From the NCBI GenBank assembly GCA_017624835.1, contig JAGAMG010000052.1, positions 17,580 through 81,579 on the forward strand: DNA of 64,000 bases, given 5' to 3'. The notes beneath the pieces are model-generated. The model was not told where the DNA came from. It saw nothing but the letters and a program-made list of their open reading frames with translations, and did no database searches. The position numbers were made by a program, and so were the translations under genes. This DNA is from Lachnospiraceae bacterium. GTDB taxonomy: Bacteria > Bacillota > Clostridia > Lachnospirales > Lachnospiraceae. Shown here piece by piece: positions 1 to 64,000 of this stretch; position 1 is the stretch's first letter, and the number at the start of each line of letters is the position of its first letter.

Positions 1-892
1 CTTCATAATTAATAGGAGTGGTAGAAAGCATTCCTACGTTTTCCAGACAACGCATATGGTCTAAATAGCTTTGGCCGAAGGTCATAAAGAAGCGGATGCG
101 CTTTACGCCGGGGATGGTCTGTGCTAAGGATTCAATTTCTTCATGGTGAAGGAGATACATATCCTTCTGACCTACTTCTTCAAAATTATATTCCCTCTTA
201 ATGCTCATAGCAGGAATCTCTACCCAATGACCGTTTTCCCAATAGCTTCCCGGTGCGGATACCTCACGGAGATTGATTTCGGGATTGAAATTGGTAGCAA
301 AGGGATAACCATGGTCACCTCCGTTGCAGTCTAAAATATCAATGGTATCAATTTGGTCAAACTCATGCTTCAACGCATAGGCACAATATGCCTGAGTAAC
401 GCCCGGGTCAAAGCCGGAGCCAAGGAGAGCAGTAAGGCCGGCTTCCTCAAATTTCTTACGGTATGCCCACTGCCAGGAATAGTCAAAGTAGGCAGAGAAG
501 CATTCTTCCTTACAGCGTTTGTCATAAATAGCACGCCACTGTGGGTCTTCGATATTTTCCGGTTCATAGTTGGCAGTATCCATATAATTTACACCGCAGG
601 CAAGGCAGGCATCCATAATGGTAAGATCCTGATAGGGCAGTGCAATATTCATTACCAATTCCGGCTTGTAGGAATTGATTAAAGCAATGACTTCCTCTGT
701 ATTATCTGCATCCACCTGTGCAGTGGTAATTTTGGTTGTGGTTTTATCCTTTAATTTTGCTGCTAATGCGTCACATTTGGATTTGGTTCTGCTGGCAATA
801 CAAATTTCGGTAAAAACCTCGCTAACCTGACAACATTTCTGAATTGCTACGGAAGCAACACCGCCGCAGCCGATAATTAAAACTCTGCTCAT
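1..892 (-). CDS. Carboxynorspermidine/carboxyspermidine synthase (saccharopine dehydrogenase family), 3' end cut by the window
   Basis: The first 297 codons are present. The protein opens with a Rossmann nucleotide-binding loop (VLIIGCGGVAS, residues 4-14) and continues with family-typical segments such as YMDTANYEP and LLGSGFDPGVTQAY. The family reductively condenses putrescine (or diaminopropane) with aspartate semialdehyde using NADPH, giving carboxyspermidine (or carboxynorspermidine), which a decarboxylase (NspC) then converts to spermidine. It is the last visible gene of a minus-strand polyamine cluster, 66 bp after speB, and nspC would be expected just outside the window. The cytosolic pathway role is inferred from family and context; which diamine is used cannot be told from sequence. 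Confidence 0.88.
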   Translation of the reverse strand, partial: MSRVLIIGCGGVASVAIQKCCQVSEVFTEICIASRTKSKCDALAAKLKDKTTTKITTAQVDADNTEEVIALINSYKPELVMNIALPYQDLTIMDACLACGVNYMDTANYEPENIEDPQWRAIYDKRCKEECFSAYFDYSWQWAYRKKFEEAGLTALLGSGFDPGVTQAYCAYALKHEFDQIDTIDILDCNGGDHGYPFATNFNPEINLREVSAPGSYWENGHWVEIPAMSIKREYNFEEVGQKDMYLLHHEEIESLAQTIPGVKRIRFFMTFGQSYLDHMRCLENVGMLSTTPINYE

Positions 893-958
893 TTTGTTTT
901 CTCCATTCTCTAGGTATTGTTATATTTTGATTTTATGTACGAATCATTCCACGCTAAA

Positions 959-1825
959 TTACTTATTTTTTAGGAGAGCAAGCATAAGCTCCCTTACCAC
1001 CTTACAGGCAAGAGCAGTACTTGCACCACTGGTATCCAGCATGGGACTTAATTCATTTATATCTGCGCCTACTACATTACATTTGCTGACCATTTGTAAG
1101 GCACCTAATAATTCCATAAAGGTTACACCTCCGGCTTCGGGAGTGCCTGTTCCCGGGAAAGCGGAAGGATCCAGACAATCTAAATCAATGGTAAAGTAAA
1201 TGGGGGCATCGCTAATCTGTATTAGAGCTTCCTCCAGACCATCAAAATTAAATTTATGCAGATTGGTATGTTCCTTTGCAAAACGAAATTCTTCCCGCTC
1301 CCCGCTTCGGATGCAAAATTGGTGGATTCTGCCGTCGCCAATTAAATCATGGCATCTGCGAATAACGCAGGCATGACTTAATTTTGCACCCAGGTAGTCA
1401 TCCCGCAGGTCTGTATGGGCATCAAAGTGAATGATATGTACATCAGGATATTTTTCATGGATTGCCCGGAAGGAACCTAAGGTAACCAAGTGTTCTCCGC
1501 CTATTAAAAGAGGGAATTTGTTATCCTGTAAAATTTGTTTTGTGAGACTTTCGATATCAGCAAGAGCTGCCTCAGAGGAACCAAAGCACAGTTCTAAATC
1601 TCCAAAATCAAACACCTGATAATCGGTTAAATCCTCATCCTGATAGGGGCTGTAGGTTTCTAATCCAAAGCTCTCATGCCGGATGGCAGAAGAGCCGTAG
1701 CGGGTGCCGGGACGATAGCTTGTGGTGCTGTCAAAGGGAGCCCCGAAGAGTACTAAGGAAGCATCCTGATATTCTGCATCACAGCCGATAAAGGTTTCTA
1801 TATTGGGATGAAACATTGTATTCAT
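959..1825 (-). CDS. speB: Agmatinase
   Basis: 288 residues, the usual length for the ureohydrolase family. The binuclear manganese ligands are visible: GGEH (109-112), DAHTD (135-139) and the DLDCLDP segment with D214 and D216. The enzyme hydrolyses agmatine to putrescine and urea in the cytosol. It follows speE by 33 bp and precedes the carboxynorspermidine synthase, so it makes the putrescine that either aminopropylation route would use. The first ATG sits close to an AAAGG-type ribosome site; the next ATG (1816) is a possible alternative start. A related ureohydrolase specificity cannot be fully excluded, but a speA neighbour makes agmatine the natural substrate. Confidence 0.9.
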   Translation of the reverse strand: MNTMFHPNIETFIGCDAEYQDASLVLFGAPFDSTTSYRPGTRYGSSAIRHESFGLETYSPYQDEDLTDYQVFDFGDLELCFGSSEAALADIESLTKQILQDNKFPLLIGGEHLVTLGSFRAIHEKYPDVHIIHFDAHTDLRDDYLGAKLSHACVIRRCHDLIGDGRIHQFCIRSGEREEFRFAKEHTNLHKFNFDGLEEALIQISDAPIYFTIDLDCLDPSAFPGTGTPEAGGVTFMELLGALQMVSKCNVVGADINELSPMLDTSGASTALACKVVRELMLALLKNK

Positions 1826-1858
1826 TAATCCTTTCTTTCGTTAATAGGGTTAAAAGTG

Positions 1859-2713
1859 TTAGGCTTCTACTTCCTCCAGCATTTCTTCCAAAAAGGCGGG
1901 AAGATAGAAGGCACCCTTATGAAGTCTGGTGGTGTAATATTTGGTGCGTAAATGGAGCTTGTTCCAGCTTTCCGCATCCAAATCATCAATGGGATGATAT
2001 TTCTTGCTGGCAAAGCCGAAGAGCCAATAGCCTGCAGCATAGGTGGGAATATGTGCCTGATAAACCCGGCTGATGGGGAAGGTATTTACAATACGCTTAT
2101 GACTGCGCTGCATGGCTTCTGCATCCTGCTTGTAAAAAGGGCTTCCCTGCTGATTTACCATAATACCGTCTTCCTTAAGTGCCTTATAGCAGTTACCGTA
2201 GAATTCCTTGGTAAACAAGCCCTCGGAGGGACCGTAGGGATCATTGGAGTCTACAATAATTAAATCATATTCATTTTCGCAGTACCGGATATGCTTTAAG
2301 GCATTTTCATAATGAATTTTTACTCGTTCATCATCAAGCTGGCAGGCATTACCGGGGAGATATTGTTTGCAGGCTTCCACTACCATGGGATCCATTTCAA
2401 CTAAATCAATATGTTTAATTCGGCTGTAGCGTGTTAATTCCTTTACAACACCGCCATCGCCGGCACCGATAACCAAAACCTTTTCAATATTCTGGTGCAC
2501 TGCCATGGGTACATGGACAATCATTTCATTATAAATAAATTCATCCCGCTCCGTCAGCATAATATTTCCGTCTAGGGAGAGGATTCGACCGAATTCCCGG
2601 CTTTCCAGAATATCGATTCGCTGGTAATCGCTTTCCTTAGAAAAAAGCTGTTTTTCAATGCGGATGCTGAGCTTTACATCGGGAGTATGTTTTTCACTAA
2701 ACCATAAATTCAT
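1859..2713 (-). CDS. speE: Spermidine synthase family (polyamine aminopropyltransferase)
   Basis: 284 residues with the GAGDGG nucleotide loop at 83-88, the acidic residue of LVEMDP near 106, and the active-site segment VDSNDP (D155, D158). The family transfers an aminopropyl group from decarboxylated AdoMet to putrescine. It lies between speA and speB in one operon. No AdoMet decarboxylase (speD) is in the window. Because the carboxyspermidine route is encoded in the same operon, this SpeE may be a parallel route or may act on another acceptor such as agmatine; that is inference. Confidence 0.9.
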   Translation of the reverse strand: MNLWFSEKHTPDVKLSIRIEKQLFSKESDYQRIDILESREFGRILSLDGNIMLTERDEFIYNEMIVHVPMAVHQNIEKVLVIGAGDGGVVKELTRYSRIKHIDLVEMDPMVVEACKQYLPGNACQLDDERVKIHYENALKHIRYCENEYDLIIVDSNDPYGPSEGLFTKEFYGNCYKALKEDGIMVNQQGSPFYKQDAEAMQRSHKRIVNTFPISRVYQAHIPTYAAGYWLFGFASKKYHPIDDLDAESWNKLHLRTKYYTTRLHKGAFYLPAFLEEMLEEVEA

Positions 2714-2750
2714 GTGGATTCTCCTTAATTGTGGGGTACTTTTAACATTT

Positions 2751-4217
2751 CTATTTTAATACATTCAAATGCTCAATTTCCGGGTCTTCCGGACCTGTCA
2801 TGCTACAGCCTTTTTCCTTGGCATATTGAATATATTGTAAAATGTCTGCCGTAATTTTTTCTCCCGGAGCTAAGATGGGAATTCCGGGTGGATAACACAT
2901 TACAAATTCACTGCAGACACGATTTTCAGTTTCCATAATGGGAAGGCTGATTTTATCTGCGTAAAAGGCTTCCTGGGGACTGGCAATTACCTGAGGTGGA
3001 ATATATTCCTGGGATAGGAGACCGGATTTATCGCGCTGATAACGTCTGCGAATTTCTGCCAGGGCACTTACCAGACGTTCCACCTCCTGAATACGGTCGC
3101 CTATGGAGAGGTAAGCCAATATATTTCCAATATCACCAAACTCTATCTGAATATCATAATCGTCCCGAAGCAAATCATAGACTTCGATACCTGCCAGACC
3201 GATATCCAGCGTATGAATACTGAGCTTAATGGGGTCAAAGTCATAGATGGAATCCCCGTTAATCAGCTCCTGACCGAAGGCATAATAACCGCCGATGGAA
3301 TTGATTTCATTTCTTGCATATTCCGCGATATGGCGTACCTGTTCAAATATTTTTTCCCCACGAAGGGCAAGATTTCTGCGGGAAATATCCAGACTACTCA
3401 TTAATAAATAGCTTCCTGAGGTGGTCTGAGTAAGATTGATAATCTGGCGTACATAGCCCTCGTTTATATTGGGACCTGCAAGAAGGAAGCTGGACTGAGT
3501 CAGGCTTCCACCGCTTTTATGCATGGATACGGATGCCATATCTGCACCTGCTGCCATAGCGGAAATAGGTAAATCCTTGCCAAAGTAAAAATGGGTGCCA
3601 TGAGCTTCGTCCGCCAGACAAAGCATATTGTGCTCATGGGCAAGCTTTACGATTCCCTTCAAATCAGAGCAGATACCATAGTAGGTAGGATTGTTTACCA
3701 ATACAGCCACTGCCTTGGGGTGCTCTTTAATGGCACGTTCCACCTGTTCTAATTTCATACCCAACGAAATACCCAGTCTGTGGTCTACTTCGGGATTCAC
3801 ATAAACAGGGATGGCACCGCATAGGACAAGGGCATTGATAACACTTCTATGTACATTTCTTGGCAGGATGATTTCGTCCCCCCGTTTACAGGCTGTAAGT
3901 ACCATGCTTTGTACGGCACTGGTAGTACCGCCGACCATGAGGAAAGCATGAGCTGCACCAAAGGCATCCGCTGCCAGTTGTTCTGCTTCACGAATCACAG
4001 AGACAGGGTGGCAGAGATTATCCAGAGGCTTCAAGCTGTTAACGTCCACGGAAACACATTGCTGTCCTAAAAATTCTGTCAGCTCAGGATTGCCCCTGCC
4101 GCGTTTGTGTCCGGGTACATCAAAAGGAACCACTCGTTTTTGGCGAAAACCTTCCAAGGCTTCGTGGATGGGAGCTTTATTTTGGTTAAGGGCGTAAGAA
4201 TGCATTGTCTGATTCAT
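2751..4217 (-). CDS. speA: Arginine decarboxylase, Orn/Lys/Arg decarboxylase class I
   Basis: 488 residues from the chosen ATG at 4217, which has an AAGGAG site seven bases upstream; a longer reading frame to 4379 has no ribosome site and runs into the leader. The fold-type I PLP enzyme shows LADEAHG (D203) and the Schiff-base lysine in SMHKSGG (K234). The short length without an N-terminal wing domain is that of the Bacillus-type arginine decarboxylase. It converts arginine to agmatine, feeding speB. Lysine or ornithine as substrate is possible in this family, but the agmatinase neighbour argues for arginine. It is the first gene of the operon, behind a long structured leader. Confidence 0.88.
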   Translation of the reverse strand: MNQTMHSYALNQNKAPIHEALEGFRQKRVVPFDVPGHKRGRGNPELTEFLGQQCVSVDVNSLKPLDNLCHPVSVIREAEQLAADAFGAAHAFLMVGGTTSAVQSMVLTACKRGDEIILPRNVHRSVINALVLCGAIPVYVNPEVDHRLGISLGMKLEQVERAIKEHPKAVAVLVNNPTYYGICSDLKGIVKLAHEHNMLCLADEAHGTHFYFGKDLPISAMAAGADMASVSMHKSGGSLTQSSFLLAGPNINEGYVRQIINLTQTTSGSYLLMSSLDISRRNLALRGEKIFEQVRHIAEYARNEINSIGGYYAFGQELINGDSIYDFDPIKLSIHTLDIGLAGIEVYDLLRDDYDIQIEFGDIGNILAYLSIGDRIQEVERLVSALAEIRRRYQRDKSGLLSQEYIPPQVIASPQEAFYADKISLPIMETENRVCSEFVMCYPPGIPILAPGEKITADILQYIQYAKEKGCSMTGPEDPEIEHLNVLK

Positions 4218-4289
4218 GACAGTTCTCCTTATGGTAATGGATTTTGATGATATATTTTGCGACCTGCAAAAGGAGAATAGAAAGAAGCA

Positions 4290-4323
4290 TAAAAAAGCAG
4301 GTCCACGTATGTACGCAGCCTGC
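4290..4323 (-). terminator. Terminator or attenuator in the speA leader
   Basis: On the minus strand GCAGG (from 4323) pairs with CCTGC (to 4297), with an inner CGTA/TACG helix, followed by six U (4296-4291). It lies 73 nt upstream of the speA start. GACCTGC in its 3' arm is also exactly complementary to GCAGGTC at 4267-4261, so an alternative fold exists after read-through. Confidence 0.6.
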
Positions 4324-4680
4324 ATTATCGCTTTACCGTGATAGAGTATTTGGAATACAAAATTACAGAAAAAAATCAAAATATCAACAGAAGAGAAGTT
4401 GACATAAAATTTACTGTAATATCAGGTATAGGATTCGGGATTATCAGAGTCTATATAGCAATCACTTTTACTACTCTTATTGACCGTTTCACAAGTCTGC
4501 GCTTATTGCACAATTCGGTTATGAAGTAACCAACTTATAAAATTTGAGCTTTTAACTCAATCAATAAGGCAACCTTAAGTTGCCAATCGGCAGTGGACCC
4601 GGCTGTCCGTATGGCCTTAACTCCTATGGAGTGGTCCCAATAATTGCTTGGAAAGACTCCGAAATCAATCCTTCCAAAGT
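4290..4680 (-). ncRNA. Structured leader RNA candidate upstream of speA
   Basis: Transcription from the promoter at 4687-4715 would start near 4680 and run 463 nt before speA. The region holds no plausible gene but many helices, given here as plus-strand coordinates: 4648-4653 with 4672-4677; 4595-4599 with 4633-4637, directly stacked around 4620-4624 with 4628-4632; 4568-4573 with 4579-4584; 4544-4548 with 4556-4560; 4517-4521 with 4527-4531. A second copy of ACTCC (4656-4660) could compete for 4628-4632, a switch-like feature. A terminator-like hairpin ends the block. It could be a riboswitch or attenuator for polyamine synthesis, or an independent small RNA. I could not assign it to a known class. 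Confidence 0.55.
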
Positions 4681-4686
4681 GGTGTT

Positions 4687-4715
4687 ATAATAGCATTAAT
4701 TTATTGTTATGTCAA
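4687..4715 (-). promoter_or_regulatory. Sigma-A promoter of the speA leader
   Basis: Minus-strand TTGACA (4715-4710), 17-bp spacer, TATTAT (4692-4687). This is a near-consensus promoter pointing into the leader; the start is expected near 4680. Confidence 0.75.
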
Positions 4716-4758
4716 TGAAAAAATGGAAATCATATAAAAAATGTAAAACATATAAAAA

Positions 4759-4772
4759 TTACATAAATGTAA
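4759..4772. promoter_or_regulatory. Inverted repeat between divergent promoters
   Basis: TTACAT-AA-ATGTAA is a dyad with 6-bp arms located between the leftward speA promoter and the rightward promoter of the hydrogenase-like gene. It has the form of a dimeric regulator site. No regulator can be named. Confidence 0.35.
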
Positions 4773-4787
4773 ATATGAACAAACAAT

Positions 4788-4794
4788 TGTCGAA
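4788..4794 (+). promoter_or_regulatory. Possible Spo0A box
   Basis: TGTCGAA is an exact match to the core 0A box, about 28 bp upstream of the -35 of the next gene. A 7-mer in AT-rich DNA can occur by chance, so this is weak evidence. Confidence 0.3.
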
Positions 4795-4821
4795 AAATAA
4801 TGTCAAGATTTTTTAAAAAAG

Positions 4822-4850
4822 TTGAAAAAATATATCAAAAATAGTATAAT
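4822..4850 (+). promoter_or_regulatory. Sigma-A promoter of the hydrogenase-chemoreceptor gene
   Basis: TTGAAA (4822-4827), 17-bp spacer, TATAAT (4845-4850). The start of transcription is expected near 4857, giving a leader of about 54 nt before the GGAGG ribosome site. Confidence 0.75.
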
Positions 4851-4910
4851 ATAGTGATTATTTACTATGTTAGAATTATAATTACATAATAAGTATTTGG
4901 GAGGAAAGAA

Positions 4911-6794
4911 ATGGTATTTACAAATGAGAAATGTGTAGGCTGTAACAAATGTATCAGAACCTGTCCTGTTTTAACGGCAAACGTTGCCCGGAACGGCAAA
5001 ATTGATGTGGATGAAAGTGTATGTATACAATGTGGTGCCTGTTTTGATAATTGTAGACATGGTGCAAGAGATTTTGATGATGATACAGCTAAATTTCTGG
5101 CAGATTTAAAAGTAGGAAAAAAGTTTTCCATTATTGTAGCACCTGCTTTTATTGCTAATTATCCAAAGACCTACAAAAAGATTTATGGCTATTTGAAATC
5201 TTTAGGTGTAGAGCATATATATAGTGTAAGCTTTGGTGCAGATATTACGACATGGACCTATATTAGTTATTTAAAAGAAACCGGTAAGCAGGGACTTATC
5301 AGTCAACCCTGTCCGGCAATTGTAAATTATATTGAGAAATATCAGCCGGAGCTGATTCCTATGCTGATTCCTCTGCATAGTCCCATGATGCAGGAGGCAA
5401 TTTATTTAAAGAAATATAAGAATACCAAAGAAGATTTGGTTTTCTTAAGCCCATGCATTGCAAAGCGTTTGGAAATTAATGACCCTAATACCGGTGGGTA
5501 TGTAAAATATAATGTTACCTTTAAAAAGTTATTAGAAGCAATTGGTGATAAATATATGTCAGCACCGGAAGCGGAGGAAGAGTCCAGCTATGGTTTGGGT
5601 GCAAGATATCCCAAGCCCGGTGGATTAAAGGAGTGTGTACATTTCTTCCTGGGCAATAAAACGGCAGTATTGCAGGTGGAAGGCGAGGAAGAGGCCTATA
5701 AGTTTTTGAAAGAATATGCAAAGCGTAAGAGTAATTTACCTTTTATGGTAGATATTTTGAATTGTCAAAAGGGATGTATCCGCGGAACCGCAACGGATGA
5801 GAATATTGATGACATTGATGTGGAATTGGCAATTAATGAAATGAATAAATTGGTTGTCAATGAAACCAAAAGGAATGAAAAAAGTAATCCATGGAACAGT
5901 GCTTTATCCATGGAAAAGAGATGGGAGAATTTCTGTGCCCAATTTAAGGATTTGGATAGAAATGATTTTGTGCGTGCCTATACTAATAAAAAGGTGGATA
6001 TCAAGATTCCTTCCGAACGGGATTTGGATTTGATTTATAAGGATATGAAGAAATATACTTCCGAATCCAGATGTATTGATTGCTCCTGTTGCGGTTATGC
6101 TACCTGTAAGGATATGGCGTCTGCCATTTATAACGGTGTGAATGTAAAGGAAAATTGTATTCATTATATTAAGGCGTTGGCTGAAGATGAGAGAAACGAA
6201 ATTGAAAAGCTTCATAATGAAACCATGGAAGCTCAGAGAAATCATAATGAAATGCTGAATGATATTATCGCACAGTTTGACCAATTAAACAGTGGAGTGA
6301 TGGAATTGGCGGAAGCAAATGCCATTACTGCGGATGATACCAATAATGTTACCAATATTGCGGCAGAGGTTATGGAGCAGTGCGAGACTATTACAGAATC
6401 CCTGAAGCTTTTTGCTGAATTTATAGAGGTATATAAGGAGGGCAACAGTAATATTGCCGGAATTGCGGGAAAAACCAATCTCTTAAGCTTAAACGCAAGT
6501 ATTGAGGCTGCAAGAGCGGGAGAAGCCGGAAGAGGTTTTGCGGTTGTAGCAGGAGAAATCAGAAATTTAGCAAATTCTACTCAGGAATTAATCGAGAAGA
6601 ATGATAAGCAGGCTGCGGATACAATTCCCCAAATTAATGAGAGTATAGAATTAATTAAGGGACTGATTTCCAGTATTTCTTCCATGAATGACCGTATTTC
6701 CAATATTGCGGCAACTACGGAGGAAATCTCAGCCCAGAGTGATAATATTCGCAATCTGTCCAATGATATTCAGGATGCAGTAAGGGAAATATAG
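4911..6794 (+). CDS. Sensory [FeFe]-hydrogenase-like protein fused to a chemoreceptor signalling domain
   Basis: 627 residues, no membrane segment. In order: a two-cluster ferredoxin (C8/C11/C14/C18 and C38/C41/C44/C48); an iron-only hydrogenase large-subunit domain (about 70-300); a four-cysteine Fe-S domain (C388/C391/C394/C399) like those of RnfB and HydS; and an MCP signalling domain with the conserved hairpin tip (about 520-555). The four H-cluster cysteines appear kept (C134, C182, C285, C289), but the classic TSCCP motif reads SQPCP, so the proton-relay cysteine is missing. Catalytic hydrogenases need that residue; sensory group C/D enzymes often lack it. I infer a cytosolic H2 or redox sensor feeding CheA. 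Ribosome site GGAGG, eight bases from the ATG. Confidence 0.82.
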
Positions 6795-6880
6795 ATTCAA
6801 AAAATCAAGAAAACCTCCGTTTCATTTGTTATAGTATATTCAGAAGTACTTCTTAACAACAAAATGAAAGGGATGGAGCC

Positions 6881-7684
6881 ATGAACAATCTTGATATATT
6901 GGCTAATGCTTTTGAGTATATTGAACAGCATCTTCGAGAGGATATCAAAACAGAAGATGTTGCGGCAGCCTGCTATTGTTCCAAGTCCAAATTGGAAAAG
7001 ATATTTCGGTATATTAATCATAATGGCGTACATCATTATATTGTCCGACGTAGAATGATGGTGGCGGCAAAAATGATTGTAGCCAATCCAGAAACCGGCC
7101 TTTTGGAGGTGGCATTAAGCTGCGGTTACAGCACGAATGAATCCTTTACCCGTGCGTTTCGAAGTGTATGGAATTGTAATCCTTCGGATTTCAGAAGCAA
7201 TGACCATTTTACGGAATTGTATCCCAGGCGCTATCCACCCAGACAGGATGGAGGTATTTTCAATATGAGAGTAAATTTGGATATCAGTGAGCTTTATGAA
7301 ACATTCAGACAGAGAAAAGACTGTTATTTTGTATGCTGCGACATTAAACGCTTAGTTCCCATCAATGAGATATCACACAAGGCAGGAGATTTGGCGATTT
7401 TAGAATCCTTAAAGCGTATGCAGGAGGCTGCCGGCGACGAGGACATTGTTTTTCGTATCGGTGGGGATGAATTTGTTATGCTGACCAATAGTGAGGATAT
7501 TAAATATGCGGAAGATGTAATGGAACGAATCAGAAGCTATAATGGTCAGCCCATAGTTTTTGAGGATAAGGAAATTCCCTTGAGTCTGCATATAGCAGTT
7601 GTGAAATTTGAAGGTGACAAAAATATTAAGTATCGTGATTTGTTTGAGCAGTTACATACAGCTATTTTGGAAAGCAGAAAATAA
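6881..7684 (+). CDS. AraC-type DNA-binding domain fused to a GGDEF domain
   Basis: 267 residues. The first 105 or so form the double helix-turn-helix of the AraC family, including the segment EVALSCGYSTNESFTRAF. The remainder is a GGDEF domain: DIKRLVPINEISHKAGD matches the usual substrate-binding helix and FRIGGDEF is an intact signature. AraC proteins usually carry their sensor domain N-terminally and rarely a diguanylate cyclase. The protein may make c-di-GMP, or use the domain to bind GTP or c-di-GMP and control DNA binding. It lies 86 bp after the hydrogenase-chemoreceptor gene on the same strand with no terminator between, so they may be co-transcribed. Confidence 0.8.
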   Translation: MNNLDILANAFEYIEQHLREDIKTEDVAAACYCSKSKLEKIFRYINHNGVHHYIVRRRMMVAAKMIVANPETGLLEVALSCGYSTNESFTRAFRSVWNCNPSDFRSNDHFTELYPRRYPPRQDGGIFNMRVNLDISELYETFRQRKDCYFVCCDIKRLVPINEISHKAGDLAILESLKRMQEAAGDEDIVFRIGGDEFVMLTNSEDIKYAEDVMERIRSYNGQPIVFEDKEIPLSLHIAVVKFEGDKNIKYRDLFEQLHTAILESRK

Positions 7685-7708
7685 GTGGAATAAATGCAAA
7701 ATGAACAA

Positions 7709-7752
7709 AAATAGGAAAAGCATAGGAAATTAGGCTTTTCCTATTTTTTTTG
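7709..7752 (+). terminator. Intrinsic terminator after the AraC-GGDEF gene
   Basis: A 13-bp stem (7709-7721 with 7734-7746) built on AATAGGAAAAGC and its complement, running into a run of T. It closes the hydrogenase/AraC-GGDEF unit. Confidence 0.85.
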
Positions 7753-7847
7753 TAATAGGACTAGAAAATATAAATATTATTTTGTATAATAACTTAATGG
7801 TATACATATAAGGGTATATTTATAAAATACAAGAGGGAGGATAAATA

Positions 7848-8282
7848 ATGTATTTTTGTAAAAATTGCGGTGAAGCATATATGACGGATGAAGCAGTTAT
7901 GTGTGTAAAGTGCGGTGTTGCAAAAGGACAGGGAAGCAGCTATTGCCATAATTGCGGAAAGCCTGTTGCAGCAGATACTGCGGTTTGCATGAATTGTGGA
8001 GTACCCAACAAGAAGCCCGTGCCTGCCAATGCAAAATCAAAGGTTGCAGCCGGACTTTTAGCGATTTTCCTTGGTAATTTTGGTGTACATAATTTTTATC
8101 TGGGATATGTGGGTAAGGCTGTTACACAGCTTGTGCTTACCATTTTAGGAATTCCGTTATGCTGTATTGTAATCGGTGCGTTAATGATTTTAGCTGCCTG
8201 GGTGTGGGCTCTGATTGAAGGAATTATGATTTTAACCGGAAGTATCAATACGGATGCGGATGGAAATCCTTTGACGGATTAA
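7848..8282 (+). CDS. Zinc-ribbon TM2-domain membrane protein
   Basis: 144 residues. Three CxxC-type knuckles in the first 55 residues (CKNCG, CVKCG, CHNCG, then CMNCG) form one or two zinc ribbons. From residue 65 on there is a TM2 domain: two hydrophobic helices around the loop FLGNFGVHNFYLGY. The function of TM2 proteins is unknown. It starts a run of four small membrane-protein genes. A TATAAT box lies at 7785-7790 with a weak -35. The start has an AGGGAGG ribosome site. Confidence 0.82.
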   Translation: MYFCKNCGEAYMTDEAVMCVKCGVAKGQGSSYCHNCGKPVAADTAVCMNCGVPNKKPVPANAKSKVAAGLLAIFLGNFGVHNFYLGYVGKAVTQLVLTILGIPLCCIVIGALMILAAWVWALIEGIMILTGSINTDADGNPLTD

Positions 8283-8334
8283 TAAGGACTCAGGTCATAA
8301 AAGAAATAAGTGAATTTTAGAAAGAAGGAAAAAC

Positions 8335-8739
8335 ATGGACGGACAGAATTTTCAGAATGAGCAGAATACTGACAATCAGCAGAATAACGGAGTAGAAGAA
8401 ACCGGGTTCAGTAATAATTATTATCAGGATTATACGGCAAATGTACAGCCGGCACCTGTAGAACAGCCTAAGGAGAAAAAAAGCAGTGGCTTGGCAATTG
8501 CCAGTCTGGTGCTTGGTATTATTTCCATCGTTATGGGTTGTTGTGGAGGTGGTTTCCCTTTCAGTATCGGTGGTATTATCTGTGGAGCCATTGCGAACAA
8601 GCAGGAAAAGGATGGTATGGCAAAGGGCGGTTTGATTTGCTCCATCATTGGTTTGGTTCTCTCTATTGCAATTACAATTTTTGCTGTAGTTATCTATGTT
8701 ATGATTTTAGGAGAAACCATGGCATACGGATATTACTAG
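8335..8739 (+). CDS. DUF4190-type small membrane protein
   Basis: 134 residues. A hydrophilic N-terminus rich in Asn and Gln (1-50) is followed by two membrane helices: SGLAIASLVLGIISIVMG and, after a short AxxNKQEK segment, GLICSIIGLVLSIAITIFAV. This is the DUF4190 layout. No function is known. It starts 52 bp after the TM2 gene and is followed after one base by the DUF2752 gene, so co-translation is likely. Confidence 0.75.
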   Translation: MDGQNFQNEQNTDNQQNNGVEETGFSNNYYQDYTANVQPAPVEQPKEKKSSGLAIASLVLGIISIVMGCCGGGFPFSIGGIICGAIANKQEKDGMAKGGLICSIIGLVLSIAITIFAVVIYVMILGETMAYGYY

Positions 8740-8740
8740 G

Positions 8741-9178
8741 ATGAAGAAATTAAAAAGAGGAAGAACCCTGGAGGAGGAATTATATTATCTGGGGCTTATT
8801 TTTCTGGTACTTGGATGCATTGAATTATTTTTATATTTTAAGGTACTTTTACCCCAAATCCCAACATTTCCCTGTGTTATGTATAAGCTGTGGGGAATTT
8901 ATTGTCCCGGCTGTGGCGGCACCCGCGCGGTTCTTGCATTGTTTCACGGGAGGATTTTAGAATCCCTGTGGTATCATCCCTTTGTATTGTACGGAGTGAT
9001 GATATATGGAGGATTTATGCTGAGTCATACCCTGGAGCGTCTGCGTGTGCCACGGATAAAAGGTTGGAAATTCCATAATTGGTATTTGATTATGGCAGTT
9101 GTGATTTTGGTATTAAATTTCCTGATAAAAAATATTTTACTTCGATGCTTTCACATTACACTTGACTGTATTTGGTAA
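8741..9178 (+). CDS. DUF2752 membrane protein
   Basis: 145 residues with about three membrane segments and the family motif CPGCGGTRA (near residues 55-63). The ATG follows the previous stop by one base. The conserved cysteines suggest metal or redox chemistry, but no activity has been assigned to the family as far as I know. Its place among TM2, DUF4190 and DUF4870 genes suggests a joint envelope role, which is inference only. Confidence 0.8.
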   Translation: MKKLKRGRTLEEELYYLGLIFLVLGCIELFLYFKVLLPQIPTFPCVMYKLWGIYCPGCGGTRAVLALFHGRILESLWYHPFVLYGVMIYGGFMLSHTLERLRVPRIKGWKFHNWYLIMAVVILVLNFLIKNILLRCFHITLDCIW

Positions 9179-9232
9179 AATTTACATATACAGAATTTTT
9201 AAGCACAAAAGAGTGCGGATAGGAGAAAAAGA

Positions 9233-9538
9233 ATGGATAAGAAAACAACAGGTATTGTAGCGTACATCACATGGGTTGGTTTGTTGGTTGCATTTCTTGC
9301 AGGTGACAAGGAAGGTGCTAAGTTCCATTTGAATCAGGCATTGGTTCTTTGGGTTGGCTGTGTTATTGCAAATCTTGCTTCCGGTGTAATTGGTGCAATC
9401 ATCCCAGCAGTTGGTGGATTACTTAGTTTGGCAGTCAGCGTTTTTTCCATCGTATGTATGGTATTAGGTATTCTTGCTGCAAGCAAAGAAGAAGAGAAGG
9501 AGCTGCCTATTATCGGTCAGATTAAGATTTTAAAATAA
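9233..9538 (+). CDS. DUF4870-type small membrane protein
   Basis: 101 residues, about three hydrophobic segments, with the family-like element KFHLNQALVLW after a short charged loop (GDKEGAK). Related proteins are sometimes annotated as Tic20-like. It is the last gene of the small-membrane-protein run and is followed by a strong bidirectional terminator. Ribosome site AGGAG ahead of the ATG. Confidence 0.75.
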   Translation: MDKKTTGIVAYITWVGLLVAFLAGDKEGAKFHLNQALVLWVGCVIANLASGVIGAIIPAVGGLLSLAVSVFSIVCMVLGILAASKEEEKELPIIGQIKILK

Positions 9539-9570
9539 TTTCATACAAGAGAAGGAATGCTTAATGCATA

Positions 9571-9614
9571 AAAATAGGATGTTCTGAACGGTAAGCGTTA
9601 GAACATCCTATTTT
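9571..9614. terminator. Bidirectional terminator between convergent genes
   Basis: A 15-bp perfect stem with A-rich and T-rich flanks on both sides. It serves the DUF4870 gene on the plus strand and the lipoprotein gene on the minus strand. Confidence 0.85.
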
Positions 9615-10082
9615 CTATTCACTGATTGTTAAGTCCACATCATCGGGTTCTTCCCCATGAAGGAAGGAAATGATAATTTGAATTCGTTTATAAGCACGAA
9701 TATAGTTTTCTTTGGCATATTCGGCGGTTACTTCATTGTAGGAATCTCCTTCATAGGCTTCCTGATAGCTATTGACTGCAGTAGTCATATATTCGCTTGC
9801 TTCGTCTGCAAGCACTTCCAGATAGTCAAATTCTTCGGGAAAATCCAATTCTGCAAAAACTTCAAATTCCGCATCCAAATCCTTTAAATAGATAAGTAAC
9901 TCCGCTATTGCATAATCAGAATCTGCATCTACATTGTTAATGGAGGTGTCTATTTCAGAAATCGCAGTACAAAATGCATCTACTTCGTTTCGAAATTGTG
10001 TAAGCTCAGGGTTTGCACCGCAACCTGTCAAAAAGCAGAATATAATCAGTGCTGTCACAATTGCCTTAAATCTGTTTTTCAA
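9615..10082 (-). CDS. Putative lipoprotein
   Basis: 155 residues starting from TTG at 10082, chosen because AAAGGAG lies six to seven bases upstream and no ATG is near. The N-terminus is a lipoprotein signal peptide with lipobox LTGC, so the mature protein would begin at Cys21 and be tethered outside the membrane. The rest is acidic and helical (many Glu, Asp, Tyr) without a recognised domain. An inverted repeat AAAGAAT/ATTCTTT (10118-10138) sits upstream and could be an operator. Confidence 0.7.
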   Translation of the reverse strand: MKNRFKAIVTALIIFCFLTGCGANPELTQFRNEVDAFCTAISEIDTSINNVDADSDYAIAELLIYLKDLDAEFEVFAELDFPEEFDYLEVLADEASEYMTTAVNSYQEAYEGDSYNEVTAEYAKENYIRAYKRIQIIISFLHGEEPDDVDLTISE

Positions 10083-10202
10083 GTGTGTCTCCTTTGAATG
10101 AAAATTAATTACAATATAAAGAATTTATCATATTCTTTCTTTTTTAGCAACTTAATTATAGAAATGAATAAATTTACCACAAAAATATATTAAATCGTCC
10201 CC

Positions 10203-10232
10203 TTTACGAGTAAAACCGCCTTATGGTATGAT
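10203..10232 (+). promoter_or_regulatory. Candidate promoter of metH
   Basis: TTTACG (10203-10208), 18-bp spacer, TATGAT (10227-10232). A moderate match, correctly placed about 30 bp before the metH start. Confidence 0.45.
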
Positions 10233-10262
10233 AGATAGAATGACAGAAAGAGGAGTATGAAA

Positions 10263-12809
10263 ATGACAAGAGAAGAGTTTTCAACTTTAATAAACGAAAA
10301 GATACTATATCTTGATGGTGCAACCGGCTCCAATCTGGTGAAAGCAGGGATGCCCTCCGGTGTTTGCCCGGAGCAATGGATACTGGAGCACCCTGATGTG
10401 ATGCTGGCATTACAGAAGGAATATGTAAAAGCCGGTACGGATATTCTATATGCCCCCACCTTTACTGCCAATCGTGTGAAATTAAAGGAGTATGGGTTAG
10501 AAGCTGATATGCAGAATATGATAGGGAAGCTGGTTTCCATATCGAAAGAAGCTGCTGGAAGTGTTTCGGAGCGCAGGGTATATGTTGCCGGAGATATTAC
10601 CATGACCGGGGAACAGTTAAAGCCCGTGGGTAATATGGAATTAGAAGAGTTGATAACCATATATAAAGAACAGATATCCTACCTTGCGGAAGCAGGTGTG
10701 GATTTATTGGTTGTGGAAACCATGATGAGTCTCGCTGAGGTAAGAGCGGCATTAATTGCAGCAAGAGAGGTTTGTGAGTTACCTGTTATGGTAACCTTTA
10801 GCTTTGAAGAAAATGGACGTACCTTATTTGGTACGGATGCAAAGACTGCTGCCATTGTAGTGGAAAGTCTGGGTGCCTGTGCTGTAGGAGCTAACTGCTC
10901 CACCGGTCCTGCTCATATGAAGCAAGTGATTGCGGATATGGCTTCTGTTACCCGGATTCCCATTATAGCAAAACCCAATGCAGGCCTTCCCTTTTTGGAT
11001 GCAGAGGGAAATACCTGTTATGACATGTCTGCACAGGATTTTGTAGAGGAAATGAAGGTATTGGTAGAGACGGGAGCTACAATACTGGGTGGGTGCTGTG
11101 GTACTACACCGGAGTATATTGGCGGCATCAGGAATGCTTTTGGAGTTACTAATACATTAATTGATAATGTATCCAGACGTCCGGAGGGGATTCGTTATCT
11201 AACCTCGGAGAGACAGACCGTAGCTTTTGGTTTGGATGATAATTTCATGATTGTGGGAGAGCGGATTAATCCTACCGGAAAGAAGTTACTTCAGGCAGAG
11301 TTACGAGAAGGAAAAATGGACAGAGTACTGCAATTTGCAGAAGAACAGGAGAAATGTGGAGCCTGTATCTTAGATGTCAATATGGGTATGAGCGGTATCG
11401 ATGAGAAGGAAATGATGCTTCGTGCGCTGGAGGAAATCAGCGGCGTAACCAATTTGCCCCTATCCTTGGACTCCAGTTATGTGGAGGTAATGGAGGCGGC
11501 GCTTCGTCATTATCCCGGCAGGGCATTGATTAATTCCATTTCTTTGGAAACGGAGAAATTTGAAAAATTACTTCCCATTGCGGCAAAATATGGTGCTATG
11601 TTTATCCTGCTTCCATTGTCGGACAAGGGCTTACCTGAAAATTTGGAGGAAAAGAAACAGATTATTCAGCAGATTTATGAGAGAGCCCTTTCCTTGGGAA
11701 TGAACAAGGAGGATATTGTGGTAGATGGTCTGGTTACTACGGTTGGTGCCAATAAAAAGGCAGCGTTAGAGACCCTGGAAACCATTCGTTATTGTAAGGA
11801 GCTTGGTTTTGCAACCATCTGCGGACTTTCCAATATTTCCTTTGGTATGCCGGAAAGAAGCTTTGTTAATACAGCATTTTTAACCCTTGCCATTCAGAAC
11901 GGACTTACCATGGCAATTGCCAATCCCTCCCAGGAATTATTGGTAAGCTGTGCTTTGGCTACGGATTTATTGTTGGCAAAGGATGAGGCTGATATCAGAT
12001 ATATAGAATATGCCAATGTGGTGAAGGAGAACCGGGAAATTAAGGAAGCTGAGTTAAACGCAAAATTAGCGTTGGTTCAAAGTCATGGTGCACCTGTCGG
12101 GATGGAGAATGCTGCTTTGCAAAAAAGTGCACAGGCAGAGTCGAAGTCTCTTCACAACAGTTGCCAAAATAGCAGTCAGGAGGCACTCTACAATGCTGTT
12201 ATGAAAGGAAATCGCAACGGAATTGTAGACATTACCAACAAAGCTCTGGAAGCTGGCGAGGATGCTTCCGTATTGTTAAATGAAGTATTATTACCTGCCA
12301 TTAATGCAGTTGGCGATTTGTTTGATAAAGGAAAATATTTCCTGCCACAGCTGATAGCCAGTGCGGAGGCAATGAAGCTTTCCATTGAGAGGCTTGAGCC
12401 TCTTTTGAAAAAAGATTCTGAAGCAGGGGAGATGCCCGTAGTAGTGATTGCTACAGTGGAAGGGGATATCCATGATATTGGCAAGAATCTGGTAGCTTTA
12501 ATGTTAAAAAACCATGGTTTTCAGGTGATTGATTTGGGAAAGGATGTAACCAAGGAGACCATTGTTGCCACAGCCAAGGAGCATCATGCTAGTTTTATTG
12601 CGCTTTCGGCTCTTATGACTACTACCATGCAGCGGATGCGTGAGGTAGTGGAATATGCCAAGGCAGAGGGTGTGGATGCTAAAATTATTATTGGAGGTGC
12701 CGTCATTACTCAGGAGTATGCGGATGAAATCGGTGCGGATGGTTATTCCAGTGATGCAGCAGATGCAGTTAAGTTGGCAAAGCGCTTATATGATGAAAAT
12801 GCAAGATAA
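10263..12809 (+). CDS. metH: Cobalamin-dependent methionine synthase lacking the reactivation domain
   Basis: 848 residues from the ATG at 10263, which has GGAG seven bases upstream; the ATG at 10257 is too close to that site. Domains: homocysteine methyltransferase (1-300; zinc ligands near C212, C278, C279 in GANCS and GGCCG), pterin-binding (from the VGERINPTGKK segment, about 325-590), B12 cap (about 630-720) and B12-binding with the D735-x-H737-x-x-G740 motif. The C-terminal AdoMet-dependent reactivation domain of E. coli MetH is absent, so reactivation must come from a separate protein. It transfers a methyl group from methyltetrahydrofolate to homocysteine. Confidence 0.92.
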   Translation: MTREEFSTLINEKILYLDGATGSNLVKAGMPSGVCPEQWILEHPDVMLALQKEYVKAGTDILYAPTFTANRVKLKEYGLEADMQNMIGKLVSISKEAAGSVSERRVYVAGDITMTGEQLKPVGNMELEELITIYKEQISYLAEAGVDLLVVETMMSLAEVRAALIAAREVCELPVMVTFSFEENGRTLFGTDAKTAAIVVESLGACAVGANCSTGPAHMKQVIADMASVTRIPIIAKPNAGLPFLDAEGNTCYDMSAQDFVEEMKVLVETGATILGGCCGTTPEYIGGIRNAFGVTNTLIDNVSRRPEGIRYLTSERQTVAFGLDDNFMIVGERINPTGKKLLQAELREGKMDRVLQFAEEQEKCGACILDVNMGMSGIDEKEMMLRALEEISGVTNLPLSLDSSYVEVMEAALRHYPGRALINSISLETEKFEKLLPIAAKYGAMFILLPLSDKGLPENLEEKKQIIQQIYERALSLGMNKEDIVVDGLVTTVGANKKAALETLETIRYCKELGFATICGLSNISFGMPERSFVNTAFLTLAIQNGLTMAIANPSQELLVSCALATDLLLAKDEADIRYIEYANVVKENREIKEAELNAKLALVQSHGAPVGMENAALQKSAQAESKSLHNSCQNSSQEALYNAVMKGNRNGIVDITNKALEAGEDASVLLNEVLLPAINAVGDLFDKGKYFLPQLIASAEAMKLSIERLEPLLKKDSEAGEMPVVVIATVEGDIHDIGKNLVALMLKNHGFQVIDLGKDVTKETIVATAKEHHASFIALSALMTTTMQRMREVVEYAKAEGVDAKIIIGGAVITQEYADEIGADGYSSDAADAVKLAKRLYDENAR

Positions 12810-12888
12810 AAAAGTCCTAAAAGTAGTATGGTTAGTGAGAAATATTTGTGAAAAATAAAAGAAGAGTGATATGTCAGGAGGATTACAT

Positions 12889-14502
12889 ATGAATGGTGCA
12901 GATGCCATAATTAAATGTTTGGAAGCGGAAGGCGTAGAAACAGTCTTTGGTTATCCGGGAGTTGCAATCTGTCCTTTTTACAATAGTATTTTAGAGTCAG
13001 ATATCAGAACCATTTTAATTCGTACCGAGCAGAATGCTGCCCACGCAGCAAGCGGTGTGGCAAGAATTACAGGTAAGCCCGGTGTTTGTGCTGTAACATC
13101 CGGTCCCGGTGCTACCAATGTGATTACCGGAATTGCAACTGCCTTTGCAGACAGCATTCCTTTGATTTGTATTACCGGACAGGTAAACAGCGAGCTTTTG
13201 GGAAGTGATGTATTTCAGGAGGCGGATATTACCGGTGCGGTGGAGTCCTTTGTAAAGTACAGCTATCTGATTAAGGATGTAAATGAGATTCCCCGGGTGT
13301 TTAAAGAGGCTTTTTATATTGCAAACACCGGTAGAAAGGGTCCTGTATTAATTGATATTCCCATTGATATTCAGAATGCAACCATTAATAAATTCAAATA
13401 TCCCGAGGAAGTAAAGCTGCGTACCTATAAGCCCACAGTAAAAGGAAATGCAGTACAGATTAAAAAGGTTATCAAGGAATTGGAAAAAGCCAAAAGACCT
13501 ATTATCTGTGCCGGCGGTGGTGTGCTTTTAAGTGATGCCCAGGAGGAACTGCGCAGATTTTCTGAGGAGCATCAGATTCCTGTGGTTTCTACCATGATGG
13601 GTATTGGTGTAATGCCTACCAGACATCCCATGTATTTTGGTATGGTGGGAAATAATGGTAAGGCCTATGCAAACCGTGCCATGAATGAGTCCGATTTGCT
13701 GATTATGGTAGGCGCCAGAGTGGCAGATCGTGCAGTAAGTCAGCCGGATTTGATTACCAAGGGCAAGATTTTGGTACATATTGATGTGGATCCTGCGGAA
13801 ATCGGTAAGAATGCCGGAGCAACCATACCTTTGGTTGGAGACGCAAAGCATATTTTCCAAGACTTTTTGAATGAAGAAGTGACAGGTAATTATGAAGACT
13901 GGTTAAATACTCTTTGTGAGTATCGTTCCACTATGGAAAAGAAGAGAACTCCCAATCCTGACTATGTAGACCCGGCTGCTTTTATTACCAGACTTTCTGA
14001 AAAAATGCAGGATGACGGTGTTTATGTGGCGGATGTAGGACAGAATCAGATTTGGTCCTGCGGTTATCATATTGTGAAAGAAGGGCAATTTTTGACCTCC
14101 GGCGGTATGGGTACCATGGGGTATTCCATTCCTGCCGCATTGGGAGCAAAGGTTGCGGCACCCCACAGACAGGTGATTGCGGTGTGTGGTGACGGTTCCT
14201 TCCAGATGTCCATGATGGAGCTTGCAACCATGAAGCAGCATAATGTGCCTGTGAAAATTATCGTTTTGAAAAATAATTATCTTGGAATGGTTCGTCAGTA
14301 TCAGCATTTTACCTACAAGGATCATTATTCCGTAGTGGATTTGTCCGGTAGTCCCGATTTGGAAAAGCTGGCTGCTGCATACGATATTCCTTTCTTACGC
14401 CTTATGAATATGGAAAAGGTGGAAGAAACCATTGATGCCTTTCTGCAGAAGGATGAAAGTATGCTGTTGGAATGTATCATTGACCCCATGGATTTGGTAT
14501 AA
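12889..14502 (+). CDS. ilvB: Acetolactate synthase, large subunit
   Basis: 537 residues from the ATG at 12889, preceded by AGGAGG at seven-base spacing. Contains the N-terminal TPP glutamate in RTEQNAAHAA, the central FAD-type domain and the TPP/Mg motif starting GDGSFQM (D435) and ending at KNN. It joins two pyruvates to acetolactate (valine/leucine), or pyruvate with 2-oxobutyrate (isoleucine). Two regulatory-subunit genes follow, the first only 17 bp away. It is slightly shorter than the 560-600 residues common in the family. A related TPP enzyme is unlikely given this context. Confidence 0.9.
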   Translation: MNGADAIIKCLEAEGVETVFGYPGVAICPFYNSILESDIRTILIRTEQNAAHAASGVARITGKPGVCAVTSGPGATNVITGIATAFADSIPLICITGQVNSELLGSDVFQEADITGAVESFVKYSYLIKDVNEIPRVFKEAFYIANTGRKGPVLIDIPIDIQNATINKFKYPEEVKLRTYKPTVKGNAVQIKKVIKELEKAKRPIICAGGGVLLSDAQEELRRFSEEHQIPVVSTMMGIGVMPTRHPMYFGMVGNNGKAYANRAMNESDLLIMVGARVADRAVSQPDLITKGKILVHIDVDPAEIGKNAGATIPLVGDAKHIFQDFLNEEVTGNYEDWLNTLCEYRSTMEKKRTPNPDYVDPAAFITRLSEKMQDDGVYVADVGQNQIWSCGYHIVKEGQFLTSGGMGTMGYSIPAALGAKVAAPHRQVIAVCGDGSFQMSMMELATMKQHNVPVKIIVLKNNYLGMVRQYQHFTYKDHYSVVDLSGSPDLEKLAAAYDIPFLRLMNMEKVEETIDAFLQKDESMLLECIIDPMDLV

Positions 14503-14519
14503 GAAAGGAGGAGCGGAAG

Positions 14520-15011
14520 ATGAAAAAGAGAATTTATTCCGTATTGGTTGAAAACCGTTCCGGTGTCCTCTGTAAGGTGGCGGGACTTTTCTCCAGAAGA
14601 TGCTTTAATATTGACAGTCTGGTAGTAGGAGAGACGGATAATCCGGATGTATCCTGTATGACCATTGTCAGCAGCGGTGACGAGCGTACCATTGAGCAGA
14701 TCGAAAAGCAACTGAATAAAAAACTGGATGTTATTAAGGTTAAGACCTTTTCAGAACGCCAGTGTATTACCAGAGAGCTTATGCTGATTAAGGTAAAGTA
14801 CAATAAAAATAATCGTCGGGATATTATGGAGCTTTGTGATATCATGAAGGCTCAGATTGTAGATATGTCCAAGCATTTTATGATGATTCAGATTTGCGAT
14901 ACCCCGGATAAGATTGAACTGATGATACATATGCTGCAGGGTATCAGTGTGGTGGAGGTTGCCCGTACCGGAACCCTGGCATTGTCCAAATGTATGGAAA
15001 ATGATGACTAA
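14520..15011 (+). CDS. ilvN: Acetolactate synthase small subunit, first copy
   Basis: 163 residues. An N-terminal ACT domain (1-75; VLVENRSGVLCKVAGLFSRR) is followed by the C-terminal IlvN domain (from RELMLIKVKY). It binds and activates IlvB and confers valine feedback. It starts 17 bp after ilvB with AAAGGAGG upstream, so it is the operon partner of ilvB. A second, diverged copy follows at 15149. Several surface positions differ between the two, so they may sense different effectors. Confidence 0.88.
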   Translation: MKKRIYSVLVENRSGVLCKVAGLFSRRCFNIDSLVVGETDNPDVSCMTIVSSGDERTIEQIEKQLNKKLDVIKVKTFSERQCITRELMLIKVKYNKNNRRDIMELCDIMKAQIVDMSKHFMMIQICDTPDKIELMIHMLQGISVVEVARTGTLALSKCMENDD

Positions 15012-15055
15012 ATGCAATAGTAATTTAAAGTTTTAGAGAACTAAAGCGTTTTCTG

Positions 15056-15084
15056 TTGACATTTTCATTTGAACTTGCTATATT
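15056..15084 (+). promoter_or_regulatory. Sigma-A promoter before the second ilvN
   Basis: TTGACA (15056-15061), exactly 17 bp, TATATT (15079-15084). The second ilvN and ilvC therefore have their own start in addition to any read-through from ilvB. Confidence 0.75.
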
Positions 15085-15148
15085 AGTAGGAAAGCGCAGC
15101 TTTTGAGAAGGATGAGAAGCTGTAGGTTACAGAAAGGCATGGATTTTT

Positions 15149-16778
<1,630 letters not shown>

Positions 16779-16817
16779 TTTAGGCTGAAGCAAAGAAGAT
16801 TATCATAATTGATAGGT

Positions 16818-16847
16818 AAAGGGATGCGTTAGCATCCCTTTATTTTT
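16818..16847 (+). terminator. Intrinsic terminator after ilvC
   Basis: A 10-bp perfect stem (AAAGGGATGC, loop GTTA) followed by ATTTTT. Confidence 0.88.
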
Positions 16848-16885
16848 ACATATTGAAAACTCTTTGGAAAAAGGAGAGCATTGTC

Positions 16886-18691
16886 ATGGAAGATTTTCGT
16901 TTTAAAGTAAATTTGCGAGGGATGATAGAAATTTTATCCGACCATCTTTATAGCAGTCCGGATGTGTACATCAGGGAGCTTCTGCAGAATGCAGTTGATG
17001 CCGTAACCGGATTAAAAAAGTGGAATGAGCAGACCGGTAAGGAATCGATATATGAGGGGAACGTTACTTTGGAAATTGAAGAAAATAAATCCCTGATTTT
17101 TTCGGATAATGGACAAGGTCTGACGGAGGATGAAATACATCAGTTTCTGGCTATTATAGGAGAGTCTTCAAAGCGTGACATAGCACATGGTATGGTGGAG
17201 GAAGATTATATCGGGCGTTTTGGTATTGGATTGCTTTCCTGCTTTATGGTAGCAGATGGTATTACTATGCTTACAAAATCCTGTAAACAGCCGAATGCAC
17301 CGGTATTGCAATGGTGTGGAAAGCCGGATGGTACTTATACCATAGAGCATGTGGAAGAGGAACAATTTTTAGAGGAATCGGGAACCAAAGTAATTCTTCA
17401 TGCCAAGGCGGGAATGGAGCAATATTTTACCAGAGAGTGTCTTGAAAAGCTGGTTATTCATTATGGTATGCTGTTACATATTCCTATTACAATACGTCAG
17501 GACGGAGAAAGCAAACAAATTAATCCTACTTATCTGCCATGGGAGGAGCATACTGCTAACGGGCAGGAATTGATGATATTCGGACAGATGATGTTTGGAG
17601 AACAGTTTTTTGATTGCATACCCTTTCAGTTTGAAGAGGGAGGGATATCCGGTGTAATATATATCGTAAATTATAGCAGATTACCTTCAGCGAAAACGGA
17701 ACACAAAATTTATCTGAAGAATATGCTTCTGACAGAGAAAGGCGACAATCTAATACCCGATTGGGCAGTTTTTACAAGATGCCTTGTAAATGTTATGAGT
17801 TTGCGCCCCACAGCCTCCAGAGAAGGCTTTTATGTGGATGAGGACTTAGCAAAGGCAAGGGAGCGTATAGAAGATGTAATATGTAATTATATTATAGAGC
17901 TTGCACAAAAGGAGCCTAATCGATTTCATCAGTTTTTCTCCATACATAATTTAACCCTGCGTTCCATTGCACTTCGTTCCGAAAAATTATTTGAAACCTT
18001 AATAGATTATTTGGAGTTTGAAACAACCAGAGGGATATTGACGGGCTATGATTTGAAAAATGGTGGAGAAGATTTGATTTATGCGCCTACCGAAGAAAAA
18101 TATAAGCAGTTATCCCAATTGTTTTTTGCCCGGGACAAACTGTTAATTAATGTGACTTATGTGTACTCCCTGGAGTTGTTAGAGTGTTTGGGAGAACTGT
18201 ATGAAATAAATGTTTGTGCGGTGGAGGAATGGGAAATAGAAGATTTGATGCGGGATTTGTCGCCGGAGGATGCTGATACCGGATTTGAGTTTCTGGAGAA
18301 TGCAAATCAAATTCTGAAAAAATACGATTGTCAGGCAGAGTTAAAATATTTTGCGCCATACCATCAGCCCACTTTTTATTTGATTGATGAGAATACGCTT
18401 TTTCAACGTCAGATTGCTGCCTCCAGAGAACAGGCAAGCTCTATGTTTTTTAATATGCTGGATGCTTTTGCAACGGAGTATTCCAACAAAATGGCAGCCA
18501 CCTTATTCTTTAATTATAATAGCCCGGTTGTGAAAAAAATCGTGCAACTGGAGGAAACAGAATTGCAGAAAATTATTGTTGAAATTCTTTATGTTCAGGC
18601 GTTACAGGTAGGAGGTTTTGCCTTACATAATAATGAAATGAGTTTGTTGAATCGCAATATATTAGCCTTAATAGAGAGGGGGATTTCATAA
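16886..18691 (+). CDS. HSP90-family (HtpG-like) ATPase
   Basis: 601 residues from the ATG at 16886 (AAGGAG nine bases upstream). The GHKL ATP site is clear: ELLQNAVDAV (E31, N35, D38), SDNGQG (73-78) and IGRFGIGLLSCF. The middle domain keeps the arginine segment RPTASREGF. The C-terminal half diverges from E. coli HtpG (624 residues) and is probably not the general chaperone. The stop overlaps the next ATG by one base (TAATG), so it is translationally coupled to the following gene; the two are likely to work together, perhaps as chaperone and client adaptor. No function can be assigned. Confidence 0.8.
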   Translation: MEDFRFKVNLRGMIEILSDHLYSSPDVYIRELLQNAVDAVTGLKKWNEQTGKESIYEGNVTLEIEENKSLIFSDNGQGLTEDEIHQFLAIIGESSKRDIAHGMVEEDYIGRFGIGLLSCFMVADGITMLTKSCKQPNAPVLQWCGKPDGTYTIEHVEEEQFLEESGTKVILHAKAGMEQYFTRECLEKLVIHYGMLLHIPITIRQDGESKQINPTYLPWEEHTANGQELMIFGQMMFGEQFFDCIPFQFEEGGISGVIYIVNYSRLPSAKTEHKIYLKNMLLTEKGDNLIPDWAVFTRCLVNVMSLRPTASREGFYVDEDLAKARERIEDVICNYIIELAQKEPNRFHQFFSIHNLTLRSIALRSEKLFETLIDYLEFETTRGILTGYDLKNGGEDLIYAPTEEKYKQLSQLFFARDKLLINVTYVYSLELLECLGELYEINVCAVEEWEIEDLMRDLSPEDADTGFEFLENANQILKKYDCQAELKYFAPYHQPTFYLIDENTLFQRQIAASREQASSMFFNMLDAFATEYSNKMAATLFFNYNSPVVKKIVQLEETELQKIIVEILYVQALQVGGFALHNNEMSLLNRNILALIERGIS

Positions 18692-19800
18692 TGTACGATG
18701 CACAACAACTATTGAAGGATTTTGAGAAGATTGAGCATGGGAAGAGTAGAATTGCAGCAATTCGTTCTGCAATCCGTCTGGCAGATGAAAATCATGATTT
18801 ACCCTATCAGTTGGGATTTCGTATGGATTTATGTTATGAATCCAATTTCTATCATGACAGTATGGATATGATGGTTGTCTTTCCGGAAGCCTTGGCATTA
18901 GTGGACAAATTTCCTGATATCCCCGCTACACCGGATGCGGATTGGTACAAGAATGGTCTGGCACGTGTGTTAGATGTTTATAAATGGGTTATTAATACTT
19001 GTGATGCATTTTATCAAATTCCCTATGAGGATTGCATGAAGTTTTTTGAGGACTTCAAGCGACGCAGTATTGCCTTTGGATATAATTTAAAGCCATATTA
19101 TAAAACCTTATATAATTTTTTTGAGGTTATTGATGAAGCACAGGCAGAACAATATTTTAAGGAATTTCAAAAATTACCCAAGGATGATAATGGAGATTGT
19201 AAAGCCTGTGATAGAAATTTTGAAATTAGTTATTATTTGTTTAGAAAAAAAAGAGTAGACATTGCAGATAAGCTGGCAAAGGATATAGAGAATATGCAGC
19301 TGCGCTGCGGAACAAATACCAATTATGCATGGCTGCGTCTTAAGGGTCACTATTTAGAGTATTACCTTGAACAGAAGGACTATGAAAAGGCCGGGGAATA
19401 TGTAAGGCTTCTGGAACAATATAGCAGAAATGAAAAAATGTCGGAATATGATTATGATGATGCGTTCTTTCTGTTTTATACCCACATGGATATGGGTAAG
19501 GCATTAAAAATTTATAAGAAGGATTGGAAGGAATGGTTTGAGGAAAGATGCCCCTATGAAAGATTTTATTTAGATTCCCGTATTGCGTTGTTTTTCCGGG
19601 AATTGGGGAAACAAAGAAAGGGGAATACCATAAAGCTGAAGCTGAATCCCACCTTCCCGTTGTATTCTGAGGACGGTATTTATAGCATTCAGGAATTGGA
19701 AAAATTCTATTATAATAATGCGAAGGATATCGCGGTTAAATTTGATCAAAGAAATGGTTCAAAGTATTATCAGAAGGAATTAGAAGCGCTGATACAATAA
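18691..19800 (+). CDS. Helical-repeat (TPR-like) protein coupled to the HSP90-like ATPase
   Basis: 369 residues, almost entirely helical, rich in Tyr, Phe, Asp and Lys, with spaced helix pairs such as RLKGHYLEYYLEQKDYEKAG that resemble degenerate TPR units. A lone CxxC lies near 169-172 (CKAC). No signal peptide or membrane segment. The start codon overlaps the HSP90-like stop. TPR proteins are classic HSP90 partners, so a physical complex is a reasonable inference. I do not recognise a named family. Confidence 0.6.
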   Translation: MYDAQQLLKDFEKIEHGKSRIAAIRSAIRLADENHDLPYQLGFRMDLCYESNFYHDSMDMMVVFPEALALVDKFPDIPATPDADWYKNGLARVLDVYKWVINTCDAFYQIPYEDCMKFFEDFKRRSIAFGYNLKPYYKTLYNFFEVIDEAQAEQYFKEFQKLPKDDNGDCKACDRNFEISYYLFRKKRVDIADKLAKDIENMQLRCGTNTNYAWLRLKGHYLEYYLEQKDYEKAGEYVRLLEQYSRNEKMSEYDYDDAFFLFYTHMDMGKALKIYKKDWKEWFEERCPYERFYLDSRIALFFRELGKQRKGNTIKLKLNPTFPLYSEDGIYSIQELEKFYYNNAKDIAVKFDQRNGSKYYQKELEALIQ

Positions 19801-19860
19801 TGGTTAGAAACAATTGTTGTAGTAATATAAGTGAATTTTTTAGAAAGGCATGGTTTTACA

Positions 19861-21666
19861 ATGTCAGATTTTGAAGCAAAAATGAAATCTCCCAAGGGCA
19901 TAGAGCCTGAGCGCTGGTTTACGGAAATGTATCGTAAGCATCAGGGACATCCCCTCCGTACGCTGATTGCGTTATACAAGGGCAATTATCATAAGTTTTT
20001 ATTGGCAGTAGTGTTTTTTACTTTGAAGCATTGCTGTGTATGGGTGTTGCCCATTGTAACGGCAAATATTATTAATGATATTTCGGTTAAAAATCCGAAT
20101 ACAGTGCGAAATATTGTATTTTATACCCTATTGATGATTTTCCTGATAGGTTTAAATATTCCTATGAATTATCGTTATGTGGATTATAAGAGTCAGGCCA
20201 CCAGATATGCGGAAACCGGCCTTCGCAAGGCGTTGATTCGGAAATTACAGCAGCTGTCCATACGTTTCCATGTGGAAACACAGTCAGGACGTCTGCAGTC
20301 CAAAATTATGCGAGATGTAGAAGCGGTGGAGGGCTTATCAACCCAATTGTTTTTAAGCACCTTAAATATTGTTTTGAATATTTCCATTGCTTTGGCGGTA
20401 ACAATAACAAAGAGCTGGGTGGTTTTTCTGTTTTTTTTGGTAACAACACCCATTGCAGCTATTACCATGGTATCCTTCCGAACAAAAATGAAGAGGCGAA
20501 ACTATGAGTTCAGAAAGGAAATGGAAGAGACTTCTGCAAGGGTTATGGAGATGGTAGAACTGATTCCTGTAACGAGAGCTCATGCGCTGGAGGAGGAAGA
20601 GGTGGAGAAGATGAGTCGCCAGCTTTTTACTGCTGCGGAAAAGGGATACCGACTGGATTTGATTCAGGCACTTTTTGGTTCGGTAGGATGGGCTGCTTTT
20701 CAGGTATTCCAAATAATCTGTCTTGCTTTTACCGGATATTTGGCTTTTAAGGGAGATATTCTGGCAGGTGATATCACCTTATACCAAAGCTATTTTGCAA
20801 GCATTGTGAATCAGGTATCCGCTATCATTACACTGGTTCCCACTATCACTAAGGGTATCGAATCCGTGAATTCCATCGGTGAGGTGCTTTTATCCGAGGA
20901 TGTGGAGGAAAATGAAGGGAAGCGCCCCATTGAGACTGTGGAAGGTCATTTTGAATTCAAGGATGTGTATTTTTCCTATCATGATGGAGAGAAGGATATT
21001 TTGCAGGGCTTAAATCTTGAGGTAAAACAGGGGGAGACCATTGCACTGGTAGGGGAGTCGGGAGCAGGCAAATCTACTATTTTGAACATGATTATCGGAT
21101 TTTATCTGGCGGATCGGGGAAAAGTATTGCTGGATGGTCAGGATTTGAGGGAAATAGACCTTCGTACCTATCGGAAATACCTTGCGGTGGTGCCTCAGAC
21201 TTCTATATTGTTTTCGGGGACAATCCGCGATAATATTATTTATGGATGTGAAAATGTAACGGAGGAGCAGCTGCAGGAGGTTCTCAGGGCTGCCAATTTA
21301 AAGGAGTTTGTAGATTCGCTCCCCAAGGGCTTAGATACCTTGGTGGGAGAGCATGGAGGCAGGCTTTCCGGCGGACAGAGACAGCGAATCTCCATTGCCA
21401 GAGCGCTTATTCGTGATCCTCGTATTATTGTGCTGGATGAAGCCACCTCTGCACTGGACAGTATTTCCGAGAAGCTGATTCAGAGTGCGGTAAATAATCT
21501 GACTGCCGGTCGTACCACATTTATTGTTGCCCATAGACTGTCCACCATAAGGGATGCCGATAAAATTGCGGTAATTGGGGATGGAAGATGTGTGGAATAT
21601 GGTACCTATGAAGAATTGATGGAGCGTAAGGGTGCATTTTATAAATTAAAGAAAATGCAAACCTAA
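19861..21666 (+). CDS. ABC transporter, fused permease and ATPase (exporter type)
   Basis: 601 residues from the ATG at 19861. A six-helix type I exporter domain (about 50-330) precedes an ATPase domain with Walker A GESGAGKST, signature LSGGQ and Walker B IIVLDEATS. One half-transporter is encoded, so it should work as a homodimer. The substrate is unknown; lipid, peptide and drug exporters share this layout. It lies 60 bp after the helical-repeat gene and may belong to the same transcript. The ribosome site is the recurrent GAAAGGCATGGTTTT element; a GTG at 19831 is an alternative start without a good site. Confidence 0.88.
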   Translation: MSDFEAKMKSPKGIEPERWFTEMYRKHQGHPLRTLIALYKGNYHKFLLAVVFFTLKHCCVWVLPIVTANIINDISVKNPNTVRNIVFYTLLMIFLIGLNIPMNYRYVDYKSQATRYAETGLRKALIRKLQQLSIRFHVETQSGRLQSKIMRDVEAVEGLSTQLFLSTLNIVLNISIALAVTITKSWVVFLFFLVTTPIAAITMVSFRTKMKRRNYEFRKEMEETSARVMEMVELIPVTRAHALEEEEVEKMSRQLFTAAEKGYRLDLIQALFGSVGWAAFQVFQIICLAFTGYLAFKGDILAGDITLYQSYFASIVNQVSAIITLVPTITKGIESVNSIGEVLLSEDVEENEGKRPIETVEGHFEFKDVYFSYHDGEKDILQGLNLEVKQGETIALVGESGAGKSTILNMIIGFYLADRGKVLLDGQDLREIDLRTYRKYLAVVPQTSILFSGTIRDNIIYGCENVTEEQLQEVLRAANLKEFVDSLPKGLDTLVGEHGGRLSGGQRQRISIARALIRDPRIIVLDEATSALDSISEKLIQSAVNNLTAGRTTFIVAHRLSTIRDADKIAVIGDGRCVEYGTYEELMERKGAFYKLKKMQT

Positions 21667-21689
21667 TATCGCAAAAAAACTTATAATAA

Positions 21690-21728
21690 GCGGGCGAATG
21701 GTAAAAAAGTACTATTCATCCGTTTCTT
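21690..21728 (+). terminator. Intrinsic terminator after the ABC exporter
   Basis: A hairpin with arms GAATGGTA and TACTATTC, extended by CGG/CCG, then TTTCTTTTT. One G-U pair. Confidence 0.7.
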
Positions 21729-21754
21729 TTTATGTTAAAATATTAAAAAATACT

Positions 21755-21783
21755 TTGAATATAAAAGTATTGCAATATAAAAT
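21755..21783 (+). promoter_or_regulatory. Sigma-A promoter of the chemoreceptor-PilZ gene
   Basis: TTGAAT (21755-21760), 17-bp spacer, TAAAAT (21778-21783). Confidence 0.6.
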
Positions 21784-21825
21784 TATTGTAATGAAAAAGG
21801 AATCACAAAAGCTGTGGAGGTATCT

Positions 21826-23928
21826 ATGGAGTATAACGAGAAAGCGTTTGCCAAAAGTGCAAATAAAAAGGCAATGGGAATGTGGCTTGTAATGTCCATT
21901 GTGTTATCGGCGGCATATGCCATTGAAATTGTGAAAGGATTGAAAACAGTTCAATATTTTGTAATTATGGAATTAATCTGTTGGATTCCTTTTATATTTG
22001 GATTGATTGTTTTAAAGGTAAAAGGCTGGCATACCAAGCTGTATCAGGATATTGTGGGATTTGGTTATGGTGCTTTTTATCTTTATATAATGATGACTTC
22101 ACCGGGAACCTTGGCATTTACTTACATTTTACCTTTGATGAGTATGCTGATTATTTACAAAAATAAGAATTTTATTTTGCGCTGTGGTGTTGCCAGTGTT
22201 ACTGTTTTGGTTATTACAATTGTGCGAAATTATTTGAAGGGTATGAATACTCCAAATGATATTTCCAATTATGAAATTCAGTTTGGTATTATTCTCTTTT
22301 GTTATATCGGATATATTGTGGCAATTAATCATATGATAAAGTCCGATGGCGCATTGCTGGACTCTGTAAAGGATAATCTGGCTAAGGTGGTTACTACGGT
22401 TGAAAAGGTAAAGGTGGCAAGTAATTCGGTTGTAGATGGTGTAACCGTGGTAAGAGAATTGGCTGAGGAAAATAAAGAAGGTGCTAATATTGTTGTTGGC
22501 AGTATGGATGAATTGGCTGAAAAAAACATGGTATTAAGCCAGAAAATCGATTCTTCCATGGAAATGACGGAGGACATTGACAATCAGGTTGGAAATGTAG
22601 CTGAGTTGGTAGCACATATTGTAGAAATTAGTGAAAAATCAGCTAATCATGCTAATATCAGTGCGAAGGATTTGAAAAATGCGGTGGATGCCACTAATGC
22701 AATGGCAAGATTGTCTTCGGAAGTGGAAGATATTTTAAATGAATTTAAGAATCAGTTTGATAAAGTAAAAAGTGAAACAGGAACCATCGAAAATATTACC
22801 TCCCAGACCAATCTTTTGGCATTAAATGCTTCTATTGAAGCTGCCAGAGCAGGAGAAGCAGGAAAAGGCTTTGCTGTGGTTGCGGATGAAATTAGAAATT
22901 TGAGTATGGGGACTCAGAATTCTTCTAACAGTATTATGGATGCTTTAAAGCTTTTGGAGGAAACCTCAGGTAAAATGACGGAATCCATTACAACCATTCT
23001 GAATCTGATTTCCGAAATCTTAGAAACCATGCAGACTGTCAATGCCAGTGTTGATATGATAGCAAAGGATTCCAAACAGCTTGGTGAGGAAATTCAGGTA
23101 GTGGACTCTGCTATGAATCAGGTGGAATGCTCTAACAAAAACATGGTAGATAATATGAAGCAGGTGCAGGATATTATGGTTACCATGACGCAGAGTGTAT
23201 CTGAATCTGCCACAACCACATCAACCATGCTAAGTAAATATGAGGAGACTGCCCGCAATGTAATTAACATTGAATCTGTTGTTGGTAAATTGGTAGAAGA
23301 ATTAGGTGCCGGCGGATTTATGAGTTTGGAAGATGTTACTGCCGGAATGAAAGTGATTTTGGTTGAGCAGGGCAGTAAGACGGATTATCATACAGAGGTC
23401 GTAGATGTACAAAAAGAAAAGGTAATGATACCTGTTTCAGACGCTTTGGAAAATTATCTGACAGGGAATACGGGCAAGAAGAAATATGAAGTTCGTATTA
23501 TTGTAAATAATACGGTTTATGTTTGGTATGATGTGGAGATTGGCAAGCGAACAAAGAATGCCAATGGACAATATGCTCTTGTACTGGATGACAATCCCAA
23601 GGTGTTAAATCGTAGAAAGCATCCCCGATTGCCGTTGGCAAATTCCTGTGAAATTTTGTTGAAAGCTACAGGAAAAGCTTATTCGGGAAAGGTAGTAAAT
23701 ATCAGTGCCGGTGGTTTTGCTTTTGCCTGTAAAGCACAGGAATTTGCAAGGGTTAATGGAGAGATAGTGGAATTAACCATTCAGGATTTTGAATTATTAA
23801 AAGGAAAGGCGCTTACAGGTATTGTTATTCGTTCCACTGATGATCATGGAACCTATATTGTAGGTTGTAGAATGCCTGAGGATAATGCAGTAATTCAAAA
23901 ATATGTCAATGAAAAAACGATGAAATAA
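21826..23928 (+). CDS. Membrane chemoreceptor with C-terminal PilZ domain
   Basis: 700 residues from the ATG at 21826 (GGAGG upstream); a GTG at 21814 is less likely. The N-terminus has about six membrane helices (20-180) without a large outside domain. A long coiled-coil MCP signalling region follows, with the hairpin tip in [19 protein letters not shown]. The C-terminus has an MVILV-like PilZN barrel followed by PilZ with RRKHPR (596-601) and NISAGG (625-630), both needed for c-di-GMP binding. It should link c-di-GMP to chemotaxis or another CheA output. The conserved motifs suggest it still binds the nucleotide. The 3' side carries the hairpin array. Confidence 0.85.
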
Positions 23929-23959
23929 ATGTATTTCTGATGGTATTAAAATGATGATT

Positions 23960-24310
23960 TACAACTGGAATAGAAAAAATTAAGCTAATTGGGGAAAGAG
24001 TATAAAACTATACCAATTGATAATAGGAAAATATAATCTGATTGGGATAAAATTATAACACTATACCAATTAAAATTGAGAAAATATGATTTGATTGGTA
24101 GAAAATTCAAGTGCGTTACCAACTAAAATATGAAATGCATAATTCTGTTGGTGTATAAGTCAGGTGAAATGCCAATTGTGATATGAAATTCTCAATTATG
24201 TTGGTATAGGAAAGGAAGAATATACCAACTAAATCTAAAAGATATATTTTGAGTTGGTATAATGACAAGAAATGCTCCCAATCAAAGTGCGAAAAAACTA
24301 AATAAATTGG
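23960..24310 (+). repeat. Tandem array of 33-nt hairpin units, period exactly 53 nt
   Basis: Six units start with CCAA and end with TTGG, each exactly 33 nt: 24013-24045, 24066-24098, 24119-24151, 24172-24204, 24225-24257, 24278-24310. All linkers are exactly 20 nt. A degenerate seventh unit lies at 23961-23992. The inner sequence varies, but position 5 and its partner change together (T/A, T/A, C/G, T/G, C/G, T/A), which keeps pairing in a plus-strand RNA; on the minus strand the fourth would be an A/C mismatch. No coding frame fits a 53-nt period. It fills most of the 673-bp gap and ends at a terminator, so it is probably a 3' UTR or separate RNA. Binding sites for a DNA protein are the alternative. 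Confidence 0.85.
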
Positions 24311-24333
24311 TATTTGTACCATATAAATTTTCT

Positions 24334-24365
24334 AAAGATATCGGACATGCTTCCGGTATCTTTTT
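24334..24365 (+). terminator. Intrinsic terminator ending the hairpin array
   Basis: A 10-bp stem (24335-24344 with 24353-24362, one G-U pair) with an 8-nt loop and a run of five T. No terminator separates the chemoreceptor-PilZ stop from the array, so the array is likely inside that transcript. Confidence 0.75.
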
Positions 24366-24510
24366 AAATGATTAAAATAAAGGAATAATATTCAAAATCT
24401 TTAGAAAATCTTTGGATTTTTATGACGGTTCTGTTTATTTTTTTCTTTTATACTCCGGTTATCATAATCATTTATAACAAGAGGAGGAATGTTGTATGGA
24501 TTTTCTATTA

Positions 24511-24539
24511 TTGCGATGACCGCATAGGGGCAGTATAAT
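24511..24539 (+). promoter_or_regulatory. Promoter of the two-component operon
   Basis: TTGCGA (24511-24516), 17-bp spacer, TATAAT (24534-24539), giving a leader of about 55 nt. The remaining sequence between the terminator and this promoter shows nothing I can name. Confidence 0.65.
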
Positions 24540-24601
24540 AGACTTGCTGTATAAAAAAGCAGCTTGGTTGTCAAAAAAATAATACATAGGATGATAAAAA
24601 C

Positions 24602-25315
24602 ATGGATAACAGTAAATTTCATATTTTAATAGTGGAAGATGATAAGGAAATTCGTGAGGGTGTAGAAATTTATTTGAAAAATCAGGGATATGTGGTTTTT
24701 CAAGCTGCTAATGGACAGGAAGCGCTAAAGATAATCGAGGAACAGGAGATACATTTGGCAATTGTGGATATTATGATGCCGGTTATGGATGGTGTGACCA
24801 TGCTTATGAAACTGCGTATGCTTGAATATGAATTTCCTGTAATTATGCTTTCTGCCAAGTCTGAGGAAGTGGATAAGATTATGGGGTTAAATATGGGGGC
24901 GGACGATTATGTGACAAAGCCCTTTACACCGCTGGAGCTTTTGGCAAGAGTAAATTCTCATTTGAGAAGGTATTCCAAATATTTATCAGCAGTCAATGAA
25001 TACAGCAATAAGGAGCAGATTTATACCATTGGCGGACTGGAGCTGAATGAGGACAGAGTGGAGGTCAGTGTGGATGGAGAACCTGTAAAGCTGACTCCCA
25101 TGGAATTTAAGATAGTACAGCTTCTCATAAAAAATCCCGGAAGGGTTTTTCCGGCGGATGAAATTTACGAGCGTGTTTGGAATGAAAAAGCAGTAAATAC
25201 CGATACCATTATGGTTCATGTAAGAAATATAAGAGAAAAAATTGAAATAGATCCTAAGAATCCCAAGTATTTGAAGGTGGTTTGGGGTGTTGGATACAAG
25301 ATCGATAAGCAGTAG
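24602..25315 (+). CDS. OmpR-family response regulator
   Basis: 237 residues. Receiver domain with acidic pocket E12-D13-D14, phospho-acceptor D56 (IVDIMMP), S84 and K106 (TKPF). A winged-helix DNA-binding domain follows (about 140-235; LTPMEFKIVQLL). It pairs with the histidine kinase 31 bp downstream. Targets are unknown. Confidence 0.92.
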   Translation: MDNSKFHILIVEDDKEIREGVEIYLKNQGYVVFQAANGQEALKIIEEQEIHLAIVDIMMPVMDGVTMLMKLRMLEYEFPVIMLSAKSEEVDKIMGLNMGADDYVTKPFTPLELLARVNSHLRRYSKYLSAVNEYSNKEQIYTIGGLELNEDRVEVSVDGEPVKLTPMEFKIVQLLIKNPGRVFPADEIYERVWNEKAVNTDTIMVHVRNIREKIEIDPKNPKYLKVVWGVGYKIDKQ

Positions 25316-25346
25316 CATAACCAGCTGCTGCGGAAAGGTGGCAGAC

Positions 25347-27737
25347 ATGTCTGAAAATCAAGAAATAAAGCAGCAAATAATGGAAAAACAACAGAATGAT
25401 AAACCAAATGAGATAGAAAAAGCAGCGAAAAAAACGAAAAGAGAGAAGCATAAATGGATTGTGGCAGGTATCTGTGTGTCCATGGTTATGGCAATTGTGT
25501 TTACCTCCTTTTACGGGGTGTTTGAGAATGCAGCCAGAAAAAATCTAAATAGTCCCTTGGAGTCGGAGGAGCAGCTTGCCTATTTGTTTAACAATACCTA
25601 TGTGCTTTATCGGGATTTATATAATAAAAAGAATCAAACAAACGCAGATTATGCAGATATCTATTTAAAGCCCAAAGAAGGGTATGAGTGGCTTTTGGAG
25701 GATGCCACTCTGGAATTGCCGGAGGATGAATTTTTTGCTAAATTTTCCGATAGGGATTTTTCTGTTAATTCGGAGGACGTCGAAATAACAGAGGATATGT
25801 GGGAATTTTATGAGGGCTACCATGCCACTATGGAATATGTAAACCATCGGTTTCTGGCATTGGAAAGTGAATTTACAAATTTAAATTCCATTTATGATTA
25901 TTTGATAGAGGATACAAGCACTCTGGAGATTGTTACCAATTTGACAATACCCAATGTGAATTTTGAAGAACAGTTTCTTTATATTTCTTTTGTTTTTGAT
26001 GAGAATGGGAATGTATCCCTTGACAGCAATATTAAGGGAAATGATATCACAAAGCTTCGAAAAAACGCAAATGAAGTCATGAGAAATCTCGCTTTACAAA
26101 ATATGATGGAAAGCAGGGAAATTATTTCCGGGGGCTATCTGGAAATTGTGATGCCAAAAGACTGTAAGGTAACCTTTTGTATCAGCAATACGGATTGGAA
26201 AAAAATGGAGTCCGATGGTATCTATGTAATTGACAGTGCCTTCATGATTATGAACCGATTTGATGCTTATTCTAATAGCCCTTGTATCTATGTGTATATG
26301 CTGATAGCATTATTGGTGCTTTCGTTCGCATTGTTTTTTTCGGGATTAGAGGAAGAAAAACCCTGGAATGAGGTGGGATTATGCAACTGTATGCCCGCAG
26401 AAGGATTGCTTGTCCTTGCTTTTATATCATTGGGGCTGATGGCGGCTGTCATATATCTTGTAATGTGGGTAAATAGTGGGAGTAGTGTAGATAGCTTTGC
26501 AGTATTTCTACCAAGACATTTTGCTAAGTGGATTGTTTATGGCATCAACATTCTTGCCATTACAGCGATTCTTTTTATACCATGGTATATGGGGATCTGT
26601 TTAAGAGCCTTGAGAGAATGGGGGGGGAAGAAATACTTTCGGGAACGAAGCTTACTTTATCAGATATTCCCTTATGTAAAAAGGAAATATCAGGAGCTTT
26701 ATGAGGAGGCAAGTCACTTTGATGTGACAAAAAATGCCAAAAAGCTGATTTTGAAAATCGTAATTTTAAACGGTATTATTCTTTTTGTAATTTGCTGTTT
26801 CCCTCTTGGCGGTTTTGCTGTTGCCCTTGTGTATTCGGTATTATTGTATTTTGTTTTAAAGAAATATATCAGTAATTTGCAGCAAAAATACAGTATTTTA
26901 TTGGGAGCCACCAATGAAATCGCAGAAGGAAATCTGAATGTCAGCATGAAAGAGGATTTGGGTGTTTTTGAACCCTTTAAACCTCAGATAATCAGGATTC
27001 AGAGCGGTTTTAAGAAAGCGGTGGAAGAGGAGACGAAGAGCCAGCGGATGAAGTCCGAGTTGATTACGAATGTTTCCCATGACTTAAAGACTCCCTTAAC
27101 TGCGATTATTACTTACATTAACCTTTTAAAAGAGGAGGATATTACGGAAAAACAACGGAAAGAATATCTTGATACCTTGGAGAGAAAATCCATGCGACTT
27201 AAAGTGCTGATTGAGGATTTGTTTGAAGTCAGTAAGGCAAATTCCCAAAATCTGACACTTAATATAATGGATGTGGATATAGTCAATCTATTGAAGCAGG
27301 TTTCCTTTGAAATGAATGATAAATTAAAGGAAAAGCAATTAGAGGTACGTATGGATTTGCCCGAAGAAAAGGTGATTTTGCCATTGGACAGTCAGAAAAC
27401 CTATCGTATTTTTGAGAATCTGTTGGGAAATGTGGCAAAATATGCCATGACGAGTACCAGAGTATATATTCAGTGCCTAAACAAAGATGAAGAAATATCA
27501 ATTATTATCAAGAATATTTCTTCCCAGGAAATTTTAGTGAGTGCTGAGGAATTAACAGAGCGTTTTGTCCGTGGAGATGTCTCCAGAAATACGGAGGGAA
27601 GCGGATTGGGACTTGCGATTGCCAAAAGTTTTACTGAATTGCAGGGTGGAAAATTCAATATTAATCTGGATGGAGATTTGTTTAAGGTAACCGTCTTTTT
27701 TGAGAAGAAAACGCAAAAAGAAACTGTAGAAGGATAA
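25347..27737 (+). CDS. Membrane sensor histidine kinase
   Basis: 796 residues from the ATG at 25347 (AAAGGTGG upstream). A charged cytosolic N-terminus is followed by one membrane helix, an extracellular region of about 240 residues without a recognised fold, then about five more membrane helices (PCIYVYMLIALLVLSFALFF onward). The kinase core has the H-box NVSHDLKTPL (H578), the N-box ENLLGNVAKYA and the G-box GSGLGLAIAK (about 750-760). The large outside region plus multiple later helices is an unusual sensor layout, and the ligand cannot be guessed. Confidence 0.88.
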   Translation: MSENQEIKQQIMEKQQNDKPNEIEKAAKKTKREKHKWIVAGICVSMVMAIVFTSFYGVFENAARKNLNSPLESEEQLAYLFNNTYVLYRDLYNKKNQTNADYADIYLKPKEGYEWLLEDATLELPEDEFFAKFSDRDFSVNSEDVEITEDMWEFYEGYHATMEYVNHRFLALESEFTNLNSIYDYLIEDTSTLEIVTNLTIPNVNFEEQFLYISFVFDENGNVSLDSNIKGNDITKLRKNANEVMRNLALQNMMESREIISGGYLEIVMPKDCKVTFCISNTDWKKMESDGIYVIDSAFMIMNRFDAYSNSPCIYVYMLIALLVLSFALFFSGLEEEKPWNEVGLCNCMPAEGLLVLAFISLGLMAAVIYLVMWVNSGSSVDSFAVFLPRHFAKWIVYGINILAITAILFIPWYMGICLRALREWGGKKYFRERSLLYQIFPYVKRKYQELYEEASHFDVTKNAKKLILKIVILNGIILFVICCFPLGGFAVALVYSVLLYFVLKKYISNLQQKYSILLGATNEIAEGNLNVSMKEDLGVFEPFKPQIIRIQSGFKKAVEEETKSQRMKSELITNVSHDLKTPLTAIITYINLLKEEDITEKQRKEYLDTLERKSMRLKVLIEDLFEVSKANSQNLTLNIMDVDIVNLLKQVSFEMNDKLKEKQLEVRMDLPEEKVILPLDSQKTYRIFENLLGNVAKYAMTSTRVYIQCLNKDEEISIIIKNISSQEILVSAEELTERFVRGDVSRNTEGSGLGLAIAKSFTELQGGKFNINLDGDLFKVTVFFEKKTQKETVEG

Positions 27738-27769
27738 AATAAATCAAGTAATAAGTTATAAAAAGTCTA

Positions 27770-27798
27770 TTTAAAAACGCCGCTGATTGTGTTATGAT
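27770..27798 (+). promoter_or_regulatory. Candidate promoter of leuC
   Basis: TTTAAA (27770-27775), 17-bp spacer, TATGAT (27793-27798). Confidence 0.5.
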
Positions 27799-27838
27799 AG
27801 CAAAAGACATATATTTCGTTGGTTTGGAGGTTCAAAAC

Positions 27839-29101
27839 ATGGGAATGACAATGACACAAAAGATTCTGGCTGCGGCGGCTGGCCTTGAAAAGGTAGAGGC
27901 AGGACAGTTAATCGAAGCGAAGCTGGATTTGGTGCTTGGGAACGATATTACAAGCCCTGTAGCAATTAAGGAAATGGAAAAAATGAAGGTGGACGGCGTA
28001 TTTGACAAGGATAAAATCGCTTTGGTTCCCGATCATTTTGTACCCAATAAAGACATTAAATCTGCTGAGCATTGCAAATGCGTAAGAGAGTTTGCAAGAC
28101 GTAATGAGATTACCAATTATTTTGAAGTGGGAGAGATGGGTATTGAGCATGCACTGCTGCCTGAAAAAGGTCTTACCGTAGCAGGTGATGTGATTATCGG
28201 CGCGGATTCCCATACCTGTACCTATGGTGCCCTTGGTGCCTTCTCCACAGGTGTTGGAAGTACCGATATGGCTGCGGGAATGGCTACCGGAAAGGCATGG
28301 TTTAAGGTGCCTTCCGCAATCCGCTTTAATCTGGTAGGTAAGCCTAGTGAATGGGTTAGCGGTAAGGATGTGATTTTACATATTATCGGTATGATTGGTG
28401 TGGATGGTGCGCTCTATAAATCCATGGAATTTGTAGGAGAGGGTATTGCGAACCTTACCATGGATGACCGTTTTACCATTGCCAATATGGCAATTGAGGC
28501 GGGCGGTAAGAATGGTATCTTCCCCGTGGATGAGCTGGCAGAAAGTTATATGAAGGAGCATTCCACCCGTTCCTATACTGTATATGAAGCGGATGAGGAT
28601 GCCGTTTATGATGAGGAGTATACCATTGATTTAAGTACCCTTCGTCCTACCATTGCATTCCCCCATCTGCCTGAAAATACTCATACCATTGATGAGATTA
28701 ATGCAATGGAGGATATTGTAATAGATCAGGTAGTAATCGGCTCCTGTACCAATGGTCGTTTGGATGACTTAAGAATTGCTGCCAAGGTTCTTGCAGGCAA
28801 GCACATCAAAAAAGGAATGCGTTGTATTGTAATTCCAGCAACTCAGGCAATTTATATGCAGGCAATGGAAGAGGGACTTATCAAGACCTTTATTGAGGCA
28901 GGTGCAGTTGTCAGCACTCCTACCTGTGGTCCTTGTCTTGGAGGATATATGGGTATTCTTGCAGAGGGCGAGAGATGTGTATCCACTACTAACCGTAATT
29001 TTGTGGGACGTATGGGACATGTAAATTCTGAAATTTATCTGGCAAGTCCTGCTGTTGCGGCAGCCAGTGCCATTACAGGTAAGATTTCCAGCCCAGCATA
29101 G
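27839..29101 (+). CDS. leuC: 3-isopropylmalate dehydratase, large subunit
   Basis: 420 residues from the ATG at 27839 (GGAGG eight bases upstream). Aconitase-family 4Fe-4S ligands are visible in [11 protein letters not shown] and TCGPCLGG, and [13 protein letters not shown] is the substrate-site signature. The compact length is that of the separate-subunit LeuC/homoaconitase-like type, which can also handle related substrates. With LeuD it isomerises 2-isopropylmalate to 3-isopropylmalate in leucine synthesis. Two strong hairpins separate it from leuD. Confidence 0.9.
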
Positions 29102-29183
29102 CGTAAAAAGTAAATCTAAGTCTGCAAAAGACGCAGACTAAGATTTACTAAGTTTTACGCAGAAGAACGCTAAAGCGTTCTTC
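29101..29183 (+). repeat. Two nested inverted repeats in the leuC-leuD spacer
   Basis: The first hairpin (29101-29160) has GCGTAAAA/TTTTACGC as outer arms and a 17-bp inner stem with one mismatch. The second (29162-29183) has a perfect 9-bp stem GAAGAACGC with a TAAA loop. Neither is followed by a run of T, so these are not classic terminators. A smaller GCAC/GTGC hairpin follows at 29198-29210. Confidence 0.8.
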
Positions 29184-29223
29184 GATAAATAAGTCAGCAC
29201 AAAAAGTGCAGAATGGAGTTAGT

Positions 29224-29715
29224 ATGAATAACGCAAAAGGTATAGTTTTTAAATATGGTGATAATGTAGATACGGATGTAATCATCCCTGCAAGATATCT
29301 GAATTCCTCAGATCCTGCAGAGTTGGCTACTCATTGTATGGAAGATATTGATAAGGAATTTGTAAATAAAGTAAAAAAAGGGGATATTATCGTAGCTGAG
29401 AAAAACTTTGGCTGCGGCTCCTCCAGAGAGCATGCCCCCATTGCAATTAAGGCTGCAGGTGTCAGCTGTGTAATCGCAGAAACCTTTGCCCGTATTTTCT
29501 ACCGTAATGCCATTAATATCGGACTTCCCATTATTGAATGTCCCGAGGCTTCTAAAGGGATTGATGCAGGGGATGAGGTAGAGATTGATTTTAACACCGG
29601 TGTAATCACCAATGTAACCAAGGGAACTACCTTTAAAGGACAGGCATTTCCGGAATTTATGCAAAAAATTATTGCAGCAGAAGGACTTATCAATTATATT
29701 AACAGTAATCAATAA
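29224..29715 (+). CDS. leuD: 3-isopropylmalate dehydratase, small subunit
   Basis: 163 residues from the ATG at 29224 (GGAG upstream), the normal length for the separate swivel-domain subunit. Signature segments [29 protein letters not shown] and [17 protein letters not shown] are all present. It forms the active enzyme with LeuC. A longer upstream frame to 29206 lacks a proper start. Confidence 0.93.
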
Positions 29716-29736
29716 TTTATATTGTAAAAAAGAATC

Positions 29737-29780
29737 CATGGCTCACAGCGCAGAAAACTTTGCGCGGTGGGTCATGTTTT
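29737..29780 (+). terminator. Terminator after leuD
   Basis: A long stem (CATGGCTCAC with its partner, then GCGCA/TGCGC, one bulge and G-U pairs) followed by TTTT. It separates leuCD from the MATE gene. Confidence 0.65.
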
Positions 29781-29803
29781 GTGTGTGACGGAAAGGAACT
29801 ATT

Positions 29804-31189
29804 ATGGAACAGGTAAAAGAAAAACGTCAATCAAAGGATAAAAAATATGAAATTGATATGTGTAACGGCCCTTTGCTTGGAAAGATAATGATTTTTTATA
29901 TTCCCCTAATGCTTTCAGGAGTGTTGCAGTTATTGTTTAATGCGGCAGATATCATTGTGGTAGGACGTTTTGCGGGAAGTGAGGCTTTGGCGGCAGTAGG
30001 GTCTACCAGCTCTTTAATTAATTTCCTGGTCAATCTGTTTATTGGCTTATCCGTAGGCGCCAATGTTCTTGTAGCACGTTTTTATGGTGCCGGTCAGAAA
30101 AAAGAATTATCAGAAATGGTACATACTGCCATTTTGACTTCTGTAGTCAGTGGAGTGATTTTAGTATTAGTAGGAGTTTTGGTAGCAGCACCGGCTTTAC
30201 AGTTGATGGGGACTCCGGAGGATGTAATTGAGCATTCCGTCCTGTATATGAGAATTTATTTCTGTGGTATGCCTGCCATGATGGCATATAATTTTGGCAG
30301 TGCAGTACTACGCGCTGTGGGCGATACCAAGCGTCCCTTATATTATCTGTTGTTTGCCGGTGTGGTAAATGTGGTGTTAAATTTAATTTTTGTAATCTGT
30401 TTTTCCATGGGTGTGGCAGGAGTTGCTTTGGCAACTGTGATTTCACAAGTGATTTCAGCTGTGCTGGTGCTTCGATGCTTGGTAATGTCAGATGCGGATT
30501 ATCGTCTGGTATTAAAGGAGTTAAAAATAGTACCGGATAAGCTGATTAAGATGGTACAGATAGGTGTTCCGGCAGGCTTGCAGGGAGCTTTGTTTTCCAT
30601 ATCCAATGTGCTGATTCAGTCCTCTGTAAATTCCTTTGGTTCCATTGCCATGGCTGGAAATACAGCAGCTTCTAACATTGAGGGGTTTGTGTATACCTCC
30701 ATGAATGCTTTTTATCAGACGGCAATCAGCTTTACCGGACAAAATTACGGTGCTCAGAAGTTTAAACGAATCGGTAAGATTGCCCTCATTTGTCAGGGGA
30801 TGGTAATTCTGGTAGGTTTACTGTTGGGAAATGCTGCTTATTTCTGTTCGGGAACCTTATTAAAGCTGTATTCCACAGAGGCAGAGGTAATTCGATATGG
30901 TATGCTTCGCATGAGCTATATCTGTGTCACTTATTGTCTCTGCGGCATGATGGATGTAATGGTGGGACTGCTGCGTGGAATGGGATATTCCATTATGCCC
31001 ATGCTGGTATCATTAACAGGTGCCTGCCTTTTCAGAGTGGTATGGATATATACTATATTTCAGCAGTACAGAACCTTGGATTGCCTGTATATTTCTTATC
31101 CTATTAGCTGGACACTGACTTTTATAGTACATCTGATTTGTTTTTGTGTGGTATATTTTAAACTTTTGAAAAAAGCAGAGACGACATAA
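29804..31189 (+). CDS. MATE-family efflux transporter
   Basis: 461 residues, about twelve membrane helices, with MATE-type segments (LLFNAADIIVVGRFAGSEALAAVG near the N-terminus and the repeated half near residue 250). Such proteins export cationic compounds using a Na+ or H+ gradient. The substrate is not predictable. It appears to be a single-gene unit between the leuCD terminator and the ruvAB promoter. Confidence 0.9.
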   Translation: MEQVKEKRQSKDKKYEIDMCNGPLLGKIMIFYIPLMLSGVLQLLFNAADIIVVGRFAGSEALAAVGSTSSLINFLVNLFIGLSVGANVLVARFYGAGQKKELSEMVHTAILTSVVSGVILVLVGVLVAAPALQLMGTPEDVIEHSVLYMRIYFCGMPAMMAYNFGSAVLRAVGDTKRPLYYLLFAGVVNVVLNLIFVICFSMGVAGVALATVISQVISAVLVLRCLVMSDADYRLVLKELKIVPDKLIKMVQIGVPAGLQGALFSISNVLIQSSVNSFGSIAMAGNTAASNIEGFVYTSMNAFYQTAISFTGQNYGAQKFKRIGKIALICQGMVILVGLLLGNAAYFCSGTLLKLYSTEAEVIRYGMLRMSYICVTYCLCGMMDVMVGLLRGMGYSIMPMLVSLTGACLFRVVWIYTIFQQYRTLDCLYISYPISWTLTFIVHLICFCVVYFKLLKKAETT

Positions 31190-31212
31190 GTACAAAATGA
31201 TGAAAAAATCTC

Positions 31213-31241
31213 TTGAAACATATGTTCGGGTATGGTAAACT
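31213..31241 (+). promoter_or_regulatory. Sigma-A promoter of ruvAB
   Basis: TTGAAA (31213-31218), 17-bp spacer, TAAACT (31236-31241), with an extended -10 TG element. Confidence 0.7.
31216..31227. promoter_or_regulatory. Probable LexA (SOS) box over the ruvAB promoter
   Basis: AAACATATGTTC differs from the Firmicutes LexA consensus GAAC-N4-GTTC by one base and contains the perfect dyad AACATATGTT. It overlaps the -35 and spacer, where a repressor would block transcription. ruvAB is a classic SOS operon, which supports the call. Confidence 0.65.
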
Positions 31242-31313
31242 GTTTGCAGATAGAAAGACGGAAGGGACAAATGACGGAAGAAAAGGATACCACCGTGACA
31301 GGAGTTTGAGATT

Positions 31314-31922
31314 ATGATTGCTTATGTAAATGGAATTATAGAAGATATTGCAGAGGATAATGTGGTGCTTGATGTGGGCGGAATCGGATACAATGTACGA
31401 ATCTCCGCAGATACGGCAGCAAGACTTCCGGGAGTGGGCGAGCAGATTAGACTCTATACCTATACCTGTGTGAAGGAGGATGCCTTTTTACTCTATGGTT
31501 TCCTATCAAGGAATGATTTGGCTATGTTTAAGCAGTGCATTACCGTCAACGGAATTGGTCCTAAGGGCGCTTTGGCAATCTTGTCTGTGATGGATGCGGA
31601 TTCCTTGCGGTTTGCCATTATGTCCGGTGATACGAAGGCTATATCCAAGGCTCCGGGTATCGGCGCCAGAACGGCACAGCGTCTGATTTTGGAATTAAAG
31701 GACAAGATTTCCATTGATGATACATTAATTAGTAAAGAAATTGCTGCAACTGCGTCCGGTAGAGTCAGTGCAGACAGCATACAAAAGAAGGAAGCGGTGG
31801 AAGCCTTGGTTTCTTTGGGCTATGGTCAGGCGGAAAGCTTGAAGGCTGTCAATGCAATTAAGGGCATTGAGGAGATGGATTCCGGTGCTATTCTTAAGGC
31901 AGCATTAAAGAAAATGTTTTAA
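31314..31922 (+). CDS. ruvA: Holliday junction branch migration subunit RuvA
   Basis: 202 residues. OB-fold N-terminus ([20 protein letters not shown]), helix-hairpin-helix pair ([12 protein letters not shown] and [12 protein letters not shown]) and the C-terminal RuvB-binding domain are present. RuvA tetramers hold the four-way junction for RuvB. ruvB follows after 17 bp. Confidence 0.95.
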
Positions 31923-31939
31923 GATATAAGGATATTCTT

Positions 31940-32938
31940 ATGGCGAAAAGAATGATAGAAACAAATATAACAGAAGAAGATGTAAAAATCGAAGGTTCTC
32001 TTAGACCTCAAACGTTGAATGACTATATTGGTCAATCAAAGGTAAAGGAGACTCTTAAGGTATATATTGAAGCTGCGAAGCTTCGTGGGGATGCCTTGGA
32101 TCATGTGCTCTTTTATGGTCCTCCCGGTCTTGGCAAGACCACCCTTGCAGGAATTATTGCCAATGAAATGGGAGTACATCTGAAGGTAACAAGTGGTCCG
32201 GCTATTGAGAAGCCCGGTGAAATGGCAGCAATCTTAAATAATCTGGAAGAGGGAGATTTGCTTTTTGTGGACGAGATTCATCGTCTCAACCGTCAGGTGG
32301 AAGAGGTGCTATATCCCGCCATGGAGGATTATTGTATTGATATTATGATTGGAAAAGGCTCCAGTGCCCGTTCTGTGCGTTTGGATTTACCCAAGTTTAC
32401 ACTGGTTGGTGCTACCACAAGAGCCGGACTTTTGACAGCACCACTCAGAGACCGTTTTGGTATGATTCATCATTTGGAATTTTATACTGTTGAGGAATTG
32501 CAGCAGATTATTATGCATTCCGCCAGGATCCTGAATGTGGATATTGAGCCCGGTGGTGCCAGAGAGATGGCAAAGAGAAGTCGGGGAACCCCCAGACTTG
32601 CCAATCGTATTTTAAAGAGAGTTCGGGATTTTGCCCAGGTAAAATATGATGGCATTATTACGGAAGAGGTTGCCCGAACCGCTCTTGATTTAATGGATGT
32701 AGACAAAATGGGATTGGATCATATAGATCGGAATATCCTGTTGACTATGATTCAGAAATTCAGTGGTGGTCCCGTAGGCTTGGATACCCTTGCAGCTGCC
32801 ATAGGTGAAGATCCAGGAACCATAGAAGATGTTTATGAGCCATATCTGATCAAAAATGGTTTCATTAACCGTACCCCTAGGGGAAGAGTGGTTACTGAAT
32901 ATGCTTATCAGCATCTTAATATAGAAAAATTATCTTGA
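31940..32938 (+). CDS. ruvB: Holliday junction helicase RuvB
   Basis: 332 residues. AAA+ ATPase with Walker [10 protein letters not shown], Walker [11 protein letters not shown], the sensor segment [15 protein letters not shown] and a C-terminal winged helix ([13 protein letters not shown]). It drives branch migration with RuvA. Clostridia normally use RecU rather than RuvC to cut the junction; the recU in this window is interrupted. Confidence 0.96.
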
Positions 32939-32964
32939 AATTAAGACGAAACCATTAAAAATAC

Positions 32965-32993
32965 TTGCCTGTACCTGTAATCTGATATATAAT
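32965..32993 (+). promoter_or_regulatory. Sigma-A promoter of zapA
   Basis: TTGCCT (32965-32970), 17-bp spacer, TATAAT (32988-32993). Confidence 0.65.
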
Positions 32994-33066
32994 AGATGTT
33001 GTGTTGATTTTTGTAAACATAGCATATTTTGTATTTATCACAGAAATAAACAAAAGAGGTGCAGCT

Positions 33067-33471
33067 ATGTCTTCTTCCAAAACAGATACAGAGGTTATCA
33101 TAGGTGGCAAGGTATTTACATTAAGTGGTTATGAAAGTGAAGAATATCTGCAAAAGGTAGCTTCTTATATCAACAATAAAGTAAATGAATATGGTAAAAT
33201 TGATAGCTTCAGAAGACAGCCTCTTGATACACAGGCTGTGCTTTTGCAGCTTAATATTGCGGATGATTATTTTAAAGCAAAGAAACAGATTTCTGAATTG
33301 GAAGAGGAATTACAAACCAAGGAAAAGGAATTGTATGATTTAAAGCATGAGTTGATATCTACCCAGATGAAACTTGAAAGTGCTGAAAAACGTTCCAGAG
33401 AATTTCAAGTTGAATTATCTGAAGCATCCAAAAAGATTGTTCGATTAGAGACACAGTTAAAAGAGAAATAA
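33067..33471 (+). CDS. zapA: Cell division protein ZapA
   Basis: 134 residues from the ATG at 33067 (AGAGGTG upstream). The N-terminal domain (VIIGGKVFTLSGYESEEYL) and the following long coiled coil are typical. ZapA bundles FtsZ filaments at midcell. An upstream frame to 33001 lacks a good start. The U32 peptidase follows, a common clostridial arrangement. Confidence 0.88.
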   Translation: MSSSKTDTEVIIGGKVFTLSGYESEEYLQKVASYINNKVNEYGKIDSFRRQPLDTQAVLLQLNIADDYFKAKKQISELEEELQTKEKELYDLKHELISTQMKLESAEKRSREFQVELSEASKKIVRLETQLKEK

Positions 33472-33474
33472 ATG

Positions 33475-33507
33475 ATAGCTGTCCGTATTCGGGCAGCTAT
33501 TTGTTAT
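33475..33507 (+). terminator. Hairpin after zapA
   Basis: An 11-bp stem (ATAGCTGTCCG with its partner, one G-U pair, loop TATT), followed by a weak T-rich stretch. A partial terminator. Confidence 0.45.
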
Positions 33508-33561
33508 CTATAGTTCTATAGTCATTAAGCATGCAGTTAATGGGAAAGGCATGGTTTGAGA

Positions 33562-35781
33562 ATGCAAAAAAAGAAAGTGGAGCTGCTTGCACCTGCCGGA
33601 AATGCGGAAGCCTTTTATGGAGCTATTCATGCCGGTGCAGATGCCATATATTTGGGTGGAAATCGTTTCGGTGCCAGAGCATACGCAGATAACTTTTCAG
33701 AAGAGGAATTAATTTCCTGTATTAGATATGCACATTTGTTTAACAGAAAGGTTTATCTGACAGTAAATACCTTAGTGAAGGAAAATGAATTTTCGGAGTT
33801 GTACTCCTATTTATGTCCTTTTTATGAAGCCGGACTGGATGGTGTTATTATACAGGATATTGGTGTTTTTACTTATATCAGGGATATGTTCCCGGGAATG
33901 GAGCTTCATGTCAGTACTCAAATGACTGTTACCGGAAAATATAGTGCAGCACTTTTGCAGGAGATGGGAGCTTGTCGAGTGGTTCCGGCAAGGGAGTTGA
34001 GTCTTGCAGAAATTAAAGATATAAAGACTGCTACCGGTATGGAGATAGAATGCTTTATTCATGGAGCTATGTGCTATTGTTATTCCGGTCAATGTTTGTT
34101 TAGTAGTATTTTAGGTGGCAGAAGCGGTAATCGGGGCAGGTGTGCCCAACCCTGCAGATTGCCCTATTCTGTAAAGGGACAAGGGCATACGTCAGAGGAG
34201 TGTTTCCCTCTTAGCCTAAAGGATATGTGTACCATAGAGCGAATTCCCGAATTGATTGAAGCGGGAATTGATTCCTTTAAAATAGAAGGGCGCATGAAAA
34301 AGCCTGAATATGCAGCCGGAGTTACTGCCATATATCGCAAGTATATTGATAAGTATTATAAAAATCCTCATCAACCTTTCCGTGTATCCCGGGAGGATTT
34401 AGACAAGCTTTCCAAACTATATATCAGAAGTGAACGTCAGGATGGTTATTATGATAAACATAATGGCAGAGATATGGTTACTTTAAAAAGTCCTGCTTAC
34501 AGTGGCAGTGATGAAGGGTTACTGTATGAAATACGTAAACGGTATTTGGAGAATTCGCCAAAGCTTCCGGTTATGGTATTTGGATATTTTCAGCCCGGTG
34601 AAAAAGCAATGGTAACTTATACTTGTAAGGACTTATCTGTTACGGTAGAAGGAGAAATTGTTCAGCCGGCTTCCAAACAACCTTTATCTCAGGAGAATGT
34701 GGTAAAGCAATTGGGGAAATTAGGGGATACGGTTTTTGATATAGAAGATATGGTGGTTTCTTTGGGAGAACAGGCTTTTTATTCTCTGAAAGCATTGAAT
34801 GAGCTTCGAAGAGAAGCTGTGAGCCAATTGGAAGCTGCCCTGATAAGCGCCAATGGTTTCCCTGTTAAAAGAGAAAAACAAAGCAAAGCAAATTCCATAG
34901 GACAAGAAGAATCCGGTGGCCGAAGAGAAGCAAAACTTCATTTATCCGTACAAACATTGGCGCAGCTTGTGGCTGTCAAAAAATCGGACTATAGGAATAG
35001 AATTACCAGAGTATATATCAATGGTGATTTGTTTGTTGAAAAGGATAGCCCGGAGCTTTGGAAGATGTTGGAGGGATGGAAAGCCGAGCTTATTATTTCC
35101 ATGCCCTATATTCTTAGAATGAGGGATGCCTCTTATCTGGAAGAATTATTAAGGATTGCCCGGGAAAACAAGGACAAAATACAAGGTTTTCGTGTAAGTT
35201 CCCTTGAAGCATTTGGATATTTGAAAAGCAAAGCATATCATGGGAAGATATATGGTGATGCAGGATTTTATGTATGGAATCATGAAACTATGAAAAGCTG
35301 GGAAGGAAAGTTGGCAGGTTTTTGTATGCCTCTGGAGTTAAAAAGCGGGGAGCAAAAACTACTGATGCAGGGAGATTCTGCAAAAGAAACGCTTCCTTGT
35401 GAAAAGATTTTTTATGGAAGAATTCCAATGATGCTAACGGCAAACTGTGTGGCAAAAACCACGGATGCTTGTAAGAAAAATACCAATGAAGAACAGATGC
35501 TTTTGATTGACCGATATCAGAAGGCGTTTCCGGTGGTTTTGAATTGTGTGCATTGTATGAATATTATATACAATACTGTTCCGCTTTCCCTTCATAATGA
35601 ATGGGGAAAGTGGAAGGAAAATTGTGATATGCGACTTGATTTTACAATAGAAAAGGAAAAAGAAGTCTTGGAAGTCCTGGATTTCTTTGGTGGACTTCTG
35701 GCGGGAGAGTTTAATTCAAAGGGGTCTTTGCCGCCATATAAAGAATATACCACCGGTCACGAAAAACGTGGTGTGGAATAA
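33562..35781 (+). CDS. U32 family peptidase-like protein (tRNA/rRNA hydroxylation type)
   Basis: 739 residues from the ATG at 33562. The N-terminal part has the U32 signature around CFIHGAMCYCYSGQC and the cysteine-rich RGRCAQPCR. The extended C-terminus looks like the DUF3656 (collagenase-like) part of long U32 proteins. Members of this group (TrhP, RlhA) are involved in RNA hydroxylation, despite the peptidase name. The ribosome site is the recurrent GAAAGGCATGGTTT element, with AAAGG twelve to thirteen bases before the ATG. Confidence 0.85.
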   Translation: MQKKKVELLAPAGNAEAFYGAIHAGADAIYLGGNRFGARAYADNFSEEELISCIRYAHLFNRKVYLTVNTLVKENEFSELYSYLCPFYEAGLDGVIIQDIGVFTYIRDMFPGMELHVSTQMTVTGKYSAALLQEMGACRVVPARELSLAEIKDIKTATGMEIECFIHGAMCYCYSGQCLFSSILGGRSGNRGRCAQPCRLPYSVKGQGHTSEECFPLSLKDMCTIERIPELIEAGIDSFKIEGRMKKPEYAAGVTAIYRKYIDKYYKNPHQPFRVSREDLDKLSKLYIRSERQDGYYDKHNGRDMVTLKSPAYSGSDEGLLYEIRKRYLENSPKLPVMVFGYFQPGEKAMVTYTCKDLSVTVEGEIVQPASKQPLSQENVVKQLGKLGDTVFDIEDMVVSLGEQAFYSLKALNELRREAVSQLEAALISANGFPVKREKQSKANSIGQEESGGRREAKLHLSVQTLAQLVAVKKSDYRNRITRVYINGDLFVEKDSPELWKMLEGWKAELIISMPYILRMRDASYLEELLRIARENKDKIQGFRVSSLEAFGYLKSKAYHGKIYGDAGFYVWNHETMKSWEGKLAGFCMPLELKSGEQKLLMQGDSAKETLPCEKIFYGRIPMMLTANCVAKTTDACKKNTNEEQMLLIDRYQKAFPVVLNCVHCMNIIYNTVPLSLHNEWGKWKENCDMRLDFTIEKEKEVLEVLDFFGGLLAGEFNSKGSLPPYKEYTTGHEKRGVE

Positions 35782-35801
35782 ATGGGCAAAAGGATTGTAT
35801 T

Positions 35802-37151
35802 ATGCAGGAATATGTAATTGAACTATCAAAATATTTTATCAATATATTGATGATTGTTTATACACTGACTTGTTTTTATGCGTTTCGATATCGCATGGAA
35901 AAGGAAAGAAAAGGAGTGTATATCGTTCAGACAATATTAATGTTTTTGATTCAGATTTTAAGTTTCGTAAATCTTACTATGGTGGGCAAGGATATACAAT
36001 ATTTATTTTTCTTCTTGTTTATTTTGTTATTCCTTTTTGCGTCCGTGACCTTAGTACCTATGATTTATGAAAATATTAATCGATTTTTACTAAATAATAT
36101 GTGTATGCTTTTGGGTGTGGGATTGTGTATTGTATCCAGATTATCCTTTCAAAAGGCAATTCGGCAATATATTATTGTTTTAGCGTCCTTGACCATTTCG
36201 CTTTTTATTCCTTTTTTGATGGGAAGAATTCATTTTTTTAAAAAGCTTACCTGGTTATATGCGGCAGTGGGAATTTCTTTATTGAGTACTGTACTTATTT
36301 TGGGAGAAGTAACTCACGGCTCCAAAATATCCTTTTCATTAGGAGGAATTACCTTTCAACCCTCTGAATTTGTAAAAATTTTATATGTGTTTTTCCTGGC
36401 GGGAGCCTTGTGGGAAAAGACCTCCTTTGGAAGGGTAGTGCTTACTGCAATTTTAGCCGGAATGCATGTAATTGTATTGGTGGTATCAAAGGATTTAGGT
36501 AGTGCCTTAATCTTTTTTATCGGTTTTGTATTTGTTGTTTTTGTTGCTACCAGAAATTATCTTTATCTGTTGCTTGGTGCATTGGGCGGAAGTGCCGCCG
36601 CACTTGTTGCCTTTCAACTATTTTCCCATATTCGTACCCGAGTGCTTGCATGGCAGGATCCCTGGAGCTATATTGACAATCAGGGGTATCAGATTACACA
36701 ATCCCTTTTTGCCGTGGGAAGCGGTAGTTGGTTTGGCATGGGATTGTTAAAGGGAAATCCTACTGCGATTCCTTATGTGGAAGCGGATTTTATTTTTTCA
36801 TCCATTTGTGAAGAGTTGGGTGTGATTTTTGGAATTTGTCTGATATTAATATGTGTCAGTTGTTTTATTATGATGATGTATATTTCCACCAAAATATTTG
36901 ATCGTTTTTATCAGTTAATCGTATATGGAATTGGTATTATGTATATATTCCAGATATTTTTAACTGTGGGAGGCGGTATCAAATTCATTCCTTTGACAGG
37001 AGTAACCCTGCCTTTTATCAGTTATGGCGGAAGCTCGGTTATGACTACCATGATAATGTTCTTTATTATTCAAGGTATTTATATCCGCTTGCATCAAGAA
37101 AGGGAAAAGTATGAATATAGAAAAAAACGAGCGGAACAATCAGAAGGTTGA
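35802..37151 (+). CDS. FtsW/RodA/SpoVE-family glycosyltransferase
   Basis: 449 residues, about ten membrane helices, with SEDS-family segments: the extracellular loop of SFSLGGITFQPSEFVKI, FGMGLLKGN-like and GVTLPFISYGGSS near the C-terminus. SEDS proteins polymerise lipid II together with a class B PBP. The gene overlaps the PBP gene downstream. Whether it acts in division, elongation or sporulation is not decided by sequence. Confidence 0.9.
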   Translation: MQEYVIELSKYFINILMIVYTLTCFYAFRYRMEKERKGVYIVQTILMFLIQILSFVNLTMVGKDIQYLFFFLFILLFLFASVTLVPMIYENINRFLLNNMCMLLGVGLCIVSRLSFQKAIRQYIIVLASLTISLFIPFLMGRIHFFKKLTWLYAAVGISLLSTVLILGEVTHGSKISFSLGGITFQPSEFVKILYVFFLAGALWEKTSFGRVVLTAILAGMHVIVLVVSKDLGSALIFFIGFVFVVFVATRNYLYLLLGALGGSAAALVAFQLFSHIRTRVLAWQDPWSYIDNQGYQITQSLFAVGSGSWFGMGLLKGNPTAIPYVEADFIFSSICEELGVIFGICLILICVSCFIMMMYISTKIFDRFYQLIVYGIGIMYIFQIFLTVGGGIKFIPLTGVTLPFISYGGSSVMTTMIMFFIIQGIYIRLHQEREKYEYRKKRAEQSEG

Positions 37152-38598
37152 AGAAAAACAAAAACGTTCTGAGGGAAAGAAACGCCGAATGGGAAATCAG
37201 CGTGAAATATGGATTACAACAGCCTTTTTTTCTTTGGTATTTATTGGGATGCTTGGATATCTGGTACATTTTGTAGCAACCAGTGAACAGGATATGATTA
37301 ACAACAGTTATAATTCCAGGCAGGAAATTTTACTGTCCAGAAATTATAGGGGCAGTATTCTTTCCAGAGACGGAGAGGTACTTGCTCAGACGAAATTGGA
37401 TGAGGAACAAAATGAAACCAGAGAGTATCCCTTTAGCAATCTTTTTTCCCATATTGTAGGTTTTTCTACTCAGGGCAGAATGGGAGTGGAAGCATCTGCT
37501 AACTATTATTTGATTAATACCAATACTTCTATTTCTAATAAGGTTGCAAATGATATGGCGGAGATAAAAAATCCCGGAGATGATGTTTATACCACTTTGG
37601 ATGTTCAGATTCAGCAAATTGCAAACGAACAGTTGAATATTTATAGGGGAGCAATTGTGGTTACAGAGGTGCAGACAGGAAAGGTGCTGGCATTGGTATC
37701 CCATCCGGATTTCGACCCCAATGAGATTCCTGAGATTTGGGAACAATTGGTGGAAAGCGATTCCAGCTCTGTGCTGGTGAATCGTGCCACACAGGGTCTA
37801 TATCCCCCCGGTTCTACCTTTAAAATTATTACTGCATTGGAGTATCTTAGAGAAAATGATAATTCTTTCAATCAATACAGTTATAACTGCAATGGTTCCC
37901 ATAGAGAAGGGGACAGCAAAATAAACTGCTATCACGGTTCCAATCATGGAAGTATCGGATTTGAGCGTTCCTTTGCCAAATCCTGTAATTCCTCTTTTGC
38001 CAATATTGGTATGGATCTTGACAGAGCTGCTTTTGCTGAAACCCTGGAGGATTTATTGTTTAACCAGGAATTACCTTTAACTTTGAATTATTCCAAGAGT
38101 ACTGCGGCGGTATCCGATGAATTGTCCACGGATGAAATGATGCAGACCTCCATCGGTCAGGGAAAAACACAAATAACTCCCATGCATTTAAATATGATTA
38201 CAAGTGCCATTGCCAATGGGGGAATTTTGATGAAACCCTATGTTGTGGAACGGGTGGAAAATGATGCCGGAAATATTGTGAAAAGTTTTAAACCCAATAG
38301 CTATGGTCGCTTGATTACAGAAGAGGAAGCAACAATTCTAACGGAACTGATGACTGCGGTAGTAGAAGAGGGAACAGCTTCTAAGCTGAAAGGCTTAAGC
38401 TATACTGCGGCAGGAAAAACCGGTTCGGCAGAATACAATAATGTAAAGGGAGATAGTCATGCATGGTTTACCGGTTTTGCACCGGTAGAAAACCCTGAGG
38501 TAGCTGTGACTATTATTGTAGAAGGTGCAGGCTCAGGCGGTGATTACGCTGTCCCTATGGCAAGACGTATATTTGATGCCTATTTTGCAGAAAAATAA
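37111..38598 (+). CDS. Class B penicillin-binding protein (transpeptidase)
   Basis: 495 residues. One N-terminal membrane helix (about 32-54), a short pedestal domain, then the transpeptidase with S235-x-x-K238 (GSTFK), S291-x-N293 (SCN) and K436-T-G. It crosslinks peptidoglycan outside the membrane and pairs with the SEDS protein. The length resembles the compact PbpA type. The ATG at 37111 overlaps the SEDS gene by 41 nt; an ATG at 37189 would remove the overlap but has a poorer site. A terminator follows the Nudix gene. Confidence 0.92.
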   Translation: MNIEKNERNNQKVEEKQKRSEGKKRRMGNQREIWITTAFFSLVFIGMLGYLVHFVATSEQDMINNSYNSRQEILLSRNYRGSILSRDGEVLAQTKLDEEQNETREYPFSNLFSHIVGFSTQGRMGVEASANYYLINTNTSISNKVANDMAEIKNPGDDVYTTLDVQIQQIANEQLNIYRGAIVVTEVQTGKVLALVSHPDFDPNEIPEIWEQLVESDSSSVLVNRATQGLYPPGSTFKIITALEYLRENDNSFNQYSYNCNGSHREGDSKINCYHGSNHGSIGFERSFAKSCNSSFANIGMDLDRAAFAETLEDLLFNQELPLTLNYSKSTAAVSDELSTDEMMQTSIGQGKTQITPMHLNMITSAIANGGILMKPYVVERVENDAGNIVKSFKPNSYGRLITEEEATILTELMTAVVEEGTASKLKGLSYTAAGKTGSAEYNNVKGDSHAWFTGFAPVENPEVAVTIIVEGAGSGGDYAVPMARRIFDAYFAEK

Positions 38599-38626
38599 GA
38601 ATTAGAGTTGCACCGGGAGGTTTTTT

Positions 38627-39079
38627 ATGATAGAAGCAACAAGCTGTGGAGGAGTGGTTATTTTTCGTGGAAAGATATTGCTTCTTTACAAGAATTATAA
38701 AAACAAATATGAGGGCTGGGTTTTGCCCAAGGGAACGGTAGAGGAAGGCGAGGAGTACAAGGATACTGCATTACGTGAGGTACTGGAGGAATCCGGTGCC
38801 AAGGCTACCATAATCAAATATATCGGAAAAAGTGAATATTCCTTTGCGGTGCCGGAGGATACAGTGGAGAAAGAGGTTCATTGGTATCTGATGATGGCGG
38901 ATAGTTATTATAGTAAGCCGCAAAGAGAAGAATTCTTTATGGATTCCGGATTTTATAAATATCATGAAGCATACCATTTGCTTAAGTTTGCCAATGAAAA
39001 GCAGATTTTGGAAAAGGCTTATAATGAATATTTAGAATTGAAAAAGAATAATTTATGGGGTAGTCGGAAGTATTTTTAA
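38627..39079 (+). CDS. Nudix hydrolase
   Basis: 150 residues. The Nudix box from G36 to about G57 fits GX5EX7REUXEEXGU exactly (REVLEESG). Members hydrolyse nucleoside diphosphate derivatives; this small form with a C-terminal helix resembles diadenosine polyphosphate hydrolases, which is a weak assignment. It starts 28 bp after the PBP gene. Confidence 0.88.
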   Translation: MIEATSCGGVVIFRGKILLLYKNYKNKYEGWVLPKGTVEEGEEYKDTALREVLEESGAKATIIKYIGKSEYSFAVPEDTVEKEVHWYLMMADSYYSKPQREEFFMDSGFYKYHEAYHLLKFANEKQILEKAYNEYLELKKNNLWGSRKYF

Positions 39080-39100
39080 TATTCCGACTACCCCAATTTT
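39056..39100. terminator. Bidirectional terminator between Nudix and HD-GYP genes
   Basis: A 13-bp stem (GGGGTAGTCGGAA with its complement) that includes the last codons of the Nudix gene, with a T-rich tract on the plus side (AATTTT). Confidence 0.8.
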
Positions 39101-39107
39101 AATTGGT

Positions 39108-40160
39108 TTATAGGTTTTTGGAGATTTCCAAATCTTTTCTGGATAATAAATCCAAGAATTCATTTTTTTCATTACGAAGAATGGGACGGGACAAGTGGTT
39201 GGGATTTATCAATTGAACTTCCCATACGGAATTGTCACTGAGCTGAACCGTACTGCCAATCTGTGCATCCGCCATTCGTTTCATCAGAGGCATCAGCAAT
39301 TCTACATCGTATTTGTGGAGACTTGCCTCAAAGTTTCCTAAAATTTGAAGGGGTGTGAGAGCGCTTCTGTGAGCACGGGGGGATGCCATAGCAATATAAG
39401 CATCTGCAATTGCAATATAACGTGCAAATATATCAATATTATCTCCGGTAACATGATAGGGATAACCGCTTCCGTCAAGACGTTCATGATGCATGATGAC
39501 GGAATTTTTTACATGCTCATTCATATCAAGTCCACGTACCATCATGTAACCGATAACGGTGTGATGCTTTACCAAATCATATTCGTAAGGTGTCAGCTTG
39601 CCGGGCTTCCACAAAATATCATAGGGAATACGTAATTTACCAATATCATAATAGAAACCACATAATACCAGGGTTTTTTTGTCTTCCTCACTCATGGAAA
39701 CCCAATCCGCAATGGCTCCTGCCAAGAGTGCTACGTTTAAGCAGTGGGTATAAGTAAGCTCGTCCTCATCAGGCGTCATATTATAGAGGTAATCCAATAA
39801 AATTCCACCGGTAGGAATATAGGTAAACAACTCATCGTAAATACCCAGCAGAACTTCGTCAGAAGGCTTTACACCGGTATGAAGAAAAAGCTTCATCTCT
39901 GCCTTATACTGACTTAACAACACGGTATAAGTCTTTTCAAAGGCTTTAAAATTCTCATTAAAGCGAATTTTCTCAAAGTGTGTAGTTGCCAAATCAATAT
40001 CTTCCAATATGGTAACGCACATAACCTCGTGACGATTTAATTTTGCAATAATCTTATCATCAACCTTTGTTCCGGCATCATATAAAAGCTTATCCTTATC
40101 AACAACAGGTTCACCGATAATCATGCCGGGCTTTAATTCCATTCTAGTAATTGTTTTCAA
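39108..40160 (-). CDS. HD-GYP domain protein with altered HD dyad
   Basis: 350 residues from TTG at 40160, chosen because GGAGG lies nine bases upstream; an upstream ATG at 40187 sits directly on its own purine run. The C-terminal half is an HD-GYP domain: H139, the segment IGKLRIP, KPGKLTPYE, H199/H200, HH at 224-225 and GYP at 232-234. In the dyad normally reading HD, the sequence is Y171-D172, so one metal ligand is missing. The N-terminal part has no recognised sensor. Intact members degrade c-di-GMP; this one may be weak or a receptor. Confidence 0.82.
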   Translation of the reverse strand: MKTITRMELKPGMIIGEPVVDKDKLLYDAGTKVDDKIIAKLNRHEVMCVTILEDIDLATTHFEKIRFNENFKAFEKTYTVLLSQYKAEMKLFLHTGVKPSDEVLLGIYDELFTYIPTGGILLDYLYNMTPDEDELTYTHCLNVALLAGAIADWVSMSEEDKKTLVLCGFYYDIGKLRIPYDILWKPGKLTPYEYDLVKHHTVIGYMMVRGLDMNEHVKNSVIMHHERLDGSGYPYHVTGDNIDIFARYIAIADAYIAMASPRAHRSALTPLQILGNFEASLHKYDVELLMPLMKRMADAQIGSTVQLSDNSVWEVQLINPNHLSRPILRNEKNEFLDLLSRKDLEISKNL

Positions 40161-40200
40161 AGTTTTTATCCTCCAATCGTAACCCATCTCCCTATATTTA

Positions 40201-40228
40201 AGTATAAAATATTCTTTAAAAAAGTCAA
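40201..40228 (-). promoter_or_regulatory. Promoter of the HD-GYP gene
   Basis: Minus-strand TTGACT (40228-40223), 16-bp spacer, TATACT (40206-40201). Confidence 0.65.
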
Positions 40229-40249
40229 TAATAATCTCACCCTGATAAA

Positions 40250-40278
40250 TTGTTTTTAGGAATAATATATGCTATACT
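40250..40278 (+). promoter_or_regulatory. Promoter of the DUF2953/gerW gene group
   Basis: TTGTTT (40250-40255), 17-bp spacer, TATACT (40273-40278). It diverges from the HD-GYP promoter. Confidence 0.65.
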
Positions 40279-40332
40279 AATCATGTTCACCCGGTAGGCG
40301 TGCCAAAACTGCAGGCATAAAGGAAGATGGAA

Positions 40333-40656
40333 ATGACTAGAAATTTGAAATTTCACAAGAAAATATATCTTGGTGAAAGCATTGAACCCAAAAAAGTGGA
40401 TAAGCTAAAAAGAAAACTGCGTGTTAAACCCTTTCTTGCCCCTGTATTTCTGATTGTACCGGCCAGAAATCCCAATGATATGCTTGATATTTTTGATGCC
40501 AGGCAGTTGGTACAAAAATATTATGAAAAGGAATCTTTTGTGGTTTTGGGAATTGCGGGAGATTATTCAGAAGCATTAAGACTTGTGGAGCGCATGGTGC
40601 AGGATTGCCTGAAAGAACGGGGAGATTGTCGGTTGAGGGAGTATTTACTATGTTAG
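40333..40656 (+). CDS. Small conserved-looking protein of unknown function
   Basis: 107 residues from the ATG at 40333 (AGGA eight bases upstream). A basic N-terminus (HKKIYLGESIEPKKVDKLKRK) is followed by a compact alpha/beta segment (PVFLIVPARNPNDMLDIFDA). No signal or membrane segment. The next gene starts within its last codons. I do not recognise a family. Confidence 0.65.
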   Translation: MTRNLKFHKKIYLGESIEPKKVDKLKRKLRVKPFLAPVFLIVPARNPNDMLDIFDARQLVQKYYEKESFVVLGIAGDYSEALRLVERMVQDCLKERGDCRLREYLLC

Positions 40657-41579
40657 ATATTGTCCTGAAAATAATAACGGTAATAGGCATTATACTATTG
40701 GCTTTATTGGGGCTCGTTGTGTTTTTGCTACTGCTGGTATTGTTTTTCCCCATTTCCTATCGGGTAAAAGGGGAGAAGGAGGCAGAGACACTTAGCCTGG
40801 CAGTAAAACTGGACTGGCTATTTGGATTTCTGAGAGGAAGATATTTTTATCCTACCCCGGGTAAAGTGGTAGTAAAGCTTTTATGGTTTACCCTGTATGA
40901 TTCTTCTGTACCGGAAAAGCAGAAGGAAGGAAAAACAAATGATGCAGGCAGTGAGCCCGGTCAGAAAACAAGCACTTCTTCAGAAACAGCAGAGGTTCGA
41001 GCACCTCAACAGGAGCAGGGACTTCAGCAAGACAAGGGTTCTTCGGAAAAGATAGAATCCGGGAAAGATGCAGAAGCAATGACGGATTCTGCGCCGGACA
41101 CAGGCAAAGAGCCGGGGAAAGGTCTGTTTGGCTTTATTACTGCAAAATATGAGAAGATAAAGTACACAATTTCTAAAATCTATGATAAAATAAAACATAT
41201 TTGGGATAATATTACATTTTATCGGGATTTGTTTCAGGAAGAGGAAACCCAGGGATTGCTGAAGCATGGAATGGAACGTCTCAAGAAAATTTTTAAAAAT
41301 ATACGTCCCAGAAAACTAAGAGGAAATGTTCTGTTTGGTACCGGTTCCCCGGATACTACCGGATACATTTTAGCAGTATGTGGAATTTTTTCTCCCCTAT
41401 ACGGAGGAGCCATCAATATTACACCGGATTTTGAGCAGACAGTTTTGCTTGGAGATTTTTATATAGCAGGTCATATTACCATTTTTCAGGTATTGTTTCA
41501 TAGTCTGATGTTGATATTTGATAAACGTTTAAAACGCTTAAATACTAAATTAAAGAAGCATAGAATGCAAAATAGTTAA
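40650..41579 (+). CDS. DUF2953 domain protein
   Basis: 309 residues from the ATG at 40650, which overlaps the previous stop by 7 nt and has GAGGGAG upstream. One N-terminal membrane helix, a short globular part, a low-complexity acidic linker (about 100-155, many Glu, Gln, Ser), then a C-terminal segment (FGTGSPDTTGYILAVCGIF) that is DUF2953-like. DUF2953 genes sit next to gerW in Bacillus too (ytfI-ytfJ). A role in spore formation is inferred. Confidence 0.72.
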   Translation: MLDIVLKIITVIGIILLALLGLVVFLLLLVLFFPISYRVKGEKEAETLSLAVKLDWLFGFLRGRYFYPTPGKVVVKLLWFTLYDSSVPEKQKEGKTNDAGSEPGQKTSTSSETAEVRAPQQEQGLQQDKGSSEKIESGKDAEAMTDSAPDTGKEPGKGLFGFITAKYEKIKYTISKIYDKIKHIWDNITFYRDLFQEEETQGLLKHGMERLKKIFKNIRPRKLRGNVLFGTGSPDTTGYILAVCGIFSPLYGGAINITPDFEQTVLLGDFYIAGHITIFQVLFHSLMLIFDKRLKRLNTKLKKHRMQNS

Positions 41580-41614
41580 GATGCACACAGTATTGTGCAG
41601 GAATGGAGAAAATT

Positions 41615-42022
41615 ATGGCAGAAAAAGATAACCAGTTTCAAGGAGTTGTTGATTCTCTCTTAAAGGGAATGGATACCGTTTTATCAACCAAAACAGTGGT
41701 TGGAGAGCCTACCAAAATAGGGGATACCATTATTTTACCTTTGGTGGATGTTTCCTTTGGTGTTGGTGCCGGTGCCGGCAATTCTGCAAATAATTCTGCA
41801 AAAGGTGGCGGTGGCTTAGGCGGAAAGATGACCCCCAGTGCAGTTTTGGTAATTCAAAATGGAACCACCAAGCTGGTAAACATCAAGAATCAGGATGCAG
41901 TTACCAAGATTTTGGATATGATACCTGAGCTTGTGGATCGTTTTACTAAGCCCAAGGATGGGGAAATGACGGATGCTGAGGTAGTGGATATTGCCTTCCC
42001 GGAGGATGGAACGACAAAATAA
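41615..42022 (+). CDS. gerW: GerW-family sporulation protein (YtfJ)
   Basis: 135 residues from the ATG at 41615 (GGAG six bases upstream; an ATG at 41603 is too close to its site). The segment TKTVVGEPTKIGDTIILPL, a glycine-rich stretch (GAGAGNSANN onward) and a C-terminal helix are typical. GerW is needed for lysozyme-resistant, germination-competent spores in Bacillus; here it suggests a sporulation gene set. Confidence 0.9.
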   Translation: MAEKDNQFQGVVDSLLKGMDTVLSTKTVVGEPTKIGDTIILPLVDVSFGVGAGAGNSANNSAKGGGGLGGKMTPSAVLVIQNGTTKLVNIKNQDAVTKILDMIPELVDRFTKPKDGEMTDAEVVDIAFPEDGTTK

Positions 42023-42083
42023 TCCCAGTCACAATACGCTGACTTTTGCATAAGATATAGGGAGAAAATGCATATGGAGTGGT

Positions 42084-42224
42084 ATGAGAAAGCTGTTTGG
42101 AATGATTGTTTTTTTCATAGCGATAGGTATGCTTTTAATGCTTTTTATTCATAATCGTTTTATTGGTCTGGTTATAATAGCCCTCCTGTTATTTGCAGGG
42201 TATAATTGTTTTTGTGATAATTAA
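42084..42224 (+). CDS. Small two-helix membrane protein
   Basis: 46 residues starting at an ATG with GGAG four bases upstream. Two hydrophobic segments (GMIVFFIAIGMLLMLFI and FIGLVIIALLLFAGY) flank a short NR turn, and the end is CFCDN. It lies 61 bp after gerW and just before the J-domain-like gene on the same strand, so it is probably part of the operon. No family recognised. Confidence 0.55.
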   Translation: MRKLFGMIVFFIAIGMLLMLFIHNRFIGLVIIALLLFAGYNCFCDN

Positions 42225-42235
42225 GAGGTTGTGTG

Positions 42236-42763
42236 ATGATTGATTGGGAAGAAATTCTTCATGCTGAGGATTTGGATGAACTGAAGCAGGCAAAATTATG
42301 GCTGTTTCAGGAAAATATGCGCTTAAAAGACGAAAGAGAAGAGTTTGAGCGTTATCGGGACAAGTTCTTGGGAGAACGTGCAAAGCTACGTGAAGAGATA
42401 GCTTCTTTAAATAAAAAAACAGTTCTGGAGCGGAAACGGCTAAAACAGGAATCCCTCTTTTTCGATAAAAAAATGGAGATTTTAAAGGATGGATTTCGTC
42501 AGCTTGAGGAGGATAGAAAGGCTCTGGAAGCTGAAAAAAGGAAATTCCTGATAGAAAAAAACGAACTGCGGGAAACAGAAACGGCCTGCGGTGAAACAGC
42601 GAATGTTGCTGAGGTTTTGTTTAGAAATGCTTTAAATCCATTGGCTCTGAGAAAACGTTACAAGGATTTGATAAAGATTTTTCATCCGGACAATCTGTTT
42701 GGAGATGCGGATCTGGCACAACAGATTAACAAAGAATTTACAAAGCGTAGGAAGCAGGAGTAA
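42236..42763 (+). CDS. Coiled-coil protein with C-terminal J-domain-like segment
   Basis: 175 residues from the ATG at 42236 (AGAGG seven bases upstream). Residues 15-120 are a long charged coiled coil. The end (RKRYKDLIKIFHPDN) carries the HPD motif of DnaJ J-domains after a Lys-rich helix, so it may stimulate a DnaK-type chaperone. A J-domain at the C-terminus is unusual. It is the last gene of the gerW group and is followed by a terminator. Confidence 0.65.
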   Translation: MIDWEEILHAEDLDELKQAKLWLFQENMRLKDEREEFERYRDKFLGERAKLREEIASLNKKTVLERKRLKQESLFFDKKMEILKDGFRQLEEDRKALEAEKRKFLIEKNELRETETACGETANVAEVLFRNALNPLALRKRYKDLIKIFHPDNLFGDADLAQQINKEFTKRRKQE

Positions 42764-42784
42764 TTTTTTGAATAAATGGAACAC

Positions 42785-42824
42785 TAAAAAGGGTAGGAAC
42801 TTATCATTCCTACCCTTGCTTTTT
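42785..42824. terminator. Bidirectional terminator
   Basis: An 11-bp stem (AAGGGTAGGAA, 42789-42799 with 42807-42817) with A and T runs on both sides, serving the J-domain-like gene and rpmB. Confidence 0.85.
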
Positions 42825-42848
42825 AAAATCTAATATTTATCAAGTTAA

Positions 42849-43034
42849 TTAAGCTCTTTCAACTTTACCAGATTTTAAGCAGCTGGTGCAAACATGCATT
42901 CTTTTAGAGCCGCCGTTCACCTTACATTTTACACTCTTAACATTAGAGTTCCAAATTGCGTTGCTTCTTCTATGAGAATGGCTTACGTTATTACCGAAAT
43001 GAACGCCTTTACCACAAACATCACACTTAGCCAT
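42849..43034 (-). CDS. rpmB: Ribosomal protein bL28
   Basis: 61 residues, the standard length of the zinc-binding form: CDVCGK near the N-terminus and CTSCLK near the C-terminus, with NVSHSHRRSN between. GGAGG seven bases upstream of the ATG. It is a single-gene unit diverging from asp23. The 203-bp gap upstream holds weak promoter-like hexamers only. Confidence 0.95.
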   Translation of the reverse strand: MAKCDVCGKGVHFGNNVSHSHRRSNAIWNSNVKSVKCKVNGGSKRMHVCTSCLKSGKVERA

Positions 43035-43237
43035 TTTGACACCTCCTCAACTCTGCGTTGGTACGCTTAATTTACTATTTTACAAATGTAATCTGTTTAC
43101 AACATTGTTATATTAACAGAAAAAGCAAATAAAAGCAAGCAAAAAATATTTATTTTTTTAATTTTTATGTTTCTTTTTTATTAGAAAGCTGTTAAAATAC
43201 ATTATATATGTCTGAAAGTCACAAAAGGAGGTTCTAT

Positions 43238-43597
43238 ATGAAAGGTTCGTCTATGAATACCCACATGGGTAACATTGTCATTGACAATGAAGTTATTGCT
43301 CAGTATGCAGGCAGTGTTGCAGTAGAATGTTTTGGTATTGTAGGTATGGCAGGTGTTAGCGTAAAGGATGGTCTGGTACGTCTGCTGAAAATGGACAGTA
43401 TTACAAGAGGCATTAATGTATCTCTTAATAATAATAAACTGATTCTTGATTTTCATGTAATTGTATCTTACGGAGTAAGTATTCTTGCAGTAACCGATAA
43501 TTTAATCAGCAATGTGAAATACAAGGTAGAAGAATTTACCGGAATGGAAATCGAAAAAATCAACATCTTTGTTGAAGGTGTAAGAGTGATTGATTAA
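43238..43597 (+). CDS. Asp23/Gls24 family protein
   Basis: 119 residues from the ATG at 43238 (AAGGAGG upstream). Contains NIVIDNEVIAQYAGSVA and IGVSVKD-like segments and the C-terminal NIFVEGVRVID. The family (YloU in Bacillus) is linked to envelope homeostasis and lies next to fakA in many Firmicutes, as here with a 12-bp gap. Confidence 0.88.
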   Translation: MKGSSMNTHMGNIVIDNEVIAQYAGSVAVECFGIVGMAGVSVKDGLVRLLKMDSITRGINVSLNNNKLILDFHVIVSYGVSILAVTDNLISNVKYKVEEFTGMEIEKINIFVEGVRVID

Positions 43598-43609
43598 GGA
43601 GGATTTACT

Positions 43610-45337
43610 GTGAGTTTACAAACAATCGACGCTAAGATGCTTTCAAAGATGTTCTTAGCCGGCGCAAAGAATTTGGAAAATAAAAAAGAATGGATTAATG
43701 AATTGAATGTTTTCCCCGTTCCCGATGGTGATACCGGTACCAATATGACCATGACCATTATGTCCGCTGCAAGAGAGGTTGCCGCATTAGGTGATGATGG
43801 AACGATGGAAACAATTTGTAAGGCTATTTCCAGTGGTTCCCTGCGTGGTGCAAGAGGTAATTCCGGTGTTATTTTATCCCAGCTTTTCCGTGGATTAACC
43901 AAGGGAATTAAGGAAGAAACCGAGATTTCCATACCTGTTTTTGCAGCTGCCTTTGAGAAAGCGGTGGAAACTGCATATAAGGCAGTTATGAAGCCCAAGG
44001 AGGGTACCATTTTAACAGTTGCCAAGGGGGCGGCTGATAAGGCTCGTGAATTGGCTGATGATGGTGTGGAAGATTTGGAAACCTTTTTTGGCGGAGTTTT
44101 GGAGCATGCAAAATATGTGCTCAGCCAGACTCCGGAGATGCTTCCTGTTTTAAAACAGGCAGGTGTGGTGGATTCCGGCGGTCAGGGACTTGTGGAGGTA
44201 ATGATCGGAGCATATGATGCATTCCTTGGCAAGGAAATCGATTTGACTGTTGAGCCATCTGCACAGTCTACAGTAGGCATGAGCGCAAAGAGTTCTTACG
44301 ACGTGCAGGCAGAGGCTGATATTAAATTCGGTTACTGTACAGAATTTATTATTTTATTAAATAAAACCTTTAATATTAAGATGGAGATGGATTTTAAGGC
44401 ATTTTTGGAATCCATCGGTGATTCAATTGTATGTGTGGCAGACGATGATGTTGTTAAGGTACATGTACATACCAATGACCCCGGTCTGGCTATCCAGAAG
44501 GCGTTAAAGTATGGTGCATTATCTAATATGAAGATTGACAATATGCGTCTGGAGCATCAGGAAAAACTTTTTAAGATGTCCGAAAAAGGCGCGGCTGAAG
44601 CTATTGATTTGGAAGAAACAGCTTCCCCACAGGCGAAGGATGCTGAGGTCAAGCAGGCGCAGACAAATGAGCCGGCTAAGGAAGTTGGTTTCATAGCTGT
44701 TTCCGTAGGTGAGGGTATCAATGAAATTTTTAAAAGTCTTGGTGTAGATTATATAATTGAAGGGGGACAGACCATGAACCCCAGCACTGCTGACATTTTG
44801 GATGCGGTGGATAAGGTTAATGCTAAGACAATTTTCATTCTTCCCAACAATAAGAATATTATTTTGGCAGCAAATCAGGCGGCTGAATTAATGACGGAAA
44901 AAGATTTGCTGGTTATCCCTACCAAAACGATTCCTCAGGGAATTACAGCAGTTATCAATTATGTTCCTGAGTTGTCGGTGGATGAAAATGAAGAAACCAT
45001 GCTTCAGGAAATTGGTAATGTAAAGACCGGTCAGGTTACCTACGCAGTGCGTGATACCATGATTGATGATAAGGAAATTACCAAGGGAGACTACATGGGC
45101 ATCGGTGATAAGGGAATTCTTGCTGTGGGACGTAATATGGTGGATGTTACAGAGCAGATGATTTCTGAATTGGTTGATGATAGTTCTGAATTAATCAGCA
45201 TTTACTATGGCTGCGATGTGGAAGAAGAAGAGGCGGAAGCACTCCGCGAGGATGTGGCAAATGCTTATCCTTCCTGTGATGTTGAATTACAATATGGCGG
45301 TCAGCCCATTTATTATTATGTGATTTCTGTGGAGTAA
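43610..45337 (+). CDS. fakA: Fatty-acid kinase FakA-type protein (DAK2/DegV-like)
   Basis: 575 residues from GTG at 43610 (GGAGG upstream). The N-terminal DAK2 (DhaL) domain has FPVPDGDTGTNMTMT and GSLRGARGNSGVILSQ; the middle and C-terminal parts match the FakA/YloV layout. With a FakB protein, FakA phosphorylates exogenous fatty acids. A DegV/FakB-type gene lies at 47558, which fits. The start GTG is supported by the strong ribosome site. Confidence 0.88.
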   Translation: MSLQTIDAKMLSKMFLAGAKNLENKKEWINELNVFPVPDGDTGTNMTMTIMSAAREVAALGDDGTMETICKAISSGSLRGARGNSGVILSQLFRGLTKGIKEETEISIPVFAAAFEKAVETAYKAVMKPKEGTILTVAKGAADKARELADDGVEDLETFFGGVLEHAKYVLSQTPEMLPVLKQAGVVDSGGQGLVEVMIGAYDAFLGKEIDLTVEPSAQSTVGMSAKSSYDVQAEADIKFGYCTEFIILLNKTFNIKMEMDFKAFLESIGDSIVCVADDDVVKVHVHTNDPGLAIQKALKYGALSNMKIDNMRLEHQEKLFKMSEKGAAEAIDLEETASPQAKDAEVKQAQTNEPAKEVGFIAVSVGEGINEIFKSLGVDYIIEGGQTMNPSTADILDAVDKVNAKTIFILPNNKNIILAANQAAELMTEKDLLVIPTKTIPQGITAVINYVPELSVDENEETMLQEIGNVKTGQVTYAVRDTMIDDKEITKGDYMGIGDKGILAVGRNMVDVTEQMISELVDDSSELISIYYGCDVEEEEAEALREDVANAYPSCDVELQYGGQPIYYYVISVE

Positions 45338-45340
45338 AGT

Positions 45341-45366
45341 GAGGAGGCGTTTTGCCTCCTCTTTTT
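45341..45366 (+). terminator. Terminator after fakA
   Basis: An 8-bp perfect stem GAGGAGGC/GCCTCCTC with a 5-nt loop and TTTTT. Confidence 0.9.
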
Positions 45367-45403
45367 CACACAAATAATGTATGCGGTGAGAGGATGCAAA
45401 ATT

Positions 45404-47479
45404 ATGAATCGTGATACTTCCATTACAAGCATAAAGGGTGTTGGAGAAAAAACTGCAAAGCTGTTTCAAAAATTGGATATTACCTCCGTCGGAGAGCTGA
45501 TTTCCCATTATCCCAGAGATTATGAAACCTTTCGGGAGCCTGTTAGTATTGCAGAGGCAAAGCCCGGTGAGGTATGTGCTGTTTACGCGGTGGTTACGGC
45601 AATTCCCAATCAAAAGAGAGTTAGAAACTTAACAATTCTGAATGTGAATATTCGGGATAATACCGGAAATATGCAATTAACTTTTTTTAATATGCCCTTT
45701 TTAAAGAATGTTTTGAAGCCCGGAGGCTTCTATACTTTTCGGGGGATTGTACAAACCAGAGGTGGAAGAACGTCGGTACCATCCTTGAAAATTATGGAAC
45801 AGCCAAAGATTTATTCCTTGGAAGAGTATCGTAAACAGATAAGCCAATTACAGCCGAAATATGCACTGACTAAGGGGCTTACCAATCAGACTATACAAAA
45901 GGCAATGAAACAGGCATTGACCTATTATGAGTATGAGGAAGAATTTTATCCGGCAAAAATCAAGGAAAAATATCGACTTGTCTCAGAGAAAGAGGCTTTG
46001 GCAGGCATTCATTTCCCTATAGATTTTGAACACATGGCAGAAGCCAGAAAACGAATTGTTTTTGATGAATTTTTTTCCTTTTTATTTTATTTACGCAAAA
46101 ACAAAGAGCTGGCGGCAAAGCTGGAAAATCAATATCCCATGTATGAAACTGCAGATACGGTGCGTTTTTTAGAGCAGATGCCTTTTGCATTAACCAAGGC
46201 TCAAAAAAAGGTTTGGCAGGAAATCAGAAATGACCTGGGCAGTCATTTTTGTATGAATCGTTTGATTCAGGGTGATGTGGGAAGCGGAAAAACCATTGTA
46301 GCGGTACTGGCTTTACTGATGTGTGCTGCAAATGGTTTTCAGGGAGCCATGATGGCGCCTACGGAAGTACTTGCTGTGCAGCATTATGAAAATATTGTGG
46401 AATATACCGAAAAGTATCAATTGATTTTCAAGCCCGTACTTTTAGTGGGCTCCATGACGCAAAAGGAAAAAAGACAAGCTTATGAGAAAATAGCTTCCGG
46501 GGAAGCAAATCTGATTGTCGGAACCCATGCCCTGATACAGGAGAAGGTGGTCTATCACTCCTTGGCTCTTGTAATAACGGACGAACAGCATCGTTTTGGG
46601 GTAAGACAAAGAGAAACACTTGCAGAAAAAGGATTAAATCCCCATGTATTGGTAATGAGTGCCACCCCTATTCCAAGAACCCTAGCAATTATATTATATG
46701 GAGATTTACACATATCCGTGATTGATGAATTACCTGCCAATCGTCTGCCTATCAAAAACTGTGTGGTAAATACGGCATATCGTCCTAAGGCTTATGAATT
46801 TATTGCAAAAGAGGTGGCAGCCGGAAGACAGGCCTATGTGATTTGCCCCCAGGTGTCCGAAGGAGAAATGGATGATTTGGAGAATGTTGTGGAGTATGCG
46901 GATAAACTAAGGGCTGCTTTGCCCCAAACGGTTCAGGTGGCATATCTTCACGGAAAAATGCGTCCGGCGGATAAAAACAAAATTATGGAGGAATATGCTG
47001 CCCATAATATAGATGTTTTGGTATCCACCACGGTTATTGAGGTAGGAATTAATGTACCCAATGCTACCGTAATGATGGTGGAAAATGCAGAGCGCTTTGG
47101 TCTTGCCCAATTACATCAGCTTAGGGGACGAGTGGGACGAGGGGAATTCCAAAGCTATTGCATTTTTATCAGCACCAAGGAAAATAAAGAAACCATGGAA
47201 CGTCTGCAAATTTTAAATAAATCCAATGACGGCTTCTTTATTGCTTCCGAGGATTTAAAGCTTCGCGGACCGGGAGATTTGTTCGGGATTCGTCAAAGTG
47301 GTGAGTTTGCCTTTCGGACAGCGGATATTTATACGGATGCAGGAATCCTACAGCAGGCATCTGAGGCGGTGGAACAACTGCTTACAGAGGATCCGCTATT
47401 GGAAAATAATGATAACCAAAAATTGTATGCTCATTTTTCGAGTGGCACCGTAAATGCGGTTGACTTTCGGACAATATAA
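45404..47479 (+). CDS. recG: ATP-dependent DNA helicase RecG
   Basis: 691 residues from the ATG at 45404. The N-terminal wedge OB-fold binds branched DNA; the helicase has Walker A GDVGSGKT (K296), DEQHRFGV and MSATPIPRT, and the RecG-specific C-terminal segment ends near residue 650. It processes stalled forks and recombination intermediates, complementing ruvAB in this window. The 66-bp gap to fakA contains the terminator. Confidence 0.95.
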   Translation: MNRDTSITSIKGVGEKTAKLFQKLDITSVGELISHYPRDYETFREPVSIAEAKPGEVCAVYAVVTAIPNQKRVRNLTILNVNIRDNTGNMQLTFFNMPFLKNVLKPGGFYTFRGIVQTRGGRTSVPSLKIMEQPKIYSLEEYRKQISQLQPKYALTKGLTNQTIQKAMKQALTYYEYEEEFYPAKIKEKYRLVSEKEALAGIHFPIDFEHMAEARKRIVFDEFFSFLFYLRKNKELAAKLENQYPMYETADTVRFLEQMPFALTKAQKKVWQEIRNDLGSHFCMNRLIQGDVGSGKTIVAVLALLMCAANGFQGAMMAPTEVLAVQHYENIVEYTEKYQLIFKPVLLVGSMTQKEKRQAYEKIASGEANLIVGTHALIQEKVVYHSLALVITDEQHRFGVRQRETLAEKGLNPHVLVMSATPIPRTLAIILYGDLHISVIDELPANRLPIKNCVVNTAYRPKAYEFIAKEVAAGRQAYVICPQVSEGEMDDLENVVEYADKLRAALPQTVQVAYLHGKMRPADKNKIMEEYAAHNIDVLVSTTVIEVGINVPNATVMMVENAERFGLAQLHQLRGRVGRGEFQSYCIFISTKENKETMERLQILNKSNDGFFIASEDLKLRGPGDLFGIRQSGEFAFRTADIYTDAGILQQASEAVEQLLTEDPLLENNDNQKLYAHFSSGTVNAVDFRTI

Positions 47480-47557
47480 CAGTACAATAATGTGGCATAT
47501 AGAAATGGTATGCAGGAAACTTAGTAAAAGATAACATAAGAAAGGTATGGTTTGCAA

Positions 47558-48427
47558 ATGGCTAATATTGCAATTGTAACAGATTCAAACAGTGGCATTA
47601 CACAGTCCCAGGCAAAAGAGCTTGGTGTTTTTGTGATTCCCATGCCCTTTATGATTAACGAAAAAACTTATTTTGAAGATATTGATTTGTCCCAGGAGCA
47701 GTTTTATGAGATGCTTACCTCCGGTGCGGAAATCGGAACCAGTCAGCCCACCCCTGAGGCAGTTATGAAACTGTGGGACGAACTCTTGAAGGAATATGAT
47801 GAAATTGTTCATATTCCCATGAGCAGTGGCTTGTCCGGCTCCTGTCAGAGCGCCATGGTTTTTGCCCGGGACTATGATGGAAAGGTGCAGGTAGTTAATA
47901 ATCAGCGTATTTCCGTAACCCAGCGTCAGTCCGTATTGGATGCAAAGTTATTAATAGAAAGAGGCATGTCTGCAAAGGAAATTAAAGAGTTTCTTGAGGC
48001 TGATAAATTTAACAGCAGTATTTATATTATGTTGGATACCCTGTTCTATTTGAAAAAGGGAGGGCGTATTACCCCCGCGGCTGCGGCAATCGGTACCATG
48101 CTTCGTTTAAAGCCCGTGCTTACCATTCAAGGGGAAAAGCTGGATGCCTTCGCAAAAGCACGAACCACCAATCAGGGAAAGAGCATGATGATTAATGCTA
48201 TCCGCAATGATATTAATAATCGTTTTGGCGGATTAGGTGGAAATGGCGAAAATATTTGGATGCAAATCGCTTATACCCATGACAAAGTGGCGGCGGAAGC
48301 CTTTAAAGCAGAGGTTCAGGAAGCTTTCCCCAATGCAGAGATTCACATGGATCCTCTTTCCTTAAGTGTGGCGTGCCATATCGGACCGGGAGCACTTGCA
48401 GTAGCCTGCTGTAAGAAAATCAAATAA
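47558..48427 (+). CDS. DegV-family fatty-acid-binding protein (FakB type)
   Basis: 289 residues from the ATG at 47558. Typical segments: VTDSNSGITQ, PMSSGLSGSCQSA, LFYLKKGGRI and the C-terminal HIGPGALAV. DegV proteins bind a fatty acid and deliver it to FakA. The ribosome site is the recurrent GAAAGGTATGGTTT element, twelve bases from the ATG. It follows recG by 78 bp. Confidence 0.88.
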   Translation: MANIAIVTDSNSGITQSQAKELGVFVIPMPFMINEKTYFEDIDLSQEQFYEMLTSGAEIGTSQPTPEAVMKLWDELLKEYDEIVHIPMSSGLSGSCQSAMVFARDYDGKVQVVNNQRISVTQRQSVLDAKLLIERGMSAKEIKEFLEADKFNSSIYIMLDTLFYLKKGGRITPAAAAIGTMLRLKPVLTIQGEKLDAFAKARTTNQGKSMMINAIRNDINNRFGGLGGNGENIWMQIAYTHDKVAAEAFKAEVQEAFPNAEIHMDPLSLSVACHIGPGALAVACCKKIK

Positions 48428-48447
48428 AATTCATGAAGCAAAGGATA

Positions 48448-48490
48448 AGTGTACCAACAATGTTTTAATGGATGTTGTGGTACACTTTTT
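48448..48490 (+). terminator. Terminator after the DegV gene
   Basis: Arms AGTGTACC and GGTACACT, extended by an AACA/TGTT helix, then TTTTT. Confidence 0.75.
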
Positions 48491-48523
48491 ATATAACTTT
48501 TTCTTTTATCAATTACAAAATTA

Positions 48524-48532
48524 TGGTATAAT
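48524..48532 (+). promoter_or_regulatory. Extended -10 promoter of the topoisomerase operon
   Basis: TGGTATAAT (48524-48532) matches an extended -10 (TGnTATAAT) with a weak -35 (TTTTAT, 48504-48509). Confidence 0.55.
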
Positions 48533-48581
48533 ATTAAAATATATTTTCAGTTTTTTAATCCTAAAAGGAGTTGTACATATT

Positions 48582-50504
48582 ATGGCAAAAGCAAACAATT
48601 ATGATGCCTCCAGCATTACCGTCCTGGAAGGTCTTGAAGCGGTCAGAAAGCGTCCGGGAATGTATATCGGAAGTGTGTCCACCAAGGGCTTAAATCATTT
48701 GATTTATGAAATTGTGGACAACTCTGTAGACGAACATCTGGCAGGCTTCTGTGATACCATAAGGGTGACTCTCGAGGCGGACGGTTCCGCTACGATATCC
48801 GATAACGGACGAGGTATCCCTGTTGGTATGCATGAAAAGGGTATCAGTGCAGAGAGACTGGTATTTACGACACTGCATGCAGGTGGTAAATTTGACAATT
48901 CTGCTTACAAGACCAGTGGTGGTCTTCATGGTGTAGGTTCCTCCGTTGTAAATGCATTATCCACACATTTGACTGTTAGAGTCAAAAGCGGTGGCTGTAT
49001 TTATGAGGATAAATATGAACGTGGCAATCCGGTGATTGATTTGATAGACGGTTTATTACCGATTGTGGGAAAGACAAGAGAAACCGGTACTACCATTAAT
49101 TTCCTGCCGGATGATACTATCTTTGATAAGACTCGATTTAAAGAGGATGAGGTTAAGAGTCGTCTTCACGAAACTGCTTATCTGAATCCCAACCTTACCA
49201 TTATTTTTGAAGACAAACGGAAAGAAGAGGTGGAAAGTGTTACCTTCCATGAGCCGGAAGGAATTATTGGTTTTATCAAGGATATGAATAAATCCAAGGA
49301 AGCCATCCATGACGTAATCTTTTTCAGCGGAGAAAGTGACGGTATTTCTGTGGAAGTGGCTTTCCAATATGTAAATGAATTTCATGAAAATGTTTTAGGC
49401 TTCTGTAACAATATTTATAATTCAGAGGGCGGTACCCATTTAACCGGTTTTAAAACGGTTTTCACCAATGTGATTAACACCTATGCAAGAGAATTAAATA
49501 TTTTAAAGGAGAAGGATGCCAATTTTACCGGTGCGGATGTCCGTAATGGTATGACTGCGGTGGTGTCCTTAAAGCATCCCGACCCCAGATTTGAGGGACA
49601 GACCAAGACAAAATTGGATAATCAGGATGCCGCAAAGGTAGTGGCAAAGGTGGCAGGAGAAGAAGTGGTTCGTTTCTTTGACCGTAATCTGGAAACCTTA
49701 AAAAATATTATCGGATGTGCGGAAAAAGCTGCCAAAATCCGTAAGAGTGAGGAAAAGGCAAAGACCAATATGCTGACCAAGCAGAAGTTTTCCTTTGATT
49801 CCAACGGAAAGCTGGCAAACTGCGAATCCCGTGACCCTTCCAAATGTGAGATTTTTATTGTAGAGGGTGATTCTGCGGGAGGCAGTGCAAAGACTGCAAG
49901 AAACAGAATGTATCAGGCAATTTTGCCCATCCGCGGTAAAATTTTGAATGTGGAAAAAGCAAGTATTGATAAGGTCTTGGCAAATGCCGAGATTAAAACC
50001 ATGATTAACGCTTTTGGCTGCGGATTTTCCGAAGGCTATGGCAATGACTTTGATATCTCCAAGCTGCGCTATGACAAGATTATTATTATGACCGATGCGG
50101 ATGTGGATGGTTCCCATATTTCCAATTTATTGTTAACCTTGTTTTATCGCTTTATGCCTGAGCTTATTTTTGAAGGACATGTATACCTGGCAATGCCTCC
50201 CCTTTATAAGGCAATGCCTTCTAAGGGAGAAGAGAAATATTTATACGATGATAAAGCATTGGAAAAATATCGTAAGACTCACAAGGGTCCCTTTACTCTG
50301 CAGCGTTATAAAGGTCTGGGTGAAATGGATGCCGAACAGCTTTGGGAAACCACCTTGGACCCCGATACCCGCTATTTAAAAAAGGTGGAAATTGAGGATG
50401 CCCGTATGGCTTCTGAAGTGACGGAGCTTCTGATGGGTACGGATGTACCGCCTCGTAGAGCGTTTATCTACGAGCATGCCCAGGATGCAGAATTAGATGT
50501 TTAA
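48582..50504 (+). CDS. parE: Type II topoisomerase subunit B (ParE/GyrB family)
   Basis: 640 residues from the ATG at 48582 (AAGGAG eleven bases upstream). ATPase: E43/N46/D50, SDNGRG, GGLHGVGSSVVNAL. TOPRIM: EGDSAGGSA and DADVDGSHI. The length and the neighbour suit topoisomerase IV rather than the oriC-linked gyrase, but the two are hard to separate by sequence. The last eight codons have a diverged duplicate 50 nt downstream (50528-50554). Confidence 0.85.
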   Translation: MAKANNYDASSITVLEGLEAVRKRPGMYIGSVSTKGLNHLIYEIVDNSVDEHLAGFCDTIRVTLEADGSATISDNGRGIPVGMHEKGISAERLVFTTLHAGGKFDNSAYKTSGGLHGVGSSVVNALSTHLTVRVKSGGCIYEDKYERGNPVIDLIDGLLPIVGKTRETGTTINFLPDDTIFDKTRFKEDEVKSRLHETAYLNPNLTIIFEDKRKEEVESVTFHEPEGIIGFIKDMNKSKEAIHDVIFFSGESDGISVEVAFQYVNEFHENVLGFCNNIYNSEGGTHLTGFKTVFTNVINTYARELNILKEKDANFTGADVRNGMTAVVSLKHPDPRFEGQTKTKLDNQDAAKVVAKVAGEEVVRFFDRNLETLKNIIGCAEKAAKIRKSEEKAKTNMLTKQKFSFDSNGKLANCESRDPSKCEIFIVEGDSAGGSAKTARNRMYQAILPIRGKILNVEKASIDKVLANAEIKTMINAFGCGFSEGYGNDFDISKLRYDKIIIMTDADVDGSHISNLLLTLFYRFMPELIFEGHVYLAMPPLYKAMPSKGEEKYLYDDKALEKYRKTHKGPFTLQRYKGLGEMDAEQLWETTLDPDTRYLKKVEIEDARMASEVTELLMGTDVPPRRAFIYEHAQDAELDV

Positions 50505-50527
50505 AAATTGGGCAGGCATGCTCTGCT

Positions 50528-50554
50528 GCCCGGGATGCAGAGCTGGATGTATAA
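50528..50554 (+). repeat. Diverged duplicate of the parE 3' tail
   Basis: This 27-bp stretch would read A-R-D-A-E-L-D-V-stop, against A-Q-D-A-E-L-D-V-stop at 50478-50504, exactly 50 nt away. Five codons differ: four synonymously (GAA/GAG, TTA/CTG, GTT/GTA and the first through shared GCC are compatible) or once by Gln/Arg. The GGGCAG/CTGCCC hairpin precedes it. It is not translated here unless the real stop is bypassed. Confidence 0.7.
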
Positions 50555-50576
50555 AGAGAAGTAGACGAGGAAAAAA

Positions 50577-52817
50577 ATGAACGAAGATAGAATTATACGA
50601 ACAGAATATTCCGAGGAAATGCAAAAATCCTTCATTGATTATGCCATGAGTGTGATTGTGGCAAGAGCACTTCCTGATGTAAGAGACGGTTTAAAGCCGG
50701 TTCAGAGACGTACTCTTTATGATATGCATGAGTTGGGAATCCGTTATGACAGACCTTACCGAAAAAGTGCCCGTATTGTAGGTGATACCATGGGTAAATA
50801 TCATCCCCATGGTGACAGTTCCATTTATGAAGCCCTGGTAGTGATGACTCAGGATTTCAAGAAGGGGCTTCCTTTAGTGGATGGACATGGTAATTTCGGT
50901 AATATTGAAGGTGACGGGGCTGCGGCAATGCGTTATACCGAAGCTCGCTTACAAAAAATCACTCAGGAAGCCTTTTTATCGGATTTGGACAAGGATGTAG
51001 TTGATTTTATTCCCAACTTTGATGAAACCGAAAAAGAGCCTGCTGTATTGCCGGTAAAGATTCCCAACCTCCTTGTGAATGGTTCGGAGGGAATTGCAGT
51101 AGGTATGACCACCAGCATTCCCCCCCATAATCTTTCTGAGGTAATTGATGCCACCAAGGCATATATGATGGATGAAAATATTTCCAACAGAGAGTTAATG
51201 CGATACCTGAAGGGACCCGATTTCCCTACAGGAGGCATTGTTATCAATAAGGATGAGCTGCTTGATATCTATGAAACAGGAACCGGAAAAATCAAAATCC
51301 GAGGTAAGGTGGAATTCGAAAAGGCAAAGGGTGGTAAGACCAATGTAGTTATTACCGAGATTCCCTATACCATGATTGGTGCCAATATTTCCAAATTTCT
51401 GATGGATGTGGCAGCCCTTGCAGAGACCAAAAAGACTCAGGATATTGTGGATATTACCAATCAGTCCTCCAAGGAAGGCATCCGTATTGTGATTGAACTG
51501 CGCAAGGATGCGGATCCGGAGAATTTTGTGAATTTACTTTACAAAAAAACCCGTCTGGAGGACACATTCGGTGTCAATATGCTGGCAATTGCGGATGGCA
51601 GACCTGAAACCATGAGCTTAAAGCAGATTCTGAAGGCAAATGTGGATTTCCAATTTCAGGTGGCCACCAGAAAATACACCAACTTATTGGCAAAAGAGTT
51701 GGAGCGTAAGGAGATTCAGGAGGGCTTAATTAAAGCATGTAATGTAATTGACCTGATTATTGAAATCCTCCGTGGTTCAAAAGACCGTAACATGGCAAAG
51801 GCCTGTCTGGTGGAAGGAAAAATTGACGGTATTAAATTTAAATCCAAGGAATCCAAAATTATGGCAACCCAGCTTGCCTTTACGGAAAAACAGGCAAATG
51901 CCATCTTGGAAATGCGCTTATATAAGTTAATCGGTTTGGAAATCGAAGCCCTGATTAATGACCATGAGGAAACCATGGCAAATATTTATCGCTATGAGGA
52001 CATATTGGAGCGCAGGGACTCCATGGCTCAGGTGATTATGAATGAGCTGGATGTGTTCAAAAAAGAATACGGCAAGCCCAGAAAGACCATAATCGAAAAT
52101 GGTCAGGAGGCTGTTTATAAAGAAAAAGAATTGGAAGAAATGGACGTAGTCTTCTTAATGGATCGCTTTGGCTATGCCAAAACAGTGGACATGGCTACCT
52201 ATGAAAGGAATAAGGAAGCGGCAGATGCAGAGAATAAATACATCTTTACCTGCAAGAATACAGGTCGTATCTGTCTCTTTACCAATACCGGACAGCTGCA
52301 TACCATTAAAGTGTTGGATTTGCCCTTCGGCAAATTCCGTGATAAGGGCATTCCCATAGACAATGTCAGCAATTTCAGTCAGGAAAAGGAAGAATTGGTT
52401 TACATTACCAGCCAAAGCGAATTGAACTTGTGTCAAGTGCTTTTTGTAACCGCCCAGTCCATGATGAAAATTGTAGACGGTGGCGAATTTGATGTGGCAA
52501 AGCGTACCGTAGCGGCCACCAAACTGACAGAAGGTGATTCCGTAGTCAGTGTAACCACCCTCAGGGAACAACGCAACATTGTTCTCCAATCCAAGGACGG
52601 CTATTTCCTCCGTTTCCCCATCGAGGAAATTCCCGAAAAGAAAAAAGGCGCCGTAGGTGTCCGAGGCATGAAACTTTCCGACAAGGACTATATTGAGCAT
52701 GTTTACTATACGCGAAACACCGTAGAAACCACCATCGAGTATAAGGGCAAGAATATTGTATTAAACAACCTAAAGCCCGCCAAACGTGACGGCAAAGGAA
52801 CAAAGATACGTGTATAA
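50577..52817 (+). CDS. parC: Type II topoisomerase subunit A (ParC/GyrA family)
   Basis: 746 residues. Active-site tyrosine Y120 in AAMRYTEARL; the quinolone-resistance region has GDSSIYEA (79-86). The C-terminal blades lack a clear GyrA box (QRRGGKG); the loop KKGAVGVRGM is seen instead, which favours topoisomerase IV function. ParC with ParE decatenates daughter chromosomes. It is 72 bp after parE. The last 300 bp use more C-ending codons than the surroundings. Confidence 0.82.
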   Translation: MNEDRIIRTEYSEEMQKSFIDYAMSVIVARALPDVRDGLKPVQRRTLYDMHELGIRYDRPYRKSARIVGDTMGKYHPHGDSSIYEALVVMTQDFKKGLPLVDGHGNFGNIEGDGAAAMRYTEARLQKITQEAFLSDLDKDVVDFIPNFDETEKEPAVLPVKIPNLLVNGSEGIAVGMTTSIPPHNLSEVIDATKAYMMDENISNRELMRYLKGPDFPTGGIVINKDELLDIYETGTGKIKIRGKVEFEKAKGGKTNVVITEIPYTMIGANISKFLMDVAALAETKKTQDIVDITNQSSKEGIRIVIELRKDADPENFVNLLYKKTRLEDTFGVNMLAIADGRPETMSLKQILKANVDFQFQVATRKYTNLLAKELERKEIQEGLIKACNVIDLIIEILRGSKDRNMAKACLVEGKIDGIKFKSKESKIMATQLAFTEKQANAILEMRLYKLIGLEIEALINDHEETMANIYRYEDILERRDSMAQVIMNELDVFKKEYGKPRKTIIENGQEAVYKEKELEEMDVVFLMDRFGYAKTVDMATYERNKEAADAENKYIFTCKNTGRICLFTNTGQLHTIKVLDLPFGKFRDKGIPIDNVSNFSQEKEELVYITSQSELNLCQVLFVTAQSMMKIVDGGEFDVAKRTVAATKLTEGDSVVSVTTLREQRNIVLQSKDGYFLRFPIEEIPEKKKGAVGVRGMKLSDKDYIEHVYYTRNTVETTIEYKGKNIVLNNLKPAKRDGKGTKIRV

Positions 52818-52903
52818 AGAAATTCGCATATCGTATTACGAAATGCTTTATTCGCATTATTCGTTTCAGACTTTATTTTCAAGCTTTGAATAAAGCAGGG
52901 AAG

Positions 52904-52970
52904 CAGTATGATAACCAAAATAAGGGCGAACTAGCCACCGCTTCGGAGCCCGTTTTTGGTTATCATGCTG
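52904..52970. repeat. Long inverted repeat after parC
   Basis: Arms of 17 bp (52904-52920 with 52954-52970, one G-U pair) enclose a GGGC/GCCC helix and a CCG/CGG tip. No T run follows, so it looks more like a REP-like element than a terminator. Confidence 0.75.
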
Positions 52971-53035
52971 ATTCCCGGAACGTTCTGATTCCCGGAACGT
53001 TCTGATTCCCGGAACGTTCTGATTCCCGGAACATT
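52968..53035 (+). repeat. Four tandem copies of a 17-bp repeat
   Basis: Units CTGATTCCCGGAACGTT at 52968-52984, 52985-53001 and 53002-53018 are identical; the fourth (53019-53035) has one change (ACATT). Each contains the dyad GAACGTTC. The array begins inside the arm of the preceding inverted repeat and ends 26 bp before rsmD. Possible variable-number repeat or protein-binding array. Confidence 0.9.
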
Positions 53036-53061
53036 CGAAAAAAAGAAAGGAAGAATTTCAC

Positions 53062-53613
53062 ATGAGAGTAATTGCAGGAACAGCCCGCAGCCTCCCCTTA
53101 AAGACTCCTGAGGGCTTGGACACCCGCCCCACCACAGACCGCATCAAGGAAACACTTTTTAATATGCTCCAGATTTACATTCCCGGCTGTGTATTTGTAG
53201 ACCTGTTTAGCGGCAGTGGCGGAATCGGCATTGAAGCCATCAGCCGTGGCGCAAAGAAAGCCTACTTTATTGAAAATGCACCTAAGGCCATTTCCTGTAT
53301 TGAACAAAATCTGGCATTTACGAAATTCCAAGACCGTGCTATAGTAATAAAGCAGGATGCATGCGCAGGACTTAACAGTATCTATGAAAAGCAGGTGGAT
53401 GTAATTTTTATGGATCCCCCTTACAATCAGGAGCATGAGAAACGCGCCCTTGAGATGTTACAGCATATGAAATACGTGACGGAGGATACCCTGATTGTTA
53501 TAGAGGCAGCTTTGGAAACTGATTTTGATTATGTGGAGGAATTTGGTTTTCAGGTGCAAAAGGAAAAGCGGTATAAGACCAATAAGCATGTATATATTGA
53601 AAAAAGAACTTGA
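53062..53613 (+). CDS. rsmD: 16S rRNA (guanine-N2) methyltransferase RsmD
   Basis: 183 residues. AdoMet site DLFSGSGGIGIEAISRG and catalytic FMDPPY are present, with the N-terminal VIAGTARSLPLKTP. It methylates G966 of 16S rRNA. Followed by coaD after 12 bp, a standard clostridial pair. The first third is C-rich in third codon positions like the end of parC. Confidence 0.93.
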   Translation: MRVIAGTARSLPLKTPEGLDTRPTTDRIKETLFNMLQIYIPGCVFVDLFSGSGGIGIEAISRGAKKAYFIENAPKAISCIEQNLAFTKFQDRAIVIKQDACAGLNSIYEKQVDVIFMDPPYNQEHEKRALEMLQHMKYVTEDTLIVIEAALETDFDYVEEFGFQVQKEKRYKTNKHVYIEKRT

Positions 53614-53625
53614 GGAAATAAAATT

Positions 53626-54117
53626 ATGAAAAAAGCAGTCTATCCGGGAAGCTTTGACCCCATGACTTATGGACATCTTGATATTATTAAGCGAGCTTCC
53701 GAAATGTTTGATGAATTGGTAGTAAGTGTTCTGAATAATCAGGGAAAGACACCATTGTTTTCTGTTGAGGAACGTGTTAAGATACTAAAAGAAGCAACAA
53801 AAGATATTCCCAATGTGAGAATTGACAGCTTTAGCGGTCTTTTAGTGCAATATGCGGAAAAGAACGATATTCATGTGGCAGTTCGAGGCTTACGTGCAAT
53901 TACGGATTTTGAATATGAATTACAAATAGCTCAGACAAACAGAAAACTTTCCGACGGAAAATTGGACACGGTGTTTTTGACTACCAGTTTGGAATATTCC
54001 TATTTAAGTTCCTCCGTTGTGAAGGAAATTGCCTATTTTGATGGGGATATCAGTCAATGCGTGCCTGATTTTGTTGCAAAACAGATTATTGAAAAATATG
54101 ATAAGAAACGTTCATAA
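53626..54117 (+). CDS. coaD: Phosphopantetheine adenylyltransferase
   Basis: 163 residues. [16 protein letters not shown] holds the nucleotidyltransferase T/HxGH motif and the C-terminal segment [11 protein letters not shown] is conserved. It makes dephospho-CoA from phosphopantetheine and ATP. Confidence 0.95.
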
Positions 54118-54131
54118 ATAAGGAGAGATAT

Positions 54132-54734
54132 ATGAGCAGCAGAATAGAACAGTTAATAGACGAAATCGAAGAATATATCGAGGGCTGTAAGCCTAAGTTT
54201 ATGTCCAGCACCGAAATTGTCGTGAATAAAGACGAAATTGACGAACTGCTTAGAGAACTTCGTATGAAAACGCCGGATGAAATCAAGCGCTATCAGAAAA
54301 TCATCAGCAATAAGGAAGCAATCCTTAATGATGCAAGAGAGAAAGCAGAAGCATTAATCAATGAAGCAACTGTTCATACCAATGAATTGATTAACGAACA
54401 TGAAATTATGCAACAGGCATATGCCCAGGCAAACGAAGTGGTTACCATGGCAAGCAAGCAGGCTCAGGAAATTTTGGATAACGCCACCATTGAGGCAAAT
54501 AATGTACGTGCGGCGGCAATGCAGTACATGGATGATATGCTGGCACATCTTGAGAATATTATTGTATCCTCTACCCAGACGGCAACCGCCAATTATGACA
54601 GGCTGATTGGTTCACTGAATCAGTATAAAGATGTAATTCAGTCAAACAGAAGTGAATTGCATCCGGTGGATGATGACTTAGATGCTTATGCAACTGCGGA
54701 GGCAGAGGATTCCGGAAATCTTGATATGATGTAA
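54132..54734 (+). CDS. Coiled-coil protein following coaD
   Basis: 200 residues, almost all helical, with heptad-like runs of Ala, Glu and Asn (AREKAEALINEATVHTNELI) from about 70 to 170 and an acidic tail. Similar genes beside coaD in clostridia are called ATPase subunit H-like, without proof. Likely a cytosolic scaffold; function unknown. Confidence 0.7.
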   Translation: MSSRIEQLIDEIEEYIEGCKPKFMSSTEIVVNKDEIDELLRELRMKTPDEIKRYQKIISNKEAILNDAREKAEALINEATVHTNELINEHEIMQQAYAQANEVVTMASKQAQEILDNATIEANNVRAAAMQYMDDMLAHLENIIVSSTQTATANYDRLIGSLNQYKDVIQSNRSELHPVDDDLDAYATAEAEDSGNLDMM

Positions 54735-54747
54735 ACAAAACAGATTT

Positions 54748-54784
54748 TAAGAACCAGCTTTGCTTGAAGGCTGGTTCTTATTAG
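54748..54784 (+). terminator. Terminator after the coiled-coil gene
   Basis: An 11-bp perfect stem TAAGAACCAGC/GCTGGTTCTTA with an 11-nt loop and a short T-rich tract. Confidence 0.75.
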
Positions 54785-54800
54785 TAGAAATGGATTTTAT

Positions 54801-56213
54801 ATGAAGATATTTAAGAAAATTACCTTTATATTATGTTTAACTCTTTTTTTGAGTGGAATCAATACTTCCTTTATATCCCAAGCGGAACCCTTGGTGCAAA
54901 ATTTCGGGGATGAGCTGGTTATTGTAATCGATCCCGGTCATGGCGGGGAAAATTTAGGTACTATAGAAAATGGATTTGAAGAGAAGACCATGACCCTTGT
55001 AACAGCCAAGGCGATGTATGAGGAGTTAATACAATATGATAATGTGATGGTCTTTATGACACGAACTGATGATAAGGACTTATCCTTAAAGGAACGGGCT
55101 GAATTTGCAGCAAGTGTGGAGGCGGATTTTTTGTTTAGTCTGCATTATAATGCCTCGGAAAATCACACCCATTTTGGTTCTGAAATCTGGATTCCCTATG
55201 GACCTCCCTTTAATGCTTATGGTTATCAATTTGGCTATCGTTTTATGGAAGAAATGGAGGATATGGGACTTTTCCTGAGAGGTATCAAAACCAGATTGGG
55301 AGATAAGGGGGATTACTATGGTGTTATCCGGGAATCCGTTGCATTATCCATACCGGCTGTTATATTGGAGCATTGCCATGTGGACGAAGCAAGAGATATT
55401 CCCTATTGTGAAACAGAGGAGGAATGGAAGGAATTTGGAAAAAGGGATGCCTTGGCAGTAGCTAAATATTTTGGCTTATCCAGTCAGGCTCTTGGGGTGG
55501 ATTATTCTGCCGAAAGTCTTACTCTGCCTTCGGCAAATGCAGCTACGGTAGTGCAAAGTACCATCAGGGATGAAACATCTCCGGATGTTTGTATGATAGA
55601 GCTTTTGGATACAAATTATGAAACCGGTGAGGCACTTCTTACGGTAACGGCCACGGATTATGATAGTCCCATCATTTATTATGATTATAGTCTGGATGGG
55701 GGAGAAACTTATTGTGCCCCCATTGCCTGGCCGGGAGTGGATTTGCTTAAGGAACAGTATTCCGATACCTTTACTTGTTCCATACAGCTTCCTGAGGGCG
55801 TACAGCCTGAGATTATTCTAAGGGCATATAATCTTGCTGATTTATATATAGAGAGTAATTCCATTTCTATTTTGCAGGAATTTTGGAGCAAGGATACTTA
55901 TGGTGTTACCAACAAGGAAGCTGATAATTCTGTTATAGAAACTGAAGCAGATATGACAAATGTTGTCACGGACTCCTCAAATCAGCCCAAACGACATTCT
56001 GCCGGAACCCTTACCTTTACACCGGCCATGTCAGAGACTACGGAAACAGAGGAAGAAGTAAGCTTCTTTGCTTTTTTAAAGCTTTGCCTTATCATTGCAG
56101 TACTGGTATTTTTTGTGGTACTGGTTTCACAAAGTATTAATTATCGACGTCGAAGAAAACGTCGTCGTCAACGCATAAAGGAATTGGAAAACAGCAGAAA
56201 CCATAGAAGATAG
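54801..56213 (+). CDS. Membrane-anchored N-acetylmuramoyl-L-alanine amidase
   Basis: 470 residues. A signal peptide (about 1-28) precedes an Amidase_3 domain with zinc ligands in DPGHGGE (H47), the following Glu near 60, SLHYNAS and VILEHCH. A Thr/Glu-rich region and a C-terminal membrane helix (FLKLCLIIAVLVFFVVLV) with an Arg-rich cytosolic tail follow. Most such amidases are secreted or carry wall-binding repeats; a C-terminal anchor is uncommon. The last 46 bp overlap the convergent ylbJ gene. Confidence 0.85.
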   Translation: MKIFKKITFILCLTLFLSGINTSFISQAEPLVQNFGDELVIVIDPGHGGENLGTIENGFEEKTMTLVTAKAMYEELIQYDNVMVFMTRTDDKDLSLKERAEFAASVEADFLFSLHYNASENHTHFGSEIWIPYGPPFNAYGYQFGYRFMEEMEDMGLFLRGIKTRLGDKGDYYGVIRESVALSIPAVILEHCHVDEARDIPYCETEEEWKEFGKRDALAVAKYFGLSSQALGVDYSAESLTLPSANAATVVQSTIRDETSPDVCMIELLDTNYETGEALLTVTATDYDSPIIYYDYSLDGGETYCAPIAWPGVDLLKEQYSDTFTCSIQLPEGVQPEIILRAYNLADLYIESNSISILQEFWSKDTYGVTNKEADNSVIETEADMTNVVTDSSNQPKRHSAGTLTFTPAMSETTETEEEVSFFAFLKLCLIIAVLVFFVVLVSQSINYRRRRKRRRQRIKELENSRNHRR

Positions 56214-57097
56214 TAGCCCAATGTAAAGGCTGTTAATATCAGCTTATGTAAGGTATAATTTGCAAGGGATAAGGGTGTATTTTTAATACAGCTATAGGTT
56301 TGGGCAATACAGGATAGTCCGCCAAAGGGCAGTAAGAGCAGCACATAGAGGGGGCAACTGTCCTGCAGCAGACGCAAGCCACCGCTGATTTCCAATAAGG
56401 GAGCCAAATATACGGGGGATTTATGAAATAAGATATGAGGAATCAGATTCAGCATATTAAAGAAAATCATATATCCTCCAAGACTTAAGATGCTTTGCAG
56501 TGTTTGAGTAATGGTATTGTCCAACTCTAAAAAAAGCCCATGTTCTTGCTTAGGTTTACCGGAATTCGGACTTTGGGTAGGTAAGGCATTTAACAGAGGG
56601 ATATCTTTATAATAAGTATATCTTAAGAACAGCCCATATAGCAGGGGAAGTCCATACATCCCCAAAAGATAGGGCAGTAAAAGTTTTCTTTGTAATAGCG
56701 GAAGCACAAAGCCGATAAAATATACCGGACCGATATTATTACAAAAGGCAAGCAGATATTCTGCTTCCCGTTTACTTATCAGTCCCTGAGAATATAAGTC
56801 GGAAATTGTTTTTGCTCCCATGGGGAAGCCGCATAAAAAGCCCATAATCATTGCATAACAGACATTGGCTGAAACCTGAAAAAGGGGCTTGATAAAGGGA
56901 TATACAAAGAGTGTAAAGCCTTCTGTCAGTTCCATGCGAACCATGATTCCTGAGAGAATCATAAAAGGTACCAATGTAGGAATCATTTTGTGAAACCAGA
57001 GTTCCAATCCCATAAAGGCATATTGCAGACTAAGCTCGGAATGGGTCAGAATACAACCTGTAATCAGAAAAAAGCCAATGGTTAAAATGCGTTTCAT
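56168..57097 (-). CDS. ylbJ: Sporulation integral membrane protein YlbJ
   Basis: 309 residues from the ATG at 57097 (AAAGG nine bases upstream); a longer frame to 57265 would run over the start of the next gene. About eight membrane helices, with the nucleoside-recognition-like segments MGFLCGFPMGAKTISDLY and FCNNIGPVYFIGF. YlbJ is needed for spore envelope assembly in Bacillus. Its stop lies 46 bp inside the amidase gene. Confidence 0.85.
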   Translation of the reverse strand: MKRILTIGFFLITGCILTHSELSLQYAFMGLELWFHKMIPTLVPFMILSGIMVRMELTEGFTLFVYPFIKPLFQVSANVCYAMIMGFLCGFPMGAKTISDLYSQGLISKREAEYLLAFCNNIGPVYFIGFVLPLLQRKLLLPYLLGMYGLPLLYGLFLRYTYYKDIPLLNALPTQSPNSGKPKQEHGLFLELDNTITQTLQSILSLGGYMIFFNMLNLIPHILFHKSPVYLAPLLEISGGLRLLQDSCPLYVLLLLPFGGLSCIAQTYSCIKNTPLSLANYTLHKLILTAFTLGYYLLWFLLFSNSFMR

Positions 57098-57169
57098 AAA
57101 GGGAATCCTTTTGTCTGTCTTCCTAAGTTTATATGTAAAAAAGATTGAAAATATGATTGAGAGAAAAAT

Positions 57170-57877
57170 ATGCGTCTGGATAAGTTTTTGTGTGAAATGA
57201 ATGTGGGAACCCGTAGTCAGGTAAAGGACTATATTCGTAAGGGAATGGTTACTGTAAATGAACAAATAGTGAAAAAGCCGGAAGAAAAGATAGAACCATC
57301 CACTGATGTAATAGCCTTTCAGGGAGAAAGAATTGCCTATCAGCAGTATTATTATTATATGTTGAATAAACCTGCCGGTGTTGTTTCCGCTACAAAGGAC
57401 AATATGGATAAAACGGTATTGGAGCTGATTGCAACAAAGCGAAATGATATTTTTCCGGTAGGACGATTGGATAAAGATACGGAAGGCTTACTGCTACTTA
57501 CCAATGACGGAGCATTGGCGCATAATATGCTATCTCCTAAAAAGCATGTGGACAAAACTTATTTAGTTACCATAAAGAAAGAATTAAACGCTGATGAAAT
57601 TGCCGCATTAGAGCAGGGTGTGGATATCGGAGATGATAAGCTCACTGCACCTGCCAAGGTAGAAATATTGGATGAAGCCCATATGTATCTAACCATTCAC
57701 GAGGGACGTTTTCATCAGGTGAAACGTATGCTGAAAGCAGTAAATAATGAGGTTCTTGGTTTAAAAAGAATACGCTTTGGGGCACTTTTTCTGGATGAGA
57801 GGCTTGCTCCCGGAGAATATCGGGAATTAACTTCTCAGGAGGTAGATAAATTACATGAAACAAAGAATGATGGCTGA
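57170..57877 (+). CDS. rRNA pseudouridine synthase, RsuA/RluB family
   Basis: 235 residues. N-terminal S4 RNA-binding domain (1-60) and catalytic GRLDKDTEGLLLLTNDG with D101. The exact target (16S U516 by RsuA or a 23S site) is not decided by sequence. The ATG lies 72 bp from the divergent ylbJ start. Confidence 0.9.
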   Translation: MRLDKFLCEMNVGTRSQVKDYIRKGMVTVNEQIVKKPEEKIEPSTDVIAFQGERIAYQQYYYYMLNKPAGVVSATKDNMDKTVLELIATKRNDIFPVGRLDKDTEGLLLLTNDGALAHNMLSPKKHVDKTYLVTIKKELNADEIAALEQGVDIGDDKLTAPAKVEILDEAHMYLTIHEGRFHQVKRMLKAVNNEVLGLKRIRFGALFLDERLAPGEYRELTSQEVDKLHETKNDG

Positions 57878-58511
57878 AAAAAAGGCGGTTATTTTTGATT
57901 TAGATGGTTCATTGGTTGATTCCATGTGGATATGGCGGGATATTGACATTGCATATTTAGGCAGGTTTGGTATTTCTCTTCCTGAAAATCTGCAGGCAGA
58001 AATAGAAGGTATGAGCTTTAGTGAAACCGCCGTTTATTTTAAAAACCGCTTTCATTTACCGGATTCTCTGGAGCAAATCAAAAGTGATTGGAATGCCATG
58101 GCATGGGATAAATATATGCATGAGGTGCCCTTAAAGCCGGGAGTCAGAGAATTTTTGGAAGGCTGTAGAGCAAGAGGAATTCTACTTGGCATTGCTACCA
58201 GTAATTCCCGGGAATTGGTGGAAAATATCGCGAAAGCTCAGGGCTTTCAACATTATTTCTCCTGTATTATGACTGCCTGTGATGTAAACAAAGGAAAGCC
58301 GGCACCGGATATTTATCTTGCAGTGGCAAAGGAGCTTGGCGTAGAACCGGAGCACTGTCTTGTATTTGAAGATATTATACCGGGAATACAGGCAGGGAAG
58401 AATGCCGGTATGGAAGTATGTGCCGTGGAGGATGCCTATTCCAGAGCTTGTAAGGAAGAAAAGGCCGCCTTGGCAGATTATTATATTGAAGATTTTTACG
58501 ATATTTTTTAA
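57855..58511 (+). CDS. HAD-family phosphatase (beta-phosphoglucomutase-like)
   Basis: 218 residues. Nucleophile motif VIFDLDGSLVDS, then ATSNSRE, KGKPAPDIY and VFEDIIPGIQAGKNAG. A cap domain of about 60 residues fits a small-molecule phosphatase or phosphomutase. The start overlaps the RsuA-like gene by 23 nt; ATGs at 57867 and 57870 are alternatives. Substrate unknown. Confidence 0.88.
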   Translation: MKQRMMAEKKAVIFDLDGSLVDSMWIWRDIDIAYLGRFGISLPENLQAEIEGMSFSETAVYFKNRFHLPDSLEQIKSDWNAMAWDKYMHEVPLKPGVREFLEGCRARGILLGIATSNSRELVENIAKAQGFQHYFSCIMTACDVNKGKPAPDIYLAVAKELGVEPEHCLVFEDIIPGIQAGKNAGMEVCAVEDAYSRACKEEKAALADYYIEDFYDIF

Positions 58512-58541
58512 TTATTCATTAAGAAAGGTTTGGTTTAGCAT

Positions 58542-60503
58542 TTGAATAATCAATTTTTACCCATATCCCGGGAGGATATGAAGGAAAGAGGAATTGAACA
58601 GCTGGATTTCGTATATGTAACAGGGGATGCCTATGTGGACCATCCCTCTTTTGGGCATGCCATTATCAGTCGTGTGCTGGAGGCCAATGGTTACAGTGTG
58701 GGTATCATTGCCCAACCGGATTGGAAGGATGATAAAAGTGTAACCATTCTGGGACGCCCCCGTCTGGGATTTCTTATCTCGGCCGGAAATATGGACAGCT
58801 GTGTAAATCATTATTCCGTATCAAAAAAGAGAAGAAGCACGGATGCCTATACCCCCGGTGGAGAAATGGGGAAACGTCCTGACCATGCTACTGTAGTCTA
58901 TGGAAATCTGATTCGTAAGAATTATAAGGATGTGCCCATTATTATCGGCGGTATTGAAGCCAGCTTACGCCGTATGGCTCATTATGATTATTGGTCTGAC
59001 AGCTTTAAGCGTTCTATATTATTAGATAGTCAGGCAGATTTGATTTCCTATGGTATGGGAGAAAAATCCATCGTAGAAATTGCAGATGCATTAGCCGGCG
59101 GAATTGCGGTAAAGGATATTTCTTTTATTAAGGGAACGGTTTATAAGACAAAGGATATCTCCGGGGTATATGAAGGGATTCAATTACCTTCCTATGAGGC
59201 CATGAAAGCAGAAAAGTCGGAATATGCAAAAAGCTTTGGTATTCAGTATCAGAATACGGACTTTATCACAGGAAAGCCTCTCATAGAGCCCTATCCCAAT
59301 GGCATATTTGTGGTACAGAATCCACCCCAGCCGCCTTTAACCACGGAGGAAATGGATAGGGTCTATGATTTGCCCTATGCTCGTACCTATCATCCCTCCT
59401 ATGAAAAAAAGGGTGGTGTCCCTGCTATTTCCGAGATTAAGTTTTCCTTGATTAGCAATCGCGGATGCTTTGGTGGCTGTAGCTTCTGTGCCTTAACCTT
59501 CCATCAGGGCAGAACCATTCAGGTGCGAAGTCATGATTCCATTATTAAGGAGGCTGAGCTTCTTACCAAGGATCCGGATTTTAAGGGGTATATTCATGAT
59601 GTGGGGGGACCTACCGCAAACTTTAGACAGCCCTCCTGTGAAAAGCAAATGACAAAGGGTGTCTGCAAGCACAGACAATGTCTTTTCCCCAAGCCCTGTC
59701 CCAATCTGAAAGCGGATCATTCGGACTATTTAAAGCTGTTACGGAGTCTTCGGGCATTGCCAAAGGTAAAAAAAGTGTTTATCCGCTCCGGTATACGCTT
59801 TGATTATTTGTTAGCAGACCCGGATGATACTTTCTTTCATGAATTGGTGGAGCATCATATCAGCGGACAGCTCAAGGTTGCACCGGAGCATATTTCCGAT
59901 GTGGTATTAAAGCGACTGGGAAAGCCTGAGAATGCTGTTTATGAGCGTTTTGTAGAAAAATATAAGAAATTAAATAAAAAGCTTGGTAAAAATCAGTTTT
60001 TAGTGCCTTATCTGATGTCTTCCCATCCCGGTTCCACCTTGAAGGAAGCCATTGAACTGGCAGAATATTTGCGAGATTTGGGATATATGCCGGAACAGGT
60101 GCAGGATTTTTATCCTACTCCCTCAACCCTTTCCACGGTAATGTATTATACGGGACTTGATCCAAGGGATATGAAGCCTGTATATGTATGTCGCAATCCC
60201 CATGAAAAGGCAATGCAGCGCGCCTTGATTCAATATCGTAATCCCAAGAACTATGACTTGGTCTATGAAGCATTAACCGCTGCAGGCAGAACGGATTTAA
60301 TCGGCTTTGACAAAAAATGTCTCATTCGACCAAGAAAGCTTGCAGGAGAGAAGGGACAGTATTTCTCACAAAAGCAGGGAAAAAAGGAAACGAAAAGTGT
60401 TCAATCCGGCAAGCACAAAAGCAACAACACTAAAAATGGTTCAGTAAGTAACAATAAAGTTACAAAGAAAAAGACCATACGTAATGTTCATAAAAAGAAA
60501 TAG
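58542..60503 (+). CDS. YgiQ-family radical SAM protein
   Basis: 653 residues from TTG at 58542. N-terminal YgiQ domain, then the Fe-S motif C309-x3-C313-x2-C316 in [11 protein letters not shown], and a lysine-rich basic tail after residue 610. The function of the family is not established. The start lacks an ATG; the recurrent GAAAGG-TTTGG-TTT element lies upstream. Confidence 0.9.
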
Positions 60504-60519
60504 GAAAGGAAATGTGTCC

Positions 60520-61293
60520 ATGAATATTATCATTATTACAGGTGCATCCTCAGGAATCGGCATGGAATTTGCCCGTCAGATGGATGAACATTTTTCCAAT
60601 ATTGATGAGTTTTGGCTGATTGCCAGAAGACGGGAAAAGCTGGTGGAGCTGGCAGATTCCCTAAAGCATCCTGCCCGCATTCTTTCCATGGATATTACAA
60701 AGGATGCTCAATTGGATCGACTGGAGGATACCATCCGAGAGAAAAATGCAGTAGTGCGTATGCTGATTAATGCCGCCGGTTATGGTCTGATGGGAGAATT
60801 TGCAGGGCAGAATCGGGAAGAGATGTTGGGTATGATTCGATTAAATTGTGAAGCATTAACCAGTATTACCCATCGCATGATTCCCTATATGAAGAGGGGA
60901 AGCCGAATTATCCAACTGGCATCTAGTGCCGCCTTTCTGCCTCAGACGGATTTTGCAGTATATGCGGCTACCAAATCCTATGTCTTAAGCTTTTCCAGAG
61001 CTTTGGGAATGGAATTGGAAGAGAAGGGCATCTATGTAACAAGTGTATGTCCCGGCCCTGTGGACACGCCCTTTTTTGATATTGCAGAGCGCACGGGCAC
61101 AACCCTCGCCATTAAAAAATATACCATGGTACAGGCGGACAGAGTGGTTGCTTTGGCATTAAAGGATTCCTATTATAAGCGTACCATGTCCGTATGCAGT
61201 ATGCCAATACAGACCTTTTTAGTTGGAACCAAGCTGTTACCCCACGATTTTTATTTAAAATGTATGAAATTTCTAAAGAAGAGAGAGAACTAA
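60520..61293 (+). CDS. Short-chain dehydrogenase/reductase
   Basis: 257 residues from the ATG at 60520 (AGGAAAGG upstream); an upstream ATG at 60484 overlaps the YgiQ gene. TGASSGIG (about 6-13) binds the nucleotide, NAAGYG follows, and the catalytic YAATK is present. C-terminal hydrophobic segment (IQTFLVGTKLL). Substrate unknown; similar SDRs act on lipids or sugars. Confidence 0.9.
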   Translation: MNIIIITGASSGIGMEFARQMDEHFSNIDEFWLIARRREKLVELADSLKHPARILSMDITKDAQLDRLEDTIREKNAVVRMLINAAGYGLMGEFAGQNREEMLGMIRLNCEALTSITHRMIPYMKRGSRIIQLASSAAFLPQTDFAVYAATKSYVLSFSRALGMELEEKGIYVTSVCPGPVDTPFFDIAERTGTTLAIKKYTMVQADRVVALALKDSYYKRTMSVCSMPIQTFLVGTKLLPHDFYLKCMKFLKKREN

Positions 61294-61878
61294 ATGAAAC
61301 TATCCAGATTGTTTATTTATGATGATTATAAAGGCACCAAAGATTATTTAAACACGCAAAAAAAGTATGAAATCGCAAGGACTGTTCTGTATTTTGCCAT
61401 TTCTCTTACTCTGTTTGCTGCCGGTTGGATTGCCACCGGCAAACGGGAAAATTTATTGACCATTGTAGCTGTGTTAGGTTGTCTTCCTGCCTGTAAAAGT
61501 GCAGTTGATATGATTATGTTTTTGCGTTACAAGGGCTGTACTTTGGAAAATGCATCCCAAATTGAGGTACATACCGTAGGCCTTCAGTGTGGATATGATT
61601 TTGTCTTTACTTCCTATGATAAAACATACCCAATAGCACATATTGCAGTAAAGGGAAATACCATCTGTGGTTTTTCTCAGGAAAAGTCTTTTGACGAACA
61701 GGCATTTTATAAGCATATAGATACCATTTTAAAAAAGGATAATTATAAGGAAACTACCATTAAAATTTTTACAGATTTGAATAAGTATCTGAATCGTCTG
61801 GAGCAGCTAAAGGTATTGGATACGGATGAAACCAATACTGCCGGAATTATAAAAACCTTGAAAAGCGTATCCCTGTAA
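61294..61878 (+). CDS. Membrane-associated protein of unknown function
   Basis: 194 residues. Its ATG directly follows the SDR stop. Two hydrophobic helices (VLYFAISLTLFAAGWIA and LTIVAVLGCLPACKSAVDMI) near residues 30-80, then a cytosolic alpha/beta part (QCGYDFVFTSYDKTYPIAHI). No family recognised. Confidence 0.65.
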   Translation: MKLSRLFIYDDYKGTKDYLNTQKKYEIARTVLYFAISLTLFAAGWIATGKRENLLTIVAVLGCLPACKSAVDMIMFLRYKGCTLENASQIEVHTVGLQCGYDFVFTSYDKTYPIAHIAVKGNTICGFSQEKSFDEQAFYKHIDTILKKDNYKETTIKIFTDLNKYLNRLEQLKVLDTDETNTAGIIKTLKSVSL

Positions 61879-61889
61879 AGGAGTCATAC

Positions 61890-62909
61890 ATGCAGTCCGT
61901 AACGATTGAAAAGAATCAGGCGGGTCAACGTCTGGATAAATTTTTGAAAAAATATCTGCCGGAAGCAGGAAGCAGCTTTCTCTATAAAATGCTGCGAAAG
62001 AAAAATATTACCTTAAACGGAAAAAAAGCAGAAGGAAAAGAAATGCTGAATCTGGGAGATACAGTGTGTTTTTTCTTTTCCGATGAAACCTTTGCCAAGT
62101 TTACCGGCAGAACCGGTACAGAGTCAACTGTTATGGATGACTCCTATGATAAGGCATATAAAACCTTAAAGGGGATTTCCGTTCTTTATGAGGATGAAAA
62201 TATATTGGTGGTAAATAAGCCTGAGGGTATTTTGACCCAGAAGGCTTCTCCTACGGATATTTCTTTAAATGAATGGCTGATTGGTTATCTATTAGCTACA
62301 AAGGTTACAAATGCCTCAGAACTACAGACCTTTCATCCTTCTGTTTGTAATCGGCTGGATCGCAACACCAGCGGCATTGTATTATGCGGCAAATCCCTGG
62401 AGGGTTCCCAGCTTCTCAGTAAATTAATCAAGGAGCGAAGGATAGGAAAATTTTATCATACCATATGTATCGGAAAATTAAAGGATGATTTAATCTTAGA
62501 AGGTTATCTTACAAAGGATGAAAGTGCCAATAAAGTTACCATTTCACAAAAACTTCCCGAAAAGGATGGGGAAAAAGATGCCTCCTATATTCAAACAGGA
62601 TATCATCCCATAAACACTTACGATAATTATACCTTATTAGAGGTGGAACTGATTACAGGAAAAACCCATCAAATCCGTGCCCATCTTGCCAGCATCGGGC
62701 ACCCCATTATCGGCGATTCTAAGTATGGTAAGGCAAAAGTTAACCAAAAGCTACAGCAGGAGACAGGGTTAAAAGCCCAACTGCTTCATGCCTATCGGGT
62801 AGAATTTCCCATGGAGGATGAGGAATTGCCAAAGAGCTTGCTGGGAAAAGTGATAACAGCTCCCTATCCGATTCAGTTCGAAAAAATTAAAGCTAAACTT
62901 AATTTGTGA
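61890..62909 (+). CDS. Pseudouridine synthase, RluA/RluD family with S4 domain
   Basis: 339 residues. S4 domain at the N-terminus (RLDKFLKKYLPEAG), catalytic NRLDRNTSG and the conserved TGKTHQIRAHL. It modifies large-subunit rRNA or tRNA; the target is not predictable. Starts 12 bp after the preceding gene with AAAGGAG upstream. Confidence 0.9.
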   Translation: MQSVTIEKNQAGQRLDKFLKKYLPEAGSSFLYKMLRKKNITLNGKKAEGKEMLNLGDTVCFFFSDETFAKFTGRTGTESTVMDDSYDKAYKTLKGISVLYEDENILVVNKPEGILTQKASPTDISLNEWLIGYLLATKVTNASELQTFHPSVCNRLDRNTSGIVLCGKSLEGSQLLSKLIKERRIGKFYHTICIGKLKDDLILEGYLTKDESANKVTISQKLPEKDGEKDASYIQTGYHPINTYDNYTLLEVELITGKTHQIRAHLASIGHPIIGDSKYGKAKVNQKLQQETGLKAQLLHAYRVEFPMEDEELPKSLLGKVITAPYPIQFEKIKAKLNL

Positions 62910-62924
62910 AAGAAGTGAAAAAAC

Positions 62925-63461
62925 ATGGCTACCTGGAATTCAAGGGGCTTACGAGGCTCCACTCTGGAGGACATGATTAACAGAACAAATGAAAAATATG
63001 CGTAGAATGGTTTGGCATTGATTCAAAAGATTCCCACTCCCATTACTCCCATTAAAATGGATAAAGAGCACAGGCAGATAACCCTTGCTTATTTTGAACA
63101 GAAGAGTACCGTTGACTACATTGGTGCCGTTCAGGGAATTCCTGTCTGCTTTGATGCCAAGGAATGTGCAGTGGACACATTTTCCCTGCAAAACATCCAT
63201 GCCCATCAGGTGGATTTTATGGAGCGATTTGAAAAACAGGGTGGTATTGCTTTTTTTCTGATATTTTACAGTCATAAGGATGTTTTATATTATCTTCCCT
63301 ATGAAATGCTCAGGTTTTTTTGGGACAGAGCACAGGAGGGTGGAAGAAAAAGTTTTCGATATGAAGAATTAAATCCTGATTATATTTTACCCAAAAAACA
63401 TGGTGTTTTGGTTCCATATTTGGATGTCTTACAAAAAGACCTTGAGGATAGGGATATTTAG
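62925..63461 (+). pseudogene. recU: recU (Holliday junction resolvase) interrupted by an in-frame TAG
   Basis: Translation from the ATG at 62925 gives RGLRGSTLEDMINRTNEKY, the RecU N-terminus. TAG follows at 63003-63005 and the same frame continues with ALIQKIPTPI, STVDYIGAVQGIP, CFDAKE and IHAHQVDFMERF through a proper stop at 63461. Catalytic acidic residues of RecU (VDY and DAKE) are all present. One base change from AAG, CAG or GAG would give the amber codon. TAG is a normal stop elsewhere in this window, so recoding is unlikely. It may be a recent nonsense mutation, a sequencing error, or a readthrough site. A TTG at 63012 could restart translation but has no ribosome site. Confidence 0.75.
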
Positions 63462-63473
63462 TCGTAAATTTAC

Positions 63474-63502
63474 TTGACATCAAAAGAATCTTTGGGTATA
63501 CT
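63474..63502 (+). promoter_or_regulatory. Sigma-A promoter of hisZ
   Basis: TTGACA (63474-63479), 17-bp spacer, TATACT (63497-63502). A partial palindrome (AATTA, GCGCG, TTAATT) lies in the leader at about 63526-63541. It may be a regulator site. Confidence 0.75.
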
Positions 63503-63567
63503 AACAACTAGTTTAATATGCTACCTAATTAGCGCGTTAATTCATTAAAGTGAACGAGGTGTTTTCT

Positions 63568-64000
63568 ATGAATAAAAAATTGTTACATACACCGGAAGGT
63601 GTCCGTGATATTTACGGAAAAGAATATGCAAGAAAGCTGGCTGTGGAAGGCAGATTACAGGAAGTAATCAGAAGCTATGGATATGAAGATATTCAGACCC
63701 CTACCTTTGAATTTTTTGATGTGTTTTCCAGCAATATCGGAACCACTCCCAGCAATGAATTATATAAGTTCTATGATAAGGAAGGAAATACGCTGGTACT
63801 TCGTCCGGATTTTACACCCTCCATTGCCAGATGCGCAGCAAAATATTTTTCGGAGGAACGTGTTCCTATTCGTTTTAGCTATAATGGCAATACCTTTAGT
63901 AATACCTCTAATTTGCAGGGTAAATTAAAGGAAGTAACTCAGCTTGGAGCAGAACTGATTAATGCGCCTTCTGTGGAAGCTGATGCTGAGATGATTAGTC
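63568..64000 (+). CDS. hisZ: ATP phosphoribosyltransferase regulatory subunit, 3' end cut by the window
   Basis: The first 144 codons are present (TPEGVRDIYGKEYARK, TPTFEFFDVFSSNIG, LVLRPDFTPSIARCAAKYF). The fold is that of histidyl-tRNA synthetase, but the motif 2 loop reads GKLKEVTQLGAELI rather than the synthetase RxRxFxQ-type core, which supports HisZ, the partner of short HisG in histidine synthesis. A true HisS cannot be excluded until the rest is read. Ribosome site GAGGTG upstream. Confidence 0.8.
   Translation, partial: MNKKLLHTPEGVRDIYGKEYARKLAVEGRLQEVIRSYGYEDIQTPTFEFFDVFSSNIGTTPSNELYKFYDKEGNTLVLRPDFTPSIARCAAKYFSEERVPIRFSYNGNTFSNTSNLQGKLKEVTQLGAELINAPSVEADAEMIS

Follow-up and report, generated by a model that had tools for sequence, protein, structure and literature searches.

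What purpose could be served by a strictly periodic series of inverted repeats lying between a chemoreceptor gene and a two-component system, and does it concern these genes at all? In the window, i.e., the whole 64,000-nt stretch of DNA that was analyzed, the array occupies positions 23960–24310 of the plus strand and follows the pattern TTGG-N20-CCAA-N25 with a period of 53 nt throughout, six full units being preceded by a degenerate one (TACA...ATTGG, 23960–23992). The TTGG motifs start at 23989, 24042, 24095, 24148, 24201, 24254 and 24307 and the CCAA motifs at 24013, 24066, 24119, 24172, 24225 and 24278, in both cases exactly 53 nt apart, so that each unit (CCAA-N25-TTGG) measures 33 nt and each linker exactly 20 nt. 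This layout, seven units including the degenerate one, had been reported in the initial annotation and proved correct to the base. From site positions and folding, the inverted half-sites read CCAAT/ATTGG in units 1 (24013–24045), 2 (24066–24098) and 6 (24278–24310), CCAAC/GTTGG in units 3 (24119–24151) and 5 (24225–24257), and CCAAT/GTTGG in unit 4 (24172–24204). The fifth pair, which had been described as varying together, is indeed T-A, T-A, C-G, T-G, C-G and T-A in units 1 to 6, and the sixth pair is Watson–Crick in only one of the six. Folded individually as RNA, the units are weak (−2.1 to −6.9 kcal/mol, z −0.9 to −3.5).

The array sits between the stop codon of the upstream gene (21814–23928, plus strand), a chemoreceptor with a C-terminal PilZ domain (MCPsignal+PilZ), and an intrinsic-terminator-like stem-loop running into T directly 3′ of the array (24334–24363, plus strand; MFE −14.5 kcal/mol, z −5.08), which had likewise been predicted and which is missing from one terminator scan and was found by our own script. 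Downstream are a response regulator gene (24602–25315, plus strand; Response_reg+Trans_reg_C) and a gene with HisKA/HATPase_c domains; domain matches and context agree with the names first given to these neighbors. Elsewhere in the window, the minus strand at 4587–4637 matches Rfam family RF02440 (SpF59/ldcC RNA; 70.6 bits, E 1.1e-10), a family described from Streptococcus, and a 17-bp direct repeat, CTGATTCCCGGAACGTT, occurs in four copies with a 98% match at 52968–53036.

The immediate explanation would be a local regulator of the chemoreceptor-PilZ gene or of the neighboring two-component genes, in agreement with the position of the array between them and with the terminator-like stem behind it. 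The genome as a whole points elsewhere. The pattern TTGGN20CCAAN25TTGGN20CCAA occurs at 33 sites in the genome of the window, far beyond chance, its reversed version at none in the same genome, and the pattern itself at none in 98 other genomes, 60 of them of the same genus. With a covariance model, at least nine arrays have been found in this genome, all of the CCAAC/GTTGG class with period 53, and arrays of this class adjoin many different genes. A special role for the genes flanking the window array, as initially suggested, is therefore highly improbable.

When 84,980 species were searched with a longer spacing pattern, 30 stretches were recovered in 10 MAGs, of which 29 belong to nine MAGs with Lachnospiraceae in the title (the names of several refer to the gut of goat, sheep or deer), and the same search of viral contigs gave no match. 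A different repeat (L033, CADBRY010000293.1, 1–300; TTGGAAGA...CCAAACTTCCAAAC) fits the spacing pattern as well and was left out of the unit counts. As loops and linkers diverge, a DNA search of 61 genomes with the whole array recovered no genome other than that of the window. Counted over 183 units from 35 arrays, the class corresponds approximately to CCAAC-N-AAA-NN-RRRAAAA-N5-AATT-N-GTTGG followed by a purine-rich linker. Units are near-copies within one array and, among the arrays listed and inspected by eye, most start with CCAA and end with TTGG, which supports the 33-nt stretch as the natural unit. Several contigs end inside arrays (L019/L035, L040/L042 and contig ends of G148), and array numbers in draft genomes are thus probably undercounted. 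CsrA-type binding was considered and rejected, GGA not being conserved in the loop according to CCAAC-class column frequencies.

Other half-sites are found in related bacteria. A covariance model (R1) gave matches in 11 of 138 genomes of the genus, in which the cores CCGAC/GTCGG, CCCCA/TGGGG and CGAAT/ATTCG are present with units of about 33 ± 1 and linkers of about 20 ± 1 nt. A mixed model (R2) matched 14/138 genus and 14/397 family genomes, both counts including the window's genome, and added TACGGAC/GTCCGTA, TACGTACTA/TAGTACGTA, TACCGCC/GGCGGTA (also ACCGCC/GGCGGT) and others, one of these arrays having a period of 64. The initial annotation had called for such a search across Lachnospiraceae and had expected unit and linker lengths to be conserved; arrays are found, with other cores too, and their lengths vary either within about ±1 nt or in steps of whole helical turns. 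Dispersal, other cores and the associated nuclease family described below had escaped it. The geometry and the A-rich center are kept in arrays with little other similarity, and paired changes of the core occur far above shuffles; the alternative inner pairing, between TTGG and the CCAA that follows, is above shuffles too, though less strongly. An integron origin was rejected, since the attC core motifs RYYYAAC/GTTRRRY fit some CCAAC units and, by eye, not the CCGAC, TACGG and ACCGCC classes. Arrays also differ in presence between species: the flanks of an orphan ACCGCC array of G011 are contiguous in G117, G018 and G105 (85, 77 and 74% identity), and G148 has an array at this locus at two contig ends. 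Orphan loci of different genomes mostly have no flanking genes in common, L306/L312 being an exception (by eye).

Six of the 93 array loci, from six genomes, have comEC on one side and the same kind of gene on the other, the array starting between 8 nt inside and 15 nt past the comEC end. It is through this recurrent comEC-array-gene locus that a family of about 270 residues without annotation, hereafter X, was found. X combines an N-terminal part, made of a helix, a β-hairpin and a long helix, with a PD-(D/E)XK-like nuclease domain; E162, D193 and E208 are conserved residues of the protein. Searches of Pfam and NCBIfam returned only scattered weak matches (best 9.4e-5, to the viral family Rota_NSP4, in 2/59 members); neither Y1_Tnp (HuH) nor ToxN/AbiQ/CptN/TenpN is among the Pfam matches listed for the 59 members (best 25 of 44 weak families). 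The C-terminal part matches the ends of the PADLOC candidates PDC-S68/PDC-S69 (E down to 3.5e-28), and the best match of the predicted nuclease domain is I-Bth0305I, with an only middling Z. Judged by fold and homology, X is a probable DNA-cutting protein. The model of its N-terminus matches coiled-coil, prefoldin and other helical proteins with middling Z, and an integrase arm-type fold, guessed from sequence, was abandoned in view of these matches.

X matches are present in 50/138 genus genomes, one to nine in each, fragments included. Among the 14 genomes that have array matches, 13 contain X (p 6e-6), the remaining genome being 59% complete; in a set of 21 genomes chosen for bearing arrays, X was not found in four, namely G226 and those containing L028, L025 and L046. 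In a phylum sample of 398 genomes, two-domain X proteins occur in five, all of this family, and in six further matches the nuclease domain accounts for all or most of the aligned part. Matches mainly in this domain also come from six plasmid and two phage records, and in an unannotated 4.2-kb fecal phage record 87% of X is matched at 35% identity. In the literature searched, no title or abstract start was recognized as describing these arrays or X.

X genes are linked to arrays well beyond the loci that revealed them. Seventy X loci were taken from 136 matches (30 returned as loci and 40 hand-chosen from listed rows), 66 of which had enough upstream sequence; a strong tandem array lies upstream of 42 of these 66 (one being of low complexity), vs. 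7/222 control regions, three of which are unmasked arrays of the same class (p 4e-26, X genes and arrays being related by descent and the linkage tests hence not independent). The other 24 have no strong upstream array. The repeated stretch ends at a median of 27 nt before the X start codon, and a 150-nt scan of 41 loci with the script that finds the window terminator detected nothing terminator-like between array and X. comEC precedes 11/70 X genes of the genus and 7/21 of those checked elsewhere. In the genome of the window, the sole X found (G000:C13:13304-14104) is in the arrangement comEC-array-X, with an array of core CCCGAC/GTCGGGC and period 74.5 (sites spaced 75, 74, 75 and 74). The comEC-X loci L366 and L367 lack an array, in genomes that do contain CCAAC orphans. 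At L315 (G011:C15), a TTGCCT-class array comes after comEC, and then a second repeat of short period, GGTACTGCCACGGGTAGAATGGAACTAG, and tRNA-like DNA, with no X in the stretch after comEC that was inspected; arrays of more than one class seem to occur repeatedly at the comEC 3′ end. Additional repeats accompany some X genes: L242 has a second, apparently non-palindromic 42-nt direct repeat about 20–200 nt before X, between the hairpin array and the gene, L350 has a second repeat of 45 nt, and L251 has, besides its X array, a repeat of about 100 nt with GGTCACACC and CCTGAGCGAAG about 600–800 nt before X.

In two motif classes, most orphans lie in genomes whose X shares the half-site and the period. 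ACCGCCN22GGCGGT is present in five genomes of a set of 12 (13, 36, 7, 11 and 1 sites), all five of which have X beside such an array (truncated in G105), and the other seven have none. TTGCCTN20AGGCAA has 79 sites in G148, 66 in G011, 14 in G018, 11 in G117 and 10 in G070, and 6, 2, 1, 1 and 1 in five more genomes; X genes with a TTGCCT array are found in G011, G018, G117 and G070, the X of G148 was not located, and all 11 sites listed for G117 are within the array of X itself. The listed orphans keep the period of their class, 53 (once 54) and 52. R2 matches occur in 7/7 genomes in which a comEC-type X has a CCRAC-like array of its own, vs. 7/131 others (p 2e-8), a grouping made after the motifs were known and in which the match of G111 is the X array itself. 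Comparison by eye of orphan with X cores in other genera shows agreement in G965, G963, G244 and G471 and partial agreement in G531, G520 and G410. The window's genome (84.8% complete) has no exact match, its orphans being CCAAC/GTTGG with period 53 vs. CCCGAC and 74.5 for the X array, and G107 is mismatched too (64 vs. about 53–55).

The periods of X arrays are not evenly distributed. Pooled, 59/61 fall at 51–54, 62–64, 72–75 or 83–84 nt, that is, about 5 to 8 turns of B-DNA, and none at 55–61, 65–69 or 76–82. The first set (n = 41) comprises periods of 37 (one), 41–42 (two), 52–54 (21), 62–64 (11), 73–75 (five) and 84 (one); L233, of low complexity, was left out of the period counts, and in the pooled count two periods were set by hand to that of the hairpin array (L242, raw 42, to 62; L251, raw 41, to 52). 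A replicate from other genera (n = 20) gave 51–54, 62–63, 70, 72–74 and 83; here 22 of 34 X loci passed a threshold of 0.5, L382 (53) and L390 (41) were removed manually, and the 53-nt repeat of L350 was used rather than its second repeat. Cluster means correspond to 10.4–10.6 bp per turn if each period is assigned to its nearest turn. At 10.5, the Rayleigh statistic is high (0.86 and 0.79), on a broad curve whose maximum lies at 10.9 for the genus set and at 9.95 for the replicate, so that the helical repeat is not fixed by this statistic alone. The p values (5.6e-14 for Rayleigh, 1.3e-6 for long periods and 0.024 for the long periods of the replicate alone) overstate the case because rows are related by descent. 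Periods change in such steps even at one orthologous comEC-X locus (52–54, 64 and 74.5 across genomes), and L223 has units of 84 and 94. It is mainly this whole-turn spacing, seen in many arrays, that makes duplex DNA sites preferable to RNA and that favors one option of the initial annotation, an array of DNA sites that face the same side of the helix.

The same evidence bears on whether the arrays could be spacer minisatellites, produced by slippage and recombination with no dedicated protein, quasipalindrome correction keeping their palindromes perfect. Hairpins favor slippage, and the near-identity of units within an array and the presence of one array in some species and its absence in others would be accounted for. 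Nonetheless, this would leave without cause the common geometry and A-rich center of otherwise dissimilar arrays, the linkage to X, the agreement of X arrays with orphans in half-site and period, and the whole-turn spacing, and we regard it as very unlikely.

Whether the element acts as RNA has been addressed through the changes of its stems, on the premise that selected RNA stems should favor one-sided G.U over A.C changes. In 398 units from 76 arrays, one-sided changes of the core pair comprise 11 A.C and 15 G.U (p 0.56). At pair 5, U.G exceeds C.A (46 vs. 24, p 0.012); at pair 6, G.U amounts to 24 (27 expected) and A.C to 53 (44.8 expected); at pair 7, A.C to 13 (27.4 expected) and G.U to 49 (57.6 expected); and at pair 8, G.U to 44 (42.6 expected) and A.C to 15 (16.6 expected). 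The result is mixed, pairs 5 and 7 leaning toward G.U and pairs 3, 6 and 8 not. Between arrays, the sixth pair is Watson–Crick in 132/183 units vs. 57.5 expected, and shuffles within arrays add weak support (139 vs. 135.2, reached in 136/5000). L042, L019 and L002 contributed no dimers to alignment A1, L042 and L019 having been left out by hand. A DNA-binding protein of fixed specificity does not explain the covariation of the sixth pair. In addition, A-runs are commoner on the X-sense strand in 37/41 arrays (equal in two, fewer in two), and orphans are co-directional with the upstream gene in 61/70 cases and with the downstream gene in 54/69, a strong orientation that plain double-stranded sites do not require. 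The mixed wobble test, the strand bias and the sixth-pair covariation together keep RNA and single-stranded DNA readings in play.

As an RNA element, hairpin arrays of the A-rich strand would bind X or another protein and function as an autoregulatory leader, a sponge or an antitoxin-like RNA of the nuclease. Stems kept through changes on both sides, A-rich loops, the orientation with genes and with X, the G.U lean at pairs 5 and 7 and the folding of all six window units, more stable than the mean of their own shuffles, fit such a function, as does the short distance from array end to X start codon, which places the array probably in the X leader. Steps of about 10.5 nt have, however, no evident reason in RNA, pairs 3, 6 and 8 have no G.U preference, the X loci scanned have no terminator-like site between array and gene, and array C23 follows a terminator-like and precedes a promoter-like sequence (by eye). 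Over the window array, Rfam gave no match at gathering score and only weak ones below it (best E 0.34), in line with the initial statement that no known element could be named. The initial view that the fifth pair favors a plus-strand RNA is thus weakened, as the lean at pairs 5 and 7 is not shared by pairs 3, 6 and 8, and an RNA element is, in our opinion, unlikely.

Alternatively, one DNA strand could fold into REP-like hairpins that are cut during replication and spread by the nuclease X. Genes in such bacteria mostly run with replication, and the orientation of arrays with genes would follow; stem covariation, REP-like dispersal and presence or absence between species are compatible as well. 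Since whole-turn spacing points to duplex DNA, and since the fold of X is PD-(D/E)XK-like with no HuH among the matches listed, single-stranded hairpins appear quite unlikely.

Collectively, these data lead us to propose, with a probability of roughly 0.54, that the arrays are duplex DNA sites bound by X in a REPtron-like organization built around an unrelated nuclease. The window array would be one member of a dispersed family of double-stranded site arrays, and it looks like an orphan of an apparent new repeat-and-nuclease system. Each unit would consist of two half-sites in inverted orientation (CCAAC ... GTTGG in this array), span about 33 bp and usually have an A run at its center, and units placed at approximately whole helical turns (here five turns, 53 bp) would present all sites on one side of the helix. 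X, probably dimeric, may bind the inverted half-sites, fill arrays cooperatively and regulate its own gene through the upstream array. Orphans would then be spread copies of the X site set, as REPs are for TnpAREP; the nuclease may take part in this spreading, and the arrays may be of benefit to the cell. It is only slightly less than an even bet that this constitutes an undescribed system, in which nuclease paralogs each possess a specificity of their own (half-site and number of turns) with private dispersed phased arrays, one genome possibly running several orthogonal sets.

Compared with known systems, the arrays are not CRISPR, as initially stated: instead of identical repeats with unique spacers, whole units resemble one another inside an array and vary from one array to the next. 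Repeated sites on one helix face beside the gene for the binding protein are also a feature of phased operator or iteron arrays; here, in contrast, orphans are dispersed and a replication origin or partition function is not indicated. Type III toxin–antitoxin systems (ToxIN) similarly have tandem repeats that vary by locus directly before a nuclease gene, as outlined in PMC8860590, and differ by the terminator-like site, found between repeats and gene in 0/41 X loci, by the absence of a ToxN match among those listed, by the many orphans far from X and by the whole-turn spacing. EDxHD and Vsr-like nucleases include the closest match of the X nuclease domain, I-Bth0305I, a homing endonuclease described as dimerizing on a target of nearly 60 bp (PMC3943268); X is, by contrast, chromosomal, located after comEC in many genomes rather than in an intron, and homing is not indicated. 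The candidate defense proteins PDC-S68/PDC-S69 (PADLOC) match the X nuclease domain with their C-terminal parts, the PDC-S68 models having about 1200 residues vs. about 270 for X.

The closest resemblance is to the REPtron, which associates TnpAREP (RAYT) with REP/BIME repeats, repeats and protein being said to have co-evolved (PMC8266576). According to the same account, REPtrons have a DNA-processing gene beside the same repeats, which far outnumber it; this is also seen here, at 42/66 X genes and for the ACCGCC and TTGCCT orphans, and inexactly in the window's genome. The arrays share with REPs their short palindromic repeats, mostly intergenic, often tandem and dispersed. They differ by the enzyme, an HuH Y1 transposase in REPtrons and a PD-(D/E)XK-like protein without Y1_Tnp among its listed matches here, by the conserved GTAG tetranucleotide, which the column frequencies of the 183 CCAAC-class units do not show, by the spacing of units at whole turns and by the presence of up to nine X matches per genome, fragments included. 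By analogy, the system looks as if it works most like a REPtron while failing two of its defining features. If this is correct, many natural protein–site pairs would become available from which to derive a code of DNA recognition, and the selfish, structural or regulatory nature of such repeats could be put to a clean test. REPs, with their HuH enzymes, are the best-known dispersed palindromic repeats; an unrelated second family of enzymes with arrays to match would mean that the arrangement had an independent origin.
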